The position numbers were made by a program, and so were the translations under genes. The notes beneath the pieces are model-generated. The model was not told the origin of the DNA, made no database searches, and worked only from the letters and a program-made list of their open reading frames with translations. This document shows, one piece after another, positions 1 to 64,000 of a stretch of 64,000 nucleotides of DNA. Within the stretch, counting starts at the first letter, position 1. The number at the start of each line of letters is the position of its first letter. Origin of the DNA: Selenomonas sp. F0473. GTDB lineage: Bacteria > Bacillota > Negativicutes > Selenomonadales > Selenomonadaceae. The stretch lies in the NCBI RefSeq assembly GCF_000315545.1, contig NZ_JH992902.1, forward strand, positions 1,920,638 to 1,984,637, read 5' to 3'.

Positions 1-243
1 CGTCCGGGGGACGGGGTTCGTGCGCTCTCGATTGAGACGGACCGCACGCAAGGGCCGCTCGTCTACGAGCCGGGACATCCGGATGCGAACGCGGACGGCT
101 ACGTGGAACGGCCGAATGTCAATATCGTCTCCGAGATGGTGGATATGATCTCGGCGTCCCGCGGCTACGAGGCGAATACGACGACCATCAACGCCGCCAA
201 ATCCATGGTGAACGCCGCGCTGCGCATTGGCAGCGGCAGCTGA
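1..243 (+). CDS. flgC: Flagellar basal-body rod protein FlgC (3' end only)
   Basis: The window opens inside this gene; about 80 C-terminal residues remain, ending at TGA 241-243. FlgC is a proximal rod subunit of the flagellar basal body, outside the inner membrane. The tail contains YVERPNVNIVSEMVDMI followed by SRGYEAN, the conserved C-terminal helix of rod/hook proteins. The start lies outside the window. It is directly upstream of fliE, the usual flgB-flgC-fliE order, so these genes are probably co-transcribed. Identification is from the conserved tail plus context. Confidence 0.93.
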   Translation, partial: RPGDGVRALSIETDRTQGPLVYEPGHPDANADGYVERPNVNIVSEMVDMISASRGYEANTTTINAAKSMVNAALRIGSGS

Positions 244-276
244 TTCAGCGCTCGTTTGTAAGGGGGATCGACGTAT

Positions 277-579
277 ATGGAAATACAGGCACTGCAAATG
301 ACACCCGTAACGATGCGCGCGACCAGTCATCTGGGGGAGACCGTCGAAAAGCCGGAACAGAAGAGTTTCGGCACCTATCTGAAAGATGCCCTCTCCGAGG
401 TCAACCGGCTCCAGCTCGCGTCCGAAAAACAGAACGCGCTGCTCGCGGCGGGGGAAGTCCAGGATGTCTCGCAGGTCATCGTGGCGGGGCAGAAGGCCGA
501 GATTGCCTTACAGCTGACGCTGCAGATGCGCAACCGCGCCGTTTCTGCCTATCAGGAAATCATGCGGATGCAGGTGTAA
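277..579 (+). CDS. fliE: Flagellar hook-basal body complex protein FliE
   Basis: Protein of 100 residues, normal for FliE, the adaptor between the MS ring and the rod. The C-terminal half (VAGQKAEIALQLTLQMRNR, then AYQEIMRMQV) matches the conserved FliE end. The start ATG at 277 follows an AAGGGGGATCG ribosome site. It lies 33 bases after flgC and 79 bases before fliF in the same direction, as in most flagellar operons. Confidence 0.95.
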   Translation: MEIQALQMTPVTMRATSHLGETVEKPEQKSFGTYLKDALSEVNRLQLASEKQNALLAAGEVQDVSQVIVAGQKAEIALQLTLQMRNRAVSAYQEIMRMQV

Positions 580-658
580 TCGCTTCCCGGAGTTTCACGG
601 AACGTTCCGCGAAAGCCCAGGGAAAGCACATCCATGATGACTTGAAGGGAAAGAGATT

Positions 659-2239
659 ATGGGAGAGTGGAAAGAGCGCGCCCGCGCCATGTGGGAACGC
701 TTTGACAAGCGGCAGCGCTATATCATGCTCGGTTCGGCGCTCGCAATCCTTGTTCTCATCTTTGGACTGAGTTTTTGGTACGGCAGCAAACCGGACATGG
801 TGCCGCTGTTCACCGATATGGAGACCAAGGATGCGGGCGAGGTCGCGAATCAGCTGAAAGAGGCGAAGATCAGCTACGAAGTGCAGGAGACCAAGGGCGG
901 CACGACCATCCTTGTTCCGACGGCGAACGTCCACGAAGCGCGGCTGAACCTCGCCACGCAGGGGCTGCCGCGCGGCAACAAGGGGTTTGAGATCTTTGAC
1001 GACAGCAAACTCGGCGTGACCGAGTTTCAGAACCGCGTCAATTATCTTCAGGCGCTGCAGGGCGAGTTGACACGCACGATCGAGCAGATCGAAGCGGTGG
1101 AAAAAGCCCGCGTACATATCGTTTTGCCGGAGGACAGCCTCTACAAAAAAGAAGAAAAACCGGCGACGGCATCCATTATGCTGCGCCTCAAACCGCATGC
1201 GGAGCTGACGAAAAAGGAAATCAAAGGCATTGTGAACCTTGCCGCACACAGCGTCAAGGGGCTGATGCCGGAGAATATCACAATCGTCGACGATACGGGA
1301 AAGATCCTCAACGATCCGGACGACCAGGACGAGAACGCGGTCGGCGTCAAGACGCTCACGCAGCTCGATATGACCCGGAAAGTGCAGGATAATATTGAGA
1401 AAAAAGTGCAGTCCCTCCTGGATCAGACCCTGGGAGAGGGGCGGGCTTTTGCGCGCGTGAGCGTGGAACTCGATTTTGACGACCGCCTGACGGATAAGCA
1501 GACCTTTACCCCCGTGGTGGACGATGCGGGCATCATCCGGAGCCAGCAGGATATTTCCGAGAACTATACGGGCACCTCGACGAATCCCGGCGGTCCGGCC
1601 GGCGTGCAGAGCAACGTGCCCGGATATGTGGAGCAGGAAAACACGGCAAATGCCCAGTACGAGAAAAAAGAATCCACGAAGAACTATGAGATCAACGAGG
1701 AACGCCAACATGTGATCGCTTCTCCCGGATCCATCCGCCGCCTGACGGTTGCCGTCCTCGTCAACGACGACGTGACGCAGCCGCAGCAGGAGAGCATCCT
1801 CCGCACGGTGAGCAGCGCGGCCGGCATCAACCGGGCGCGCGGCGACACGATCTCCGTCGAGCCGCTGCCGTTCAGCAAAGAAGCGGCCGAGCGCCGCGCG
1901 GCGGAAGAACAGGCGGAGAAGGATCGCCAGGACCGCATCTTCTATATGCAGGTCGGCGGAGCGCTCCTCCTGATCGCCCTGATCGTCGGAGGCATCCTGA
2001 TGTACCGCCGCAAGAAACGTCTCGAACGCGAAGCCGAAGAAGAGGCGCAGCGTCTCGAAGAAGAACGCATCGCGGAGGAGCGTGCCGCTGCAATCGCAGC
2101 GGGCGAGGTCGAGGAGGAAGACCTCTCCGAAGAGGAGCAGCAGCAGATCAACCAGAGACAGGCGCTGCTGGCGCTTATTGACGCGAAGCCGGAAGAGGTT
2201 GCGCTCCTTGTCAAGACCTGGCTTTCGGAGGGGGAGTGA
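659..2239 (+). CDS. fliF: Flagellar M-ring protein FliF
   Basis: Protein of 526 residues forming the MS ring in the inner membrane. A transmembrane helix lies at about residues 21-43 and a second at about 430-450, flanking a large periplasmic region with the ring-building motifs (residues about 45-220, including the AVEKARVHIVLPE stretch). The cytoplasmic tail is short and very acidic and should bind FliG. The next gene starts within a few bases of the stop, with a shared GGAGGGGG ribosome site, indicating translational coupling. Confidence 0.97.
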   Translation: MGEWKERARAMWERFDKRQRYIMLGSALAILVLIFGLSFWYGSKPDMVPLFTDMETKDAGEVANQLKEAKISYEVQETKGGTTILVPTANVHEARLNLATQGLPRGNKGFEIFDDSKLGVTEFQNRVNYLQALQGELTRTIEQIEAVEKARVHIVLPEDSLYKKEEKPATASIMLRLKPHAELTKKEIKGIVNLAAHSVKGLMPENITIVDDTGKILNDPDDQDENAVGVKTLTQLDMTRKVQDNIEKKVQSLLDQTLGEGRAFARVSVELDFDDRLTDKQTFTPVVDDAGIIRSQQDISENYTGTSTNPGGPAGVQSNVPGYVEQENTANAQYEKKESTKNYEINEERQHVIASPGSIRRLTVAVLVNDDVTQPQQESILRTVSSAAGINRARGDTISVEPLPFSKEAAERRAAEEQAEKDRQDRIFYMQVGGALLLIALIVGGILMYRRKKRLEREAEEEAQRLEEERIAEERAAAIAAGEVEEEDLSEEEQQQINQRQALLALIDAKPEEVALLVKTWLSEGE

Positions 2240-2241
2240 CC

Positions 2242-3261
2242 ATGCCGGATATGTATGGCAGCGGAGACCTGTCCAATCAGCAAAAAGCGGCGATACTCTT
2301 TATCGCGATTGGACCGGAGTATTCCGCGAAGCTCTTTCAGCATATGGACGACGACGAAATCGAGCAGCTGACGCTCGAGATCGCGAACCAGAAGCAGGTA
2401 TCCTCGGCGCTCAAAGCAGAGGTGATCTCAGAATTTTATTCCATGTGCATGGCGCAGGACTATATCTCGTCGGGCGGTCTCCAGTACGCGCAGAACGTCC
2501 TCGAGAAGGCGCTCGGCCCGGACAAGGCGCTCGAGATCATCAACCGTCTTACGACGAGCCTGCAGGTGCGTCCCTTCGACTTCCTGCGGAAAACCGATCC
2601 CGCGCAGCTGCTTAACTTTATCCAGAACGAGCATCCGCAGACCATCGCGCTCATCATGGCGTATCTCGATCCGGATCAGGCGGCGATCGTCCTTGGGGCG
2701 CTCCCGCCCGAGGCTCAGGTCGAGGTCACCAAGCGCGTTGCGACGATGGACCGCACGTCGCCGGATTTTATTCGCGAGGTCGAGCGTGTGCTGGAACGAA
2801 AACTTTCCTCTATGGTAACGCAGGACTTTACCACGGCGGGCGGCATCAAGGCCATCGTCGAGGTGCTCAACCGCGTCGACCGCACCACGGAAAAGGCCAT
2901 TGTCGAAACCCTCGAGGTCGACAACCCGGAGCTCGCCGAAGAGATCAAAAAGCTCATGTTCGTGTTCGAGGACATCGTCCAGATCGACGACCGTTCCCTC
3001 CAGCTCGTCCTGCGCCAAGTCGAGACGAAAGACCTCTCGCTTGCGCTCAAGGCGACGCCGCAGGAGGTCGCAGACAAGGTGTTCAAGAACATGTCCACGC
3101 GCGCCGCGGATATGCTCCGCGAGGAGATCGAGTTCATGGGCCCCGTCAAGATCCGCGACGTCGAAGAGGCGCAGCAGAAGGTTGTCGGCGTCATCCGCGT
3201 GCTCGAGGACAAGGGGGAGATCGTGATTTCGCGTGGCAAGGGAGACGAGATGATTGTCTAG
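2242..3261 (+). CDS. fliG: Flagellar motor switch protein FliG
   Basis: Protein of 339 residues and rotor component of the C-ring; its C-terminal charged helix contacts the stator. The family signature EHPQTIALI is at about residue 130, and the order of N, middle and C domains is normal. ATG 2242 was chosen because GGAGGGGG at 2227-2234 is well spaced from it. An in-frame GTG at 2236 overlaps the fliF stop but is too close to that site. The 3' end overlaps fliH. Confidence 0.97.
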   Translation: MPDMYGSGDLSNQQKAAILFIAIGPEYSAKLFQHMDDDEIEQLTLEIANQKQVSSALKAEVISEFYSMCMAQDYISSGGLQYAQNVLEKALGPDKALEIINRLTTSLQVRPFDFLRKTDPAQLLNFIQNEHPQTIALIMAYLDPDQAAIVLGALPPEAQVEVTKRVATMDRTSPDFIREVERVLERKLSSMVTQDFTTAGGIKAIVEVLNRVDRTTEKAIVETLEVDNPELAEEIKKLMFVFEDIVQIDDRSLQLVLRQVETKDLSLALKATPQEVADKVFKNMSTRAADMLREEIEFMGPVKIRDVEEAQQKVVGVIRVLEDKGEIVISRGKGDEMIV

Positions 3262-4045
3262 AGTTATCAAGGCAGCCGTCTGGGAAGATAATCCCCACCT
3301 CATCGACGCACCGCCGCCGCCGGCGCCGCCCCGTGAGGACGGCGAGGAGGAGGCGCTGAGCGAGGAGGCCGTTCAGAATCTGCTTGCTCGTATTGTAGAA
3401 CGCGAACAGGCGATGGACGAACGCGTCAAAGAGGCGGAAATACAGGTCGCAGTTCTGCGTGGAGAGGCTGAGGAGGAGCGCGATCGGCTTCTCAGCGAGG
3501 CACAGAAACAGATCGAGAGCGACCGTGAAGAAGCGCGCGCCAAAGGGCATGAGGAAGGCTTTGCCGCCGGGAGAGCCGAAGGGGAAGCCGCCGTGCGCGA
3601 AGAGATGGCGGAGTCGATCCGTGCGGCCAACGCAAAGGCGGAAAAGACGCTGCGCGATGCGCACGACGCCATGCGCGACTACCTCATGCAGGCGGAGGAG
3701 GACATCGTCTCGATCGCTATGACGACGGTGGAGCGCATTCTGCCGCAGCATTTCATCGACGTGCCGCAGACGGTACTGCCCGTCGTACGCGACGCGATCC
3801 TTCGGGTCAAAGACCAGAAGGAAATCATCGTTCATGTGCCGCCGGACAGTTACGACTTTGTCCTGATGGCGCGCGATGAGCTGCGCGGCCTCCTGACCGC
3901 CGGGGATACGAACCTTATGATCGCCTCCGACGAGGCCATGAAACCGGGCGACTGTCTTGTGGAGACCCCGAACGGCAGCGTGGATGCGCGGCTGCAGACG
4001 CAGATCGAACAGCTGAAAAAGGCCGTGCGGGAAGTTATGCTATGA
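3254..4045 (+). CDS. fliH: Flagellar export ATPase regulator FliH
   Basis: Protein of 263 residues. FliH is the stalk-like negative regulator that anchors the FliI ATPase to the export gate. Residues about 45-130 are charged and coiled-coil-like with repeated Ala/Glu. The C-terminal third (VERILPQHFIDVPQTVLPVV) is the FliH/V-ATPase-E-like domain. The start appears to be TTG at 3254, inside the fliG end, with GGGAGA upstream. The 3' end overlaps fliI by ATGA. The proline-rich stretch near residue 20 (PPPPAPP) is a typical variable N-terminus. Confidence 0.9.
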   Translation: MSRVIKAAVWEDNPHLIDAPPPPAPPREDGEEEALSEEAVQNLLARIVEREQAMDERVKEAEIQVAVLRGEAEEERDRLLSEAQKQIESDREEARAKGHEEGFAAGRAEGEAAVREEMAESIRAANAKAEKTLRDAHDAMRDYLMQAEEDIVSIAMTTVERILPQHFIDVPQTVLPVVRDAILRVKDQKEIIVHVPPDSYDFVLMARDELRGLLTAGDTNLMIASDEAMKPGDCLVETPNGSVDARLQTQIEQLKKAVREVML

Positions 4046-5418
4046 ATATGAGTGAAACGGGGGGAAATCCCCCATTTTCCATAGATATCCGGAAATTCAA
4101 AGACGCTCTGCGCCATACCGACCCGATGAAATTGACGGGGAAGGTCACGCAGATCATCGGCCTTGTCATCGAGTCGCAGGGACCGACGGTCACGGTCGGC
4201 GAACTCTGTTATGTGAGTTCGCATTTTCCGGGCATGCCGGCCGTACCCGCGGAGGTCGTGGGCTTTCGTGAGGGATGCGTGCTCCTTATGCCCGTCGGGG
4301 AGATGCAGGGCATCGGTCCCGGCTGCGAGGTCGTTGCGACGGGACGCCGACTGCGTGTCAAAGTCGGAGAGGAACTTCTCGGGCGGGTGCTCGACGGGCT
4401 CGGCAATCCGATCGACGGGAAGGGGCCGATCCTTTCGAAGGAAGAATATCCGCTGCAGGCGCCGCCGCCGCCCCCCCTCACGCGGCCGCGCATCGATGAG
4501 AACCTCTACGTCGGCGTACGGGCGATCGACGGGCTGATCACGCTCGGCGACGGGCAGCGCATCGGCATCATGGCGGGATCGGGCGTCGGCAAATCGACGC
4601 TCCTCTCCATGATCGCGCGCAATACGGAGGCGGATATCAGCGTTATCACGCTTGTCGGGGAACGCGGTCGCGAGGTGCGCGATTTTATCGAACGCGATCT
4701 CGGCGAAGAGGGGCTCAAACGCTCCGTCGTCGTCGTTGCCACATCGGACCAGCCCGCGCTTGTCCGCATTAAAGGCGCCATGACGGGCACGGCGATTGCG
4801 GAATATTTCCGTGACCGCGGCCATCGGGTCGTTCTCATGATGGACTCCGTGACGCGCTTTGCGATGGCGCAGCGCGAGGTGGGGCTCACCATCGGCGAGC
4901 CGCCTGCGACGCGCGGCTATACCCCGTCCGTCTTTGCGATGCTGCCGCGTCTCCTCGAGCGAGCGGGCACGAGCGAACGCGGTTCCATCACGGGGATCTA
5001 CACCGTTCTCGTAGACGGCGACGATATGAACGAGCCGATCGCGGATGCCGTGCGTTCCATCCTCGACGGACATATCGTGCTCTCGCGCCGGATCGCGGCG
5101 CAGAACCATTTCCCGGCGATCGATGTGCTCGGCAGCGTCAGCCGCGTGATGTACGAGGTCGTGCCGAAGGAACATCTCGAGGCGGCGCAGCAGATGCGCC
5201 AGCTCATGGCGGTCTATCACGAGGCCGAGGATCTCATCCACATCGGCGCCTATGTTAAGGGCTCGAGCGCGAACATTGACGCCGCGATTCAAAAGATCGA
5301 CGGCATCAACGATTTCCTCAAGCAGGACATCTTCGAAGTGACCTCCTACGAGGAAACGGAGCGACGCCTCGTCGAACTGACGGGGAGCGCGCCTCCGCCC
5401 GATGAGGAAGCATCATGA
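4042..5418 (+). CDS. fliI: Flagellum-specific ATP synthase FliI
   Basis: Protein of 458 residues. Hexameric ATPase of the flagellar type III export apparatus. The Walker A motif is AGSGVGKST near residue 176. The Walker B region is VVLMMDSVTRFA, and the signature PPATRGYTPSVFAMLPRLL lies near residue 286. The N-terminal beta-barrel is present. The start ATG 4042 overlaps the fliH stop (ATGA), and the stop overlaps fliJ in the same manner, so translation is coupled. Confidence 0.97.
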   Translation: MNMSETGGNPPFSIDIRKFKDALRHTDPMKLTGKVTQIIGLVIESQGPTVTVGELCYVSSHFPGMPAVPAEVVGFREGCVLLMPVGEMQGIGPGCEVVATGRRLRVKVGEELLGRVLDGLGNPIDGKGPILSKEEYPLQAPPPPPLTRPRIDENLYVGVRAIDGLITLGDGQRIGIMAGSGVGKSTLLSMIARNTEADISVITLVGERGREVRDFIERDLGEEGLKRSVVVVATSDQPALVRIKGAMTGTAIAEYFRDRGHRVVLMMDSVTRFAMAQREVGLTIGEPPATRGYTPSVFAMLPRLLERAGTSERGSITGIYTVLVDGDDMNEPIADAVRSILDGHIVLSRRIAAQNHFPAIDVLGSVSRVMYEVVPKEHLEAAQQMRQLMAVYHEAEDLIHIGAYVKGSSANIDAAIQKIDGINDFLKQDIFEVTSYEETERRLVELTGSAPPPDEEAS

Positions 5419-5882
5419 AAAAATTTCGCTTTCAGCTCGAGACGCTCCTCAAGGTGACGCGCATGAAAAAGGAAAAGGCGGAAGTCGCCTTTTCAGAGGC
5501 TGTGCGCCGCCTGGAGGATGCCCGCGCGCTGCAGCGCCGGCTGCTTGAAGAGATGCAGCAGGGGCAGCGCGACTACGAAAAAATCTCTAAGACGGGGACA
5601 TGCATTAAGATCGGCCGTCTCATGAGTTTTAACCGATTCTTCGCATGGAAGCGCCGGCAGATCGAGGACCAGCAGCAAGTCGTTCTGCAGGCGAATGCGG
5701 AACGGCAGAAGCGCCTAAAGGTGTTGATGGAGCACATGAGCGCCTTGAAGAGCATTGAGAAATTAAGGGAAAAACGCCTTGCGGAATACAAGGCGGAGGC
5801 ACTGCGGGAGGAGCAGAAAATGCTCGATGAGATCGGCCTGCAGCTGACTATGAGAAATAGGGAAATGGAGGAAGCGGTATGA
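5415..5882 (+). CDS. fliJ: Flagellar export chaperone FliJ
   Basis: Protein of 155 residues, almost entirely charged heptad-like coiled coil ([19 protein letters not shown] at the start), as expected for FliJ, the central stalk of the export ATPase and a chaperone escort. Sequence conservation in this family is low, so the call rests on position directly after fliI, length and coiled-coil character. It overlaps both neighbours by 4 bases. Confidence 0.88.
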
Positions 5883-6487
5883 TGGATCTTTCCGCGATTC
5901 GCCAGATACAGGCGCGTATCGCCGAGATTGAGGAGCAGTTCAATCTGCCGCCGCAGCAGCTTCCGGGCGCGGATTTCGCCTCGAAACTCCGGCAGGAGAT
6001 CGATCGGAACGCGGCCGCGGCGGCAGAGAAGGCGCATACCGCGCGGAACGTTACGGCGCCCGCCCCCGCGGGAGAGGCTGTGCGGGGGCGTAAGCCCCTG
6101 CAGGCGGATTATGCGCAGCCAGAACTGGCGCGTACGATTCATACCGCCGCGCGGAAATATCAAGTGGATCCAAAGCTTGTTTCCGCCGTGGCGGAAGTCG
6201 AGTCGGGGGGCCGGCAGGACGCGGTGTCCGATACGGGCGCGGTCGGCGTCATGCAGCTCATGCCCGATACCGCCGCGAGCCTCGGCGTCAATCCGTACGA
6301 TATGGAGAGCAACGTCGAGGGCGGAACGAAATATCTGCGCGAGATGCTCGATACCTTCGGCGGGGACGTCCGGAAGGCCGTCGCGGCCTACAATGCCGGA
6401 CCGAGCGCCGTCAAGGCGTACGGCGGCGTACCGCCCTATGCGGAGACGCAGAATTATGTCGACCGCGTATTGGATATTTACCGATAA
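5879..6487 (+). CDS. Flagellar-operon lytic transglycosylase (SLT family)
   Basis: Protein of about 202 residues with no obvious signal peptide. The C-terminal half (about residues 85-200) is a Slt70-type lysozyme-fold domain: AEVESGG near residue 106 holds the catalytic Glu, followed by [13 protein letters not shown] and the late AYNAGPSAV motif. It cleaves peptidoglycan glycan strands. Its place inside the fli operon suggests it opens the wall for rod assembly. The start overlaps fliJ (ATGATG at 5879; either ATG possible). The N-terminal 80 residues are of unknown role and may carry it to the export machinery. Confidence 0.9.
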
Positions 6488-6514
6488 GGGAAGAGAAAGA
6501 GGGATGGGGATTCC

Positions 6515-7129
6515 ATGCGGAAGAAATTGAAGATCCTATGCGGTCTGATCTTACTCCTCGTGCTCGTTGCCGGCGGCTTTGCCCTCGGCGTCTATCTGCG
6601 TCTCTTCGATACGCAGGCGCTGAATGAGGAATACGGCCTGCACGAGCTTCCCATTGTCGGCGAATACTTTGTTCCTCCGGCGGGGAGCGACGAAAGGGCA
6701 CAGACTGCCGGCACGCAGAGCGCGCAGGAGTCGTCCGCAAAGTCCGCCGCGGCCGGCACGCCGAAGAAGGCCTCCGAGAGCGTGAAGATCACGAAAGAGG
6801 AGATCGCGAAACAGCAGGCGGAGCGCGAGGCGGCGGAGAAGAAACGCGTCACAAAACTCGCGCGCCTTTATGACGATATGAAGGCGGCCGACGCCGCAAA
6901 AGTCATGGAGTCGCTTGACGTCGACCTCTGCATCGCCATCCTGCAGCGGATGGACGAGGGAAATGCGGCGAAGGTGATGTCTGCGTTCGATCCCGCGCGT
7001 GCGGCCGAGATCACACAGATCATCTACGAAGGTGTGCCGCGCAGAGCGGCAGGCGCGCGCAGCGCGGCCGCGAACGCACCGGTGCCCGGGACGGCGGACG
7101 AAGCGCCCGCGGAGACGCCGCAGCAATAG
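6515..7129 (+). CDS. MotE-like flagellar chaperone, MgtE N-terminal-like domain
   Basis: Protein of 204 residues. One N-terminal transmembrane helix (about 5-27) is followed by a low-complexity Ala/Ser/Glu linker. Residues about 105-180 resemble the MgtE intracellular N domain (KLARLYDDMKAADAAKVMES, then IAILQRMDEGNAAKVMSAF). Proteins of this layout at the end of fli operons are called MotE, YlxF or FlaA-locus protein and are linked to the motor or export apparatus. It ends the flagellar operon, and a strong terminator follows. Confidence 0.8.
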   Translation: MRKKLKILCGLILLLVLVAGGFALGVYLRLFDTQALNEEYGLHELPIVGEYFVPPAGSDERAQTAGTQSAQESSAKSAAAGTPKKASESVKITKEEIAKQQAEREAAEKKRVTKLARLYDDMKAADAAKVMESLDVDLCIAILQRMDEGNAAKVMSAFDPARAAEITQIIYEGVPRRAAGARSAAANAPVPGTADEAPAETPQQ

Positions 7130-7154
7130 CGTCTGCATCATATGTGAAAAAGGG

Positions 7155-7194
7155 ACCTGCGAAGAGGCTGCAAAGCCTATTTCGCAGGTTTTTT
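7155..7194 (+). terminator. Rho-independent terminator of the fli operon
   Basis: ACCTGCGAA (7155-7163) pairs with TTCGCAGGT (7181-7189), with an inner GAGGCT/AGCCTAT extension, followed by six T residues. The T run touches the GGGAGG ribosome site of the next gene, so this hairpin could also act as an attenuator. Confidence 0.9.
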
Positions 7195-7207
7195 GGGAGG
7201 TTTTATC

Positions 7208-8344
7208 TTGCGCCGTATCATTTTACTCATGAGCGTATTGCTCGTCGGATTCATGGGACTTATGAGTGCCGGGGGGACTGCGGAAGCGGCCTTCCATGAC
7301 CGTGCGCAGGATATGGCGAAGATCACGGGGATCCGCGTCGGCAAAGCGGACGGGAACGTCCGCATCGTGGTGGACTCGGATCGCCCCGTTTCATATCGAC
7401 AGAGCGTGCTCGCAAATCCGACGCGCGTCGTGATCGATGTGCAGGATGCGTGGATTGCCTCGGGGGTAAAACGCGCCGTCACGATCGATTCGTCGCTTGT
7501 CTCGGCCGTGCGCATCGCCCAGTTCAATCCGACGACGGTCCGCATCGTAGTGGAGACGTCCGTAGGGAAAGGCGGATATAACGTCTTTTCTCTTGGCGGC
7601 GGAAAGCCGCGCATCGTGATGGACTTCGGCAAAGCGCCCGGCGGCATAAAAACAACGCCGCTGCCTGCACAGCGCCCGCAGCCGAGCGGATCGGACGGCG
7701 GCGAAGAGGATGCGCGTCAACAAGGCGACGACGACACGCTCGACCGCGACATCTCGAAGATCATCGGCCTGAAGGGCCGTAAGATCGCCATCGATCCCGG
7801 ACACGGCGGTAGCGACTCGGGTGCGATCGGCCCCACGGGCGTTATGGAGAAAAATGTGACGATCCGCGTGAGCCGCGAACTCAAGCGCCTCCTTGAGGCG
7901 GAGGGCGCGACCGTCATCCTTACGCGTACGGGCGATACCGAGGTCTCGCCGAAGGGGGCGAACGCGACCTCTGTGGAGGAACTCGAGGCGCGCTGCGAGA
8001 TTGCGAACCGGGCGAACGCGGACATCTTTATCTCGGTGCACGCGGACGCGTTTACGAACCGCGAGGTCAAGGGGACGACCGCCTATTACTATACGAAGGG
8101 ATCGGCACAGTCGAAGCGTCTCGCCGACAGCGTGCGCACGGCGCTCATCGATTCTATCGGCACGCTCGACCGCGGCACGCAGACCAGCAACTTCTACGTT
8201 GTCAAACACACGGACATGCCCGCGATTCTTGTGGAGATCTCCTTCATCTCGAATGCGGATGAGGAGCGGATGATGAACAGCGAGGCGGGGGTCAAGAAGA
8301 TTGCGCGCGGCATTGCCGACGGGATCGCAGATTATTTTGGATGA
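7208..8344 (+). CDS. N-acetylmuramoyl-L-alanine amidase with AMIN domain
   Basis: Protein of about 378 residues and exported zinc amidase that cuts the amide bond between muramic acid and the stem peptide. It has a signal peptide (about 1-26, ending SAGGTAEA), an AMIN domain for septal or wall targeting (about 35-135), then an Amidase_3 catalytic domain. Zinc ligands are expected at the His of IDPGHGGSDSG (about 199), the Glu of VMEKNVT, and the His of SVHADA (about 277). The catalytic Glu is in VEISFISN (about 342). TTG 7208 was chosen because GGGAGG lies 7 bases upstream. Confidence 0.93.
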   Translation: MRRIILLMSVLLVGFMGLMSAGGTAEAAFHDRAQDMAKITGIRVGKADGNVRIVVDSDRPVSYRQSVLANPTRVVIDVQDAWIASGVKRAVTIDSSLVSAVRIAQFNPTTVRIVVETSVGKGGYNVFSLGGGKPRIVMDFGKAPGGIKTTPLPAQRPQPSGSDGGEEDARQQGDDDTLDRDISKIIGLKGRKIAIDPGHGGSDSGAIGPTGVMEKNVTIRVSRELKRLLEAEGATVILTRTGDTEVSPKGANATSVEELEARCEIANRANADIFISVHADAFTNREVKGTTAYYYTKGSAQSKRLADSVRTALIDSIGTLDRGTQTSNFYVVKHTDMPAILVEISFISNADEERMMNSEAGVKKIARGIADGIADYFG

Positions 8345-8368
8345 AACGTTGAGAAGAGGAGGGATGAC

Positions 8369-9748
8369 TTGCAGGAAGTTCATGGATACCGGGCGCGCGC
8401 CCGCCAGTTCTTCATCGTGCTCCTTCCGATTCTCGTCACGCAGCTCTCGCTCATGGCGCCCGGTTTTTTCAATACGGTCATGGCGGGACATATCAGCAAG
8501 GAGGATCTCGCCGGCGTCGCCGTCGGCGCAAGCATCTTCTTCCCGGTATTCGGCGCGTTTGTCGGGCTGATCTCGGGGCTGACGCCGGTCATCGCGCACC
8601 ATTACGGCGCGCGGCGGCGGCGGGAGATTCGGAGCGTCGTCCGGCAGGGATTCTACTGGGCGACGCTTTTTGCCGCGTTCCTGTTGGCGCTCGGCGCGGT
8701 TGCCGTGCCGGCGCTCGTCGCGGCGCTGCATCTCGAGCCTGTCGTCGCGCGGATTACGATGGAGTATCTGTCCTACATCGGGTTTGGTCTGCTCCCCGTC
8801 GCGTCCGCAAGCGTCCTGCGCAACCTCATGGATGCGCACGGCAAGACGCGGCTCACGATGTTCGTCACGATGACGGTGGTGCCGATCAATATTGTGCTCA
8901 ACTATATATTTATGTACGGCGCGTTCGGCATCGCGCCCTTCGGCGGTGCCGGCGCGGGACTTGGCGCGGCGCTGAGCTACGGCGTGTTCCTCTTGCTCAA
9001 CGTCGCCGTGGTCCTGCGCATGCGTCAGTTCGCGCGCTATCGCGTCTTTTCGGGATTCCCGCGTCCCGCGCTCTCCGATTGGTGGGCGCAGCTCAAGATC
9101 TGCGTCCCCATCGGCATGACGGTCTTCTGCGAGCAGAGCATCTTCGGCGCCGTCGGCCTTTTAATGGCGGCATATGGGACGACGGTGCTTGCGGCGCATC
9201 AGGCGGCGATGAATTTTACGACCATCGTCTACATGCTGCCGCTTTCCGTTTCCATGGCGATCACGATCCTCGTCGGCTTCGAGGTCGGCGCGGGCCGCGA
9301 AAATGGGGCGCGCGCCTATATCCGTCTCAGCCGCGTGCTGACGCTCGTCTTCGTCGGCGCGATCGCCCTCGCGCTCGCCGCGATGCGCGATCATGTCGCG
9401 GCGCTCTATACGACGAATCCCGAGGTGCAGGAACTTCTGCGCGTATTCCTGCTCTACGCGCTCGTCATGCAGTACTGCGACTGCGTCAACGCGCCGCTGC
9501 AGGGGGCGCTCCGCGGCTACAAGGACGTCACGGTCACGTTCTGGCTCGCCGTGCTCTCCTTCTGGGGGATCGGTCTACCCGCAGGATATCTGCTTGCACA
9601 GATGACGGAACTTGGACCTTACGGTTATTGGGCGGGGCTCAACGGCGGGATCATCGTCGGCGCCGTATGCCTCATGATCCGCCTGCGCATTATCGAGAAC
9701 CGCATGCGGCGTAAAAACCGAAAAAATATGCCCGCGGCCACGGCATAG
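8369..9748 (+). CDS. MATE family multidrug/sodium antiporter
   Basis: Protein of 459 residues with about 12 hydrophobic helices in two similar halves, the MATE layout; these proteins export cationic drugs or dyes in exchange for Na+ or H+. The N-terminal part has LPILVTQLSLMAPGFFNTVMAG, the usual MATE first helix, and PVIAHHYGARR follows helix 2. The start is TTG 8369 after AGAGGAGGG. It lies 24 bases downstream of the amidase, so probably co-transcribed. The substrate cannot be told from sequence. Confidence 0.93.
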   Translation: MQEVHGYRARARQFFIVLLPILVTQLSLMAPGFFNTVMAGHISKEDLAGVAVGASIFFPVFGAFVGLISGLTPVIAHHYGARRRREIRSVVRQGFYWATLFAAFLLALGAVAVPALVAALHLEPVVARITMEYLSYIGFGLLPVASASVLRNLMDAHGKTRLTMFVTMTVVPINIVLNYIFMYGAFGIAPFGGAGAGLGAALSYGVFLLLNVAVVLRMRQFARYRVFSGFPRPALSDWWAQLKICVPIGMTVFCEQSIFGAVGLLMAAYGTTVLAAHQAAMNFTTIVYMLPLSVSMAITILVGFEVGAGRENGARAYIRLSRVLTLVFVGAIALALAAMRDHVAALYTTNPEVQELLRVFLLYALVMQYCDCVNAPLQGALRGYKDVTVTFWLAVLSFWGIGLPAGYLLAQMTELGPYGYWAGLNGGIIVGAVCLMIRLRIIENRMRRKNRKNMPAATA

Positions 9749-9780
9749 AAAATCATGTGCGCCTATGAAAAAAATCAATA

Positions 9781-9808
9781 TTGAAATTCTACTGAAACGT
9801 GGTATGAT
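9781..9808 (+). promoter_or_regulatory. Probable sigma-70 type promoter for the NADH dehydrogenase
   Basis: TTGAAA (9781-9786) and TATGAT (9803-9808) are 16 bases apart, about 100 bases before the start codon at 9910. Confidence 0.65.
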
Positions 9809-9909
9809 GGGGGCTATGAGATAAAGACTCTCAAATGGAACGGTTGATGGGATCGCTTGGTTCAACTATGTGATTTGTTTCACTATTATGTCGACGAGAG
9901 GGGAATATT

Positions 9910-11190
9910 ATGGCAGATCAAAAGCATGTTGTCATCGTCGGGGCCGGTTTTGGGGGGATTCGTCTCGCGAAGGATCTCGCAAAAGAGAATGTGCGCATTA
10001 CCCTTGTGGACCGTCACAATTATCATCTCTTTCAGCCGCTCCTCTACCAGGTGAGTACGGCCGTACTCTCTGCAACGGAAATTGCCTATCCGACGCGGGA
10101 ATTTTTCAAGAATCACAAGAATGTGGAATTCTTCCTCGCCAAAGCGGAGGGCGTAGATCAAGACCGCCGCGTCCTGCTGACGAATCATGGAGAGCTTCCC
10201 TACGACTATCTCGTTCTTGCGGCGGGGGCAACGACGAATTTCTTCGGCAATGAGAGCGTTGAACGCAACGCCTATGCGATGAAAACCTTGCAGGAAGCGA
10301 TTGCGCTGCGCAGCCATATCGTCCATGAATTTGAACGCGCCTCCAAACTGGTGGACGGCGATGCGGCGGAGCGGCGCCGGCACCTCACATTCGTCATCGT
10401 CGGCGGCGGCGCGACGGGCATTGAGATGGCCGGCGCGATGATGGAACTGATCGCTGTTTTTAAGAAAGAGTTTCACTCTATCGACTTCAAAGAAGTCAGC
10501 GTCATCCTCCTCGAGGCGATGGGGTCCGTCCTGCCGATGGTGCCGCCCGATCTGCAGCAGAAGACCATCGATGTGCTCCGAAAAAAAGGCGTGGACGTGC
10601 GTCTCAACACAGCCGTAACGGCCTATGACGGCAACGATCTCACGCTGAAAGACGGTGAGATCATCGCCACGAAGACCGTGATCTGGGCGGCGGGGGTGCG
10701 CGCACAGGATTTCATCAGGAACTGCGGCGGCGAGGTAGACCGCGCGGGGCGGCTCATCGTCGAGGAGAATCTGCTCGTACGCGGCAGCGACTGCGTTTTT
10801 GCCATCGGCGACTGCGCGAATTTCCAGCACGGCACGGAGCGGCCGCTTGCGACCGTCGCGCCCGTGGCGACGCAGGAGGCCGTGCAGGTCAAGAAAAATA
10901 TCATGAAGCTCATCGGCGGCGCGAAGTCCGAAGAACTTGGGAAATTTGTTTACAACGACCTCGGCGCGATGGCGACCATCGGACGCGGCGAGGCGGTCAT
11001 GAACGGCCCCGTGCCTGTGCTTGGATTTAATCTGAAGGCAAGCGGACTCTTTGCGTGGACTGCGTGGATGTTTGTTCACCTCATGCGCCTTGCCGGTAAA
11101 TACGCGGATATTACCGTTTGCCTCAAGTGGGTTTGGAATTTCTTCTTCGGGACGCGTCTTGCGCGCATCATTTTGAGCAAGATGGAGTAG
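9910..11190 (+). CDS. ndh: Type II NADH dehydrogenase (NAD(P)/FAD-dependent oxidoreductase)
   Basis: Protein of 426 residues, single-subunit membrane-associated NADH:quinone oxidoreductase without proton pumping. The first Rossmann motif VIVGAGFGGIRLAKDL binds FAD, and the second, VIVGGGATGIEMAG near residue 165, binds NADH. The FAD-contact motif VFAIGDCANF lies near residue 297. The C-terminus, around LMRLAGKYADITV, is hydrophobic and amphipathic and fits the family's membrane anchor. It has its own promoter and stands alone. Confidence 0.92.
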   Translation: MADQKHVVIVGAGFGGIRLAKDLAKENVRITLVDRHNYHLFQPLLYQVSTAVLSATEIAYPTREFFKNHKNVEFFLAKAEGVDQDRRVLLTNHGELPYDYLVLAAGATTNFFGNESVERNAYAMKTLQEAIALRSHIVHEFERASKLVDGDAAERRRHLTFVIVGGGATGIEMAGAMMELIAVFKKEFHSIDFKEVSVILLEAMGSVLPMVPPDLQQKTIDVLRKKGVDVRLNTAVTAYDGNDLTLKDGEIIATKTVIWAAGVRAQDFIRNCGGEVDRAGRLIVEENLLVRGSDCVFAIGDCANFQHGTERPLATVAPVATQEAVQVKKNIMKLIGGAKSEELGKFVYNDLGAMATIGRGEAVMNGPVPVLGFNLKASGLFAWTAWMFVHLMRLAGKYADITVCLKWVWNFFFGTRLARIILSKME

Positions 11191-11193
11191 GGC

Positions 11194-11222
11194 TTGCGTA
11201 CCGTCCGCGTTTGTGTTATACT
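11194..11222 (+). promoter_or_regulatory. Promoter of rpmE
   Basis: TTGCGT (11194-11199) and TATACT (11217-11222) with a 17-base spacer, 119 bases before the rpmE start. Confidence 0.7.
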
Positions 11223-11340
11223 ACGGCGGTAACGGACGCCGGGCGTCCGTTTCCACGACTCGTTCTCGGCGGGAATGCCGAGTTCAACCAAGCGTGCACA
11301 AGCGCGCTTGTATCCGACAAAAGAAACGAGGTGTATCGGA

Positions 11341-11541
11341 ATGAAAGAGGGTATCCATCCGGAGTTCTTCGAGGCGACGGTGACGTGCGGCTGCGGCAAC
11401 ACGTTCAAGACCGGCTCGACGAAAGAAGATCTCCGCGTCGATGTCTGCTCGAAATGCCATCCGTTCTTCACGGGACGTCAGCGCGACGTTCAGGCGGGCG
11501 GACGCATCGAGAAGTTCCAGAAGCGCTACGCGAAGAAGTAG
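11341..11541 (+). CDS. rpmE: 50S ribosomal protein L31 (zinc-binding type)
   Basis: Protein of 66 residues. It starts MKEGIHPEF and has CGC plus CSKC, the zinc-ribbon cysteines of the zinc-type L31. ATG 11341 follows a GAGGTG ribosome site. An in-frame ATG 66 bases upstream would add residues foreign to L31. The zinc form implies that a zinc-free paralogue, if any, lies elsewhere. Confidence 0.97.
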
Positions 11542-11596
11542 CGGCATGGGTGAGGTGCGCCGCGCCTTGCCTGTTTGCGTACGAAAGACAGGAAGG

Positions 11597-11633
11597 GGCT
11601 ATTGCACGAGAGATCGTGCGATAGTCTCTTTTT
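11597..11633 (+). terminator. Terminator after rpmE
   Basis: GGCTATTGCACGA pairs with TCGTGCGATAGTC around a GAGA loop (two G-T pairs), followed by CTCTTTTT. It ends only 18 bases before the DUF1385 gene, so downstream expression needs read-through or an internal promoter. Confidence 0.8.
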
Positions 11634-11651
11634 CATACAAAGGAAACAATT

Positions 11652-12566
11652 ATGCCGAAAAAAATAACCGACCTTGCGGTCGGCGGACAGGCGGTCATCG
11701 AAGGCGTGATGATGCGCGATGCGAACCGGACGGCGACGGCGGTGCGTCTGCCGACCGGCGAGATCGAGGTCGAGACGCACGCGGTCACATCCGTCCGCGA
11801 CCGATATCCCGTGCTCAACCGGACGCTCATCCGCGGCTCGGTCATTATGATCGAGTCCCTCGTCATCGGGATGCGCGCGCTCTCCTTTTCCGCACAGGCG
11901 GCGGGCGAGGAGGACGAGCAGATGACGAAGAAGGAACTCGCCGCGACGATTGCCTTTGCGCTCGTGCTCGCAAGCGTTCTCTTTATCGTGATCCCGACGG
12001 GCGCGGCGCATCTCGCGGCCGCGTATACGAGCGATCCCCTCGCGTTCAACCTCATCGAGGGCGGCATCCGTCTCGCCGTGTTCCTGCTCTATATCTGGAG
12101 CATCTCCTTCATGCATGGGATCCGACGCGTCTTCCGGTACCACGGCGCGGAGCACAAGACGATCCACTGCTATGAGGCGGGGGAGGCGCTGACGGTTGAA
12201 AATGTGCAGAAGTTCCCGCGGCTGCATCCGCGCTGCGGCACGAATTTTCTCCTCATCGTCATGATTGTCGCCATCGTGTTCCACGTCTTTTTCGGCTGGC
12301 CCGATCTCTGGCTTCGGATCCTCAGCCGTCTCGCCGTGCTCCCCGTCGTCGCGGGCGTCTCGTACGAGATCATCCGCTTTGCAGGACGCAGCGAGAGCCG
12401 ACTCGTTCGTCTTCTCATCACGCCCGGCCTGTGGCTGCAGTACCTCACGACGCGCCCGCCCGCAGACGAGATGGTGGAGGTCGCGATCGAGTCGCTCAAG
12501 GCCGTTCTGCCGCCGGAGCAAATTCCGCCGGGCAGCGGGAACTATCGCAAGGAGGCGCCGTGTTAA
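11652..12566 (+). CDS. DUF1385 (YqhQ-like) membrane protein
   Basis: Protein of 304 residues. It opens with [13 protein letters not shown], the family signature, and carries the conserved [14 protein letters not shown] block (about residue 160) and HPRCGTNFL. About four hydrophobic helices lie between and after these. The function of the family is unresolved. Conserved His, Glu and Cys residues suggest metal binding, which is inference. The gene is almost always found just before prfA in Firmicutes, as here, where its end overlaps the prfA start. Confidence 0.93.
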
Positions 12567-13624
12567 GCAAACTCGCCGCAGTGGCGGATAAATATCATGA
12601 GCTCGAAGCGCTCCTCAGCGATCCCGCCGTTATGGCGGATATGGCGCAGTGGCAGCGCTATACGCGCGAACATGCCGCGCTGACGCCGATTGTCGCGGCG
12701 TATGACGATTATCGCCGGGCGATTGCCACCGTCGCCGAAGACAAGGAACTGCTCCGTGAGGCGGATGCCGAGATGAAGGAACTGCTCCTCGAGGAGATCG
12801 CGGCTGCGGAGGAGGAACGCGCGCGCCTTGAGAAAGAGCTGCCGATGCTCCTCCTGCCGCGCGATCCGAACGACGATAAGAACGTCATCGTCGAAATTCG
12901 CGGCGGCGTCGGCGGCGAGGAGGCGGCGCTCTTTGCCGCAAGCCTCTTCCGCATGTACGCGCGCTATGCCGAGCGGCAGGGGTGGAAGACGGAGATCCTG
13001 AGCGGCAACCCGACGGAGATCGGCGGATTTAAGGAAATCTCGTTTCTCGTCAACGGTGCCGGGGCTTACAGCAAGCTGAAATACGAGAGCGGCACGCACC
13101 GTGTCCAGCGCATTCCCGTCACAGAGTCGGGCGGACGCATCCACACCTCGGCGGTCACGGTCGCCGTCCTGCCGGAGGCGGAGGACGTCGAGGTCACAAT
13201 CGACCCGAACGATCTGCGCATCGATACCTACTGCGCCTCGGGCGCGGGGGGACAGTACGTCAACCGCACGGAGACGGCGATCCGCATCACGCATTTGCCG
13301 ACGGGCATCGTCGTGCAGTGCCAGGATGAAAAGTCGCAGCTCAAGAACCGCGAAAAGGCGATGAAAGTGCTGCGCGCCCGCATCTACGACCGCGCCCGGC
13401 AGGAGCAGGCGGACGCCGTCGCCGCCGACCGGCGCAGTCAGGTCGGCTCGGGCGACCGCAGCGAGCGCATCCGCACCTATAACTTCCCGCAGGGGCGCGT
13501 CACGGATCACCGCATCGGGCTGACCCTTTATAAGATCGACGCCGTCCTTGACGGAGACCTCGACGAACTGCTGGCTGCGCTCATTACGGCGGACCGGACA
13601 GAACGTCTGAACCGGGTGCGGTGA
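12560..13624 (+). CDS. prfA: Peptide chain release factor 1
   Basis: Protein of 354 residues reading UAA and UAG stop codons and triggering peptide release. The GGQ motif ([13 protein letters not shown]) lies at about residue 229, and flanking RF1 sequence ([18 protein letters not shown]) is intact. GTG 12560 was chosen: GGAGG stands just upstream and [12 protein letters not shown] is the normal N-terminus. It overlaps DUF1385 by 7 bases and prmC by 1-4 bases. Confidence 0.97.
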
Positions 13625-14511
13625 TGGCGGAGCGCGAACTCTGGACGATTCGGCGGCTCCTTGCATGGACGACGGATTTTTTTAAGACGCGCGGCGTAGA
13701 GAGCCCGCGTCTGAACGCCGAGATTCTGCTCGCCGCCGTCCTCGGCAAAGACCGCATGTATCTTTATGTGCATTTTGACGAGCCGCTTGAACCGGAGGCA
13801 CTGGCGCAGTTCCGCGCCCATGTGAAAGAGCGCGGCGCGCATATGCCGCTTGCCTATGTGCTCGGCACGCGCGAATTCATGGGGATGGAATTTCGCGTCA
13901 CGCGCGACACGCTCATCCCGCGCCCCGACACCGAGATTCTCGTGCAGGCCGCTCTTGATTTCCTGAGAGGGCGCAAGGAAGCGAGCGGAGCGGAACTGCA
14001 TATCGCCGACCTCGGCACGGGAACGGGGGCCGTGGCGCTCTCTGTGCTTCATCATGCGGATATTCTCGATATGTATGCCGACGCCGTAGATATATCGCCC
14101 GGTGCGGCTCAAGTCGCGCGTGAGAATGCGGCGCGGCTCGGCATGGCGGAACGCTGCGCCGTATATGAAGGAGATTTGCTTGCGCCGCTCGCGGGGCGGA
14201 CGTATGATATAATCCTATCGAATCCTCCCTATATTCCCGCGGCGGATATTGCGGGACTGATGCCCGACGTGCGCGGCTATGAGCCGCATCTCGCGCTCGA
14301 CGGCGGTGCGGACGGGCTTGACTTTTACCGCCGCATCATGGCGGAGGCGCCCGCCATGCTGAAAGAGGGCGGCGCCGTCGCCGTCGAGGTCGGCATCGGC
14401 CGGGCGGCGGACGTTGCGGCGCTTGCCGCGGCGCATCCGCGGATTGTGCGGACGGAGACGCGGAGGGATTTGGCGGGGATTGAACGCGTTGTCATCGCTT
14501 ACAGGTCATGA
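13624..14511 (+). CDS. prmC: Release factor glutamine methyltransferase PrmC
   Basis: Protein of 295 residues that methylates the Gln of the GGQ motif in release factors, using S-adenosylmethionine. The substrate-binding NPPY motif is at about residues 200-203 (SNPPYIPAAD) and the SAM motif I is ADLGTGTGAVALS. ATG 13624 overlaps the last base of the prfA stop; GTG 13621 is an alternative. Pairing with prfA fits its role. Confidence 0.96.
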   Translation: MAERELWTIRRLLAWTTDFFKTRGVESPRLNAEILLAAVLGKDRMYLYVHFDEPLEPEALAQFRAHVKERGAHMPLAYVLGTREFMGMEFRVTRDTLIPRPDTEILVQAALDFLRGRKEASGAELHIADLGTGTGAVALSVLHHADILDMYADAVDISPGAAQVARENAARLGMAERCAVYEGDLLAPLAGRTYDIILSNPPYIPAADIAGLMPDVRGYEPHLALDGGADGLDFYRRIMAEAPAMLKEGGAVAVEVGIGRAADVAALAAAHPRIVRTETRRDLAGIERVVIAYRS

Positions 14512-14522
14512 CGCGGGGCGGC

Positions 14523-14644
14523 GTGACACGGGATTTTCGCGCCTAGCGTCGTCATTTTTGGCGAACGCTTCGTCGACGTAGGCTTTCTACGCCTTCCTCG
14601 CGTCCGCCGCAATTCCTAGCTATGCATCGAAACTTCCGTGTCAC
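14523..14644. repeat. Repeat element copy 1 with terminal inverted repeats
   Basis: A 122-base non-coding unit bounded by GTGACACGGGA (14523-14533) and TTCCGTGTCAC (14634-14644), an inverted repeat with one mismatch. It contains a small CGTAG/CTACG stem. A diverged copy begins 10 bases later. No open reading frame. It may be an interspersed MITE- or REP-like element, but family membership cannot be tested here. Confidence 0.55.
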
Positions 14645-14653
14645 TTAAGTTAC

Positions 14654-14752
14654 GGTGTGACGTGTGATATTTGCGCCTAACTTTGTCATGTCGCCCCCTC
14701 TCTGCGGTCGACGCAGCATTTTACTACGCCTTTCTAGTGAGGGAGATTTTTT
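14654..14752. repeat. Diverged second copy of the repeat, ending in a terminator-like hairpin
   Basis: The start (GGTGTGACGTGTGAT, then TTGCGCCTAACTTTGTCAT) aligns with the start of copy 1 base by base with scattered substitutions, and the CTACGCCTTTCT block is also shared. The 3' part folds: CCCTCTCT pairs with AGTGAGGG and is followed by AGATTTTTTT, so it may terminate the prfA-prmC operon. Confidence 0.5.
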
Positions 14753-14859
14753 TATATGGTGTTACCGCGGTGCGGCGAAGGTTGTGTGCTCTCGCAACGC
14801 TTAGCATCACCCGAAGGGGCGAGGCAGCATGATAAAATACGGTATACTACAATGTGAGA

Positions 14860-14909
14860 ACACCGTCATACGGCTCTTGGAGCAGAGCAACGTAGAGCCG
14901 TGGCGGTGT
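14860..14909 (+). other. Stable hairpin in the tsaC upstream region, possible structured RNA
   Basis: ACACCG pairs with CGGTGT and, inside it, ACGGCTCT (14870-14877) pairs perfectly with AGAGCCGT (14894-14901) around a 16-base loop. A TATACT box (14843-14848) stands just upstream but has no good -35. The remaining 14910-15000 has smaller stems (GCGCT/AGCG) and no gene. It could be a leader RNA or small RNA; no known riboswitch was recognised. Confidence 0.35.
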
Positions 14910-15016
14910 ACTTCCTAGAAGTCGTTTATCTGACTGCCGTCCCATTTGCGCTGCGGAGCGAAATACGCACCTGAGCCGCGAAGTAAACCCTAAACAATGG
15001 AAAGGAGGCTCGCCCC

Positions 15017-16108
15017 ATGCAAACGGAAATCATCTCACCCGTCACGGAAACGGACATCGAACATGCGGCGGGGCTCATTCGGCGCGGACAGCTTGTCGCG
15101 TTCCCAACAGAGACGGTTTACGGGCTCGGGGCGAACGGGCTGGACGCGTCGGCATGCGCGCGCATCTACAAGGCGAAGGGGCGTCCCGCCGATAACCCGT
15201 TGATTCTCCACATCTCCGACCTCTCTATGGCGGCGGACGTTGCGCGGGAGGTTCCTCCCGCGGCGGCACATCTCCTTACCGTCTTTGCCCCCGGGCCGCT
15301 CACCGTTATCGTCCCAAAGGCGGCGCACATTCCCGATATCGTGACGGGCGGTCTGCCGACCGTCGGCGTGCGCTGTCCCGCAAACGATATTGCCCGCGCG
15401 CTCATCCGCGCGGCGGGCGTCCCCGTCGCCGCGCCGTCCGCGAACACCTCGGGGCGGCCGAGCCCGACGGCGGCGGCGATGGTCGCGGACGATCTCGCGG
15501 GGCGCATCCCGCTCATCCTTGACGGGGGCGCCTGTCGTTGGGGCATCGAATCGACCATTGTGGACTGTACGGCGGAGGGGGCGGTGACTATCCTGCGCCC
15601 CGGCGCCGTTACGCGCGAGATGATCGCTGCGGAGCTGACGCAGACGGAGGTGCGTGTGGATTCCGCGCTTATGGCCGCGGACGCGGTGCCGCGTGCGCCG
15701 GGCATGAAGTACCGGCACTATGCGCCGCGTGCGCCGCTCACCGTCTATACGGGGGCGGGGCCGGCGGTCGCGGCCGCGCTGCGGGCGGAGCTCCTGCGCC
15801 GCAGCGCGGCGGGGGAGCGGGTCGGACTGATCGCAAGCAGGGAGACCGTCGCCGTCGTCCGCGACGTCCTTCCTGCGGCATATCGTTACGACTGCGGCGC
15901 GCGCGGCGATACCGCGGCATATGCGAGCCGCCTCTACGATGCGCTGCGCCATTTCGACCGGACGGATATCGCGTCCCTTCTTGCTGAGGGAACGGAGGAA
16001 GAGGGGCTTGGGCTCGCCGTGATGAACCGCCTCCGCAAAGCGAGCGGCGGCGATATCGTCGCCGTCGGCGGCGCATTTGAAAAAACGGGCTCCAACAAAA
16101 AAGACTGA
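15017..16108 (+). CDS. L-threonylcarbamoyladenylate synthase (Sua5 type)
   Basis: Protein of 363 residues. It makes threonylcarbamoyl-AMP for the t6A37 modification of tRNAs reading ANN codons. The N-terminal YrdC-like domain (about 1-205) has FPTETVYGLGANG and KGRPADNPL. The extra C-terminal Sua5 domain (about 225-360) makes it the long Sua5 form, not short TsaC. The start ATG 15017 follows AAAGGAGG. It is separated from prmC by the 505-base island, whereas these genes are usually adjacent. Confidence 0.94.
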   Translation: MQTEIISPVTETDIEHAAGLIRRGQLVAFPTETVYGLGANGLDASACARIYKAKGRPADNPLILHISDLSMAADVAREVPPAAAHLLTVFAPGPLTVIVPKAAHIPDIVTGGLPTVGVRCPANDIARALIRAAGVPVAAPSANTSGRPSPTAAAMVADDLAGRIPLILDGGACRWGIESTIVDCTAEGAVTILRPGAVTREMIAAELTQTEVRVDSALMAADAVPRAPGMKYRHYAPRAPLTVYTGAGPAVAAALRAELLRRSAAGERVGLIASRETVAVVRDVLPAAYRYDCGARGDTAAYASRLYDALRHFDRTDIASLLAEGTEEEGLGLAVMNRLRKASGGDIVAVGGAFEKTGSNKKD

Positions 16109-16137
16109 TGCATAGATATTTTGCATCAGTCTTTTTT
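16097..16137. terminator. Bidirectional terminator between sua5 and the convergent PTS IIA gene
   Basis: AAAAAAGACTGATGCA (16097-16112) pairs perfectly with TGCATCAGTCTTTTTT (16122-16137). The A/T-flanked stem works in both directions, matching the convergent genes on either side. Confidence 0.92.
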
Positions 16138-16173
16138 GTATTTCATGGGTTAGAAATTTTCAAGATAATGATA

Positions 16174-16536
16174 TTATTTCCCCGTAAACGAGAACGTCAG
16201 TCCTTGCATCAGCGAGGGCACGGTGCCGCCCTCGAGCTCGATCTGACCCGGCATGGAGCCCGTCGTATTGAAGAGCAGAGTGCAGTGTCCGTTTTCACGG
16301 ATGGTATCGTTGGCGTTTTCTCCGACGCGTGTGACCTTGAACTTTTGCTTGCCGACGGTCAGCGTATCGCCGACGGCGATATCCCCCTTGAGTTCGCCCG
16401 CCGTATGTTCGACGACCATTTCGGCGAGATTGGGATGCGTTCCGTCATCGAGCAGAATCACGCTGTTGTTTGTCTCGAGGAACTTGCGCGCCAGCTTGCC
16501 GATGGCTGTCGTCGTGACTTCATATTTTACATCCAT
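16174..16536 (-). CDS. PTS glucitol/sorbitol-type IIA protein
   Basis: Protein of 120 residues, the size of SrlB/GutA, the cytoplasmic phosphocarrier of the glucitol PTS. VEHTAGELKGDI aligns with the E. coli SrlB segment around its phosphorylated His, and that His is kept. ENGHCTLLF and the PGQIEL end also match. ATG at 16536 follows GGGGAGGC. No glucitol IIB, IIC or dehydrogenase gene is nearby, so it is a lone IIA, transcribed divergently from the sucrose PTS gene. It may serve a permease elsewhere or have a regulatory role. Confidence 0.88.
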   Translation of the reverse strand: MDVKYEVTTTAIGKLARKFLETNNSVILLDDGTHPNLAEMVVEHTAGELKGDIAVGDTLTVGKQKFKVTRVGENANDTIRENGHCTLLFNTTGSMPGQIELEGGTVPSLMQGLTFSFTGK

Positions 16537-16580
16537 TCGTACTGCCTCCCCAAATCTTAATCCCATATGAACTGAACTTC

Positions 16581-16609
16581 ATTGTACCACAAGCCTTCGG
16601 CCTTGTAAA
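16581..16609 (-). promoter_or_regulatory. Promoter of the PTS IIA gene (minus strand)
   Basis: On the minus strand TTTACA (16609-16604) and TACAAT (16586-16581) are separated by 17 bases and lie 45 bases before the start codon. Confidence 0.75.
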
Positions 16610-16629
16610 ATTCTTTCGTCTCCCGTTTG

Positions 16630-16658
16630 TTGACAAGCGAAAGTGAAATTAGTACACT
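16630..16658 (+). promoter_or_regulatory. Promoter of the sucrose PTS operon
   Basis: TTGACA (16630-16635) and TACACT (16653-16658) with a 17-base spacer. The start codon is at 16726. It is back to back with the minus-strand promoter, leaving about 20 bases between the two -35 boxes for a shared regulator. No clear operator palindrome was seen. Confidence 0.75.
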
Positions 16659-16725
16659 TGACCTCGACAGAAGAAATCGTAAACATACGGAAGAGTTCCG
16701 TAAAAAATCAATAGGGGGGACCGGT

Positions 16726-18582
16726 ATGCAGGATATTCGTATTGAGAGCCCGCTGCGAGGACGTCTCGTTCCGCTTTCGGAGGTATCGGATCCGGCATTT
16801 GCGAGCGGCGCGATGGGGCGCGGCGCCGCGATCGCCGATCCGGAGGGCCGCGTCGTCTCGCCGGTGGACGGCGAGGTGACGGTGCTCTTTGACACGAAAC
16901 ACGCCGTTGGGATCCGTACGGCGGACGGGATGGATTTGCTCATCCATGTCGGCGTGGATACGGTAAAGCTTGCGGGGCGGCATTTCACGGCGCATGTCGC
17001 GCAGGGCGACACGGTGAAGCGCGGGCAGCTGCTGCTCGAATTCGATCCCGCGGGCATCAAGGCGGAGGGGTATGAGACGACGACGCCCGTGCTTGTGACG
17101 AACGCGGCGGATTATGGGAAAATCACCTTTACGCTCGACGGCGCGGAGATATCGTCGGCCGGCGAGGCGTCTGCCGACGAACGTTCCCTCACACCCGCGG
17201 CGGCGGATGATATCGATCCGCATCTGCCGAAAGAGGAGCGCGTCGCAAAGCTCATTTGGAAATACGTCGGGGGCTCCGGGAACGTGCGCAGCGTCGAGCA
17301 CTGCGCCACGCGGCTGCGCCTCATCGTGAACGATAAATCCGTCGTCGACGAGAAGGCGATCGAGAACATCGACGGCGTGAAGGGACAGTTCTTCGCCGCC
17401 GCGCAGTATCAGATCATTCTCGGTACGGGCTTTGTCGACAAGGTCTACGATGCGTTTGTCGCCGGAACCGATCTCGCGGGCGCATCGAACGGCAGTCGGG
17501 AGGCGTACGACCGGATGACGCCGCTGCAGAAGATCTCGCGCACGCTCGGCGACGTCTTTGTCCCGATCATTCCCGTACTGGTCGCAACGGGCCTCTTTAT
17601 GGGACTGCGCGGGATGGTGCAGAGCCTCGGCATCGAGATGAATGAGAATCTCGTGCGCATGAGTCAGATCCTGACAGATACGGCGTTTGCGTTCCTGCCC
17701 GCGCTCGTCTGCTGGTCGACGATGAACCGTTTCGGCGGCACGCCCGTGATCGGCATTGTGCTCGGCCTCATGCTCGTTGCGCCGCAGCTGCCGAATGCCT
17801 ATGCGATCGCGGCGGGCGACGCCGCGCCCGTTACGATGGATCTCTTCGGCATGTCCGTTCCCGTCGTCGGGTACCAGGGATCGGTGCTCCCCGCACTCGT
17901 CCTCGGCATCTTCGCCGCGCGCCTGCAAAAATGGTTTAAGACCTTTGTGCCCGATATCGTCGATCTCATCGTGACCCCGTTCCTGACGCTGCTTGTCTCG
18001 ATGCTGCTCGGCTTGCTCGTCATCGGCCCCATCATGCACACCCTTGAGATCGGCATCTTCGGCGCGGTGCGCGCATTTCTCGAACTCCCCTACGGCATCG
18101 GCGGCTTCATCGTGGGCGGCATCCATCAGGCGATCGTCGTATTCGGTGTGCACCATGTGTTCAACGCGCTCGAGGTGCAGCTCCTCGCAGCGACGGGGGC
18201 GGATCCGTTCAACGCCATCATCACGGGAGCGATCGTAGCGCAGGGCGGCGCGGCGGTCGCCGTCGCGATGCGCACACACGATGCGAAAAAGCGTGCGCTC
18301 TACATCTCGTCGGCGGTGCCCGCATTCCTCGGCATCACGGAGCCCGCGATCTTCGGCATCAACCTGCGCTTTATGAAACCGTTTCTCTACGGACTTGCGG
18401 GCGGTGCCTGCGCCGGCGGCGCGGCCGGGTTCCTGCATCTTGCGGGGACGGGCATAGGCATCACGGTGCTGCCGGGAACGCTGCTCTATTTGGATCATCT
18501 CACCGAATACATTTTCGTCAACGCGGTCGGCTTTGCCGTCGCATTCGGCCTGACCTTCACATTCTTCCGTCCCGAGGAGTGA
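16726..18582 (+). CDS. Sucrose/beta-glucoside family PTS permease, IIA-IIB-IIC fusion
   Basis: Protein of 618 residues that imports and phosphorylates a sugar, most likely sucrose given the GH32 hydrolase behind it. The order is IIA (glucose type, about 1-150, phospho-His in LLIHVGVDTV near 74), IIB (about 170-250, phospho-Cys in VEHCATRLRL near 193) and IIC (from about 270, about 10 helices, with LGITEPAIFGI near 537). Classical BglF/ScrA proteins are IIB-IIC or IIB-IIC-IIA, so the leading IIA is a rearrangement. ATG 16726 follows GGGGGGA; upstream in-frame codons lack a ribosome site and overlap the promoter. Confidence 0.92.
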   Translation: MQDIRIESPLRGRLVPLSEVSDPAFASGAMGRGAAIADPEGRVVSPVDGEVTVLFDTKHAVGIRTADGMDLLIHVGVDTVKLAGRHFTAHVAQGDTVKRGQLLLEFDPAGIKAEGYETTTPVLVTNAADYGKITFTLDGAEISSAGEASADERSLTPAAADDIDPHLPKEERVAKLIWKYVGGSGNVRSVEHCATRLRLIVNDKSVVDEKAIENIDGVKGQFFAAAQYQIILGTGFVDKVYDAFVAGTDLAGASNGSREAYDRMTPLQKISRTLGDVFVPIIPVLVATGLFMGLRGMVQSLGIEMNENLVRMSQILTDTAFAFLPALVCWSTMNRFGGTPVIGIVLGLMLVAPQLPNAYAIAAGDAAPVTMDLFGMSVPVVGYQGSVLPALVLGIFAARLQKWFKTFVPDIVDLIVTPFLTLLVSMLLGLLVIGPIMHTLEIGIFGAVRAFLELPYGIGGFIVGGIHQAIVVFGVHHVFNALEVQLLAATGADPFNAIITGAIVAQGGAAVAVAMRTHDAKKRALYISSAVPAFLGITEPAIFGINLRFMKPFLYGLAGGACAGGAAGFLHLAGTGIGITVLPGTLLYLDHLTEYIFVNAVGFAVAFGLTFTFFRPEE

Positions 18583-20063
18583 GCGTTGTGGAGCATTTTG
18601 ACAAAAAAGAGATCGACGCTAAGATTGCGGCCGGATTTCCTCTGACGCACCGCCGGCACAACCGTCTGCACATCGAGATGCCGTTCGGCCTCGTCAACGA
18701 TCCGAACGGGCTGGTCTATCATGCCGGCGCGTACCACATCTTTTATCAGTGGAATCCGTTCGGCTGCACGCACAAGAATAAATCGTGGGCGCATACGGCG
18801 ACGCGCGACTTCTGCACCTATACGATGCCGACGCTTGCGCTCTGGCCGAGCGACGCGTACGATAAGGACGGCTGCTACTCGGGCTGCGGTACCGTCGAGG
18901 ACGGGCGCCTGCGCGTCCTCTATACCTGCAATGCGAAGGACGCGGCGGGGAACCGCAGCTCCGCACAGCGGTTCGGCACGCTCGTGAGGGGCGCGGTACA
19001 AAAGGAAGAGATCGTCATCGCGGGGCCGCCGGACGGCTTTACGTCGCATTTCCGCGATCCCTATCTCTTTCATTGGAAGGGAACGCGGCACCTTGTGATC
19101 GGCGCGCAGACGGCGGAGAAACGCGGCTGCGTGCTTGTCTATCGCGAGATCGCGGACGGCTGGACTTGCCTCGGCGAGCTGAAAACCCAACTGAAGGATT
19201 TCGGTTATATGTGGGAATGCCCGAATCTGCTCTCCTTCGGCGACTGCGACGTGCTGGCCTTCTGCCCGCAGGGGGTTCCGGCACGGGACTATGACCGACA
19301 GAACATCTATCAGGCGGGGTATATCGCGGGGCATGCGTCGCTGGACGCGATGGAGATGTTGACGCATGGGAGATTCAAAGAGTTCGACCGCGGATTTGAC
19401 TTCTATGCTCCGCAAATTTTCACCCACGAAGGACGACATATCCTGATCGGGTGGATGGGCATGCCGGACCGCGAAGCGGACTATCCGTCGCGGGCGGAGG
19501 GATGGGTGCACAGTCTCACGCTGCCGCGCGTATTGACGCTGCGGCAGGGACATATATTCTCCGCGCCCGCCGCCGAACTGAAGGCGCTGCGGCACCGAGA
19601 GACGGAGCGCCCGCTTGAGGCCGTGGGGGAGAGCGAGTTCAGCGCGACGCTCTACGATCTGACGGAGATTATTTTGGATCTTACCATGGGAGAGGCATAC
19701 AGCATTGCCGTGGAGCTGCTCTTCGGCCTCGAAAAACTCGTGTTCCGCTATGATCGGCTCGCGCAGGTCATGACCATCCGGCGTGACGGCATGAAGCTCG
19801 GCGGGCGCGGGGAGCGCCGGTTCAAACTCTATGCCGAGCGGATCCTCTCCATGCGGCTGTATGTGGACCACGGCGCCGTGGAGGCGTTCTTCCGGCACGG
19901 AGAGGAGGCCGCGACGATCGCCCTCTTTCCGGAAAAGAACATTCGCCCGACCATGCGCATCTTTTCCGACGTCGATATGGACCGGATTTCGGGGGTCCTC
20001 TGGGAACTCGAGCCGCTGCATTTTGAAGGGGAGGGACACGGGGGCGACGGGGAAAATATGTAA
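18579..20063 (+). CDS. scrB: Sucrose-6-phosphate hydrolase (GH32)
   Basis: Protein of 494 residues cleaving sucrose-6-phosphate to glucose-6-phosphate and fructose. GH32 catalytic features are present: the nucleophile Asp in LVNDPNG (about 40), the RDP motif in FRDPYLF (about 158) and the acid/base Glu in MWECPNL (about 211), then a C-terminal beta-sandwich. The start is GTG 18579 overlapping the permease stop, with GAGGAG upstream. Specificity for the phosphorylated sugar is inferred from the adjacent PTS. Confidence 0.93.
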   Translation: MSVVEHFDKKEIDAKIAAGFPLTHRRHNRLHIEMPFGLVNDPNGLVYHAGAYHIFYQWNPFGCTHKNKSWAHTATRDFCTYTMPTLALWPSDAYDKDGCYSGCGTVEDGRLRVLYTCNAKDAAGNRSSAQRFGTLVRGAVQKEEIVIAGPPDGFTSHFRDPYLFHWKGTRHLVIGAQTAEKRGCVLVYREIADGWTCLGELKTQLKDFGYMWECPNLLSFGDCDVLAFCPQGVPARDYDRQNIYQAGYIAGHASLDAMEMLTHGRFKEFDRGFDFYAPQIFTHEGRHILIGWMGMPDREADYPSRAEGWVHSLTLPRVLTLRQGHIFSAPAAELKALRHRETERPLEAVGESEFSATLYDLTEIILDLTMGEAYSIAVELLFGLEKLVFRYDRLAQVMTIRRDGMKLGGRGERRFKLYAERILSMRLYVDHGAVEAFFRHGEEAATIALFPEKNIRPTMRIFSDVDMDRISGVLWELEPLHFEGEGHGGDGENM

Positions 20064-20161
20064 AATCGGCAGCGTGCCGGGCGGCTGCCTCTGTAAAAGA
20101 GCGCGGCGCGGCCGCCGTTTTACGAGAAAACGCCTGCCTTGTAGGCTGGCGGCGGCGCGCA

Positions 20162-20195
20162 AAAAACCGCTGTGCGGTGCGGCACAGCGGTTTTT
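20162..20195. terminator. Bidirectional terminator between scrB and the convergent small gene
   Basis: AAAAACCGCTGTGC (20162-20175) pairs perfectly with GCACAGCGGTTTTT (20182-20195) around GGTGCG. It lies between convergent genes. Confidence 0.92.
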
Positions 20196-20207
20196 AACTG
20201 CCGGTTT

Positions 20208-20408
20208 TCAGCGTGTATGGTGGCTGTCTTTGAGAATGCCGACGAGCGCCCTTTGCACGACGTCGAGCACATCTTGGAGCAGCGCGTTGTACAGGTCGCC
20301 GCCGTCGACGACGCCGCGCCCGTTCTCCGTGAGGAAGAATTTTTTGGGATGCTCCGACGCTTCGTACGCTTCGTCGAATTTTGCCTTGACCAGTGCTTCA
20401 AAATCCAT
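20208..20408 (-). CDS. Small conserved-looking protein of unknown function
   Basis: Protein of 66 residues starting MDFEALVKAKFDEAYEAS, with GAAGGAGGG upstream of ATG at 20408. It is acidic, helix-rich, soluble, without cysteines or a signal. It stands 61 bases downstream of the polysaccharide deacetylase in the same direction, with the terminator directly after it, so it is probably the last gene of that operon. No family was recognised. Confidence 0.7.
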   Translation of the reverse strand: MDFEALVKAKFDEAYEASEHPKKFFLTENGRGVVDGGDLYNALLQDVLDVVQRALVGILKDSHHTR

Positions 20409-20469
20409 GAAAAGCCCTCCTTCAACACAATAACAGACGCCGTTATTATACATGTTTTCCACGCGAAAT

Positions 20470-21318
20470 TCAAGGAATCGGCAGGACCGCGGCGAGGCCC
20501 GCGAACCCTTTTGCGCGCAGCCAAAGGCGGAAGTCTTCGAACGGCGCGATCAGCGGCGCGTATTTGAGACGCAGCTTAAAGCGGCTCATCGTGTGCATAT
20601 TCGCGCCGAAGATGGGGATGCGGTCCATCTGGTACGGACCTTTAGCGGGCGTGCTCAGTCCGTAGTGGACCGTAAAGCCGCCGCGGTAGCCGGAACTGCG
20701 GGTGATTTCCTCAATTTGCGGATTGACGGCGCCGCCCGGATAGGCGATATAGCGCATCTCATTACCGACCTTCTCCGACAGGAGACGCTGCGAATCCGTG
20801 ATTTCGTGGCGCAGCTCGTCCGCAGACGTGAGTTTGGAGAGATTTGCGTGCGTCATCGTATGGCTTTCGAAGCGGATCAGGCCGGACTCCTTCATCTCGG
20901 CGATCTGCTGCCACGTCAGATAGCCCGGATAGGTATCGGTAAAATCGTAGATGAGGAAGACGGTCGCCTTGAACCCGTACTTTTTGAGGATGGGATAGGC
21001 ATATATATAATTGTCGTCATATCCGTCGTCGAACGTGATGACGACGGGCTTCTTCGGCAGCGGCGCGCCCGTCTCGCACGCATCCATCATCTCGTCGATG
21101 GTGACGGGCGTATAGCCTTCCTCCTTGAGATACGCCATCTGCGCTTCAAATTGTTCCGGCCAAAGGGTGAGCGGATTGCCGTCCTTCGGCTCCACCTGAT
21201 GATAGTTGAGCACGGGGACGGCGCCCCGTGCCGACCACATGAGCGCGACGGCGGCGAGGGCGAGCAGCCCGCAGAGGATGAGCGCGGCGGCAAGAAAAAT
21301 TTTTCGTGAACGTTTCAC
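20470..21318 (-). CDS. Polysaccharide deacetylase family protein (membrane-anchored)
   Basis: Protein of about 282 residues with an N-terminal transmembrane segment (FLAAALILCGLLALAAVALM) and a NodB-type domain. VVITFDDGYDD supplies the catalytic Asp and metal Asp. SHTMTH gives the two metal His residues, and YPGG the third conserved block. It removes acetyl groups from peptidoglycan or another N-acetylated glycan outside the membrane. GTG 21318 was chosen because AGAAGG lies 8 bases upstream, while the ATG at 21351 would sit at the predicted transcription start. ATG 21342 is also possible. Confidence 0.88.
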   Translation of the reverse strand: MKRSRKIFLAAALILCGLLALAAVALMWSARGAVPVLNYHQVEPKDGNPLTLWPEQFEAQMAYLKEEGYTPVTIDEMMDACETGAPLPKKPVVITFDDGYDDNYIYAYPILKKYGFKATVFLIYDFTDTYPGYLTWQQIAEMKESGLIRFESHTMTHANLSKLTSADELRHEITDSQRLLSEKVGNEMRYIAYPGGAVNPQIEEITRSSGYRGGFTVHYGLSTPAKGPYQMDRIPIFGANMHTMSRFKLRLKYAPLIAPFEDFRLWLRAKGFAGLAAVLPIP

Positions 21319-21355
21319 CGAGGGTACCTTCTTTGATTGCATAAATTTCACGATA

Positions 21356-21384
21356 AGTTTAGCTTATACCTTACTCCATGTCAA
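21356..21384 (-). promoter_or_regulatory. Promoter of the polysaccharide deacetylase gene (minus strand)
   Basis: On the minus strand TTGACA (21384-21379), a 17-base spacer, then TAAACT (21361-21356). Transcription would start near 21349, which bears on the start-codon choice of the gene. Confidence 0.75.
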
Positions 21385-21423
21385 GGAATTATAAGAAAAC
21401 GTTAAGGTACGGCCGAAAAAACT

Positions 21424-21452
21424 TTGATAAAAACGCGGATTCGGTCTATAAT
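21424..21452 (+). promoter_or_regulatory. Promoter of map
   Basis: TTGATA (21424-21429) and TATAAT (21447-21452) with a 17-base spacer, 38 bases before the start codon. Confidence 0.85.
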
Positions 21453-21490
21453 GAAGACGGAAAATATATCCGAAAGTAAGGAGCGAAGGA

Positions 21491-22363
21491 ATGAATCGTA
21501 ACGATCCGTGCTGGTGCGGCAGCGGGAAGAAATACAAAAAATGTCACGCGGACTTCGACGAGCGGATCGCATCCGTCCGCTATGATGTGCTGAAGGGGCA
21601 GGTGCGCCCGCCGCGCAGGATCATCAATAACGAGGCGGATATCGAGGGCGTTCGGCGCGCGGCCGTCGTCAACGACGGTGTGCTCGATCTGATGGATACG
21701 CTCGTCGCTCCCGGGGTTGATACGGAGACGCTGGATCGTGCGGCGCACGATTACATCACGGAGCGCGGCGGCATCCCCGCCTGCCTCGGTTTCGAAGGCT
21801 TCCCGAAGAGCATCTGCACGTCGATCAACGATGTGGTTTGTCACGGGATCCCGTCGAAGAAGGACGTGCTCAAAGAGGGGGACATCGTCAACGTCGACAC
21901 GACGACGATTCTCGGCGGCTACTATGCGGACGCGTCGCGTATGTATCTTGTGGGGAAAGTGTCTGCGGCTGCGGAGCGCCTTGTACGCGTGACGAAGGAG
22001 ATCATGGAGCGCGGCATCGCCGCGGCGCGGCCGTGGCACTTCCTCGGGGATGTCAGCGCGGCCTGCGGCGACTGGGCGCACGAGAACGGCTACTCGGTCG
22101 TGACGGCGCTCGGCGGGCACGGCGTCGGCAAGGACTTTCACATGGAGCCGTTCGTGGCGCATGTGGGCGAGGCGGGGACGGGGATGCTCATGGTGCCGGG
22201 CATGATCTTCACCGTCGAGCCGATGATCAATGCGGGCGGCTACGACGTCACCGTGGACGCGAAGGACGGCTGGACGGTGCGGACGAAGGATCACACGCTT
22301 TCCGCCCAGTGGGAAAAGACCATTCTGATTACGGAGACCGGCGCCGAGGTGCTCTCGTCATGA
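21491..22363 (+). CDS. map: Methionine aminopeptidase with N-terminal SEC-C zinc finger
   Basis: Protein of 290 residues that removes the initiator Met from nascent proteins. Residues 1-20 form a SEC-C motif (NDPCWCGSGKKYKKCH), likely for ribosome or partner docking. The pita-bread catalytic domain has VCHGIPS, VNVDTTT (metal Asp), GHGVGKDFH and FTVEPMI (metal Glu). The start follows AAGGAGCGAAGG. The stop overlaps the helicase start. Confidence 0.95.
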   Translation: MNRNDPCWCGSGKKYKKCHADFDERIASVRYDVLKGQVRPPRRIINNEADIEGVRRAAVVNDGVLDLMDTLVAPGVDTETLDRAAHDYITERGGIPACLGFEGFPKSICTSINDVVCHGIPSKKDVLKEGDIVNVDTTTILGGYYADASRMYLVGKVSAAAERLVRVTKEIMERGIAAARPWHFLGDVSAACGDWAHENGYSVVTALGGHGVGKDFHMEPFVAHVGEAGTGMLMVPGMIFTVEPMINAGGYDVTVDAKDGWTVRTKDHTLSAQWEKTILITETGAEVLSS

Positions 22364-23646
22364 TGTCGTTTGAGAAAATCGGCGTCTCGGAGAAACTGTG
22401 CGCGCTGCTCAAACACCGGGGCATCGTCGCGCCGACGCCCGTACAGGAGAGGGCGATCCCGCCCATGCGCGCGGGGCGCGACGTCATCGCGCAGGCGCAG
22501 ACGGGCACGGGCAAGACGTTCGCTTTCCTCCTGCCCGTCCTCGAAAAGATTAAGCCGCAAGGACAGGCGGCGCAGGCGCTCGTCGTTACGCCGACGCGCG
22601 AACTCGCCATACAGACTGCGCGCGTGGCGGAGCCGCTCGGCGCGGCGCTCGGCATCGGTACGGCGCTCGTTTACGGCGGCGCGGACATCGAGCGGCAGAA
22701 AGAGAAACTCCGCAGGCACCCGCAGCTGATCGTCGGCACGCCGGGACGCCTGCTCGATCATGTGCGGCGCGGCACGCTTCGGCTCGGCAGCGTCAACAAG
22801 GTCGTGCTCGACGAGGCGGACGAGATGCTGAAGATGGGGTTCATCGAGGATGTGGAAAATATCCTCGAGCACACGGCACAGGACTATCAGCTTGCGCTGT
22901 TCTCCGCGACCATGCCCGACCGCATCGTGCGGCTCACGAAGCGCTTTATGCACAACCCCGCACATGTCAAGATCGCGTCGGAACGCACAACGCTCGAAAA
23001 CATCGAGCAGATCGTGCTTTCCGTGGACGAGGGGGAGAAACTCGATCGTCTCTGCGCTTCCGTCAACGAGGAGGCGCCCTACCTCGCGATGGTGTTCTGC
23101 GCGACGAAGGAACGCACGCATGCGCTCATGACGGCGCTCGCGGGGCGCGGCTATCTCGTCGACGCCCTCAGCGGCGACCTCACGCAGACGCAGCGCGCCT
23201 TTGTCCTGCGGCAGTTCCGTGCGGCAAAGATCCAGATCCTCTGCGCGACCGACATCGCCGCGCGCGGCCTTGACATCGAGGGCGTGACGCACGTCTATAA
23301 CTACGACCTGCCGCCGACGGTGACGGACTATATCCACCGCATCGGGCGCACGGGGCGCGCGGGGGCGCGCGGGCGCGCGGTTACGCTCGTTACGGCGCGC
23401 CAGCACGAAAGACTCAGAAAGATGGAGGCGGCACTCAAAGAACGGCTCGCGCGCGCCGGGGGGAAAGAAGAAGCCGCGCCGCGCGCCGCAGAAAGCGCGG
23501 CCCGCCGCACAGGAGCGGCGCAGCATACCGAGCCGCTCCCCGCGCGGCGGAAAACTTGCGCGCAGAAAGACGAGGAAAGCGTCCGGCAAGACGGTGACGA
23601 ATATCGGCCGGCGCAGCCGGAGAAGTCGCTGAACAGTATTTTTTGA
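22360..23646 (+). CDS. DEAD-box ATP-dependent RNA helicase
   Basis: Protein of about 428 residues unwinding RNA duplexes. Q-motif region APTPVQERAIP; Walker A AQTGTGKT near residue 48; DEAD in VVLDEADEML near 151; SAT in LFSATMP; final motif HRIGRTGRAG near 327. ATG 22360 overlaps the map stop. The last 60 residues, after the G6 run at 23458-23463, are acidic and mixed. The frame reached by dropping one G encodes a strongly basic tail ending GRRSRRSR before TGA, so the C-terminus may be frameshifted. Confidence 0.93.
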   Translation: MMSFEKIGVSEKLCALLKHRGIVAPTPVQERAIPPMRAGRDVIAQAQTGTGKTFAFLLPVLEKIKPQGQAAQALVVTPTRELAIQTARVAEPLGAALGIGTALVYGGADIERQKEKLRRHPQLIVGTPGRLLDHVRRGTLRLGSVNKVVLDEADEMLKMGFIEDVENILEHTAQDYQLALFSATMPDRIVRLTKRFMHNPAHVKIASERTTLENIEQIVLSVDEGEKLDRLCASVNEEAPYLAMVFCATKERTHALMTALAGRGYLVDALSGDLTQTQRAFVLRQFRAAKIQILCATDIAARGLDIEGVTHVYNYDLPPTVTDYIHRIGRTGRAGARGRAVTLVTARQHERLRKMEAALKERLARAGGKEEAAPRAAESAARRTGAAQHTEPLPARRKTCAQKDEESVRQDGDEYRPAQPEKSLNSIF

Positions 23647-23733
23647 AACTTTAAGAAAATTATTTAGAAGGAAAACATTTCACACCGTCGAATCTATCTA
23701 GGGTAAAGGCAATTCCGAAGAGGAGGGAATCCC

Positions 23734-24996
23734 ATGATTGGTATCAAGAATGTGATTGCGATTATCTGCGGTGGCGGGCCCGCGCCCGGCATCAACAGCG
23801 TGATTTCCGCGGTGGTTGTCGAGGCGACGCGGCACGGCTGGGACGTGCTCGGCATGTACGACGGATTTTCGCGGCTCGCGCGCGGGGAGAAGAACTACAT
23901 CCGTCTCGACCCGCCGAGCATCAGCCGCATCCACCTCACGGGCGGCTGCATCCTCAAAATGTCCCGCTTCAACCCGACGAAGAAGGAATCCGACCTGCGC
24001 ACCGTCGTCGAGACGCTGACGGAGCTCGGCGTGACGCATGTCGTCACCATCGGCGGCGACGATACTGCGTTCAGTTCCATGGCGGTCTCGGAGTACGCGC
24101 GCAAGATGGGACGCACCATCAACGTCGTGCATGTCCCGAAGACCATCGACAACGATCTCCCGCTGCCCGAGGGCGTGCCGACGTTCGGCTTCGAGACGGC
24201 GCGCGCGTTCGGCACGATGGAGATCGAGAACCTCATGGAGGATGCGAGCACGACCAACAACCGCTGGTACTTCACCATCGCGATGGGGCGTACGGCGGGG
24301 CACTTGGCGCTCGGCATGGGGCGCAGTGCGGGCGCTGCGATCACGGTGATTCCCGAGGAGTTCGCGCAGGACAGGATTCCGCTCCAGCAGATCGTCGATA
24401 TCATCACGGGCTCGATTGTGAAACGGTTCCTGACGGGGCGCAACTACGGCGTCGCCGTCATCGCCGAGGGCGTCATCGAAAAGATCGCGGAGGAGGACTT
24501 TGCCAAACTCGGCAGCATCGTCACCGACGAGCACGGCCATATCCGTTACAGCGAACTGGACTTCGGCGAAATCCTCAAACAGGCGGTGCTCGCCGAGACT
24601 AAGAAGCTCGGCATCACCCTCACCATCATCGACAAGGAGATCGGCTACGAACTGCGCTGCACGGCGCCGATCGCGTACGACATCGACTACTGCCGCTCGC
24701 TCGGCTACTCCGCCGTACAGTTCCTCAGAGCGGGCGACTCGGGCGCGATCATTACGATCCAGGACAATCAGGCCGTGCCGATGCGGTTCGATGAGATCCG
24801 CGACCCCGAGACGGGCAAGACGAAGGTGCGCAAGGTCAACATCGACTCCGTCCATTACCAAATTGCGCGCGGCTTCATGATGCGCCTTGAAAAGGGCGAC
24901 CTCGAGGACCCGGGGCTCGCGAACGCCTACCGCCTCACGCAGGAGGAGTTTAAGGAGCGTTACGCGTACCTTTTTGAGGATGACGCGCAGGCATAA
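23734..24996 (+). CDS. 6-phosphofructokinase, probably pyrophosphate-dependent
   Basis: Protein of 420 residues phosphorylating fructose-6-phosphate in glycolysis. Two signature positions look PPi-type. GGDDT (near residue 107) has Asp where ATP enzymes have Gly (GGDGS/T). PKTIDND (near 135) has Lys where ATP enzymes have Gly (PGTIDND). The length also fits long PPi-PFKs and not the 320-residue ATP form. It starts at ATG 23734 after GAGGAGGG and stands alone with its own terminator. Confidence 0.9.
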   Translation: MIGIKNVIAIICGGGPAPGINSVISAVVVEATRHGWDVLGMYDGFSRLARGEKNYIRLDPPSISRIHLTGGCILKMSRFNPTKKESDLRTVVETLTELGVTHVVTIGGDDTAFSSMAVSEYARKMGRTINVVHVPKTIDNDLPLPEGVPTFGFETARAFGTMEIENLMEDASTTNNRWYFTIAMGRTAGHLALGMGRSAGAAITVIPEEFAQDRIPLQQIVDIITGSIVKRFLTGRNYGVAVIAEGVIEKIAEEDFAKLGSIVTDEHGHIRYSELDFGEILKQAVLAETKKLGITLTIIDKEIGYELRCTAPIAYDIDYCRSLGYSAVQFLRAGDSGAIITIQDNQAVPMRFDEIRDPETGKTKVRKVNIDSVHYQIARGFMMRLEKGDLEDPGLANAYRLTQEEFKERYAYLFEDDAQA

Positions 24997-25016
24997 CTTC
25001 CTTATTTATGGAAACG

Positions 25017-25046
25017 ACAGATGCGGAAAAACTGCGTCTGTTTTTT
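25017..25046 (+). terminator. Terminator after phosphofructokinase
   Basis: ACAGATGCGG pairs with CTGCGTCTGT (two G-T pairs) around AAAAA, followed by TTTTTT. Confidence 0.85.
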
Positions 25047-25057
25047 CATTTGGGGTA

Positions 25058-25086
25058 TTGACGAATATATTTCTTTGCCGTATAAT
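25058..25086 (+). promoter_or_regulatory. Strong promoter of the tRNA cluster
   Basis: TTGACG (25058-25063) and consensus TATAAT (25081-25086) with a 17-base spacer, 46 bases before the first tRNA. Confidence 0.9.
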
Positions 25087-25132
25087 ATCGACTTGTCAGC
25101 GCAATGCGCGTATCTGCCGCAGAGCGGATCAT

Positions 25133-25208
25133 CGCGGGGTAGAGCAGTCGGTAGCTTGTCGGGCTCATAACCCGAAGGTCGCAGGTTCGAGTCCTGCCCC
25201 CGCAACCA
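25133..25208 (+). tRNA. Initiator tRNA-fMet (CAT), copy 1
   Basis: 76 bases with encoded CCA. Position 1 is C and position 72 is A, the unpaired 1-72 of bacterial initiators. Three G-C pairs (GGG/CCC) sit next to the CAT anticodon loop. The T stem is GCAGG/CCTGC. Confidence 0.93.
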
Positions 25209-25230
25209 AAATGTGTCGCGCTGCTGTCAT

Positions 25231-25316
25231 GGGTAGGTGGCCGAGCGGTTAAAGGCAACAGACTGTAAATCTGTCATCTTCGGATTACGATGGTTCGAAT
25301 CCATCCCTGCCCACCA
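25231..25316 (+). tRNA. tRNA-Tyr (GTA)
   Basis: 86 bases with encoded CCA and the long variable arm expected for tyrosine. Acceptor stem GGGTAGG pairs with CCTGCCC (one G-T pair); anticodon loop CTGTAAA. Confidence 0.94.
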
Positions 25317-25324
25317 CTTTATAT

Positions 25325-25400
<76 letters not shown>

Positions 25401-25409
25401 AGTTTGTCC

Positions 25410-25485
25410 GCTGGTGTAGCTCAGTCGGCAGAGCGTATCCTTGGTAAGGATAAGGTCACCAGTTCAATCCTGGTCATCAGCTCCA
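25410..25485 (+). tRNA. tRNA-Thr (GGT)
   Basis: 76 bases with encoded CCA. Acceptor GCTGGTG pairs with CATCAGC; anticodon stem TATCC/GGATA with loop TTGGTAA, anticodon GGT. Confidence 0.93.
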
Positions 25486-25491
25486 TATAGC

Positions 25492-25568
25492 GGCGGCATA
25501 GCTCAGTTGGCTAGAGCATGCGGTTCATACCCGCAGTGTCCGGAGTTCAAATCTCTGTGCCGCCACCA
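25492..25568 (+). tRNA. tRNA-Met (CAT), elongator
   Basis: 77 bases with encoded CCA. Acceptor GGCGGCA pairs fully with TGCCGCC, so it is not an initiator; anticodon loop TTCATAC. A CAT anticodon could also be lysidine-modified tRNA-Ile2, but the D arm and anticodon arm resemble the Firmicutes elongator tRNA-Met as remembered. Confidence 0.85.
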
Positions 25569-25578
25569 TTTTGAAACA

Positions 25579-25603
25579 AGCCCCCGCTCCGGGGGTTCTT
25601 TTA
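25579..25603 (+). terminator. Terminator of the tRNA cluster
   Basis: CCCCC (25581-25585) pairs with GGGGG (25591-25595), followed by TTCTTTTA. Confidence 0.8.
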
Positions 25604-25627
25604 TGCACTTCTGTGAAAATGTACCGG

Positions 25628-25656
25628 TTGACAGCATTTTCCAAGTATGATAAATT
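25628..25656 (+). promoter_or_regulatory. Probable promoter of rpmG-secE-nusG
   Basis: TTGACA (25628-25633), 17 bases, then TAAATT (25651-25656). The -10 is only moderately good; an overlapping TATGAT at 25646 has a spacing that is too short. Confidence 0.6.
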
Positions 25657-25702
25657 GGTAAGAGTTATTTCAAAACGAACTTATTGAGGAGAGTTGATAT
25701 TC

Positions 25703-25852
25703 ATGCGCAGCAATATTACGCTTGAGTGCACCGAGTGCCATAGCCGCAACTACCGCACGAACAAGAACAAGAAGAACAATCCGGATCGTCTCGAGTTCAG
25801 CAAATACTGCAAGTTCTGCCGCAAGCACACGCCGCACAAAGAGACGAAGTAA
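25703..25852 (+). CDS. rpmG: 50S ribosomal protein L33
   Basis: Protein of 49 residues, the usual L33 size. CTEC and CKFC are the zinc-ribbon cysteine pairs. It begins [17 protein letters not shown] and ends HKETK. The start ATG 25703 follows TTGAGGAGAG. It is immediately upstream of secE, the standard order in Firmicutes. Confidence 0.97.
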
Positions 25853-25866
25853 GCGCGCCTGATGCC

Positions 25867-26052
25867 ATGGGAAAAATACTAAAGTTCCTGCGGGAAGTCG
25901 TCGCCGAGATGAAGAAGGTGTCGTGGTCCACCAAGCGCGAGCTCGCGACCTATACCGGCGTTGTCGGGATAGCGATCGTCATCGTCTGCACGCTGATCTG
26001 GATCTGCGACACGATTTTTGCCCGTGTATTTCAGGTCATTCTGCATTACTAG
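25867..26052 (+). CDS. secE: Preprotein translocase subunit SecE
   Basis: Protein of 61 residues, the short single-helix SecE. The amphipathic N-terminus has EMKKVSWSTKREL, the conserved SecE contact, followed by one transmembrane helix (about 30-52). It is part of the SecYEG channel. It lies between rpmG and nusG. Confidence 0.96.
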   Translation: MGKILKFLREVVAEMKKVSWSTKRELATYTGVVGIAIVIVCTLIWICDTIFARVFQVILHY

Positions 26053-26066
26053 GCTAGGTGAGGGAT

Positions 26067-26618
26067 ATGGCTGATAAGGAAGAACTCTATCTGAGACAGG
26101 CAAACCCGCACCGGGCATGGTACGTCATCCATACGTATTCGGGCTACGAGAACAAAGTCAAGGCGAACCTCGAACGGCTGATGCACTCGGCGAGCATGAG
26201 CGACATGCTCTTCAACGTCGTCGTTCCCGTCGAGGACGAGATTGAGGTGAGGGACGGCAAGGAGAAGGTCGTCCCGCGCAAGGTGTTCCCGGGCTATGTG
26301 CTCGTCGATATGATCGTCGACGAACACTCGTGGTACGTCGTGCGCAATACGACGGGCGTTACGGGGTTCGTCGGCTCCGAAAAGCACCCCATTCCGCTGA
26401 CGGCGGAGGAGGCGGAGCGCATCCTCTCCGGCGCTGCGGGCAGCGCGCCGAAGCGCCGCGCGAAGGTCAGCGTCGGGGACAACGTGCGCATCGCCTCGGG
26501 CGCGTTCGAGGACTATGCGGGCAAGGTCATGTCGATCGACTCCTCCGGACTGCGGATTCAGGTGGATATCGAAGGGACCCCGATTGACGTTGAGATCAAT
26601 CAGGTCGAAGTGATCTGA
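26067..26618 (+). CDS. nusG: Transcription termination/antitermination factor NusG
   Basis: Protein of 183 residues. NGN domain first (AWYVIHTYSGYENKVKANLE, then FPGYVLVDM), then a KOW domain (about 125-180, VGDNVRIASGAFEDYAGKV). It travels with RNA polymerase and couples transcription to translation or Rho. ATG 26067 follows GGTGAGGG; an in-frame GTG at 26058 is less well placed. Confidence 0.97.
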   Translation: MADKEELYLRQANPHRAWYVIHTYSGYENKVKANLERLMHSASMSDMLFNVVVPVEDEIEVRDGKEKVVPRKVFPGYVLVDMIVDEHSWYVVRNTTGVTGFVGSEKHPIPLTAEEAERILSGAAGSAPKRRAKVSVGDNVRIASGAFEDYAGKVMSIDSSGLRIQVDIEGTPIDVEINQVEVI

Positions 26619-26657
26619 TTTCCAAAATCATACGCACCGAAAGGAGGTGATGTGTCG

Positions 26658-27083
26658 ATGGCAAAGAAAGTTGCGCGTATCGTAAAACTGCAGGTTCCTG
26701 CGGGCAAGGCGACACCGGCGCCTCCGGTCGGCCCCGCGCTCGGTCAGGCGGGCGTCAACATCATGGCGTTCGTGAAGGACTTTAACGAGCGCACGGCAAA
26801 GCAGGCCGGTCTCATCATTCCGGTCGAGATTACGGTCTTCGAGGACCGTTCCTTTACCTTTATCACGAAGACCCCGCCGGCGGCGGTTCTGCTGAAGAAG
26901 GCGGCCGGCATCGAAAAGGCGTCGGGCGAGCCGAACAAGAACAAGGTGGCAAAGCTCCCGCGCGCAAAGGCGCGCGAGATCGCCGAGTCCAAGATGCCGG
27001 ATCTGAACGCCGCGTCGATTGAGGCGGCGACATCCATGATCGAGGGCACCGCCCGCAGCATGGGCATCGAGATCGTCGACTAA
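26658..27083 (+). CDS. rplK: 50S ribosomal protein L11
   Basis: Protein of 141 residues, the standard length. [20 protein letters not shown] is the conserved N-terminal block. L11 binds the GTPase-associated region of 23S rRNA. AAAGGAGGTG precedes ATG 26658; a GTG two codons earlier is too close to that site. Confidence 0.98.
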
Positions 27084-27094
27084 GGCGATCCGCA

Positions 27095-27126
27095 GTGGGA
27101 GGGCATCGTATGCCCGCTGTGACCAC
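27095..27126 (+). promoter_or_regulatory. Probable L1 autoregulatory hairpin between rplK and rplA
   Basis: GTGG (27095-27098) closes with CCAC (27123-27126) around GGGCATCGTATGCCC. The outer GTGGGAGG...TGACCAC layout imitates the 23S rRNA binding site of L1, as seen before rplA in other bacteria. The role is inferred from this resemblance. Confidence 0.6.
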
Positions 27127-27144
27127 GAAAGGAGATACGACTCT

Positions 27145-27834
27145 ATGGCAAAATTTGGTAAAAAGTACCGAGACGCCGCGAAGCTGATTGAGAGCGGCAA
27201 GCTTTACGCTTCGCAGGAAGCGATGGAACTCGTCAAGAAGACCGCGACCGCGAAATTTGACGAAACCGTCGAACTGCACGTGCGCCTCGGCGTCGATCCG
27301 AAGTATGCGGATCAGCAGGTGCGCGGCGCGCTTGTCCTGCCGCACGGCACGGGCAAGACCCAGCGCGTTCTCGTCTTCGCGAAGGGCGAAAAGGTCGCCG
27401 AGGCGGAAGCTGCCGGCGCCGACTTCGTCGGTTCGGACGAGATCGTACAGAAGATTCAGGGCGGCTGGCTCGATTTCGACGTCGCCGTCGCAACGCCCGA
27501 CATGATGGGCGCGGTCGGCCGTCTCGGCAAGGTGCTCGGTCCCCGCGGCCTCATGCCGAACCCGAAGCTCGGCACGGTCACGATGGATCTCAAGAAAGCG
27601 GTTTCAGAGATCAAGGCGGGCCAGGTGGAGTACCGCACGGACAAAGCGGGCAACGTCCACGTTCCCATCGGGAAGGCCTCCTTCGACGCGGAGAAACTCC
27701 GCGAAAACTATCAGGCAGTCATCGACACGCTCATCCGCGTGAAACCGGCGGCGGCAAAGGGGCAGTATATCCGCTCCATCACAGTCGTCGCGACGATGGG
27801 ACCTGCCGTCCCCGTTGCGCTCGGTTCAACCTGA
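27145..27834 (+). CDS. rplA: 50S ribosomal protein L1
   Basis: Protein of 229 residues, standard length, with the signature [19 protein letters not shown] and the end [17 protein letters not shown]. It forms the L1 stalk and represses its own mRNA. AAAGGAGATACG precedes the start. Confidence 0.98.
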
Positions 27835-27844
27835 GCGACGGAAT

Positions 27845-27960
27845 TTCCCCGGGCTGTAGACAGCAGGTTTGCGCAAGCATCTAACGACAAAGTCGCCTGC
27901 CGAGGCCGGACGTGAATTAGAACATTCATCTCCGGCGGAGCAGCCGGAGATTTTTATATT
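27845..27960 (+). promoter_or_regulatory. Ribosomal protein L10 leader with terminal hairpin
   Basis: CTGTAGACAGCAGGT and CCTGCCGAGG are the hallmark strands of the L10(L12)4-binding leader that autoregulates rplJ-rplL. CTCCGGC pairs with GCCGGAG (27930-27950) and is followed by ATTTTTATA, a likely attenuator terminator just before rplJ. Confidence 0.85.
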
Positions 27961-27989
27961 TCATAGACGAAAGGAGGGAAATGAATTTC

Positions 27990-28526
27990 ATGGCAGATCA
28001 TAAAAAAGAAGCTATCGTTGCGGGCCTCAAGGAACAGCTCGGCTCCGCCAAGGGCGCGGTGTTCACGACCTACAACGGCCTCACGGTCGCACAGGATACG
28101 GAGCTGCGCCGCGAACTGCGCGCCGCGGGCGTGACCTATCACGTCGTTAAGAACACGATGCTGCGCCGCGCGGCCGATGCGCTCGGGCTCGAGGGGCTCG
28201 ACCCGCATCTCGAGGGGACGACGGCATTCGCGTTCTCCGCAGAGGATGCCGTTGCTCCCGCGAAGGTCATCTGCGACTACATCAAGAAGAACAAACTTGA
28301 CGAAAAAGGCATCCTGTCCGTCAAGGTCGGTACCGTCGACGGCAAGGTCATCGAGACGAAAGAGGTGCAGGCGCTTGCCTCGCTCCCGTCGCGCGAAGAA
28401 CTTGTTGCCAAACTCATGGGCAGCATGAACGCGCCGCTTGCGAACGCGGTGGGCGTGCTGCACGGCGTGCTCCGCAACGCCGTCTATGTGCTTGACGCGG
28501 TGCGCGCGCAGAAGGCGTCCGCATAA
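27990..28526 (+). CDS. rplJ: 50S ribosomal protein L10
   Basis: Protein of 178 residues; base of the L7/L12 stalk. MADHKKEAIVAGLKEQL start, VVKNTMLRRAADALG in the RNA-binding domain, and a helical C-terminus that carries L12 dimers. ATG 27981, three codons earlier, is also possible after AAAGGAGGG. Controlled by the leader upstream. Confidence 0.96.
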   Translation: MADHKKEAIVAGLKEQLGSAKGAVFTTYNGLTVAQDTELRRELRAAGVTYHVVKNTMLRRAADALGLEGLDPHLEGTTAFAFSAEDAVAPAKVICDYIKKNKLDEKGILSVKVGTVDGKVIETKEVQALASLPSREELVAKLMGSMNAPLANAVGVLHGVLRNAVYVLDAVRAQKASA

Positions 28527-28567
28527 GACGATGAAGAGAGAAATTACATTTTTTGGAGGTATATAGA

Positions 28568-28942
28568 ATGAATAAGGATCAGATTCTTGAAGCCATTGAG
28601 AACATGACGGTTCTCGAACTTTCCGAGCTCGTAAAGGCCATGGAAGAGAAGTTCGGCGTCAGCGCGGCTGCGCCGGTTGCGGTCGCCGCTGCGGGCGGCG
28701 CCGCTCCCGCTGCCGGCGGCGGCGAGGAGAAGACGGAGTTCACCGTTGTTCTTGCGGCCGCAGGCGACAAGAAAATCAACGTCATCAAGGCCGTCCGCGA
28801 GGCGACGGGTCTCGGCCTGAAGGAAGCGAAGGAACTCGTCGACGGCGCGCCGAAGCCGATCAAGGAGAACGTCGCGAAGGCCGAGGCCGAGGAGCTCAAG
28901 GGCAAACTCGAAGAGGCCGGCGCAACGGTCGAGCTGAAGTAA
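28568..28942 (+). CDS. rplL: 50S ribosomal protein L7/L12
   Basis: Protein of 124 residues: helical dimer domain, Ala/Gly-rich hinge (about 35-55), then the factor-binding domain with [23 protein letters not shown] 28568 follows TTTGGAGGT. The gene is closed by a strong terminator; rpoB, which usually follows, is absent here. Confidence 0.98.
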
Positions 28943-28966
28943 TTTACTTCGAACGAATTGAAGAGG

Positions 28967-29006
28967 GGGCTGCCGCACGATGGAAAATCGTGCGGCAGCC
29001 CTTTTT
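28967..29006 (+). terminator. Strong terminator after rplL
   Basis: A perfect 15-base-pair stem (GGGCTGCCGCACGAT with its complement) around a five-base loop, followed by five T residues. Confidence 0.96.
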
Positions 29007-29095
29007 GCGCGCCTCGGATATCGGTTGTGCGTGCGCGCGTCATAATATGCCGTATCCGTTTCTAAAAAATATTTGACTTTTTGTCGTTTTAACGC

Positions 29096-29124
29096 TTGAC
29101 TTTTTGCTTTTTCCGCTGTATATT
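29096..29124 (+). promoter_or_regulatory. Promoter of the hrcA heat-shock operon
   Basis: TTGACT (29096-29101), 17 bases, then TATATT (29119-29124) with a TG just before it. The CIRCE operator lies immediately downstream over the start of transcription. Confidence 0.9.
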
Positions 29125-29138
29125 CTTTATAGATTCGG

Positions 29139-29165
29139 TTAGCACTCAACTTTGCAGAGTGCTAA
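29139..29165 (+). promoter_or_regulatory. CIRCE operator (HrcA binding site)
   Basis: Exact consensus TTAGCACTC, nine bases, GAGTGCTAA, placed about 15 bases after the -10 box and 29 bases before hrcA. HrcA binding here gives autoregulated class I heat-shock control. Confidence 0.98.
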
Positions 29166-29193
29166 CGATACTCGAAAGAGAGGAGAGGGGTTG

Positions 29194-30228
29194 ATGTTGG
29201 ACGAACTCGACGCGCGCAAGAGTAAGATCTTATGGGCCGTCGTCGACGATTACATCGCGTCGGCGGAACCGGTGGGATCGAGTACGCTTGCACGCAAATA
29301 CAATCTCGGCATCAGCCCCGCGACCATCCGCAACGAGCTGGCGGATCTCGAGATGCTCGGATTCCTGGAGCATCCGCATACGTCTGCCGGACGGATCCCG
29401 TCGTCGAAGGGGTACCGGTTCTATGTGAACGGGCTCCTGCCCGTCGCGCCTGTCACGGATACCGAGAGGAGGCGTATTCACGGCTGGTACCGCGCGCGGG
29501 TGCGGCGCCTCGACGAGATGTTCCGGGAAACGGCGCGTCTCATTGCCGACGTCACGCACAACGTTGCGCTTGTCCTTGCGCCGCAGGCGGCGCAGGCGGC
29601 ATTCCGCCTCCTGCAGTTCCTGCCGATGGGGACGGATCAAGTGATCGCCGTTCTGATGACGGATGCCGGCTTTGTTGAGAATCGCGTCGTCGATATGCCG
29701 GAAGGCGCGTCGTTTGCGGACTTTCAGCGTATGGCCGAGGCCGTCAATCGGGTCCTCTCCGGCAAAGTATTGAGTGAAGTTACGCGAGAGGATCTAAGGC
29801 GTATCCGCGATGAGATCGGTGACGAGGCGATCTTCGCAGAGGCGATGCATGTGATGCACCGCGCCCTCGAAGGGCGTACGGAGGAACGTCTCTATCTCGG
29901 CGGAACGGCACAGCTGCTGGCGAATCCGGAGTACCGGGATCTCGACCGCGTCCGCGAGATGTTGCTCGCGCTCGAACGCGAGGATCTCGTGAAGGACATC
30001 CTGCATACGCATGCGGGAGAGGGCCTTACGGTAACGATCGGCCGCGAGAATACGAGCAGCGCCTTCTGGGACACGAGCGTCGTCACGGCATCCTATCATG
30101 TCGACGGGAAACTGCTCGGCACGATCGCCGTACTCGGCCCGACGCGCATGGAATACGCGAAGGCCATGCGCATCCTAGACTATGTCAACGCAAATTTAAC
30201 AGAGATGATCCATCGTTTGAAGTGGTAG
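29194..30228 (+). CDS. hrcA: Heat-inducible transcription repressor HrcA
   Basis: Protein of 344 residues. N-terminal winged helix (about 5-75) with SPATIRNELADLEMLGFLEH; the C-terminal GAF-like part includes PTRMEYAKAM. It represses this operon through the CIRCE site and needs GroEL to fold. ATG 29194 follows AGGAGAGGGG. A longer frame starting at 29152 would begin inside the CIRCE element. Confidence 0.97.
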   Translation: MLDELDARKSKILWAVVDDYIASAEPVGSSTLARKYNLGISPATIRNELADLEMLGFLEHPHTSAGRIPSSKGYRFYVNGLLPVAPVTDTERRRIHGWYRARVRRLDEMFRETARLIADVTHNVALVLAPQAAQAAFRLLQFLPMGTDQVIAVLMTDAGFVENRVVDMPEGASFADFQRMAEAVNRVLSGKVLSEVTREDLRRIRDEIGDEAIFAEAMHVMHRALEGRTEERLYLGGTAQLLANPEYRDLDRVREMLLALEREDLVKDILHTHAGEGLTVTIGRENTSSAFWDTSVVTASYHVDGKLLGTIAVLGPTRMEYAKAMRILDYVNANLTEMIHRLKW

Positions 30229-30242
30229 AAGAGGTGAACGGT

Positions 30243-30815
30243 TTGCAGGAAAAGGAAGAGACGATGCCGGAGGCGGCGGAGGAAGAGGCGCGGTCCGTAG
30301 AGACTGCGGCCGACGAAGCGGAGGGGACGGAGGAGACCGAACCGACGGTTGAGGACGTCCCCCCCGCGGAAGATCCCGCCGCCGCGCTCGAGGCGGAACT
30401 CAAAGAGAAAAGCGACCGCATTCTGCGGCTCCAGGCGGATTTTGAAAACTTCCGGCGCCGCACGGCAAAGGAGAAGGAAGAGCTTACGGCGGTCATCACG
30501 CAGAATATGCTCGGCGACCTTCTGCCCCTCCTCGACAATTTCGAGCGCGCGATGGCGGTCGAGCAGACCGACGGCGAGGCCTTCCGCAAGGGTGTGGAGA
30601 TGATCTTTACGCAGCTGCGCGAGGTGCTCGAGAAAAACGGCCTGGAGCAGATCGAAGCCGAAGGCCGGCCGTTTGACCCCAACGTCCATCAAGCGGTCAT
30701 GCGCGTCGAAAATCCGGACATTGCGGACGGAACCGTCACGCAGGAACTGCAGAAGGGCTATCGGGTCAAGGGGCGCGTCATACGCCCCTCGATGGTTCAG
30801 GTCGCGGGAAACTAA
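30243..30815 (+). CDS. grpE: Nucleotide exchange factor GrpE
   Basis: Protein of about 190 residues. An acidic N-terminal tail (about 1-45), a long coiled coil (LKEKSDRILRLQADFENFRRR), then the beta domain with EGRPFDPNVHQAVMRVE. It releases ADP from DnaK. The start is uncertain: TTG 30243 after AGAGGTG is preferred, and GTG 30222 or 30234 are alternatives. It lies directly behind hrcA. Confidence 0.95.
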   Translation: MQEKEETMPEAAEEEARSVETAADEAEGTEETEPTVEDVPPAEDPAAALEAELKEKSDRILRLQADFENFRRRTAKEKEELTAVITQNMLGDLLPLLDNFERAMAVEQTDGEAFRKGVEMIFTQLREVLEKNGLEQIEAEGRPFDPNVHQAVMRVENPDIADGTVTQELQKGYRVKGRVIRPSMVQVAGN

Positions 30816-30868
30816 CATAAAGAAAACTACATCTAAATATTTAAATATTTGATTTGGAGGAATATAAA

Positions 30869-32737
30869 ATGGCAAAAGTAATCGGTATTGACCTTGGCAC
30901 GACGAACTCCGTTGTCTCGGTGATGGAGGGCGGCGAGCCGACCGTCATCACGAACCCCGAGGGCAGCCGCATCACCCCGTCGGTGGTCGGCTTTACGAAG
31001 GACGGGCAGCGCCTTGTCGGGCGCCTCGCAAAGAACCAGGCGGTTTCGAACCCGGATCGTACGATCTCGTCCATCAAACGTCATATGGGCGATTCGAACT
31101 ATCATGTGACGATTGACGGAAAGAGCTACACGCCGCCCGAGATTTCCGCGATGATTCTCCAGAAACTCAAGAGCGACGCGGAAGCGTATCTCGGCGAGAC
31201 CGTTTCGCAGGCGGTTATCACGGTGCCCGCGTACTTCAACGACAGTCAGCGTCAGGCGACGAAGGACGCCGGCAAGATCGCGGGGCTTGAAGTTCTGCGC
31301 ATTATCAACGAGCCGACGGCGGCGGCGCTTGCCTACGGTCTCGATAAGGATAAGGACGAGACCATCCTCGTCTTCGACCTCGGCGGCGGCACGTTCGACG
31401 TCTCCATCCTCGAACTCAGCGAAGGCGTGTTCGAGGTCAAGGCGACGAACGGCGATACCCACCTCGGCGGCGACGATTTCGATAAGAAGATCATGGACTG
31501 GATGGTCGAGGAGTTCAAGAAGGAGAACGGCATCGACCTCTCAAAGGATAAGATGAGCGCGCAGCGTCTCATCGAGGCCGCCGAGAAGGCGAAGATCGAG
31601 CTCTCGAATATGTCCCAGACGAACATCAACCTGCCGTTCATCACGGCGGACGCCTCGGGGCCGAAGCATCTCGACCTCACGCTCACGCGCGCAAAGTTTG
31701 ACGAACTCACCGCGGATCTCGTCGAGCGCACGATGGAGCCGACGCGTAAGGCGATGGAAGACGCGGGCCTTTCGGGCAGCGATATCGACAAGATCATTCT
31801 CGTCGGCGGCTCGTCCCGTATTCCCGCCGTGCAGGAAGCGATCCGCAAGATCCTCGGCAAGGAGCCCTCGAAGGGCGTCAACCCGGACGAATGCGTCTCC
31901 ATCGGCGCGGCCATCCAGGGCGGCGTGCTTGTCGGCGAGGTCAAGGACGTGCTCCTGCTCGACGTCACCCCGCTTTCGCTCGGCATCGAGACCCTCGGCG
32001 GCGTCTGCACGAAGATCATCGACCGCAACACGACCATCCCGACGTCGAAGAGCCAGGTGTTTTCGACCGCGGCCGACAATCAGCCGGGCGTTGAGATCCA
32101 CGTCCTGCAGGGCGAGCGCGAGATGGCCGCGGACAACAAGACCCTCGGCCGGTTCCAGCTCACCGATATCCCGCCCGCACCGCGCGGCGTGCCGCAGATC
32201 GAGGTCAAGTTCGACATCGACGCGAACGGCATCGTCAACGTCTCGGCAAAGGATCTCGGCACGGGCAAAGAGCAGAAGATCACGATCCAGTCCGACAGCG
32301 GCATGAGCAAAGAGGACATCGACCGCATGGTCAAGGAAGCCGAAGCGCATGCCGCCGAGGATAAGGCGCAGAAGGAAGCCGTCGACACGCGCAACGCGGG
32401 CGACTCCCTCGTCTACCAGGCGGAGAAGGCCGTCAAGGATCTCGGCGAGAATGCGGACAAGGCGCTCGTCGAGAAGGTCAACGCGGGCGTCGAGAAGCTG
32501 AAAGAAGCCCTCAAAGGCACGGATCTCGAGGCCGTCAAAAAGGCGACCGAGGAACTCCAGCAGCCCCTTTACGAACTCTCCGCCGCGGCCTATCAACAGG
32601 CGCAGCAGGCGGCGGGCGCCGCGGGCGCGGCGCCGGGAGCCGACGCCGGGGCAAGCGCGGGCGCCGAGAGCGCGCCGCAGGACGACAACGTGGTCGACGC
32701 GGAGTTCACCGAGGTCAAGGACGACGACAAGAAGTAA
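30869..32737 (+). CDS. dnaK: Chaperone protein DnaK (Hsp70)
   Basis: Protein of 622 residues. ATPase domain begins [30 protein letters not shown] and [13 protein letters not shown] are intact. The substrate domain starts near 385. The C-terminal tail is Ala/Gly-rich and ends in acidic DDDKK. GGAGG precedes ATG 30869. The 50-base gap after grpE holds an AT palindrome (AAATATTTAAATATTT). Confidence 0.98.
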
Positions 32738-32746
32738 GGTGGCATT

Positions 32747-33889
32747 GTGAGCGATAAACGCGATTACTACGAAATCCTAGGCGTTCCTAAAGGCGCCTCG
32801 GACGACGATATCAAAAAAGCATATAAAAAACTCGCGCGTAAGTATCACCCCGACCTCAACCGCAACGACCCCAAGACCGCCGAGGAGAAATTCAAGGAGG
32901 TCAACGAGGCGTACGACGTTCTCAAAGACCCGCAGAAAAAAGCGGCCTACGACCAGTTCGGCCACGATGCCTTTGACCCGCGCCGCGGCGGCGGCGCCGG
33001 GGGGAGCGATCCCTTCGGCGGCGCCGGTTTCGGCTTCGATATGGGCGACATCTTCGATATGTTCGGCATGGGCGGCGGGCGCCGCGCACGCCGACAGGGA
33101 CCCGAGCGCGGCGCGGATCTGCGCTACGATCTTGAGATTTCCTTCGAGGATGCGGCATTCGGCAAGGAAATCCAGCTTGAGATTCCCCGAGAGGAAAACT
33201 GTCCCACCTGCGGCGGCAGCGGCGCGGCCAAGGGCTCCGCGCCCGAGACCTGCCCCGTCTGCCACGGCTCCGGACAGGAAGAGATCATCCAACGGACGAT
33301 GCTCGGCAGCATGCGCACCGCGCGTACCTGCAGCAAATGCGGCGGTACGGGCAAGATTGTCAAAAATCCGTGCGACGACTGCCGCGGCACGGGCCGCAGG
33401 CGCGTCACGCGCAAGATCGACGTCAAGATCCCCAAGGGGGTCGACGAAGGGCAGCGCGTGCGCGTCACCGGCGCGGGCGAAGCCGGCGTGCGGGGCGGCG
33501 GCAACGGCGATCTCTACGTCTACATTTTCATCAAGCCGCACAAGCTCTTTCAGCGGCGCGGCAACGACGTCGTCATCGAGATCCCGATCACCTTCGTACA
33601 GGCGTCGCTCGGCGCGACGGTACAGGTGCCGACGCTCGACGGTGCGGTCGATCTCAAGATCCCCGCGGGGATCCAAACGGGAACGGTGCTCCGCGTCAAG
33701 GGCAAGGGGATTCCGAACCTGCGCGGCTCCGGCCGCGGCGATCAGCATGTCCGCATCAAGGTAACGACCCCGCAGAAACTCTCCGCGCGGCAGAAAGAGC
33801 TCCTCAAGGAGTTTGCCGCACTCAGCGGCGATTCCGTCAACCCGGAGCAGAAGACCTTCTACGAGAAATTTAAGGATCTCTTTACCTAA
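32747..33889 (+). CDS. dnaJ: Chaperone protein DnaJ
   Basis: Protein of 380 residues. J domain with HPD (KYHPDLN), Gly/Phe-rich linker, four CxxCxGxG zinc repeats ([32 protein letters not shown]), then the substrate domain. It stimulates DnaK ATPase. The start is GTG 32747, 9 bases after dnaK, with a weak ribosome site, so translation is probably coupled. Confidence 0.97.
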
Positions 33890-33894
33890 ACGTG

Positions 33895-34500
33895 ATGAAG
33901 AGAGAACTTCCTTACTTTCAAATCGACGGCTCCTACGGCGGCAATCAGGACTGGTTCGCCGACGAATTCATGCGGGGCGGCGGCTGCGGCGCGGAGACGG
34001 CATGCGACGTGTCGGTCTATCTCGCCATGCACAAGAACATCTCGCGGGCATATCCCTTTCGTCTGCCCGTCGTGCGTGAAGACTATGTCGCGTTCTCCCA
34101 GATGATGCGGCCGTATCTCAGTCCGCGCCCGATGGGCATCGACCGCCTCGATATCTATATCGACGGCTTCTCGGCCTATCTGCGCGACCGTGCGGTGGAC
34201 TGCATCGCGCTCGCCCCGTGGGAGGGGACGCGCAGCTATGAAGAGACGCGCGCCGTCGTGCGCCGGCAGATCGATGCCGGCATGCCGATCCCGTGTCTCA
34301 CGCTGCGGCATAGGGCGCCCTCGATGGCGTTTTATGTTTGGCACTGGTACCTCATTACGGGATACGAAGATTTTGACGACGCGTGCGCGGTCAAGGCCGT
34401 GACCTACGGCAGTTGGCGCCGGCTCGACCTGCGCACCCTGTGGGAAACGGGCTATGAGCGCCGGGGCGGGCTGATCCTGCTCGGCGATGCGCGCGCGTGA
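33895..34500 (+). CDS. Possible C39-like cysteine peptidase-fold protein
   Basis: Protein of about 201 residues, five bases after dnaJ, so likely the last gene of the heat-shock operon. GGGCGAETACDVSVYLAM near residue 30 resembles the catalytic Cys block (GCGxxxxA) of papain-fold C39-like proteins. WHWYLITGYEDF near residue 149 resembles their catalytic His block (HWxxxxGY). No signal peptide, so it is cytosolic. The substrate is unknown, and the assignment is from motif spacing only. GTG 33892 is an alternative start. Confidence 0.6.
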   Translation: MKRELPYFQIDGSYGGNQDWFADEFMRGGGCGAETACDVSVYLAMHKNISRAYPFRLPVVREDYVAFSQMMRPYLSPRPMGIDRLDIYIDGFSAYLRDRAVDCIALAPWEGTRSYEETRAVVRRQIDAGMPIPCLTLRHRAPSMAFYVWHWYLITGYEDFDDACAVKAVTYGSWRRLDLRTLWETGYERRGGLILLGDARA

Positions 34501-34514
34501 AAATAAACGGCGGA

Positions 34515-34550
34515 GCGGCCGCGGCTTTCATAAGAAGCTGCGGCCGCTTC
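34515..34550 (+). terminator. Terminator of the heat-shock operon
   Basis: GCGGCCGCGGCTT pairs with AAGCTGCGGCCGC (one mismatch), followed by TTCTTTG. Confidence 0.85.
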
Positions 34551-34554
34551 TTTG

Positions 34555-34583
34555 TTGACAAGCGTTCACGCATTTGTTAGGAT
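34555..34583 (+). promoter_or_regulatory. Promoter of the 34.6 kb gene
   Basis: Consensus TTGACA (34555-34560), 17 bases, TAGGAT (34578-34583); 58 bases before the start codon. Confidence 0.7.
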
Positions 34584-34640
34584 AAACCGTATTGATTTTT
34601 CTTTGTCTATTTAGGAAACGCATGACGGCGGGAGGGCTGC

Positions 34641-36185
34641 ATGGAAAATGTCTACGCTTTGGTCAAGCGTTTCTACGGCGAACACGGACGCGCGAACATC
34701 TTCGTCCCGCGTCCCTTGATCGAACGCTATCTGCGCGGCGCCGCGTGGAAGGGACGGAGCAATGAGGAGCTCTGCGCGGACTGGTACTGCATCGAGGATT
34801 TCCTTGCCGTCATTCTGCGCCGCAGCGACGAGCTCGCGCGTCTGCTCATCCGCATCGATTATCTCGCGCTCTTCTTTCGCTATGCCGCGGCGCATATCGA
34901 TCGGCGCCCGCTCAAGCGCCATGTGGAGGATTATTTTTCCCGCATGCGCGTCTTCCTCGCCTACCTCGAAGAGACGGGGGACTATGAGACGGATATGGGC
35001 GAACTGGATGCGGATCTCGAGGAGTTCTATATCACGGGACGTTTCCGACTGCCCGAGATGGTCGAATGGGAGGAAATCGAAGGGCTGACGCTCGAGGATA
35101 TCGAAGAGGATGAGCGCATGGAGATGGAGGAGCTGAACCTCCAGCTCAACAACCTCCTGCACAAGATCGGAGAATACTTTCGCCGGCCGCCGTATCAGCT
35201 CGATATCGGCCGCGCCGCGATGATCTACACGGGCGAACGCTACGATATGAACGCATATGAGCACGCGTCCGAAGAGGAAAAGGAGACCTTTTGGCTGCGC
35301 TTTTGGGATTTCTTCTTCTTCGACTATCATCTGATCGCGACGGACGAGACGCCCATCGCGCATTACAGCGAGCAGGAATGGGACAAGCTCGACTACGATG
35401 AGCGCGAGATCGTACGGGACCTCCTTGCGGCGCGGTTTGCGGTGCTCGCGGTGACCGAGGAGTACGAGGAGCACATCGTCTGCCGCGATATCCTGCGCGA
35501 CGAGGAGGTCGTCCTGCCGCATCCGGACCTCCCGGGACCGCTCGGCAGTACGATCCTGTTTGGACATATCTGCGACGAGGGCATGATGATGCTCAACTAC
35601 ATCACGTCCATTCCCGCGAGCAAGCGCCTGCAGCGCCGCATCAGCGAGACGATTCACCGCGAGCACCGGCTCTTCCGCATGCAGAAACATGCGGCGGATA
35701 TGGACGATTTCCTCCTGCGCGAAGCGGCGCTTGTGCGCCATACGATCCATGCGCTCTCTTCGCTTGCGCAGCTCGATGTGCTCCCGCAGCGCGCGCTGCC
35801 GCACCGCATAGAGCGGCCGGCTTCCGTATCGGAGCGCTGCAAGGAAGAGGTCGCCGTGCTGCGCGCCGTCGCCGAGAAACTCGGCTTCAGCCGCTATGCG
35901 CAGGAACTGATGGCGGGACTTTTCCTCGATTATGCGCATCTCGCGGGCGCGTGGGCGGAGACGCCGGAGGCGCTGACGGCGGTCATTTTCCTCTTTGCGG
36001 AGATCAACCGCATCGATCTCACGCATATTACGGAGCTCTACCGAGTGTTCGGCTCGGACAAGAAAACCGTCGGCGCGGCCGCGGGCCGTATCCGCGAGAC
36101 GCTCGGCTGCGTCCCGTTTGATCCCCGCTATCTCGGGGAAGAGGGCTTCGTTACGATGCTCTACACTGTGGTGAATGGAAAATAA
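34641..36185 (+). CDS. Large uncharacterised cytosolic protein
   Basis: Protein of 514 residues, ATG 34641 after GGCGGGAGGG. No signal peptide or membrane helix. The first half is acidic and helix-rich, with an Asp/Glu-heavy stretch near residues 110-170. A middle region (EEHIVCRDILRDEEVVLPHPD) looks like a small beta domain. The end (about 440-510, ITELYRVFGSDKKTVGAAAGRIRE) has a helix-turn-helix-like pattern. A regulator or RNA-linked role is conceivable but not supported. No family was recognised. Confidence 0.75.
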   Translation: MENVYALVKRFYGEHGRANIFVPRPLIERYLRGAAWKGRSNEELCADWYCIEDFLAVILRRSDELARLLIRIDYLALFFRYAAAHIDRRPLKRHVEDYFSRMRVFLAYLEETGDYETDMGELDADLEEFYITGRFRLPEMVEWEEIEGLTLEDIEEDERMEMEELNLQLNNLLHKIGEYFRRPPYQLDIGRAAMIYTGERYDMNAYEHASEEEKETFWLRFWDFFFFDYHLIATDETPIAHYSEQEWDKLDYDEREIVRDLLAARFAVLAVTEEYEEHIVCRDILRDEEVVLPHPDLPGPLGSTILFGHICDEGMMMLNYITSIPASKRLQRRISETIHREHRLFRMQKHAADMDDFLLREAALVRHTIHALSSLAQLDVLPQRALPHRIERPASVSERCKEEVAVLRAVAEKLGFSRYAQELMAGLFLDYAHLAGAWAETPEALTAVIFLFAEINRIDLTHITELYRVFGSDKKTVGAAAGRIRETLGCVPFDPRYLGEEGFVTMLYTVVNGK

Positions 36186-36217
36186 TCGTATGCCAAAGGG
36201 CGGAAAGGAGGTCTGTT

Positions 36218-36571
36218 ATGGAGCAGGATCCCCGTGTGCGGCCGATGAGCCGCGAGGAGAACGCAGCCTATCGGGGCGTGACGGTCGAGGAGGACGGAGC
36301 GGAGGCGCCGCGCGGCGAGGACGGCATATACGGGCGCGCGCAGCGCGGCTCTGTGCGCTATGTCCGCATCGGCGGCGCGCCGCAGCGCTCTCTCCTAGGG
36401 AGTATCGTGTGGGCGGCGATCCTCGCGGCGCTGCTGACATTCGTCATCTTCATCGTGCTGCCCACGATGGCGATGGCGATTGTCGGCGTCTGCATCCTCG
36501 GCGCGATCGTCGGTCTCGTCGGCAGGAGCCGCGTGCTCGCATGGCTGACGCGCTATTTGTATGGGAGATAG
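36218..36571 (+). CDS. Small membrane protein of unknown function
   Basis: Protein of 117 residues. The charged N-terminal half (about 1-60) lacks structure signals. Two hydrophobic helices follow (about 62-80 and 82-100), then a short Arg-rich tail. GGAAAGGAGG precedes ATG 36218. It sits in line with its neighbours on both sides, probably in one operon. No family was recognised. Confidence 0.75.
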   Translation: MEQDPRVRPMSREENAAYRGVTVEEDGAEAPRGEDGIYGRAQRGSVRYVRIGGAPQRSLLGSIVWAAILAALLTFVIFIVLPTMAMAIVGVCILGAIVGLVGRSRVLAWLTRYLYGR

Positions 36572-36584
36572 GAGGAAGACGGCT

Positions 36585-37328
36585 GTGAAATCATGTGAAA
36601 AATGCGGAACCTCGATGGAGGAAGAGGCGCGGTTCTGCGCGCACTGCGGCGCGGCGCGGGACACGGGAGAAGAGCGGACGGAGGGAACGGTCCCCGCGCA
36701 CGGAGAAGACGCGTCTCACGCCGCGCCTGCGGCCGCGGATGAGCAGGCGGAGAAGGATGCGGTACGAAAGGCGCAGCTGCAATTCATGCCTTACGGCAGT
36801 GCGTTGCTCATTATTGTGTCAGTATTTACGCCGTGGGTCTCGCTCGGGCACATGTTCGACGTCACGATAATGGACGTCAGCAAGTCGCTCATGCTCGGCA
36901 TCATTGCGATCGCGTGCGCCGCGGCCTATGCGCTCGCGAAGCGGCGCAGGTACGCCGTCGGACTTGCGATGGCGCAGAGCTTTGTCCTTTTTGCGGCCGC
37001 CGCGTTTTTTAAATATGAGAGCATGATCTCCGAACTCAAACGCGGATTTCTCGGCGCGATGGCGGGGGCGGCGATTTCTCTCGACTGGGGCGCGGGCATA
37101 TTCGTCGGCGGCGCGCTTTGCCTGGCGGTCGACAGCGTCTTTCTCGCGACGGCCGCTGAGGGCGAGCCCTTCCTGATGAACATCCTCATCGCGCGATGGA
37201 AGGAACTCGCGACGGAGAAAGTGAAACTCGCGTCGATTGAGGTTCCCGCGTGGGCGTACTCGATCGTTCTCGCCGCGTTGCTCTTCCTGTTGTTTTCGCA
37301 GTCGAAAGTCAGCCGGATCATGCATTGA
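36585..37328 (+). CDS. Zinc-ribbon membrane protein
   Basis: Protein of about 247 residues. The N-terminus is a zinc ribbon (SCEKCGTSMEEEARFCAHCG, two CxxC pairs), then an acidic linker, then four or five hydrophobic helices from about residue 80. GTG 36585 was chosen because AGGAGG lies 10 bases upstream; an in-frame ATG at 36561 overlaps the previous gene. Function unknown; such zinc-ribbon fronts are common in small sensor-like membrane proteins. Confidence 0.75.
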   Translation: MKSCEKCGTSMEEEARFCAHCGAARDTGEERTEGTVPAHGEDASHAAPAAADEQAEKDAVRKAQLQFMPYGSALLIIVSVFTPWVSLGHMFDVTIMDVSKSLMLGIIAIACAAAYALAKRRRYAVGLAMAQSFVLFAAAAFFKYESMISELKRGFLGAMAGAAISLDWGAGIFVGGALCLAVDSVFLATAAEGEPFLMNILIARWKELATEKVKLASIEVPAWAYSIVLAALLFLLFSQSKVSRIMH

Positions 37329-37348
37329 GAAAATAGGCCGCGTGGGGC

Positions 37349-37377
37349 TTTACAAAGCTTTCGGCGTATGTTATACT
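37349..37377 (+). promoter_or_regulatory. Promoter of the rimP-nusA-infB operon
   Basis: TTTACA (37349-37354), 17 bases, TATACT (37372-37377). Confidence 0.8.
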
Positions 37378-37400
37378 CAGATAAATTCATTTAAAACGTG

Positions 37401-37428
37401 GAAAGAGTGGGTGAAAGCCCACTCTTTC
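37401..37428 (+). promoter_or_regulatory. Leader hairpin upstream of rimP
   Basis: GAAAGAGTGGG (37401-37411) pairs perfectly with CCCACTCTTTC (37418-37428) in the 5' leader, about 20 bases after the predicted start of transcription. It lacks a good T run. Tall hairpins of this kind are common ahead of the rimP/nusA operon and may mediate NusA feedback, which is inference. Confidence 0.65.
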
Positions 37429-37506
37429 ATTCATGTAGGAAAGAAGCAGGGCGGTTTGTCGTCGTGCTTTCTTGTGCGGCGCGGCCGGGACGGAGAGAGG
37501 AATACG

Positions 37507-37956
37507 ATGAACGCAAAGATTGAGGAGCGCGTCGAGGAGATTGTGCGCGGGCTCCTGCCGGCGCAGCCGGAACTGGAACTCGTCGATGTGGAATATGTGC
37601 GCGAACGCGACCGGTACCTGCGCGTTTACATCGACAAGGAGGCCGGCATCGACATCGAGGACTGCCGGACGCTCAGCGAGCGTCTCGAGGAGATCCTCGA
37701 CCGCGAGGATTTTATCGCCGACGCCTATATCCTCGAGGTCTCCTCGCCCGGACTCGACCGCGTGCTGCGCAAGCCGCGGGATTTCGACCGCGAGCGCGGC
37801 AAGACCGTCGATGTGACGCTCTATGCGCCGCATGCGGGCAAAAAGAATTTTACGGGCGTGCTCGCGGGACATGACGAAACGGCGCTCATACTGGACGGCG
37901 ATGTGCGCATCCCGATGGAGCAGGTATCGCAGGTGCGCCTGCACGTCGAGTTTTAG
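37507..37956 (+). CDS. rimP: Ribosome maturation factor RimP
   Basis: Protein of 149 residues needed for 30S assembly. LELVDVEYVRERDRYLRVYI and LEVSSPGLDRVLRKPRDF are the family blocks. ATG 37507 follows GGAGAGAGG; a longer in-frame extension back to 37237 overlaps the upstream gene and the promoter and is not credible. First gene of the operon. Confidence 0.96.
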   Translation: MNAKIEERVEEIVRGLLPAQPELELVDVEYVRERDRYLRVYIDKEAGIDIEDCRTLSERLEEILDREDFIADAYILEVSSPGLDRVLRKPRDFDRERGKTVDVTLYAPHAGKKNFTGVLAGHDETALILDGDVRIPMEQVSQVRLHVEF

Positions 37957-37970
37957 GGAGGATTTGGGTT

Positions 37971-39107
37971 TTGGCAAGAAAGATCACAAAGGGGCAGAAC
38001 GCCGGGAAGGAGTTCCTTCAAACGCTGAAGGAGCTCGCGTACGAAAAGGGGATCGATGAAGAACTCCTCTTCGAGACCATCGAGGCGGCGCTGATCTCGG
38101 CCTATCGGCGCAATTTCGGCTCCGCGCAGAACGTACGGATATCGCTTTCGCGCGAGACGGGCGCATTCCATGTCTTTGCGATCAAGACGGTGGTAGAGCA
38201 GGCGGAGAACGGCATCACGGACATCTCGCTCGCGCAGGCGCGCGCGATGAACCCGGATTATGCGGTCGGCGATGTGATCGAGATTGAAATGACGCCCGCG
38301 AACTTTGGCCGCATCGCCGCGCAGACCGCGAAACAGGTCGTCATGCAGCGCCTGCGCGAGGCGGAGCGCGGCATCGTCTACGAGGCCTACATGAACCGCT
38401 CCGCCGACATCGTGACGGGCATCGTCCAGCGCGTCGAGGGCCGCAGCGTATACGTCGACATCGGCAAGGCCGAAGCCGTGCTGATGCCGACCGAGCAGAT
38501 GCCGACCGAGACATATAACTACGGCGATACCATTCGCGCGTATATCATCGAGGTCAGACGCTCGCCGCGCGGCCCGCAGATCATGCTCTCGCGGACCCAT
38601 CCGGGGCTGCTGAAAAAACTGTTTGAACTGCAGGTCCCCGAAATGCAGGAGGGCATCGTCGAGATCAAGGCGATTGCGCGCGAGGCGGGCAGCCGCTCGA
38701 AGGTCGCGGTCTGCTCTGCGGAGGAGCGCGTCGACCCCATCGGCGCCTGTGTCGGCCCGCATTTCATGCGCGTGCAGGCGGTCGTCGACGAACTCGCGGG
38801 AGAGAAGATCGATATCGTGAAATGGAGCGACGACCCCGCGGCCTATATCGCGAACTCGCTCAACCCGGCGAAGGTGATCTCGGTCGCCGTGAGCGAGACG
38901 GAGAAAATCTCCCGCGTCATCGTGCCGGATTATCAGCTCTCCCTCGCCATCGGCAAGGAGGGGCAGAACGCCCGCCTTGCGGCAAAGCTGACGGGATGGA
39001 AAATAGACATCAAGAGCGAATCTCAGGCGGCGCAGGAAGGGCTGAGTCCCGCAGAGGACGCGCACGAGGCGCCCGCGGCGCCGGAGCCCGCTGCGGAGGA
39101 GGCCTAA
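37971..39107 (+). CDS. nusA: Transcription termination/antitermination protein NusA
   Basis: Protein of 378 residues. N-terminal RNA polymerase-binding domain, S1 domain (about 140-205, VTGIVQRVEGRSVYVDIGKA), then two KH domains (RVDPIGACVGPHFMRVQAV and LAIGKEGQNARLAAKLTGW). It lacks the E. coli acidic repeats but has a short acidic tail. The start is TTG 37971, 10 bases after GGGAGG. Confidence 0.97.
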   Translation: MARKITKGQNAGKEFLQTLKELAYEKGIDEELLFETIEAALISAYRRNFGSAQNVRISLSRETGAFHVFAIKTVVEQAENGITDISLAQARAMNPDYAVGDVIEIEMTPANFGRIAAQTAKQVVMQRLREAERGIVYEAYMNRSADIVTGIVQRVEGRSVYVDIGKAEAVLMPTEQMPTETYNYGDTIRAYIIEVRRSPRGPQIMLSRTHPGLLKKLFELQVPEMQEGIVEIKAIAREAGSRSKVAVCSAEERVDPIGACVGPHFMRVQAVVDELAGEKIDIVKWSDDPAAYIANSLNPAKVISVAVSETEKISRVIVPDYQLSLAIGKEGQNARLAAKLTGWKIDIKSESQAAQEGLSPAEDAHEAPAAPEPAAEEA

Positions 39108-39110
39108 GCG

Positions 39111-39383
39111 GTGCCGGCGGAACGGCCCGAGCGGCTGTGCGTCGGCTGCCGGGAGAAGCATCCGAAGGCAGAACTCCTGCGTATTGTGCGCAGTCCGGCG
39201 GGTGAAATTTCCGTCGACGCGACGGGTAAGAGCCCGGGGCGCGGGGCGTATCTCTGCCCCCGCGCGGAATGCCTCCGGGCCGCGCGCAGGCATAACGGCC
39301 TTGCGTGGTCGTTCAAGGGGCGGGTCGCACCCGCCGTCTACGACGCCCTTGCCGAAGCGCTGCGGGCGCGTGCGGAGGACTAG
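39111..39383 (+). CDS. YlxR/RnpM family RNA-binding protein
   Basis: Protein of 90 residues. LCVGCREKHPKAELLRIVR and GRGAYLCP are the family signature. The YlxR family in Firmicutes has been described as a modulator of RNase P. The start is GTG 39111 after GGAGGAGG, 3 bases after nusA. Confidence 0.94.
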   Translation: MPAERPERLCVGCREKHPKAELLRIVRSPAGEISVDATGKSPGRGAYLCPRAECLRAARRHNGLAWSFKGRVAPAVYDALAEALRARAED

Positions 39384-39386
39384 CGT

Positions 39387-39719
39387 ATGGACGCGCGGAT
39401 GGAGAGCCGCATAGAGAATTTGCTGAGCATGGCGGCGCGCGCGCGGCGGATCGTCTCGGGCGCATTCATGGCGGAGGAAACGCTGCGCAAGGGGCGGGGG
39501 AAATACCTCCTTCTCGCCGCGGATGCGGCGGAAGAGACGAAGCGTAAATTTTTGGACATGGCCGAGCGGGACCGTGTCCCCCATGTGGAACTGATGACAA
39601 CGGAACGGCTGGGACGGTGCCTCGGCAAAGAGTACCGCGCGGTTGCCGTACTGATAGATAGCGGGTTTGCAGAGAGGCTCGGCGCCTACCTGCATGAAAT
39701 ATCGACGGGGGTGGATTGA
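39387..39719 (+). CDS. YlxQ-like L7Ae/L30e-family RNA-binding protein
   Basis: Protein of 110 residues. L7Ae-like fold: [18 protein letters not shown], then [15 protein letters not shown]. It probably binds kink-turn RNA. It lies in the usual place between ylxR and infB, and the stop overlaps the infB start. Confidence 0.9.
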
Positions 39720-42229
39720 TGTCGGAATCGAAATACAGAATCACCGATTTGGCAAAGGAATTCAAGACGGACAAAAATACCATTATTGATATCCTAAAGA
39801 GCAAGAACTACAAAGTAAAGAACATGTTCAGTGCGGTCGGTGAGGAAGAGCGCGCCGTTGTGAAGACGGAGCTTAGCCGCGTGGCGAAACCTGTGCGGAA
39901 GGAGTCCCTGCAGAGCAAAGCCCCCGCTCCGCAGCAGGAGCGCCCCGCGAGAAAGGAACCGCGCGCCCGTGCCGCGGCGGACAAGGCGGAGACGTCCGCA
40001 TCCGAGACGGAGCGGCAGGTGCTGCGCGCGCGCACGAAGGCGCCGGGCGTCGTAATCGTGCGTGAGGCGCCGGCCAAGACGCGCGCGGAGGGCGCCGGAC
40101 GTTCCGCGCGCGGCGCTGCCGGGAGGGCGGCGGGCGGCCGCACCGCGGGCGGCAGAATATCCGCCGCGGCAATCCCCGCGCCGCCGCCCTCGGAGAGCCG
40201 CGAGACCGGCCGTCGGCGCGGCGGCCGCGGCGGCGAGAATGCGGGCGGCGGAGACCGCGGCCGCGGCGGGCGCGGCGGCGCGCGCCGTGACCGCGAGGAG
40301 CGGACGGATCTGTCCCGGGCAGGGCGCGGCGGATCGCGCAAACAGCGCAAGGGCCGCACGCAGGCGGCGCCCGCGCCGAAGGTGGAGATCGCGCGCCCCA
40401 AGCACATTAAGCTGCCGGAGACGATTGCCGTCAAGGATCTCGCGTCCAAGATGAGCTATACGGCGTCCGACATCATCAAGAAACTCCTTCTCATGGGCGT
40501 CATGGCGAGCATCAATCAGGAGATCGACTTCGACACCGCAACGCTTGTCGCCGCCGAGTTCGGCGTAACGACCGAGGAACTGCCGCCGGATGTCGATCCG
40601 ACGCTGATCCCCGAGATCGTCGACGATCCCAAGACGCTCAAAGAGCGTCCGCCCGTCGTCACCGTCATGGGACACGTCGACCACGGCAAGACCTCCCTGC
40701 TCGACGCCATCCGCAACACGTCCGTCAGCACGCACGAGGCGGGCGGCATCACGCAGCACATCGGCGCGTATCAGGTCGTCTGCAAAGGCAAGAAGATCGT
40801 CTTTCTCGACACGCCGGGACACGAGGCGTTCACGGCGATGCGTGCGCGCGGCGCACAGATCACGGACGTGGCGATTCTCGTCGTCGCGGCGGACGACGGC
40901 GTCATGCCGCAGACTGTCGAGGCGATCGACCATGCGAAGTCGGCGAACGTGCCCATCATCATCGCCATCAATAAGGTCGATAAGCCGGGCGCCAACCCCG
41001 AGCGCGTCAAGCAGGAACTCATGGAGTACGGCCTCGTCGCCGAGGAATACGGCGGCGAGACGATCATGGTGCCCGTTTCCGCAAAGCAGCGCACGGGCAT
41101 CGACGACCTCCTCGAGAACATCCTGCTCGTCGCCGAGGTTGAGGAGCTGAAGGCCAACCCGAACCGAGAGGCACGCGGCGTCATCATCGAGGCGAAACTC
41201 GACAAGGGACGGGGCTCTGTCGCAACCGTGCTCGTGCAGAGCGGCACGCTGCGCATCGGCGACTCCATCGTCGTCGGCACGGCGTACGGCCATGTGCGCG
41301 CGATGATCAACGACCGCGGGGACAGCGTCAAGAAGGCGGGACCCTCCATGCCGGTCGAGATTTTGGGCCTCAACGACGTGCCGTCGGCGGGCGACATCCT
41401 CGCCGCCGTCGATGAGAAACAGGCGCGCTCCATCGCGGAGGCGCGCCTCGGCAACCAGCGCCGCGACCTCATCAAGTCCAAGAGCGTCACGCTTGACGCG
41501 CTCTTTAGCCAGATCCGGCAGGGCGATATCAAGGACCTCAACATCGTCGTCAAGGCCGACGTGCAGGGCTCCGTCGAGGCGCTGAACAGCGCGCTTCTCG
41601 GCCTTAACAAGAACGACGAGGTGCGCGTCAACATCGTCCACTCGGGCGTCGGCGCGGTCAGCGAGTCCGACATCATGCTCGCGACGGCGTCGAAGGCGAT
41701 TGTCATCGCGTTCAACGTCCGGCCGGATGCGAATGCGCGCCGTCTTGCGGACACCGAGGATATCGACATCCGCACCTACCGCGTCATCTACGACGCGCTG
41801 AACGACGTCAAGGACGCCATGAGCGGCATGCTCAAACCGAAATACAAAGAGGTCGTTCAGGGGCGCGTCGAGATTCGTCAAGTCATGCGGTTCTCCAAGG
41901 CGCTCGTCGCGGGTTCCTACGTCCTGGAAGGAAAGATTTTCAACAACTCCAGGATTCGCATCCTGCGCGACAACGTCGAGCTGTTTGACGGGGAGATCGA
42001 TTCGCTGCGCAGGTTCAAGGACGAGGTGAAGGAAGTCGCCGCAGGGTATGAGTGCGGCATCTCCATCGTCGAGTACAAAGATTTTCAAGAGGGCGACATC
42101 ATCGAGGCATACACGATGGAGGAGATTGAGACCTCCATCGCGGAGGCGAATAAGGCTGCCGAGGAAAAACGCGAGGCGCAGGCGGCCGCCGCGGCCAAAG
42201 CGGAGACTGCGGCTGAGGAAGAGGAGTAG
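39719..42229 (+). CDS. infB: Translation initiation factor IF-2
   Basis: Protein of 836 residues. Places fMet-tRNA on the 30S subunit. A short N-terminal helical domain, then a long Arg/Gly/Ala-rich low-complexity linker (about 60-225), then the GTPase with GHVDHGKTS near 318, DTPGHEAFT and NKVDKPGA, then the C-terminal fMet-tRNA domain. ATG 39719 overlaps the ylxQ stop. Confidence 0.98.
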
Positions 42230-42247
42230 AGAGAGGAGCGTGACGGC

Positions 42248-42622
42248 TTGAGCAAGGTTCGCGTTGAAAAAGTCCGGGAACTGATGAAACAGGAGATCAG
42301 CGACATTATCCTGCATGATTTGAAGGATCCGCGCATCGGCTTCGTGACCGTCACATCCGTCTCCTGCACGGAGGATCTCCGCGAGGCGAAGATCTACGTC
42401 AGCGTCATGGGCGACGAGCAGAGCGTTCGGGATACCCTCGCGGGGCTCGGCCACGCGCTCGGATTCGTCCGCCGCGAGATCGGCAGGCGCATCCGCCTGC
42501 GCTTTACCCCCGAGATCAGCTTTGCCCTCGATACCTCGCTGGAGTACAGCGACCGTATCCGGCGCATTCTGGACACGATTCACGATGAGAAAGACGCGGA
42601 CGCGCGGGAGGAGAGCCGATGA
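42248..42622 (+). CDS. rbfA: Ribosome-binding factor A
   Basis: Protein of 124 residues, a KH-fold cold-shock factor for 16S rRNA 5' end maturation. ILHDLKDPRIGFVTVTSV is the family signature and LRFTPEISFALD the second block. The start is TTG 42248 with GAGGAG upstream. The stop overlaps the next start. Confidence 0.96.
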   Translation: MSKVRVEKVRELMKQEISDIILHDLKDPRIGFVTVTSVSCTEDLREAKIYVSVMGDEQSVRDTLAGLGHALGFVRREIGRRIRLRFTPEISFALDTSLEYSDRIRRILDTIHDEKDADAREESR

Positions 42623-43566
42623 AAATCAATTTGACCGAAGCGGCGCGTCTCCTGCATGAGGCGCAGACCGTCATCCTGACGTCCCATATCCGCCCCGACG
42701 GAGACTCCGTCGGCTCGACCCTCGGGCTGATGCATTTCCTCCGCGGTATCGGCAAGGACGCGCGCGTCATGATCGACGACGAGATCCCGCGGATCTTTCG
42801 CGTTTTGCCGGGGATCGACCGTATCGAGCGCCCCGCGGAGGGGCGGCGTTATGCCGCCGACCTCCTCGTCGTCTGCGACGTCGAGATGAAACGCACGGGG
42901 GCGGTCGTGCCGTCGGTCGACGCGGCGCGTGTGCTCAACATCGACCACCATGTGACGAACGACGAGGCAGCGGAGTACCTCTATCTCGACCCGAGCCGCG
43001 CGGCGACCTGCGAGATCATGTGCGAGCTCATCCGCGCGATGGGCGGGACGATCTCGCTCGACGCAGCGACCTGCCTCTACACGGGCATCGCGACGGATAC
43101 GGGATTCTTCCGGTTCTCCAACACGACCCCGCATACCATGCACACGGCGGCGGAGCTCATTGAGATAGGGGTAAAACCCAACGTCATCGCCGTCGCGATG
43201 GAGATGAAATCCTACGACGAGGTCATGGCGCAGGTGCGCGCGATTGAGAGCCTCGAGATGTTCTGCGACGGCAGGGTCGCCGCGGTCTTTATCGACGAGG
43301 CGCGCGCACGCGAGGTGAAGACGACCGAGGGACTGCTCGACAGCCTGCGCGTCATCGAGGGCACGCAGATCGTGTTCTTCATGAAATGGCTGGAGCCCGA
43401 CACCTACCGCGTCAGCATGCGGTCAAAGGGCGTGAACGTCTCGCGCATCGCGCAGACCTTTGACGGCGGCGGACATATCCGCGCGGCGGGCTGCACCCTG
43501 CACGCGCCGTTTGACGAGGCGCGCAGGATGATCCTCGCCGCCATAGGGAAGGAATTAAACGCATAA
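42619..43566 (+). CDS. nrnA: DHH/DHHA1 phosphoesterase (NrnA-like oligoribonuclease)
   Basis: Protein of 315 residues degrading short RNAs and possibly pAp. The metal motifs are HIRPDGDSVGST near residue 25, VCDVE and NIDHHVTND near 108; the C-terminal DHHA1 has GGGHIRAAG. It lies between rbfA and truB, as in many Firmicutes. Confidence 0.95.
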   Translation: MKINLTEAARLLHEAQTVILTSHIRPDGDSVGSTLGLMHFLRGIGKDARVMIDDEIPRIFRVLPGIDRIERPAEGRRYAADLLVVCDVEMKRTGAVVPSVDAARVLNIDHHVTNDEAAEYLYLDPSRAATCEIMCELIRAMGGTISLDAATCLYTGIATDTGFFRFSNTTPHTMHTAAELIEIGVKPNVIAVAMEMKSYDEVMAQVRAIESLEMFCDGRVAAVFIDEARAREVKTTEGLLDSLRVIEGTQIVFFMKWLEPDTYRVSMRSKGVNVSRIAQTFDGGGHIRAAGCTLHAPFDEARRMILAAIGKELNA

Positions 43567-43567
43567 C

Positions 43568-44446
43568 ATGGACGGATTCGTCAACGTATTGAAATCGCCG
43601 GGACTGTCGTCGCACGATGTCATCGATATCGTGCGGCGTCTTTTTAAGCAAAAACGCGCGGGACACGCGGGCACCCTCGACCCCGCGGCGGCGGGCGTTC
43701 TCCCCGTCGCGCTCGGACGCGCGGCGCGCCTCATCGAGTATCTTGAGGGCGCGGATAAATCCTACCGCGCGGAGATCTCCTTCGGATGCGCGACCGATAC
43801 GGGGGACGTCTACGGCGCGGTGACGGAACGCCTTTCATCGTTTGATTTCCCGTCCGAGGAAGAAGTGCGCGCCGCGCTTGCGCGCTTTGTCGGCGTCATA
43901 GAGCAGCGACCGCCCGCGCATTCCGCGATTAAGATCGGCGGCCGGAGAGCCTATGATCTCGTACGCCGCGGGCGCACGGTTGACATGCCCGTGCGCCGCG
44001 TGGAGATTCGGGGGATTTCGCTCCTTCGATATGACGCGGCGCAGCGCGGTATCCTCATCGATGTGGACTGCGGCAAGGGGACATACGTCCGCACCCTCTG
44101 TGCGGACATCGGCGCGGCGCTCGGACTGCCCGCCCTGATGCGGTTCCTTCTGCGTACCCGCGTCGGCGCGTTCTCGGTCCGGGACGCCGATACGATCGAA
44201 GAACTCGCGGATGCCCGTGCGGCGGCGCTCCGCGCACCCGACGCCGTCCTCTCCCATATCCCGCGTTACGACCTCGACGCCGCGCGGGTCAAGGCGTTCT
44301 ACAGCGGCCTCCCCACCGGGGAGCGCCGCCTACCGCTCGCGGAGGGCGTCTACCGCGTTTACGGCGGAGACATATTCCTCGGCGTCGGGCGCTATGATGC
44401 GCAGACGCAGGAGATGCGCCCGGAGAAAACCTTTCCGCCGATATGA
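43568..44446 (+). CDS. truB: tRNA pseudouridine(55) synthase TruB
   Basis: Protein of 292 residues making pseudouridine 55 in the tRNA T loop. Catalytic Asp about 38 in HAGTLDPAAAGVLP; later KGTYVRTLCADIG block intact. It is the last gene of the operon here. ribF and rpsO, often next, are not in this window; an accessory island follows. Confidence 0.96.
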   Translation: MDGFVNVLKSPGLSSHDVIDIVRRLFKQKRAGHAGTLDPAAAGVLPVALGRAARLIEYLEGADKSYRAEISFGCATDTGDVYGAVTERLSSFDFPSEEEVRAALARFVGVIEQRPPAHSAIKIGGRRAYDLVRRGRTVDMPVRRVEIRGISLLRYDAAQRGILIDVDCGKGTYVRTLCADIGAALGLPALMRFLLRTRVGAFSVRDADTIEELADARAAALRAPDAVLSHIPRYDLDAARVKAFYSGLPTGERRLPLAEGVYRVYGGDIFLGVGRYDAQTQEMRPEKTFPPI

Positions 44447-44577
44447 CGGGGAGTGCGTACCCGCGCTCGGACGATGCCCCGCGTAAAGACCCGCGCAGGC
44501 GCGGGCTCTATCGAGCCGCATTGTGCGAATGCCGCCGGGCTCTGCCTCGTCATGGCGGCATATTTTCTGCGGCAGGT

Positions 44578-44616
44578 GCCTTCCCAATATGATTGATATT
44601 GGGAAGGCGTTTTTTA
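44578..44616 (+). terminator. Strong terminator upstream of the CDI island
   Basis: GCCTTCCCAATAT (44578-44590) pairs perfectly with ATATTGGGAAGGC (44596-44608) around GATTG, followed by GTTTTTTATTT. Confidence 0.95.
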
Positions 44617-44737
44617 TTTAAAGATATCCGAAACCGCCCCGATAAGAGATTATCTTTTCCTTAAATATTTCTCCCGCGAATGCCCGCAGCCGCCGTCATT
44701 ACTGGGAGACGAATATTATTAGGACTTTTGTGTCTGA

Positions 44738-44766
44738 TTGTTGTATCGTGAGAATTATTGTAAAAT
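44738..44766 (+). promoter_or_regulatory. Probable promoter of the CDI island
   Basis: TTGTTG (44738-44743), 17 bases, TAAAAT (44761-44766), 36 bases ahead of the cdiB remnant. Confidence 0.6.
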
Positions 44767-44802
44767 AGAAAAGTAATATAGAGTCGAATGAGAGGAACCC
44801 AT

Positions 44803-45186
44803 ATGAAACGTCGGATCTGCGGAATGATGCTTTGCTCGTTGATTTGCTTCGGCGGCGGATACGTTCACGCCGCGCCGGGCGACGAGAGTCGGCAGGAACA
44901 GCTGGACGAGGCGCGGCGCCGGGAAGCCGAGCGCGAAGCGCGGCGCCTCGAGCCGTCGGTCCATCTGACGCCCGGAGACGAGGGGACGCAGCCCGCGGAG
45001 ACAGAACCGAGCGGCCGAGCCTTTCCCATCCGTGAAATCGCGCTGCGCGGCTCCGACGGCGATCAATGGAACTTCCTCACGCGCATCACGAAACGGTACG
45101 AGGGCAGGGAACTGGATCTGAGCGCTGTGAACGCACTGCTGCGCGAACTCAATCAAAAGTTGAGATGCGCGTCGGCGGCAATCTGA
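44803..45186 (+). pseudogene. Truncated CdiB/ShlB-type outer-membrane transporter (signal peptide and POTRA start only)
   Basis: Reads 127 residues. The signal peptide ends near HAAPGDE, followed by an Arg/Glu-rich helix (QEQLDEARRREAEREARRLE). Residues about 75-120 (FPIREIALRGSDGDQWNF, then GRELDLSAVNALLRELNQK) look like the beginning of a POTRA domain of two-partner transporters (TpsB). A full protein is about 550 residues with a 16-strand barrel; all of that is missing. After LNQK the frame runs into CdiA sequence out of frame and stops at 45186. The start is ATG 44803 after GAGAGGAA. Confidence 0.75.
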
Positions 45187-45287
45187 ATATCGAGAGCCTG
45201 CAGGAAAAAGACGACTACAGAGAAAAGAACTCCTCGTCGGGCTTTAACATCAGCGCATCCGTAACCGGCGGGAAGATCAATGTCAAA

Positions 45288-45647
45288 GATCCCGACATCG
45301 GCGCCTCCTACAGCAGAGGGAAGATCGACTCCCGCTGGAAGAGCGTCACGGGACAGGCGGGCATCTACGCGGGCGCAGACGGCTTCGACATCCGCGCAGA
45401 GAAGAACACCGACCTCAAGGGCGCCGTTATCGCAAGCGAAGCGACCCCCGAAAAGAACAAACTCACGACGGGAACCCTTACCTATGACAATATAGAGAAC
45501 AGCGCCTCCTACAGCGCAGGCAGTAAGGGAGTCTCCTACCGTAAATTCGCAAACGGCGCGTACGGCGCAGGAGAAGGCTACAACATGAAAGGGCTGACGC
45601 CCGTCCTTTCTGTTCCCGCGAGAGGCGATGCAGACAGCACAACCAAA
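45288..45647 (+). repeat. CDI repeat A, copy 1
   Basis: About 360 bases coding CdiA stalk (from DPDIGASYS to ARGDADSTT). Near-identical to 49693-50053, with only scattered substitutions. Confidence 0.9.
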
Positions 45648-45665
45648 TCTGCGATTGCCCCGGGG

Positions 45666-46097
45666 AGTATTGACGTGCGCGAAAACCCGCATCAAGACCT
45701 CTCCGCACTCAATAGAGACACGAGCAACGCGTTGAACGAGCTCGGGAGAATCTTTGACAAAAAGAAAATAGAAGAACAGCAGGAGCTGGCAAGCGTCTTT
45801 GGAGAAGAGGCGTTTAAACTCGCGCATAAACTCCCGAACGACGGCAAAGGAACGAAAATCCTTGTCCACGCGGCCATCGGCGGCATCATGAGCAGCATCA
45901 CGGGGGCGGGCTTCACATCGGGCGCCGCAGGTGCGGGCCTCAACGAAGCCGTGATTAAAGAAATTGACAAGATTGCCAAGCATGATCCCGGCGCGGCACA
46001 AATCGTCAGTGCTATCGTCGGTGCAGCGGCAGCCAGAGCAGCCGGTGGGAACGCGGCAGCAGGCTCCGCAGCGGCGGCAAGCGGGACGAAGTGGAAC
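45666..46097 (+). repeat. CDI repeat B, copy 1
   Basis: About 432 bases coding the pretoxin block (SIDVREN to SGTKWN). Near-identical to 47890-48321; homology ends sharply after the Asn codon of KWN, where the toxin sequence begins. Confidence 0.92.
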
Positions 46098-47360
46098 TAC
46101 TTTCTCATAGAGCACCCGGAGGCATTTGACTTTGATAAATTGGCGCAAAAAACGTTAAAAAGAAAAGATGGCAAAGAGCTTTCTGAAGATGAAGTCTTGA
46201 GACTGCTCCAAGGTGTATCTGATGTCTTTGCGGAACATGAACCAACCCTTTCAAACACTTTGAATGCTCAATCAGAAAGTGTAAAAAATTATAAGTATGC
46301 AGTTCAGTATCTAATGAACCAAGGTATAACTGGGGAAAGTGCAAATGAATTCTTAAAGGGGTATAACAAATATCTCCGAGAGCAGATGGACTGGGAATCA
46401 TCTTATAATCCAATTGGAGAGTTTGATGGTAGGGGAAATTATGTACTAAAGCGGGCATACACTCATGGTATTCAAGCATATCGACCTCAGAAATTTTGGG
46501 GGATTGATCTCAAAACAATGGAGTTGATAGAACCTCCTGTAGGTGACAAAGATAATGATGGGAGTAATGTAAACCCAAAGGATACTCCCCCAAAAAAAGA
46601 TACAGAATCCATTCATAACATTCTGGATGCCGCCGGTTTTATTCCCGGAATCGGAACGCCGGCAGGCTTGATAGACGCAGGCATATATACGTTTAAGGAT
46701 GGGGATTATACGTCTGGGTTTATTGCTGCTGCGACAAGTATCCCCGGTCTAAAACAGGCAAAAGGTGTAGCGTCCATAGTAAAGAGAACGATGCCGATAC
46801 TCACAAAAGCCGAAAAGATCGCAAAAGAAAGTAAGCTCCTGACGTCGGCAGGAAAATTCAGAGAAAAGGAGTTGGAAGAAGGCTACCTGACCTATGTTGC
46901 CAGAAAGGAAAAACAGGGCGCCCCTCCGCGCGATCGTATCGATTGGAAAGAAGCACGCGACTATTTCCTAAACGACTCGCCCATGGCACGAGGGAATAAA
47001 TTCAATAACACGGCAAACGAAAAGGAATGGTATCCGTATAATGAAGTAAATTTGGAAAATAGGAAGCGGCTCGATTCCTATAATCCGGAGAAAGGAGAGA
47101 TTGTATCGCGCAAAGCGACGGATCTGGAGATGATAGATATGAAGACCTTTGAATCTTATCTGCGGGAATTGAAGAATAAATACCCGCCCGGCACGAAGAT
47201 ACGGTCGAACAAATATGACCAGATAGACGGACAAGAACTGCACGGCACGCAGATCTTGGAGATTCCCGCATCCAATCGAAATTTTGAAAGGATTGATGAA
47301 TATGTAGCGTTGGCAAGAGATAAATATGGCATTACAATTAGATTTCGGGAGGAATAGATC

Positions 47361-47834
47361 ATGGAACGTTTTCCGAACACCGCAATGAGAGATGTTTTAA
47401 GCAGCATCAACTTCGTGGAGCGCTATCAGTCCCTCTGCGCACAATACGATTTCAGTGTAGAAGAGGGATTCGGAAATTATGATAATCAACGCGTACTAGA
47501 GATTCTTTCGGAGGTGGGGTATCAAAATGTAAAATTTTGGAAGAGCGAAAACTTCTTTCGCTCGACAAACAAGCACGGGATTTATGAGTTTCGGTATCAC
47601 ATAGAGACAAAATCCGGTATGATTGATTTGATGTGGTATGCTAGGAGAGACAAGAAGTATTATGCCGGTGATCGGCTTACCAATTTAGAGAACTTTCTGT
47701 TCAACCCGGAAAAAAGGCACACGAGACCCGTCTTTCGTAATTATGAAGAACTCAAAGATTTTCTTATCATCGGGCATCAGCTGCAAGAGGACATAACGGC
47801 GGCTTTCTTGAAGGCGCAAGGAATATCCGATTGA
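47361..47834 (+). CDS. Candidate immunity protein for module 1 toxin
   Basis: Protein of 157 residues, cytosolic, no signal or helix. It starts 3 bases after the toxin stop, with GGGAGGAATAG upstream of ATG 47361, the position of CDI immunity genes. Notable stretches are NYDNQRVLEILSEVGY and IETKSGMIDLMWYARRDKKY. Base composition is lower in GC than the housekeeping genes, like the toxin. No family recognised; the function is inferred from position. Confidence 0.72.
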   Translation: MERFPNTAMRDVLSSINFVERYQSLCAQYDFSVEEGFGNYDNQRVLEILSEVGYQNVKFWKSENFFRSTNKHGIYEFRYHIETKSGMIDLMWYARRDKKYYAGDRLTNLENFLFNPEKRHTRPVFRNYEELKDFLIIGHQLQEDITAAFLKAQGISD

Positions 47835-47886
47835 TACCAATTTAATCCGAAAATCTATTTACCTGTCTCGGTACGGCAGCGTACTA

Positions 47887-48993
47887 GGCAGTATTGACGT
47901 GCGCGAAAACCGGGATCAAGACCGGGCCAGTCTCAGCAGAGACACGAGCAATGCGCTGACCGAGCTCGGGAGAATCTTTGACAAGAAGAAAATTGAAGAA
48001 CAGCAGGAACTGGCAGGCGTATTCGGTGAGGAAGCGTTTAAACTCGCGCATAATCTCAAGGATGACGGCAAAGGAACGAAAATACTTGTCCACGCGGCCA
48101 TCGGCGGCATCATGAGCAGCATCACGGGGGCGGGCTTCACATCGGGCGCCGCGGGGGCAGGCCTCAACGAAGCCGTGATTAAAGAAATTGACAAGATTGC
48201 CAAGCATGATCCCGGCGCGGCACAAATCGTGAGCGCCATCATCGGTGCGGCCGCAGCAAAGGCTGTTGGTGGAACAGCAGGAGCGGGCGCGAGTGCGGCC
48301 GCAAGCGGGACGAAGTGGAACTTGGAACTTGATTTCCATGCCATAGATATCAGAAAAAATAGTGAAGATACTATGTTAAAACAATTCGATGAAGAGTATC
48401 GTGCACAAAGTGAAGAAGGCGGTGATTACCCTGAAGAAGATATACCATTCGCTTTACATAGATTACAATCTGCGAACGATACAGCCAAGTTTCTAGGTCA
48501 AACACCGTTAGCCGCAGAATTGGTAGATGTCTTTTTAGATCAAGAATTTAGCGAACATGGTATTACAGATGTAGAGTATACAGAACATGGGTGTCCTGTC
48601 CTAACATTTGGCCATGATTCTGTTGTTAATCGTGTTTTAAGAGAAGCACCTTTTAATAAGGAACTCGTTAAAGATATGATGGAAACTGAAATATATAGAA
48701 ATGGGCGTGTAGATATTCCAACAATTTTTACTTCATATAATTTTTATACTAAGGGACTTGATGCCGCTCTTGGCTTGGGGACGGCGGCAGTAATAGTTTC
48801 TTTACGTAAAGGTGAGGAGAAGGTAGAGGCAAAAATCGAAATAATGGATAATTGGAATCATGATCTGAAAGAAGCCTTTTTAGGTGGATTTTTCTTTAAG
48901 GATGCCTATGTTTTACAGCAATCAGGGGCAAGGTCGACGTTTGCATATAGAACAACTTATGATGTAGAGTATCCTCTAGATGAATTGAATTAA
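47887..48993 (+). pseudogene. Orphan CdiA C-terminal module 2 with a different toxin-like end
   Basis: About 368 residues in frame with no good start (GTG 47899 lacks a ribosome site). Residues about 1-145 repeat the module 1 pretoxin block to SGTKWN. From 48322 the DNA is A/T-rich and the protein is unrelated to module 1: LELDFHAIDIRKNSEDTM, then TDVEYTEHGCPVLTFGHDSV, a Gly/Ala hydrophobic stretch (GLDAALGLGTAAVIVS) and an aromatic end. No known toxin motif was recognised. It is a silent cassette of the orphan cdiA-CT type, expressible only after recombination into a full cdiA (inference). Confidence 0.7.
47890..48321 (+). repeat. CDI repeat B, copy 2
   Basis: Second copy of the pretoxin-coding block at 45666-46097, direct orientation, same length. 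Its 5' edge is abrupt, without the stalk part that precedes copy 1. Confidence 0.92.
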
Positions 48994-49007
48994 AATGGAG
49001 ACAATAA

Positions 49008-49568
49008 ATGAAAAATCGTATAGGGCTTATTTTTCTTATCATAGCATGTTTGCTGAGTGTTTCTATAGCCTTTTTATACCGATTTCCTTTTAGGATTCAA
49101 GACCCTTGGAATAGCCTATATGTGGGATTCTTTCGCTATGAGATGCCGTTTAGTCAGCATATGTTATGGGATAAGGGTAAATCGGTTTCATTGGAATCAT
49201 TTTGTTTTTCTTATCGCTATGAGTATCCCAATATTTATACTTATGGTGCAAGTGGGTATACTAAACTGTGTATTTCCCCTTTCAGAGAGTACGTAGAAAA
49301 AGTCGTGAATAGCGTATATTATAAAAATAATCCAGAACTGTATGGGAGTAATGCATATAGTTCGTTAGAGGAATTACAATACGCATATGGAGATAAATTA
49401 CGGATTAAAATAAATCTAAAAAACCTATCTAGTGAAGATCAAAATATTTTTCTTGAACTCAAAAAAGAGGTAGAGGAGACGCCGATGAAAATGGAGCGCT
49501 ATTTGAAACGATATAATTACGATGAAAAAAAGGATAGGGAAGTGATAGAAGCGTTAAAATGGTTGTAG
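49008..49568 (+). CDS. Candidate membrane-anchored immunity protein for module 2
   Basis: Protein of 186 residues beginning 14 bases after the module 2 stop, with GGAG upstream of ATG 49008. One N-terminal transmembrane helix (IGLIFLIIACLLSVSIAFLY), then an aromatic-rich region outside the membrane and a charged C-terminus. DNA is strongly A/T-rich. Membrane placement hints that the partner toxin acts at or enters through the membrane or periplasm (inference). No family recognised. Confidence 0.65.
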   Translation: MKNRIGLIFLIIACLLSVSIAFLYRFPFRIQDPWNSLYVGFFRYEMPFSQHMLWDKGKSVSLESFCFSYRYEYPNIYTYGASGYTKLCISPFREYVEKVVNSVYYKNNPELYGSNAYSSLEELQYAYGDKLRIKINLKNLSSEDQNIFLELKKEVEETPMKMERYLKRYNYDEKKDREVIEALKWL

Positions 49569-49683
49569 AAAAATATGAGAAAACATAATGAACTTACTTT
49601 GATTTAAACTTTGCAGGAAATAAATATCTATACAAAGCAAATAAAATAACAGATCAAACATATAAAATTTCCTAAGCCCTATT

Positions 49684-50100
49684 GATGCCAACGATCCCGA
49701 CATCGGCGCCTCCTACAGCAAAGGGAAGATCGACTCCCACTGGAAGAGCGTCACGGGACAGGCAGGCATCTACGCGGGCGCAGACGGCTTCGACATTCGC
49801 GCAGAGAAGAACACCGACCTCAAGGGCGCCGTTATCGCAAGCGAGGCGACGCCCGATAAGAACAAACTCACGACGGGAACCCTTACCTATGACAATATAG
49901 AGAACAGCGCCTCCTACAGCGCGGGCAGCAAAGGGATTTCCTACCGTAAATTCACAAACGGCGCGTACGGCGCAGGAGAAGGCTACAACATGAAAGGGCT
50001 CATGCCCGTTCTTTCCGTTCCCGCAAGAGGCGATGCAGCGAGCACAACCGAATATCATAAAGATAAAGACCGTCTCGCCGCCAAAAAATTTTATAGGAAA
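49684..50100 (+). pseudogene. CdiA stalk fragment, module 3
   Basis: In-frame CdiA stalk sequence (DPDIGASYSKGKIDS to ARGDAASTTE) without a start codon, continuing into about 15 unrelated residues (KDKDRLAAKKFYRKT) before the terminator. It corresponds to the part of module 1 that module 2 lacks. No toxin follows. Confidence 0.8.
49693..50053 (+). repeat. CDI repeat A, copy 2
   Basis: Direct near-identical copy of 45288-45647, about 4.4 kb away. Order in the island is A1-B1-toxin1-imm1-B2-toxin2-imm2-A2. Confidence 0.9.
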
Positions 50101-50112
50101 ACAATCGAATAT

Positions 50113-50137
50113 GCCGCCATGGGGGCGGCTTTTTCTT
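50113..50137 (+). terminator. Terminator closing the CDI island
   Basis: GCCGCC (50113-50118) pairs with GGCGGC (50124-50129), followed by TTTTTCTTTT. Confidence 0.85.
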
Positions 50138-50182
50138 TTGCCGTATATCTTAAATGCCCGCCGTATCCTTCGGCGAGAGGTT

Positions 50183-50210
50183 TTGAGAATCACCCTCCCT
50201 GTGATATAAT
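50183..50210 (+). promoter_or_regulatory. Promoter of the M16C peptidase gene
   Basis: TTGAGA (50183-50188), 16 bases, TATAAT (50205-50210), 28 bases before the start codon. Confidence 0.85.
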
Positions 50211-50237
50211 GGCAGGGACTGCGAAGGAGGAAAATAT

Positions 50238-53159
50238 ATGAAGATAGATGACGTCATGCACGGATTTCGGCTGCTGCATTCGGAGGCAATCAAAGAGGCG
50301 AACGGGACGGGACATACCTTCCGGCACGAGAAGACGGGGGCGCGTCTTTTTTTCCTAGAGACGGCGGACGACAATAAGGTCTTTTCGATCAGTTTCCGCA
50401 CGCCGCCGACGGACGACACGGGCGTGGCGCATATCATCGAGCACTCGGTGCTCTGCGGGTCGCGCAAATATCCGCTGAAGGAGCCGTTCGTGGAGTTGGT
50501 GAAGGGCTCGCTCAATACGTTCCTCAACGCGATGACGTTCCCGGATAAGACGATGTACCCCGTGGCGAGCCGCAACGCGCGCGATTTTCAAAATCTGATG
50601 GACGTCTATCTCGACGCGGTATTTTACCCCGCGATGCGCGAGAATCCGCAGGTGCTCATGCAGGAGGGCTGGCATTACGAACTGGACGATGCCGAGGCGC
50701 CTCTGCGTTACAGCGGCGTCGTCTACAACGAGATGAAGGGCGCGCTCTCCGCGCCCGACGACCTGCTCGGCAGCCGCATCATGGCGGCGCTCTATCCCGA
50801 CACGACGTACGGCTATGAATCGGGCGGCGACCCGGACGCGATCCCCTCGCTCACGCGCGAGATGTTCCTCGACTTCCACGCGCGCTATTACCATCCGTCG
50901 AACAGCTATATCTATCTCTACGGCGACGTCGATATCGAGGAGAAACTCGCGTATCTTGACAGCGCCTACCTCTCGCATTTCGACCGGATCCCCGTGCCCT
51001 CGCGCATCGAGCGGCAGGCACCATTCGCATCGCGCGCGGTCAAAGAACATTTCTATCCCATCGGCGCGGAGGATTCGCTTGAGGAAAATGCGTTCCTCTC
51101 GCTCAGCTGGGTCATCGGCGATACGACGGATATGAAACGCGTGACGGCGCTCCAAATCCTCGACCATGCGCTGCTCAGGATGCAGGGGGCGCCGCTGCGG
51201 CAGGCGCTGATCGACGCGGGGCTCGGGCGGGACGTTGATTCGAACTATGAGAGCGACGTTCTCCAGCCGTTCTTCAGCATCGTCGTGAGCAAGTCGGAGA
51301 CGGCGCGCGCAGACGAATTCGTCCGCGTGGTAAAGGAGACGCTGACGCGCCTTGCGGACGGCGGGCTGGATCATACACTCATTCGGGCGTCGCTCAACAC
51401 GCTGGAGTTCCGTCTGCGCGAGTCGGATTTCGGCAGCTCGCCCAAGGGGCTCATCTACGGCATCCGCATGATGAAGACGTGGCTCTACGACGGCGCGCCC
51501 GAGACATACCTGCGCTATGAGGATGTGCTTGCCGCGTTAAAAGAAGGTCTGGAGCAGGGCTATTTCGAGCGGGTCATCCGGGAGGCGTTCCTTGAAAACC
51601 CGCACGAAGCACTCGTGACGCTCGCGCCGAGCCGTACGGTCGGCAGAGAGCGCGAGGCGGCGCAGGAAAAGATCCTCGCCGAGAAAAAGGCGGCCATGTC
51701 CGCTACGGAAATCGAAGGCGTGATCCGCGACTGTGCCGCGCTCAAGGCGGCGCAGGAGGCGCCCGATACGGAGGAGGCGCTCGCGTCGATCCCCATCCTC
51801 GCGCGGTCGGACATCCGCCCCGACGCGGAGCCCCTGCCGCTCGAGGTGCGCGACATTGCGGGGACGGAGGCACTCTTCTCAGATATTGAGACGAACGGCA
51901 TCGTCTATCTGAATTTCTACTTCCCGATGGCGGCGGTGGCACAGCGCGATCTGTCGTACGCGTACCTCCTCGCGGAGATGTTCGGTTCGGTCGATACGGC
52001 GCGGCGCGGCTACGCGGAACTGGCGGTGCAAAAGAGCCTCTATACGGGCGGCATCGGCGCCGACATCGTCGCCTATACGCGCGCAGGGGAGCCGGATTCT
52101 CTCATGCCGCGGCTCAAGGTGCGCGCGAAGGCGCTGCGCGAGAATCTCCCGCGGCTCCTCGATCTCCTCGCGGAGATGATGACCGAGAGCGATTTCTCGG
52201 GCGCAAAGCGCGTGCGCGAGCTGATCGACGAAGAGAAGACGGGCATGGAACTGTCGCTCCAGCGCGCGGCGAATCAAGTGGTCGCATCGCGCATCGCGGC
52301 GTATCTGACGCCGTCCGGACGCTACGCGGAGGCGGGCGGCCTGCCGTTCCACGACTTCCTCGCCTCGTTCAAGGAGGATTTTGAGGCACGGCACGCGGAG
52401 ATGCGGGAGGTATTCGCGCGCATCCTGCCGCAGATCTTTAACCGCAATCATCTCATGGTTGGCATCACGGCGCCCGCGGCCGTATATGACGAGATTGCGG
52501 CGCATCTTGCAGCGTTCCAAGAAAAACTCTCGGCGGCGCGGTTCCCGGATGCGCCCTATACGTGGGAGATTGCGGCGCGCAACGAGGGCCTCACGACGCA
52601 GAGCCGCGTGCAGTACGTCGCGAAGGGGGCGAATTTCATCAAGCTCGGGCACCGCTATACGGGCGCGCTCCGCGTACTCGAGACGCTCCTGCGCTACGAT
52701 TATTTCTGGACGCGCATCCGCGTGCAGGGTGGGGCGTACGGCGCGATGACGCAGTTCAACCGCAACGGGTTCATGGTGCTCGCGTCCTACCGCGACCCGA
52801 ACCTCGCGGAGACGCTGCGCGTATTCGACGAGACGGCGGACTATATCCGCGCGTTCGACGCGTCCGACCGCGAGATGGACAAGTTCATCATCGGCACGAT
52901 GAGCGGCGTCGACGCGCCGCTGACGCCGCAGATGAAGGGGGATACCGCGGCGACATTCTATCTGCGCGGCATTACGCAGGAAGATCGGCAGCGTGCGCGC
53001 GACGAAATCCTGACGGCACGGCAGGCAGATATCCGCGCGCTCGCGCCGCTCGTAGCGGACGCCATGCGGGCCGACGTGCGTTGCGTCCTCGGCGGCGAGG
53101 AGAAGATACGCGAGAACGCGGCGCTCTTCGGAGAGGTGCGCCCCGCGCTGCGCGCCTGA
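50238..53159 (+). CDS. M16C-family zinc metallopeptidase (presequence protease-like)
   Basis: Protein of 973 residues, the size of PreP-type M16C enzymes, which form a two-half clam and degrade peptides of about 10-65 residues. The inverted zinc motif HIIEH is near residue 66 (GVAHIIEHSVLCGS), and the distal Glu is expected near residue 170 (NEMKGALSAPD). No signal peptide, so it probably acts in the cytosol. AAGGAGG precedes ATG 50238. It stands alone behind its own promoter. Confidence 0.94.
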   Translation: MKIDDVMHGFRLLHSEAIKEANGTGHTFRHEKTGARLFFLETADDNKVFSISFRTPPTDDTGVAHIIEHSVLCGSRKYPLKEPFVELVKGSLNTFLNAMTFPDKTMYPVASRNARDFQNLMDVYLDAVFYPAMRENPQVLMQEGWHYELDDAEAPLRYSGVVYNEMKGALSAPDDLLGSRIMAALYPDTTYGYESGGDPDAIPSLTREMFLDFHARYYHPSNSYIYLYGDVDIEEKLAYLDSAYLSHFDRIPVPSRIERQAPFASRAVKEHFYPIGAEDSLEENAFLSLSWVIGDTTDMKRVTALQILDHALLRMQGAPLRQALIDAGLGRDVDSNYESDVLQPFFSIVVSKSETARADEFVRVVKETLTRLADGGLDHTLIRASLNTLEFRLRESDFGSSPKGLIYGIRMMKTWLYDGAPETYLRYEDVLAALKEGLEQGYFERVIREAFLENPHEALVTLAPSRTVGREREAAQEKILAEKKAAMSATEIEGVIRDCAALKAAQEAPDTEEALASIPILARSDIRPDAEPLPLEVRDIAGTEALFSDIETNGIVYLNFYFPMAAVAQRDLSYAYLLAEMFGSVDTARRGYAELAVQKSLYTGGIGADIVAYTRAGEPDSLMPRLKVRAKALRENLPRLLDLLAEMMTESDFSGAKRVRELIDEEKTGMELSLQRAANQVVASRIAAYLTPSGRYAEAGGLPFHDFLASFKEDFEARHAEMREVFARILPQIFNRNHLMVGITAPAAVYDEIAAHLAAFQEKLSAARFPDAPYTWEIAARNEGLTTQSRVQYVAKGANFIKLGHRYTGALRVLETLLRYDYFWTRIRVQGGAYGAMTQFNRNGFMVLASYRDPNLAETLRVFDETADYIRAFDASDREMDKFIIGTMSGVDAPLTPQMKGDTAATFYLRGITQEDRQRARDEILTARQADIRALAPLVADAMRADVRCVLGGEEKIRENAALFGEVRPALRA

Positions 53160-53174
53160 GCGTCTGCAAAGTCT

Positions 53175-53203
53175 TTGACATTTCCCGCGGGGCGTGGGAT
53201 AAT
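53175..53203 (+). promoter_or_regulatory. Promoter of dapA
   Basis: Consensus TTGACA (53175-53180), 17 bases, GATAAT (53198-53203), 31 bases before the start codon. Confidence 0.85.
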
Positions 53204-53234
53204 GGCGGCAGATGATTTTGAGGAGGAGTATTCC

Positions 53235-54122
53235 ATGAAGAAGCCTATTTTCCGCGGTGCGGGCGTCGCCATCATCACGCCCTTTACCGAGACGGGCATC
53301 AACTATCCGGAACTCGGGCGCATCATTGAAGACCAGATTGCGGGCGGAACGGACGCCATCATCATCACGGGCACGACGGGCGAGTCCTCAACGACCTCGG
53401 ACGAGGAACATAAGGAGGCCATCCGCTATACCGCCGCGCAGGTGAAGGGGCGCGTTCCCGTCATCGCGGGGACGGGCTCGAACGATACCGCGTACGCCGT
53501 GCAGCTCTCGCAGTATGCGGAGCGCGTCGGCGCGGACGCGCTGCTCCTCGTGACGCCGTATTATAACAAATGCACGCAGAACGGCCTCATCGCGCACTAT
53601 GCGAAGATTGCGGACAGCGTCGGCATTCCCTCCATTCTCTACAATGTGCCGTCGCGCACGGGGGTGTGCATTCGGACGGAGACGTATGCCGCGCTCGCAA
53701 AGCACCCGCGCATCGTCGGCGTCAAGGAGGCGAGCGGCGATCTCTCGGCGATCCTGCGCCTGCGCGCGGCGGTCGGGGACGAGCTCGTCCTCTATTCGGG
53801 CAACGACGATCAGATCGTGCCGATCCTCTCGCTCGGCGGGCAGGGGGTCATCTCCGTGCTCTCGAACGTCGCGCCGCGCGTCGCGCACGATATCTGCCAA
53901 AATTATTTCGACGGCAATGTCCTCGACGCCGCGCGGCTTCAGATTTCGTACGCCGACCTCATCGACGCGCTCTTCTGCGAGGTCAATCCCATCCCCGTCA
54001 AGACTGCGATGCGGATGCTCGGCTACGATACGGGCGGCCTCCGTATGCCGCTCTCGGAACCCGAACCCGCGCACGCCGCTCAAATCGAGGCAGCGCTGCG
54101 GGCGCATGATTTAATTAAATAA
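53235..54122 (+). CDS. dapA: 4-hydroxy-tetrahydrodipicolinate synthase
   Basis: Protein of 295 residues, condensing pyruvate with aspartate semialdehyde in the lysine/diaminopimelate pathway. Schiff-base Lys near 163 in GVKEASGD; Tyr near 136 in YNVPSRTG; GTTGESSTT near the start. ATG 53235 follows GAGGAGG. The longer frame upstream covers the promoter and was rejected. Confidence 0.96.
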   Translation: MKKPIFRGAGVAIITPFTETGINYPELGRIIEDQIAGGTDAIIITGTTGESSTTSDEEHKEAIRYTAAQVKGRVPVIAGTGSNDTAYAVQLSQYAERVGADALLLVTPYYNKCTQNGLIAHYAKIADSVGIPSILYNVPSRTGVCIRTETYAALAKHPRIVGVKEASGDLSAILRLRAAVGDELVLYSGNDDQIVPILSLGGQGVISVLSNVAPRVAHDICQNYFDGNVLDAARLQISYADLIDALFCEVNPIPVKTAMRMLGYDTGGLRMPLSEPEPAHAAQIEAALRAHDLIK

Positions 54123-54128
54123 AAACGT

Positions 54129-54157
54129 TTGACAGACGCCCCCATTTCATGTAAGAT
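54129..54157 (+). promoter_or_regulatory. Promoter of the amino-acid binding protein gene
   Basis: TTGACA (54129-54134), 17 bases, TAAGAT (54152-54157). It is embedded in the inverted repeat at 54137-54182. Confidence 0.75.
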
Positions 54158-54182
54158 ATGCAAAACATATGAAATGGGGGCG
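54137..54182 (+). promoter_or_regulatory. 14-base perfect inverted repeat flanking the -10 box; candidate operator or leader hairpin
   Basis: CGCCCCCATTTCAT (54137-54150) and ATGAAATGGGGGCG (54169-54182) are exact complements separated by 18 bases that hold the -10 box. The right arm includes the GGGGG likely used as ribosome site for 54190. It could be a repressor site or a dapA transcript-end hairpin. Confidence 0.6.
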
Positions 54183-54189
54183 ATTTAGT

Positions 54190-54969
54190 ATGATATTCAA
54201 AAAATATATTGCCGCGGGGCTTCTCGGGGGCGCGGCGCTTCTTGCTGCAGCGGGATGCGGGGGCGTAAATCAGGCGCAGGAACAGCATGTGTGGCGTGTG
54301 GGGACGGATGCGAGCTATGCGCCGTTCGGGTTCCAAGACGAGAAGTCCCACGAGTACGTCGGCTACGACATCGACATCATCCGCGCGATTGCGGAGACGC
54401 AGGGGCATGAGGTCGCGATCAAGAACCTCAACTTCGACGGGCTGATTCCGGCACTCCAAACGGGCGACCTCGACATCGCGATATCGGATATGACGATCAG
54501 CGAGGACCGCGCCAAGACCGTAGATTTTACGGATTCGTACTATAAGGCGGGGCTGAGCATCGTCGTGCGTGCGGATGAAACGCGTTACGACAGTTTTGAC
54601 GATCTGCGCGGCCAGAAGGTCGGCGTGACGATCGGCTCGACGGGCGCCGAGGTCGGCGCGACCATTCCCGCGGTGCAGCTGCGCGAGTACAGCACCATCG
54701 CCGACGCGTTCCTGGATTTGCAGAACGGCGGCGTCGACGCCGTTGTGAACGATACGCCCGTAGACGAATACTATGTGCAGAACAAGGGCAAGGGCATCGC
54801 GAAGGTCGTGCCCGCGCAGATCAATCAAGAAGACCTCGGCATTGCCGTCAAAAAGGGGAACGCCGCTCTGCTCGAACAGCTCAATGCGGGGCTGCGCACA
54901 ATTAAGGAAAACGGGACGTATGCGAAAATCTACCGCAAATGGTTCGGCAAGGAGCCGCCGGCTGAGTGA
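54190..54969 (+). CDS. Polar amino-acid ABC transporter substrate-binding lipoprotein
   Basis: Protein of 259 residues. Lipoprotein signal ends LAAAGC (Cys about 24). Family 3 solute-binding fold: WRVGTDASYAPFGFQDE, GYDIDIIRAIAE, and DLDIAISDMTISEDRAKTVDF. It captures an amino acid outside the inner membrane for the permease and ATPase at 56.2-57.6 kb, from which it is separated by a methyltransferase gene. ATG 54190 was chosen; ATG 54169 lies in the inverted repeat without a ribosome site. The ligand is unknown. Confidence 0.93.
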   Translation: MIFKKYIAAGLLGGAALLAAAGCGGVNQAQEQHVWRVGTDASYAPFGFQDEKSHEYVGYDIDIIRAIAETQGHEVAIKNLNFDGLIPALQTGDLDIAISDMTISEDRAKTVDFTDSYYKAGLSIVVRADETRYDSFDDLRGQKVGVTIGSTGAEVGATIPAVQLREYSTIADAFLDLQNGGVDAVVNDTPVDEYYVQNKGKGIAKVVPAQINQEDLGIAVKKGNAALLEQLNAGLRTIKENGTYAKIYRKWFGKEPPAE

Positions 54970-54994
54970 GCGGCGCAGCGAGGGGGGAACGTCT

Positions 54995-55978
54995 TTGAAC
55001 GCGATAGAGCAGCGGCTTGCAGAGCGCGACGTACTGATACTGGACGGCGCGTTCGCGACGGAGCTGGAGGCGCGCGGGTTCTCCGTGAACGATGCCCTGT
55101 GGTCGGCGAAGGCACTCTTTGAGCGCCCCGATCTCGTGCGGGACATTCATCTCGACTACCTGCGCGCGGGGGCGGACGTCGTGACGAGCGCGAGCTATCA
55201 GGCGACGGTCGAGGGCTTTATGAAAAAGGGCTTTACGGAGGAAGAGGCCGCCGCGCTCATTGTAAGGTCTGTGGAAATCGCGCGCGAGGCGCGCGATATT
55301 TACTGCTTGACTATCCTTGCCGACGAATACCACGCGCAGGAGGCGCGGGAAGAGGGCTGTGCGGAGCAGCGGGGAACTATCGGAGGGGAGCCGCTCGTCG
55401 CTGCGTCCGTCGGCCCCTACGGCGCATATCTTGCCGACGGCTCGGAGTACCGCGGCGATTACGGCATGGATGAGGACGCGCTCACGGTATTCCATGCGGA
55501 GCGCCTCACGCTTCTCGCGGAGGGGCAGCCCGACCTCCTCGCGTGCGAGACGCTGCCGTGCCTCACGGAGGCGCGGGCGATCGTGCGGGCGCTGCGCGAA
55601 AAGGAGATACATATTCCCGCATGGTTCTCGTTCTCCTGCCGCGACGGGGCGCATATCTCCGACGGCACGCCGATCGCGGACTGTGCGCGCTTCCTCGCTG
55701 ATGTGCCGGAGGCCGCGGCGGTCGGCGTGAACTGTACGGCGCCGCAGTACGTTGAATCATTGATTCGGACGATCCGCGCGGAGACGGACAAGCCGATCGT
55801 GGTCTACCCGAACTCGGGAGAGAACTACGATGCGTCGGATAAGACGTGGCACGGCAGCGCGGAGGATTTCGCCGCCGGGGCGCGGCGCTGGCGCGCAGCC
55901 GGCGCGCGGCTCATCGGCGGGTGCTGCCGCACGTCGCCGCGCGACATCGCGGGCATCGCCGCGTGGGCGAAAGCATAG
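54995..55978 (+). CDS. mmuM: Homocysteine S-methyltransferase
   Basis: Protein of 327 residues making methionine from homocysteine, typically with S-methylmethionine as donor. Zinc ligands are the Cys in VGVNCTAP (about 247) and the Cys pair in IGGCCRTSP (about 308). LDGAFATELEARG is the usual N-terminus. The start is TTG 54995 after AGGGGGGAA. It lies 25 bases behind the ABC binding-protein gene, so co-transcription suggests that the transporter carries methionine or S-methylmethionine (inference). Confidence 0.9.
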   Translation: MNAIEQRLAERDVLILDGAFATELEARGFSVNDALWSAKALFERPDLVRDIHLDYLRAGADVVTSASYQATVEGFMKKGFTEEEAAALIVRSVEIAREARDIYCLTILADEYHAQEAREEGCAEQRGTIGGEPLVAASVGPYGAYLADGSEYRGDYGMDEDALTVFHAERLTLLAEGQPDLLACETLPCLTEARAIVRALREKEIHIPAWFSFSCRDGAHISDGTPIADCARFLADVPEAAAVGVNCTAPQYVESLIRTIRAETDKPIVVYPNSGENYDASDKTWHGSAEDFAAGARRWRAAGARLIGGCCRTSPRDIAGIAAWAKA

Positions 55979-55993
55979 CGAAATTGATAAGAG

Positions 55994-56033
55994 GATTGCC
56001 GCATTGAGGATTCTTTGGATGCGGCAATCTTTT
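55994..56033 (+). terminator. Terminator after mmuM
   Basis: GATTGCCGCAT (55994-56004) pairs with ATGCGGCAATC (56019-56029), followed by TTTTTG. The rest of 56034-56253 holds the next promoter and no gene. Confidence 0.92.
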
Positions 56034-56170
56034 TGTCTGTCGGGAGGGCGTATGGGGATATGAAAAATATGCGGGTTTTATCCTATTTGGATTGATTCGC
56101 AGGATGCTGCCGCCGTTCCCCATAATCCCAGGCATGACAATAGATTATCCGAATTTTTCATTAACGGTTA

Positions 56171-56199
56171 TTGCTATTCATTTTGTTAGAGGGTATAAT
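56171..56199 (+). promoter_or_regulatory. Promoter of the ABC permease-ATPase operon
   Basis: TTGCTA (56171-56176), 17 bases, TATAAT (56194-56199), 55 bases before the start codon. The surrounding DNA is A/T-rich. Confidence 0.8.
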
Positions 56200-56253
56200 A
56201 GAAATTGAGTTTTTATACAGCGATAAAATGTATGATTGGATTGAGATGACCTT

Positions 56254-56913
56254 ATGAATTTTGATATGAACCTGGTGTTCAATTCGTTCCCGCTGCTGCT
56301 GGTCGGCGCGGGAGTGACGATACAGATCACGGTGCTCTCCACGACGATCGGCTTTATCGTCGGTCTGATCGTGGCCGTGGCGCGGATATCGAAACTGCGT
56401 CCGCTCCCTATGCTGGCGGAGGTCTATGTGGAGTTCTTCCGCGGGACGCCGCTGCTCGTGCAGATATTCCTCTTTTACTTCGCGCTGCCCGTGGTCACGG
56501 GACAGCGCATCGATCCTTTCATCGCTGCGATTTCGGCCTGCGGCATCAACTCCGGCGCGTATGTGGCGGAGATTTTTCGCGCGGGCATTCAGTCCGTCGA
56601 CGCGGGACAGATGGAGGCGGGGCGCTCGCTCGGCATGACGTGGATGCAGACGATGCGCTACGTCATCGTGCCGCAGGCGTTCAAGCGCGTCATTCCGCCG
56701 CTCGGCAACGAGTTCATCGCGATGCTGAAGGATTCGTCCCTCGTCTCGGTCATCGGGTTCGAGGAGCTGACGCGCCGCGGGCAGCTCATCATCGCCAAGA
56801 CCTACGGTTCGATGGAGATTTGGCTGAGCGTTGCGGTCATCTATCTCGCGATGACGCTCACCATCTCGCGCCTGGTCGCGTATCTGGAACGGAGGTGTCG
56901 GGTCAATGATTGA
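56254..56913 (+). CDS. Polar amino-acid ABC transporter permease
   Basis: Protein of 219 residues, HisMQ/GlnP family, about five helices. [19 protein letters not shown] and the coupling motif [20 protein letters not shown] are present. It forms the membrane channel with the ATPase that overlaps its 3' end by 8 bases. The likely partner is the binding protein at 54190. Confidence 0.95.
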
Positions 56914-57625
56914 AATCAAGGGACTGCGCAAATCATTCGGCCGGGACGAGGTCCTCAAAGGAATCGACCTCTCCGTTGCGGAGAAGGAGGTCGTCGTCAT
57001 CATCGGTCCCTCGGGCTCAGGCAAGAGCACGCTGCTCCGCTGCATGAACCATCTCGAGGAGCCGACGGCGGGCGAGGTCGTCGTGGACGGCATCACGCTC
57101 TCGAGCGAAGCGAATATCAACAAGGTGCGCGAAGAGGTAGGCATGGTGTTCCAGCGCTTTAACCTCTTTCCCCATATGACGGTGCTCGAAAATATCATGC
57201 TCGCCCCGCGCAAGGTGCGTCATACGGAACGCGTGCAGGCGGAGCAAACGGCGCGGCGGCTGCTCGCGCGCGTGGGGCTGGCGGAAAAGGCGGACGCCTA
57301 TCCGGACAATCTCTCGGGCGGGCAGCAGCAGCGCGTCGCGATTGCGCGGGCGCTCGCGATGCACCCGAAGGTGATGCTCTTTGACGAGCCGACTTCGGCG
57401 CTCGATCCCGAGATGGTCGGCGAGGTGCTCGACGTCATGCGGGCGCTTGCGAACGACGGCATGACGATGGTCGTTGTCACACACGAGATGGGATTTGCCC
57501 GCGAGGTGGGCGACCGCCTGCTCTTTATGGACGAGGGGCGCATCGTCGAGTCGGGCGTGCCGCGGGACGTGTTCGAGCATCCGCAGGAGGAGCGCACGCA
57601 GATATTCCTTTCGAAGGTGCTGTAG
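56906..57625 (+). CDS. Polar amino-acid ABC transporter ATP-binding protein
   Basis: Protein of 239 residues, GlnQ/HisP type. Walker [10 protein letters not shown] near residue 35, signature [15 protein letters not shown] near 136, Walker [15 protein letters not shown]. It powers the permease and starts inside its gene. Confidence 0.96.
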
Positions 57626-57628
57626 TCG

Positions 57629-58525
57629 ATGCGTCTGCGCGGTATCATGATGCTTCTCACGGCGTCCTTCTTTTGGGGGACGACGTTCGTGGCGCAGATT
57701 GTGGGCATGGAGGGGCTCGGGCCTTATACGTATGCGGCGCTGCGGTTCGCGCTCGGCGTCCTGTGCCTCTTGGCGCTATGGCTCGCATACGGCGGCAAGC
57801 GCGCGCAGATGCGGCGGGCGGGGACCTATCGCTCGGGTTTTCGCGCAGGCGTCTCGGTGGGTCTGGCGATGTTTGTCGGCGTGACGCTGCAGCAGGTCGC
57901 TATGATCTATACGACGGCGGGCAAGACGGCGTTCATTACGACGCTCTACATCGTCCTCGTGCCGATCGGGGCGATGCTGCTCGGGCAGCGTATCCGCCTC
58001 GTCAACTGGCTGGGCGCGGTCTTTGCCTTTGCCGGAGTATACTTCCTCTCGGCCTACGGCGAGATGGAGCTCAATGCGGGCGATGTGCTCGTATTCATCA
58101 GCGCGTTCTTTTGGATGACGCAGATTCTCCTCATTGACCGTTTCGCGCGTGCGGTGGACGGGATCGAGCTCTGTCTTTCGCAGCTGATCGTCTGTACGAT
58201 CGGCAGCATCGTGCTCGCTGCGCTCTACGAGACTTGCACGTGGGCGGCGGTGCGCGGGGCGGCGGCGCCGATCCTCTACGGGGGGATCCTTTCCTGCGGC
58301 GTCGCCTATACGTGCCAGATCCTTGGGCAGGCATATGTGCGTCCCGCGCAGGCGGCGGTCATCCTGTCGCTGGAAGCGGTCGTTGCCGCTGTCGCGGGCC
58401 GTCTCGTCCTCGGGGAGGTCATGGCGCCCGTGCAGATCGCGGGCTGCGCGCTGCTCCTGGCGGGCGCGCTCATTACGCAGATGCCCGAGGATACGTTTTC
58501 GCGTCAATCGCCGCACACGCGGTGA
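57629..58525 (+). CDS. EamA/DMT-family transporter
   Basis: Protein of 298 residues with ten hydrophobic helices in two EamA repeats. FFWGTTFVAQ and AGKTAFITTLYIVLVPIGAM are typical of the RhaT/YdcZ-like drug-metabolite exporters. It starts 3 bases after the ABC ATPase, so is likely in the same transcript; amino-acid export is possible. The substrate is not readable. Confidence 0.92.
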   Translation: MRLRGIMMLLTASFFWGTTFVAQIVGMEGLGPYTYAALRFALGVLCLLALWLAYGGKRAQMRRAGTYRSGFRAGVSVGLAMFVGVTLQQVAMIYTTAGKTAFITTLYIVLVPIGAMLLGQRIRLVNWLGAVFAFAGVYFLSAYGEMELNAGDVLVFISAFFWMTQILLIDRFARAVDGIELCLSQLIVCTIGSIVLAALYETCTWAAVRGAAAPILYGGILSCGVAYTCQILGQAYVRPAQAAVILSLEAVVAAVAGRLVLGEVMAPVQIAGCALLLAGALITQMPEDTFSRQSPHTR

Positions 58526-58543
58526 CGTCATAAGGAGTCTATT

Positions 58544-59662
58544 ATGCCGACAGAGGGAATTGTCAAACCGAAAATCACCATCAAAGTGGTCGGCGTCGGC
58601 GGCGGCGGCAACAATATCGTGCGCTGCGTGCGTGAGAAATACAACCTCGATCTCACGCTGATCGGCATCAACTCGGATATGAGGCAGCTTCACGCGCTCT
58701 ATAAGGAGGGCATCTCCGTCCTGCCCCTCGGCGAGAAACTGACGAACGGGCGCGGTACGGGCGGACGCGTCGAACTGGGGGAACAGGCGGCGCGCACGGA
58801 GGAAAAGAAGATCCGCAGCACCCTCGAGGGAGCCGATCTCGTCATCATCGCGGCGACGATGGGCGGCGGGTTCGGGACGGGGGCGGCGCCCGTCGTCGCG
58901 GAGATCGTTCACGATCTCGGCATTCTCTCGATCGGCGTCGTCACGACGCCTTTTGCCTTCGAACTGCCGCGCAAAATGGCCACGGCGCAGGAGGGCATCG
59001 TGCGGATGCAGGCGCTCACCGACGCGTGCATCACCGTCCGCAATGAAAACCTCATGAAAATCGCGCCGAACCGCAGCATGTCCTTTGTCGAGGCGTTTGC
59101 GCTTGCCGACGAAGTACTGCGCCAGACGGTCGGCTGCGTGGCGGAGTTGATTCTGACGACGGGCGTCATCAACGTGGACTTTTCCGATGTGACGACGATC
59201 TTCCGCCAGAGCGCGTCGAGCGACGCGCTGCTCGCCATCGGGGTCGACGATACGCCGCAGAAAGCCATCCGCAGGGCGATCGAAAGCCCGCTCATTGACC
59301 GCAGTATTACGGGAGCCCGCGGCGTCGTGCTGAACCTTACGGGTGATCCGAAGATGAGTCTGCGCGATGTCGACGAGGCGGTGCATTTCATTCATAAGAG
59401 CGCGCATCCCGAGGTCAATATCATCGCGGGGCTCGCCGTGCAGCCGGAGATGGCGGGCAAGGTGCAGGCGACCGTGATTGCGACGGATTTCGACGACGGC
59501 AGCGCCGTCCGTAAACAGGAGGACGCGGCGCCGCCCGAGAGCGCGGTGCCGGCCGATACGTTCGATTTTGATATGCCGTCGTTTATGCAGAATCCGCCGC
59601 CGTCCAAGCCGGGGATCGGCGGCGCCTTTGCCATTCCTCCGTTCCCGCCGCATCGGACATAG
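58544..59662 (+). CDS. FtsZ-family tubulin-like GTPase, divergent paralogue
   Basis: Protein of 372 residues. FtsZ polymerises at midcell as the division ring. Recognisable loops: T1 [11 protein letters not shown]5 [12 protein letters not shown]7 [14 protein letters not shown] with the catalytic Asp residues kept, and a C-terminal peptide FDMPSFMQ like the FtsA/ZapA-binding tail. Two nucleotide-binding loops deviate: T4 reads [10 protein letters not shown] (Phe about 110 in place of Thr in GGGTGTG) and T3 reads NSDMRQL in place of NTDxQxL. No division genes surround it. It is probably a second FtsZ-like protein, not the main one. Confidence 0.88.
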
Positions 59663-59700
59663 ACGCCGGTTTCGTCGCGTATGTGAAAGGAGGAACGCGG

Positions 59701-60504
59701 ATGAAGGAACTCCTGCATGAGATGCACGCGTGGATGAACGGCTATATGCGTTCCTATCACACGGACGATGCGGAGGTCATGCGCGGGATCCGGCTCAAGG
59801 AGATCCACACGGGCTATGTGACCGCGAATGCGCGGGCGCTCGCGCGGCACCTCGGCTGCGGCCTGCACGACACGGCGCTCGCGGAGATCATCGGGCTCTT
59901 CCACGACGTGGGGCGGTTTCGCCAGTACGCCGTCTATCGGACCTTTAACGACGCGCAGTCGGAGGATCATGCGGAACTGGGGCTGAAGGTGCTTGACGGG
60001 CTCGATTTTATGGATCGGCTCAGTGCGGCGGACGCCGATCTCGTCCGCTTTGCGGTTAAGTATCACAATAAAAAGGAAATTGCGGCGACCGACGATCGGC
60101 GCAGGCTCTTTTTTGCAAAACTTATCCGCGATGCGGATAAACTGGATATTTACCGTGTTCTGCTGCCGTTCCTAACGCCCGAGGGGGCGGATAAAGCGCC
60201 GAACTTCGTGCCGTCGGATGCGGCGCAGGAGGTCAGTCCGGACTTTATCGCGGACTTTGCGGCGGGGCGGCAGGCGGATTACTATCGGCTCAGGACGCAC
60301 GGCGACCGCAGGATTGTGCGGCTGATGTGGATCTACGATATCAATTTCGTATGGACGCTGCGGCGCATCCGCGACCGCGGCTATATCGACGCGTTTATCG
60401 AGAGTCTGCCCGCACAGGCGGGTATCGCCGCAGGCGTTGCGCGGCTGCGCGCCTATGTGGCGCGGCGCTGCGGCGAAGAGGACCAAGCGGAATTATACGG
60501 ATAA
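59701..60504 (+). CDS. HD-domain phosphohydrolase
   Basis: Protein of 267 residues. H...HD...D pattern: [16 protein letters not shown] early, [12 protein letters not shown] near residue 67, and [12 protein letters not shown] near 150. HD enzymes cleave phosphate esters of nucleotides; the substrate is unknown. ATG 59701 follows AAAGGAGG. It lies between the FtsZ-like gene and glnS with short gaps. Confidence 0.9.
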
Positions 60505-60517
60505 GAGGGACAACGAA

Positions 60518-62188
60518 ATGGCGGAAACATCGAAAACATCGAATTTTATCCGAAACATCATCGACGAGGATCTGCGGAACGGGAAGCACGCCACGGGCAT
60601 TCATACCCGGTTCCCGCCCGAGCCGAACGGGTATCTCCATATCGGACACGCCAAATCCATCTGCCTCAACTTCGGCGTCGCGGAGGACTATAACGGCCTC
60701 TGCAATCTGCGCTTTGACGATACGAACCCGACGAAAGAGGATGTCGAGTACGTGGACTCCATTCAGGAGGATATCCGCTGGCTCGGCTTCTCGTGGGGAG
60801 ACCGGCGGTTCTACGCGTCGGATTATTTCGAGCGCCTCTACGAGTACGCCGTCCGCCTCATCGAAAAAGGACTCGCCTATGTGGACGACCTCACGGCGGA
60901 TGAGATCCGCGCCTACCGCGGCACGCTGACCGAGCCGGGCAGGGAAAGCCCGTACCGCAATCGCAGTATAGAGGAAAATACGGACCTCTTCCGGCGGATG
61001 CGGGCGGGGGAGTTCCCGGACGGGGCCCGCGTCCTGCGGGCGAAGATCGATATGGCGTCGCCGAATCTTGTCCTGCGCGACACGGTGATCTACCGCATCG
61101 CGCATGCGCATCATCATCGGACGGGAGACGCGTGGTGCATCTATCCGATGTACGACTTTGCGCATCCTCTTTCGGATGCGATCGAGGGCATCACGCATTC
61201 GCTCTGTACACTCGAGTTCGAGGAGCACCGCCCGTTCTATGACTGGCTGCTCGAGGCGCTCGGTTTTCCGGCTGAGACCCGCCCGCGCCAGATCGAGTTT
61301 GCGCGGCTGAATCTCTCGGGCGCGATTACGAGCAAGCGCAAACTGCGCCGTCTCGTGGAGGAAGGATATGTGCGCGGATGGGACGATCCGCGGATGCCGA
61401 CCATCTCCGGGATGCGCCGTCGCGGGTACCCGCCCGCCGCCGTCCGCGCGTTCTGCGAGGAGATCGGCGTCGCGAAGAGCAACAGCACGGTGGACAGCGC
61501 CATGCTCGAGCATGCAGTACGCGACGAGCTCAACCGCAACGCGCCGCGCATCATGGCGGTGCTGCGTCCCGTCAGGCTCGTCCTCACGAACTACCCGGCG
61601 GGCGAGACGGAGTATCTCATGGCGGAAAACAGCCCGACACACGGTGGGCACCGCTATGTGCCGTTCGGACGGGAACTCTATATCGACGCCGAAGACTTCA
61701 TGGAGGAGGCGCCGAAGAAGTTCTTCCGTCTAAAGCCCGGCGGAGAGGTGCGCCTGAAACATGCCTATATCGTCAAATGTGAGGAAGTCGTCAAGGATGC
61801 AGAGGGCCATATCCTTGAGCTGCGCTGTACCTACGACCCGGAGACGCGGAGCGGCGGCGCCACCGCGCACCGCAAGGTCAAGGGTACGATCCAATGGGTC
61901 TCGGCGCAGCATGCGCTCACGGCGGAAGTGCGCCTCTACGACAGCTTGCTGCGCAGCGCTGCGGAAGAGGAGGAGGAATCCGACGATTTCACTGCGGCGC
62001 TGAATCCGCACTCTCTCGAGATCCTCACGGACGCGAAGGTCGAGCCGAGCGTTCGCCTCACGGCGGCGGGGACGCGCTATCAGTTTCTGCGCGTCGGTTA
62101 CTTTGCCGTCGACCCGGACACGACGCCGGATCACATGGTGTTCAACCGCATTGTCGGCCTGAAGGACTCGTGGAGCAAGGCGAAGTGA
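60518..62188 (+). CDS. glnS: Glutaminyl-tRNA synthetase
   Basis: Protein of 556 residues charging tRNA-Gln. HIGH motif (YLHIGHAKS) near residue 41, GlnRS-type KMSKS equivalent TSKRKLRRL near 271, and [12 protein letters not shown] with the NLRFDDTNP of class Ic. The C-terminal anticodon domains are present. Many Firmicutes lack GlnRS and use the amidotransferase route, so its presence sets this lineage apart. ATG 60518 follows AGAGGGACAACGA; a longer in-frame extension upstream overlaps the HD gene. Confidence 0.96.
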
Positions 62189-62248
62189 GTTCCCGTCGGC
62201 AATGACGATATCTTCCGTCGCAGAGAAAACGGTATGAGGAGGTTTGCC

Positions 62249-62545
62249 GTGGCAAAGATTCCCAAGGGGCTGTCCGATAAAGATATGATGCGGGGGCACG
62301 AAGCGGAGGAAACGCTTGCCGAGACCCTGCTGCGCAAGGAAAAAGAGGCAGAGGAGCGCGCCCGCGCGAAAGCGGAAAAAGAACCTCCCGCCGACCTTGC
62401 CCGCGCGGGGCTGACCTCCGCGCAGACTGAAGAACTTGGCCGGGCACTGACGGAACTGAAGCTGACGCTCGCACAGGAGCATGTGACGAGTTACCGGCTG
62501 AAGATACGGCGCAGCGGCCGACAGGTGATCATCACGGCGACGTGA
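62249..62545 (+). CDS. Small charged protein of unknown function
   Basis: Protein of about 98 residues. The first half is a charged helix (EAEETLAETLLRKEKEAEERARAK), followed by a C-terminal beta-like end (SYRLKIRRSGRQVIITAT). GTG 62249 follows GAGGAGG; ATG 62234 is the alternative. No family recognised; it lies between glnS and the transporter in the same direction. Confidence 0.7.
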   Translation: MAKIPKGLSDKDMMRGHEAEETLAETLLRKEKEAEERARAKAEKEPPADLARAGLTSAQTEELGRALTELKLTLAQEHVTSYRLKIRRSGRQVIITAT

Positions 62546-62577
62546 TGAGTTTCTCTGGATGAGAAGAAGGATGTGTA

Positions 62578-63864
62578 ATGATGGAAACAGCAACGACTGC
62601 GGCGATCGTGATATTCGTCGCCGCATATGCGCTCATCATCTCCGAGAAGGTGCACCGCACCATCGTCGGCCTTTTCGGCGCGATGCTCATGATTCTCTTT
62701 GGGATACTAGACCAGGAGACGGCCGTACATCACATTGACTTCAATACGATTGGGCTGCTCATGGGCATGATGATTATCGTCAATATCACGAGCGAAACGG
62801 GGCTCTTTAACTTCCTCGCGATATGGGCCGCGCAGAAGGTAAAGGCCCGGCCCATCGCCCTCCTCGTTGTCCTCTCGACCATCACAATGGTGTGCTCGGC
62901 GCTGCTCGACAACGTGACGACGGTGCTCCTCACCGTACCTATCACGTTCAGCATCACATCGCAGCTCAAGGTCGATGTGATGCCGTATCTCATATCGCAG
63001 ATTCTCGCTTCGAATATCGGCGGGACCGCAACCCTCATCGGCGATCCGCCGAATATCATGATCGGCAGCGCGGTAGGGCTGGACTTCATGGATTTTGTCG
63101 CAAATCTGACGCTCATCTCCATCCTTATCTTTATCATTGTGCAGTTTATCCTCATTGGGCTCTATCGGAAGGGCATGCACACGCAGCCGGAGCTGCAGGA
63201 CAAGATCATGCGCCTGCCCGCCGACGCGCAGATCACGGATCATGCGCTCCTCAAGAAATGTCTTGCCGTTATTGCGCTGACGATCACGCTCTTCGTCCTG
63301 CACGGCAGTCTCGGCCTCGAGTCCGCGACGGTGGCGCTCTTCGGCGCGGCGCTGCTCCTCCTCATCACGGCGACGCGCGACGAGAACACGATCGTCAAGG
63401 TCCTTTCCAAAATTGAGTGGCCGGCCATCTTCTTCTTCGGCGGGCTCTTTATCCTTGTCGGCGCGCTCGTTGAGACGGGGGTGATCCGCATGCTCGCCGC
63501 GGAGGCGATCAAGGTGACGAACGGAAATGAGGATGCGACCGCGATGCTCATTCTCTGGATGAGCGCGATCGCCTCCGCGTTCATCGACAATATCCCGTTC
63601 GTTGCGACGCTCATCCCGCTGATCCAGGATATGGGCCGGATGGGCCTCGGCGATCTTACCCCGATGTGGTGGTCGCTGGCGCTCGGCGCGTGTCTCGGCG
63701 GCAACGGCACGCTCATCGGCGCGAGCGCGAACGTCGTCGTCGCGTCCATGTCGGCACAGCGCGGGCGTCCGATCTCATTCCTCGGGTTCATGAAGATCGC
63801 GTTCCCCGTGATGATCCTGACGATCATGATCTCGAGCGTGTACGTCTATCTTCGCTATCTCTGA
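62578..63864 (+). CDS. ArsB/NhaD-type ion transporter (IT superfamily)
   Basis: Protein of 428 residues with about 11 hydrophobic helices in two halves. NIGGTATLIGDPPNIMIGS in the first half and GGNGTLIGASANVVVASMS in the second are the paired substrate loops of the ArsB/NhaD/P-protein family. It probably exchanges an anion or Na+ for protons; the substrate cannot be fixed. The start is ATG 62578 or 62581 after AGAAGAAGGATG. Confidence 0.93.
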   Translation: MMETATTAAIVIFVAAYALIISEKVHRTIVGLFGAMLMILFGILDQETAVHHIDFNTIGLLMGMMIIVNITSETGLFNFLAIWAAQKVKARPIALLVVLSTITMVCSALLDNVTTVLLTVPITFSITSQLKVDVMPYLISQILASNIGGTATLIGDPPNIMIGSAVGLDFMDFVANLTLISILIFIIVQFILIGLYRKGMHTQPELQDKIMRLPADAQITDHALLKKCLAVIALTITLFVLHGSLGLESATVALFGAALLLLITATRDENTIVKVLSKIEWPAIFFFGGLFILVGALVETGVIRMLAAEAIKVTNGNEDATAMLILWMSAIASAFIDNIPFVATLIPLIQDMGRMGLGDLTPMWWSLALGACLGGNGTLIGASANVVVASMSAQRGRPISFLGFMKIAFPVMILTIMISSVYVYLRYL

Positions 63865-64000
63865 GCAAAGTGCGCCTCTCGTGCGCGTGTTTGCGGGGCG
63901 GCTTGTATCAAGGCCTTTACGGCGGAGGTGCGGCGGCCCCGTTTTGCTGTTCCCGGATGCGGCCGCGCCCGCGGACGGCGAGGGTATTTTTTGAATAAAG
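63865..64000. other. Terminal stretch without a recognisable gene
   Basis: 136 bases after the transporter. No terminator with a T run, no ribosome site with a credible start, and no homologous segment was seen. The window ends here. Confidence 0.5.

Follow-up and report, generated by a model that had tools for sequence, protein, structure and literature searches.

A second FtsZ maintained across the Selenomonadaceae, with a variable T4 loop and a possible role in the Z ring

The window, a stretch of 64,000 nucleotides from the genome of Selenomonas sp. F0473, contains a gene for an FtsZ paralogue, named here ftsZ2, which lies outside the cluster of division genes. Its presence raises the question of what a second FtsZ with an altered nucleotide pocket may contribute to a cell that already possesses the ordinary protein. 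The preliminary description of this locus, made from its sequence alone, suggested that the product could modulate the main Z ring. In the present study, this modulation appears plausible, and ftsZ2 is an ancient subfamily spread over the whole family of the window, not an oddity of a single genome.

The gene, its product and the canonical FtsZ

The ftsZ2 gene begins with an ATG codon preceded, about 10 bases upstream, by the ribosome-binding-like sequence TAAGGAG. As was found by the Pfam search, its product matches the Tubulin (PF00091, E 4.6e-34, 118.8 bits) and FtsZ_C (PF12327, E 5.5e-20, 71.9 bits) domains; it is about 41% identical to the FtsZ proteins of S. aureus and B. subtilis, the nearest ones with solved structures, and about 42% identical to the canonical FtsZ of the same genome. 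The product is a genuine FtsZ, although its score on the TIGR00065 profile (280.6 bits) is below the equivalog cut-off of 295.2, the canonical dcw copy scoring 394. Assignment to the FtsZ-like Tubulin_2/FtsZl1 type was ruled out, since FtsZ_C is present and the Pfam scan matched Tubulin and FtsZ_C alone, with no Tubulin_2 domain. An AlphaFold model built from a two-sequence input has a mean pLDDT of 57 and backs the fold alone. A reading frame of 625 amino acids on the opposite strand (57776-59653) overlaps ftsZ2 and is most likely a shadow frame arising from GC-rich coding DNA.

Table 1. Features of the ftsZ2 locus and position of the canonical ftsZ (window coordinates unless a contig is given)
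Feature	Position	Strand	Remarks
EamA-family permease	57629..58525	+	Pfam; immediately upstream of ftsZ2, adjoins it in many family genera (ancestral neighbour)
ftsZ2 (ftsZ paralogue)	58544..59662	+	372 aa; domain and profile matches
GTPase domain	residues 13-174		
T1 loop GVGGGGNN, residues 17-24	58592..58615	+	alignment
T2 loop NSDMRQL, residues 43-49	58670..58690	+	NTDAQAL in ordinary FtsZ
T3 loop GRGTGG, residues 69-74	58748..58765	+	GLGAGA/N in ordinary FtsZ
T4 loop GGGFGTG, residues 107-113	58862..58882	+	
T7 loop NVDFSD, residues 210-215	59171..59188	+	two catalytic Asp intact
FtsZ_C domain	residues 236-317		
Tail motif 1 FDMPSFM	59567..59587	+	resembles core of FtsZ C-terminal peptide
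Tail motif 2 FAIPPF	59627..59644	+	
HD-domain hydrolase	59683..60504	+	Pfam; immediately downstream of ftsZ2, neighbour at genus level
Canonical ftsZ	G000:C1:720432-721376	-	in mur/fts cluster

The alignment bore out the reading frame, its coordinates and the T4 loop with Phe as initially described, Phe110 being aligned to Thr108 of E. coli FtsZ. An altered T3 loop had also been reported; the loop in question is indeed altered, but it is T2, and the true T3 differs from that of ordinary FtsZ as well. The nucleotide pocket is changed as proposed, and both Asp residues of T7 are present in the sequence INVDFSDV.

The genome is assembled as one contig of 2.07 Mb with a completeness of 99.9% and contains two tubulin-domain genes. 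The second of them is the canonical ftsZ, located in the mur/fts cluster after murG, murC-ddl, ftsQ and two small genes (DUF881- and DUF1290-like, named by reading), so the supposition that ftsZ2 is an additional FtsZ placed outside the division cluster was correct. The canonical product comprises 411 amino acids, with T4 GGGTGTG and the C-terminal end DIPAWMRQR. In the genus of the window, this protein has an odd T5 region, PFSYEGMTRA, and an odd H7 sequence, SKVDNVLWQ (L036 8196-9431), the forms elsewhere being PFSFEG and RIADDVLRQ. In the same cluster, murC and ddl form a single reading frame of 779 amino acids (L036 11305-13644). The mur/fts cluster has no ftsA in any family genome examined (L036 8196-14756; L266-L288); none of the 37 family genomes has an ftsA above the cut-off, and SepF was found in all 37. 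A connection between the loss of ftsA and the second FtsZ was dropped, because ftsA is also below the cut-off in families with one FtsZ.

Distribution and origin of ftsZ2

The relatives compared were 60 genomes, of which 37 belong to the family of the window and 23 to other families of the class. The paralogue was found in 36 of the 37 family genomes and in none of the 23 others, which have only ordinary FtsZ apart from the extra copies mentioned below. In the tree of canonical ftsZ, the only sampled family genome devoid of the paralogue, G003, is the sister of the window species. In a phylum sample scored against the ftsZ2 query, FtsZ proteins from outside the family reached at most 261 bits, and the best paralogue of each carrying family genome scored at least 299. 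Two or more tubulin-domain genes are present in 175 of 189 family genomes, a count that by itself does not prove the second gene to be ftsZ2, and the maximum is seven, in genus g12. A scan of genome contigs gave one match, an ordinary FtsZ.

Other FtsZ-like genes were also seen. Extra copies in two genomes that belong to other families (G043 and G046; loci L044, 8635-9699 and 11400-12467, and L046), one of them nearly in tandem, fall outside the paralogue clade. In genomes of g12 (G281, G282, G303, G305, G306, G342; L182-L199), FtsZ or tubulin-domain genes have expanded to six or seven, some of them very divergent or short. Additional strongly diverged FtsZ-like genes of some family genomes (L042, L043, L041, L187, L205) include several tail-less ones with an altered T2 or T3.

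The phylogenetic analysis of both FtsZ types, suggested in the preliminary description, placed the 37 paralogues in a single clade, separated from the other sequences by a branch whose SH-aLRT support is 100 and by a long stem of 0.84 changes per column. Compared with the quick free tree, a constrained tree joining the paralogues with the canonical FtsZ of the family improved the likelihood by 44, and the AU test did not reject it (p-AU 0.90). Therefore, these data are compatible with ftsZ having been duplicated near the base of the family, after which the copy was probably inherited vertically at one chromosomal place. Many genera of the family have the EamA permease directly upstream of ftsZ2 and tcdA directly downstream, often followed by gpsA (tcdA and gpsA were named by reading the sequences). 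This appears to be the ancestral neighbourhood, in agreement with vertical descent; in the genus of the window, the HD hydrolase and glnS stand downstream instead. A horizontal or mobile origin was rejected, considering the conserved synteny, the failure of a pattern scan to find relatives in viral contigs and the identity of all plasmid matches, which is below 60%.

Constraint on the nucleotide pocket and the C-terminal tail

The key residues of loops T1-T7, including NxDF.D and excepting the T4 Thr, are kept in both FtsZ subfamilies, and the residues conserved in both belong mostly to the nucleotide pocket and the longitudinal interface, including N210, D212, F213 and D215. Thr occupies the T4 position in 72 of 72 ordinary FtsZ proteins compared, the site varying solely in the paralogue, where position 110 is occupied by T in 11 sequences, F in 9, L and V in 6 each, A in 4 and I in 1 (n = 37). 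Searching 380 genomes of the class for the pattern GGGFGTGA in the DNA gave 13 matches, 11 of them in the paralogue and two by chance outside ftsZ (G347, G370). Hence, Phe is not a common variant of ordinary FtsZ in Negativicutes, with none among the 72 aligned and every genuine match in the paralogue. It is not the defining alteration that it was first taken for either, and T4 Phe was rejected as a signature of the subfamily, since the site drifts among T, F, L, V, A and I.

In E. coli, FtsZ T108A has nearly no GTPase activity; rings still form, and treadmilling is absent (PMC5979038, PMC8175707). If, as we infer, this effect extends from Ala to Phe or Leu, the paralogues lacking the T4 Thr should be slow hydrolysers still able to enter filaments and to provide T7 to a neighbour. 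Because 11 of the 37 paralogues (about 30%) retain Thr, slow hydrolysis cannot be a function common to all members of the subfamily, and a shared function cannot rest on the loss of this residue alone.

The tail is variable too. As had been described, the window protein contains a DMPSF-like tail, DMPSFM, but this stands 24 residues before the end, is not directly followed by basic residues and precedes the second motif, FAIPPF. The retention of the tail holds for the window species, which has both motifs; the tail is missing in the other 12 of the 13 copies of the genus, all 12 congeners with ftsZ2 having a product that ends shortly past the folded domain. Most paralogues outside the genus are tailed. 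A motif of the xxPx[FW]M type is present in 21 of the 24 tail-bearing paralogues, including that of the window, and an FxIPxF-like motif in about ten tailed paralogues (about ten other family genera). Parsimony requires two tail changes, so the tail was either lost repeatedly or regained, which would be unusual. A recent frameshift as the cause of the loss in congeners was rejected, because no tail remnant was found downstream of their ftsZ2 in any frame.

Within the genus, the median omega over the folded part is 0.10 for ftsZ2, the highest pair reaching 0.15. The corresponding value for canonical ftsZ is 0.044; the synonymous sites being near saturation, these values are rough. The ftsZ2 gene is under purifying selection. 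It is very improbable that it represents a redundant paralogue heading for loss and having no function of its own, in spite of its absence from the sister of the window species, the repeated loss of tail and Thr and an evolution faster than that of canonical ftsZ: omega is low, the gene is retained nearly family-wide with a conserved position in many genera, and the reading frame is open in all copies read. Being located outside the division cluster and missing from the congener G003, ftsZ2 is not universally required.

Possible role and comparison with known systems

The pairwise distances of the two FtsZ proteins across 23 genera correlate with r 0.85, and the partial r is 0.76 given RpoB and RecA, a value reached in 0 of 3000 permutations. 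Given RpoB and any one of MurG, MurC, FtsQ, DUF881, TcdA, GpsA and EamA, the partial r is 0.68-0.83; the partial correlations of ftsZ2 with these seven genes given RpoB are 0.17-0.69, EamA being the highest. The covariation suggests a shared constraint, e.g., co-assembly or common partners, and it could also reflect shared partners as such, the shared fold or gene conversion. Since the evolutionary rates of the two proteins covary, Z-ring modulation gains indirect support.

We consider it about an even chance (roughly 0.5) that ftsZ2 encodes a family-specific accessory FtsZ, which co-assembles with the canonical FtsZ and slows or tunes the turnover of subunits in the Z ring. As the FtsZ fold, the loops of the GTP pocket and the two longitudinal faces are preserved, FtsZ2 should still bind GTP and polymerise head to tail, and the T7 loop of FtsZ2 would complete the active site of the adjoining subunit. 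In the many lineages that have lost the T4 Thr from their own pocket, hydrolysis of the bound GTP is predicted to be slow. Such a protein could join canonical filaments as a low-hydrolysis partner, thereby slowing or tuning subunit exchange, and, where its own tail has been lost, it would ride on the tailed FtsZ.

A separate FtsZ-type filament, polymerising by itself, unmixed with the Z ring and serving a purpose other than division, such as shaping the cell or organising it polarly or laterally, seems rather unlikely. The separation of ftsZ2 from the division genes in every genus examined would suit such a filament, as would the long stem branch, the distinct T2/T3 signature and the second tail motif, which is unseen in ordinary FtsZ. 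However, the rates of ftsZ2 follow canonical FtsZ more closely than neighbour or control genes, and T7 and both longitudinal faces are conserved. It is still less likely that FtsZ2 is a conditional brake, a decoy that enters Z-ring filaments or caps them and, in certain conditions, inhibits division, being unable to reach the membrane after the loss of the tail. The tail-less copies of the genus, the disappearance of the T4 Thr in many lineages and the retained T7, with which filament entry is possible, are compatible with a brake, but the gene stands in a probable housekeeping operon with no sign of conditional expression, and the tail is kept in other genera.

The accessory, co-assembling FtsZ can be compared with several known systems. 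The ftsZ2 subfamily is not mentioned in two evolutionary surveys of FtsZ (PMC9871819, PMC2875224), and a targeted literature search, provisional and with subscription journals mostly outside its scope, found no description of it. FtsZ2 shares with canonical FtsZ the Tubulin and FtsZ_C domains and the T1, T5, T6 and T7 motifs; unlike it, FtsZ2 falls under the TIGR00065 cut-off, has an unconstrained T4 residue, a GRGTGG T3 and an extended or lost tail, is encoded outside the mur/fts cluster and evolves about twice as fast. FtsZl1 and FtsZl2 (PMC2875224) are likewise extra proteins next to a conventional FtsZ, but they are far more diverged and have no recognisable FtsZ C-terminal elements, whereas FtsZ2 has the full FtsZ architecture. 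The resemblance to E. coli T108A consists of the missing Thr at the same T4 position with T7 intact; the mutant carries a single engineered Ala, whereas the paralogues carry natural F, L, V, A or I within a diverged protein. In the archaeal FtsZ1/FtsZ2 pair of Odinarchaeota (PMC12583498), the two FtsZ proteins likewise differ from each other in membrane-tethering features, but the pair belongs to another domain of life, with an independent origin. The natural T/F/L/V/A/I series at T4, together with relatives in a single genus that have the tail, lack it or lack the gene, would make it possible to ask what a filament partner can spare in the GTP cycle and in tethering, and what a second FtsZ contributes to division.

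A further parallel is the chloroplast FtsZ1/FtsZ2 ring (PMC8142252, PMC11285052), in which two FtsZ proteins work in one compartment and one has no C-terminal tethering peptide. In the family of the window, there are two ftsZ genes per genome; the second is tail-less in nearly all copies of the genus, but a tail is carried by that of the window species and by those of the majority of the remaining genera. A two-component Z ring, made of a tethered, hydrolysing FtsZ and a naturally hydrolysis-poor FtsZ2 without a tail in most species of the genus, may tentatively be proposed as a bacterial counterpart that evolved independently of the chloroplast ring. The two systems differ in that the duplications are independent and that the co-assembly of FtsZ2 is suggested indirectly by rate covariation; moreover, plant FtsZ1, lacking the tethering peptide, speeds turnover, whereas the loss of the T4 Thr in FtsZ2 predicts a slower subunit. 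Plant division papers refer to a single FtsZ in bacteria (PMC8142252, PMC11285052), whereas in the family of the window two are retained family-wide, under selection and evolving in step.
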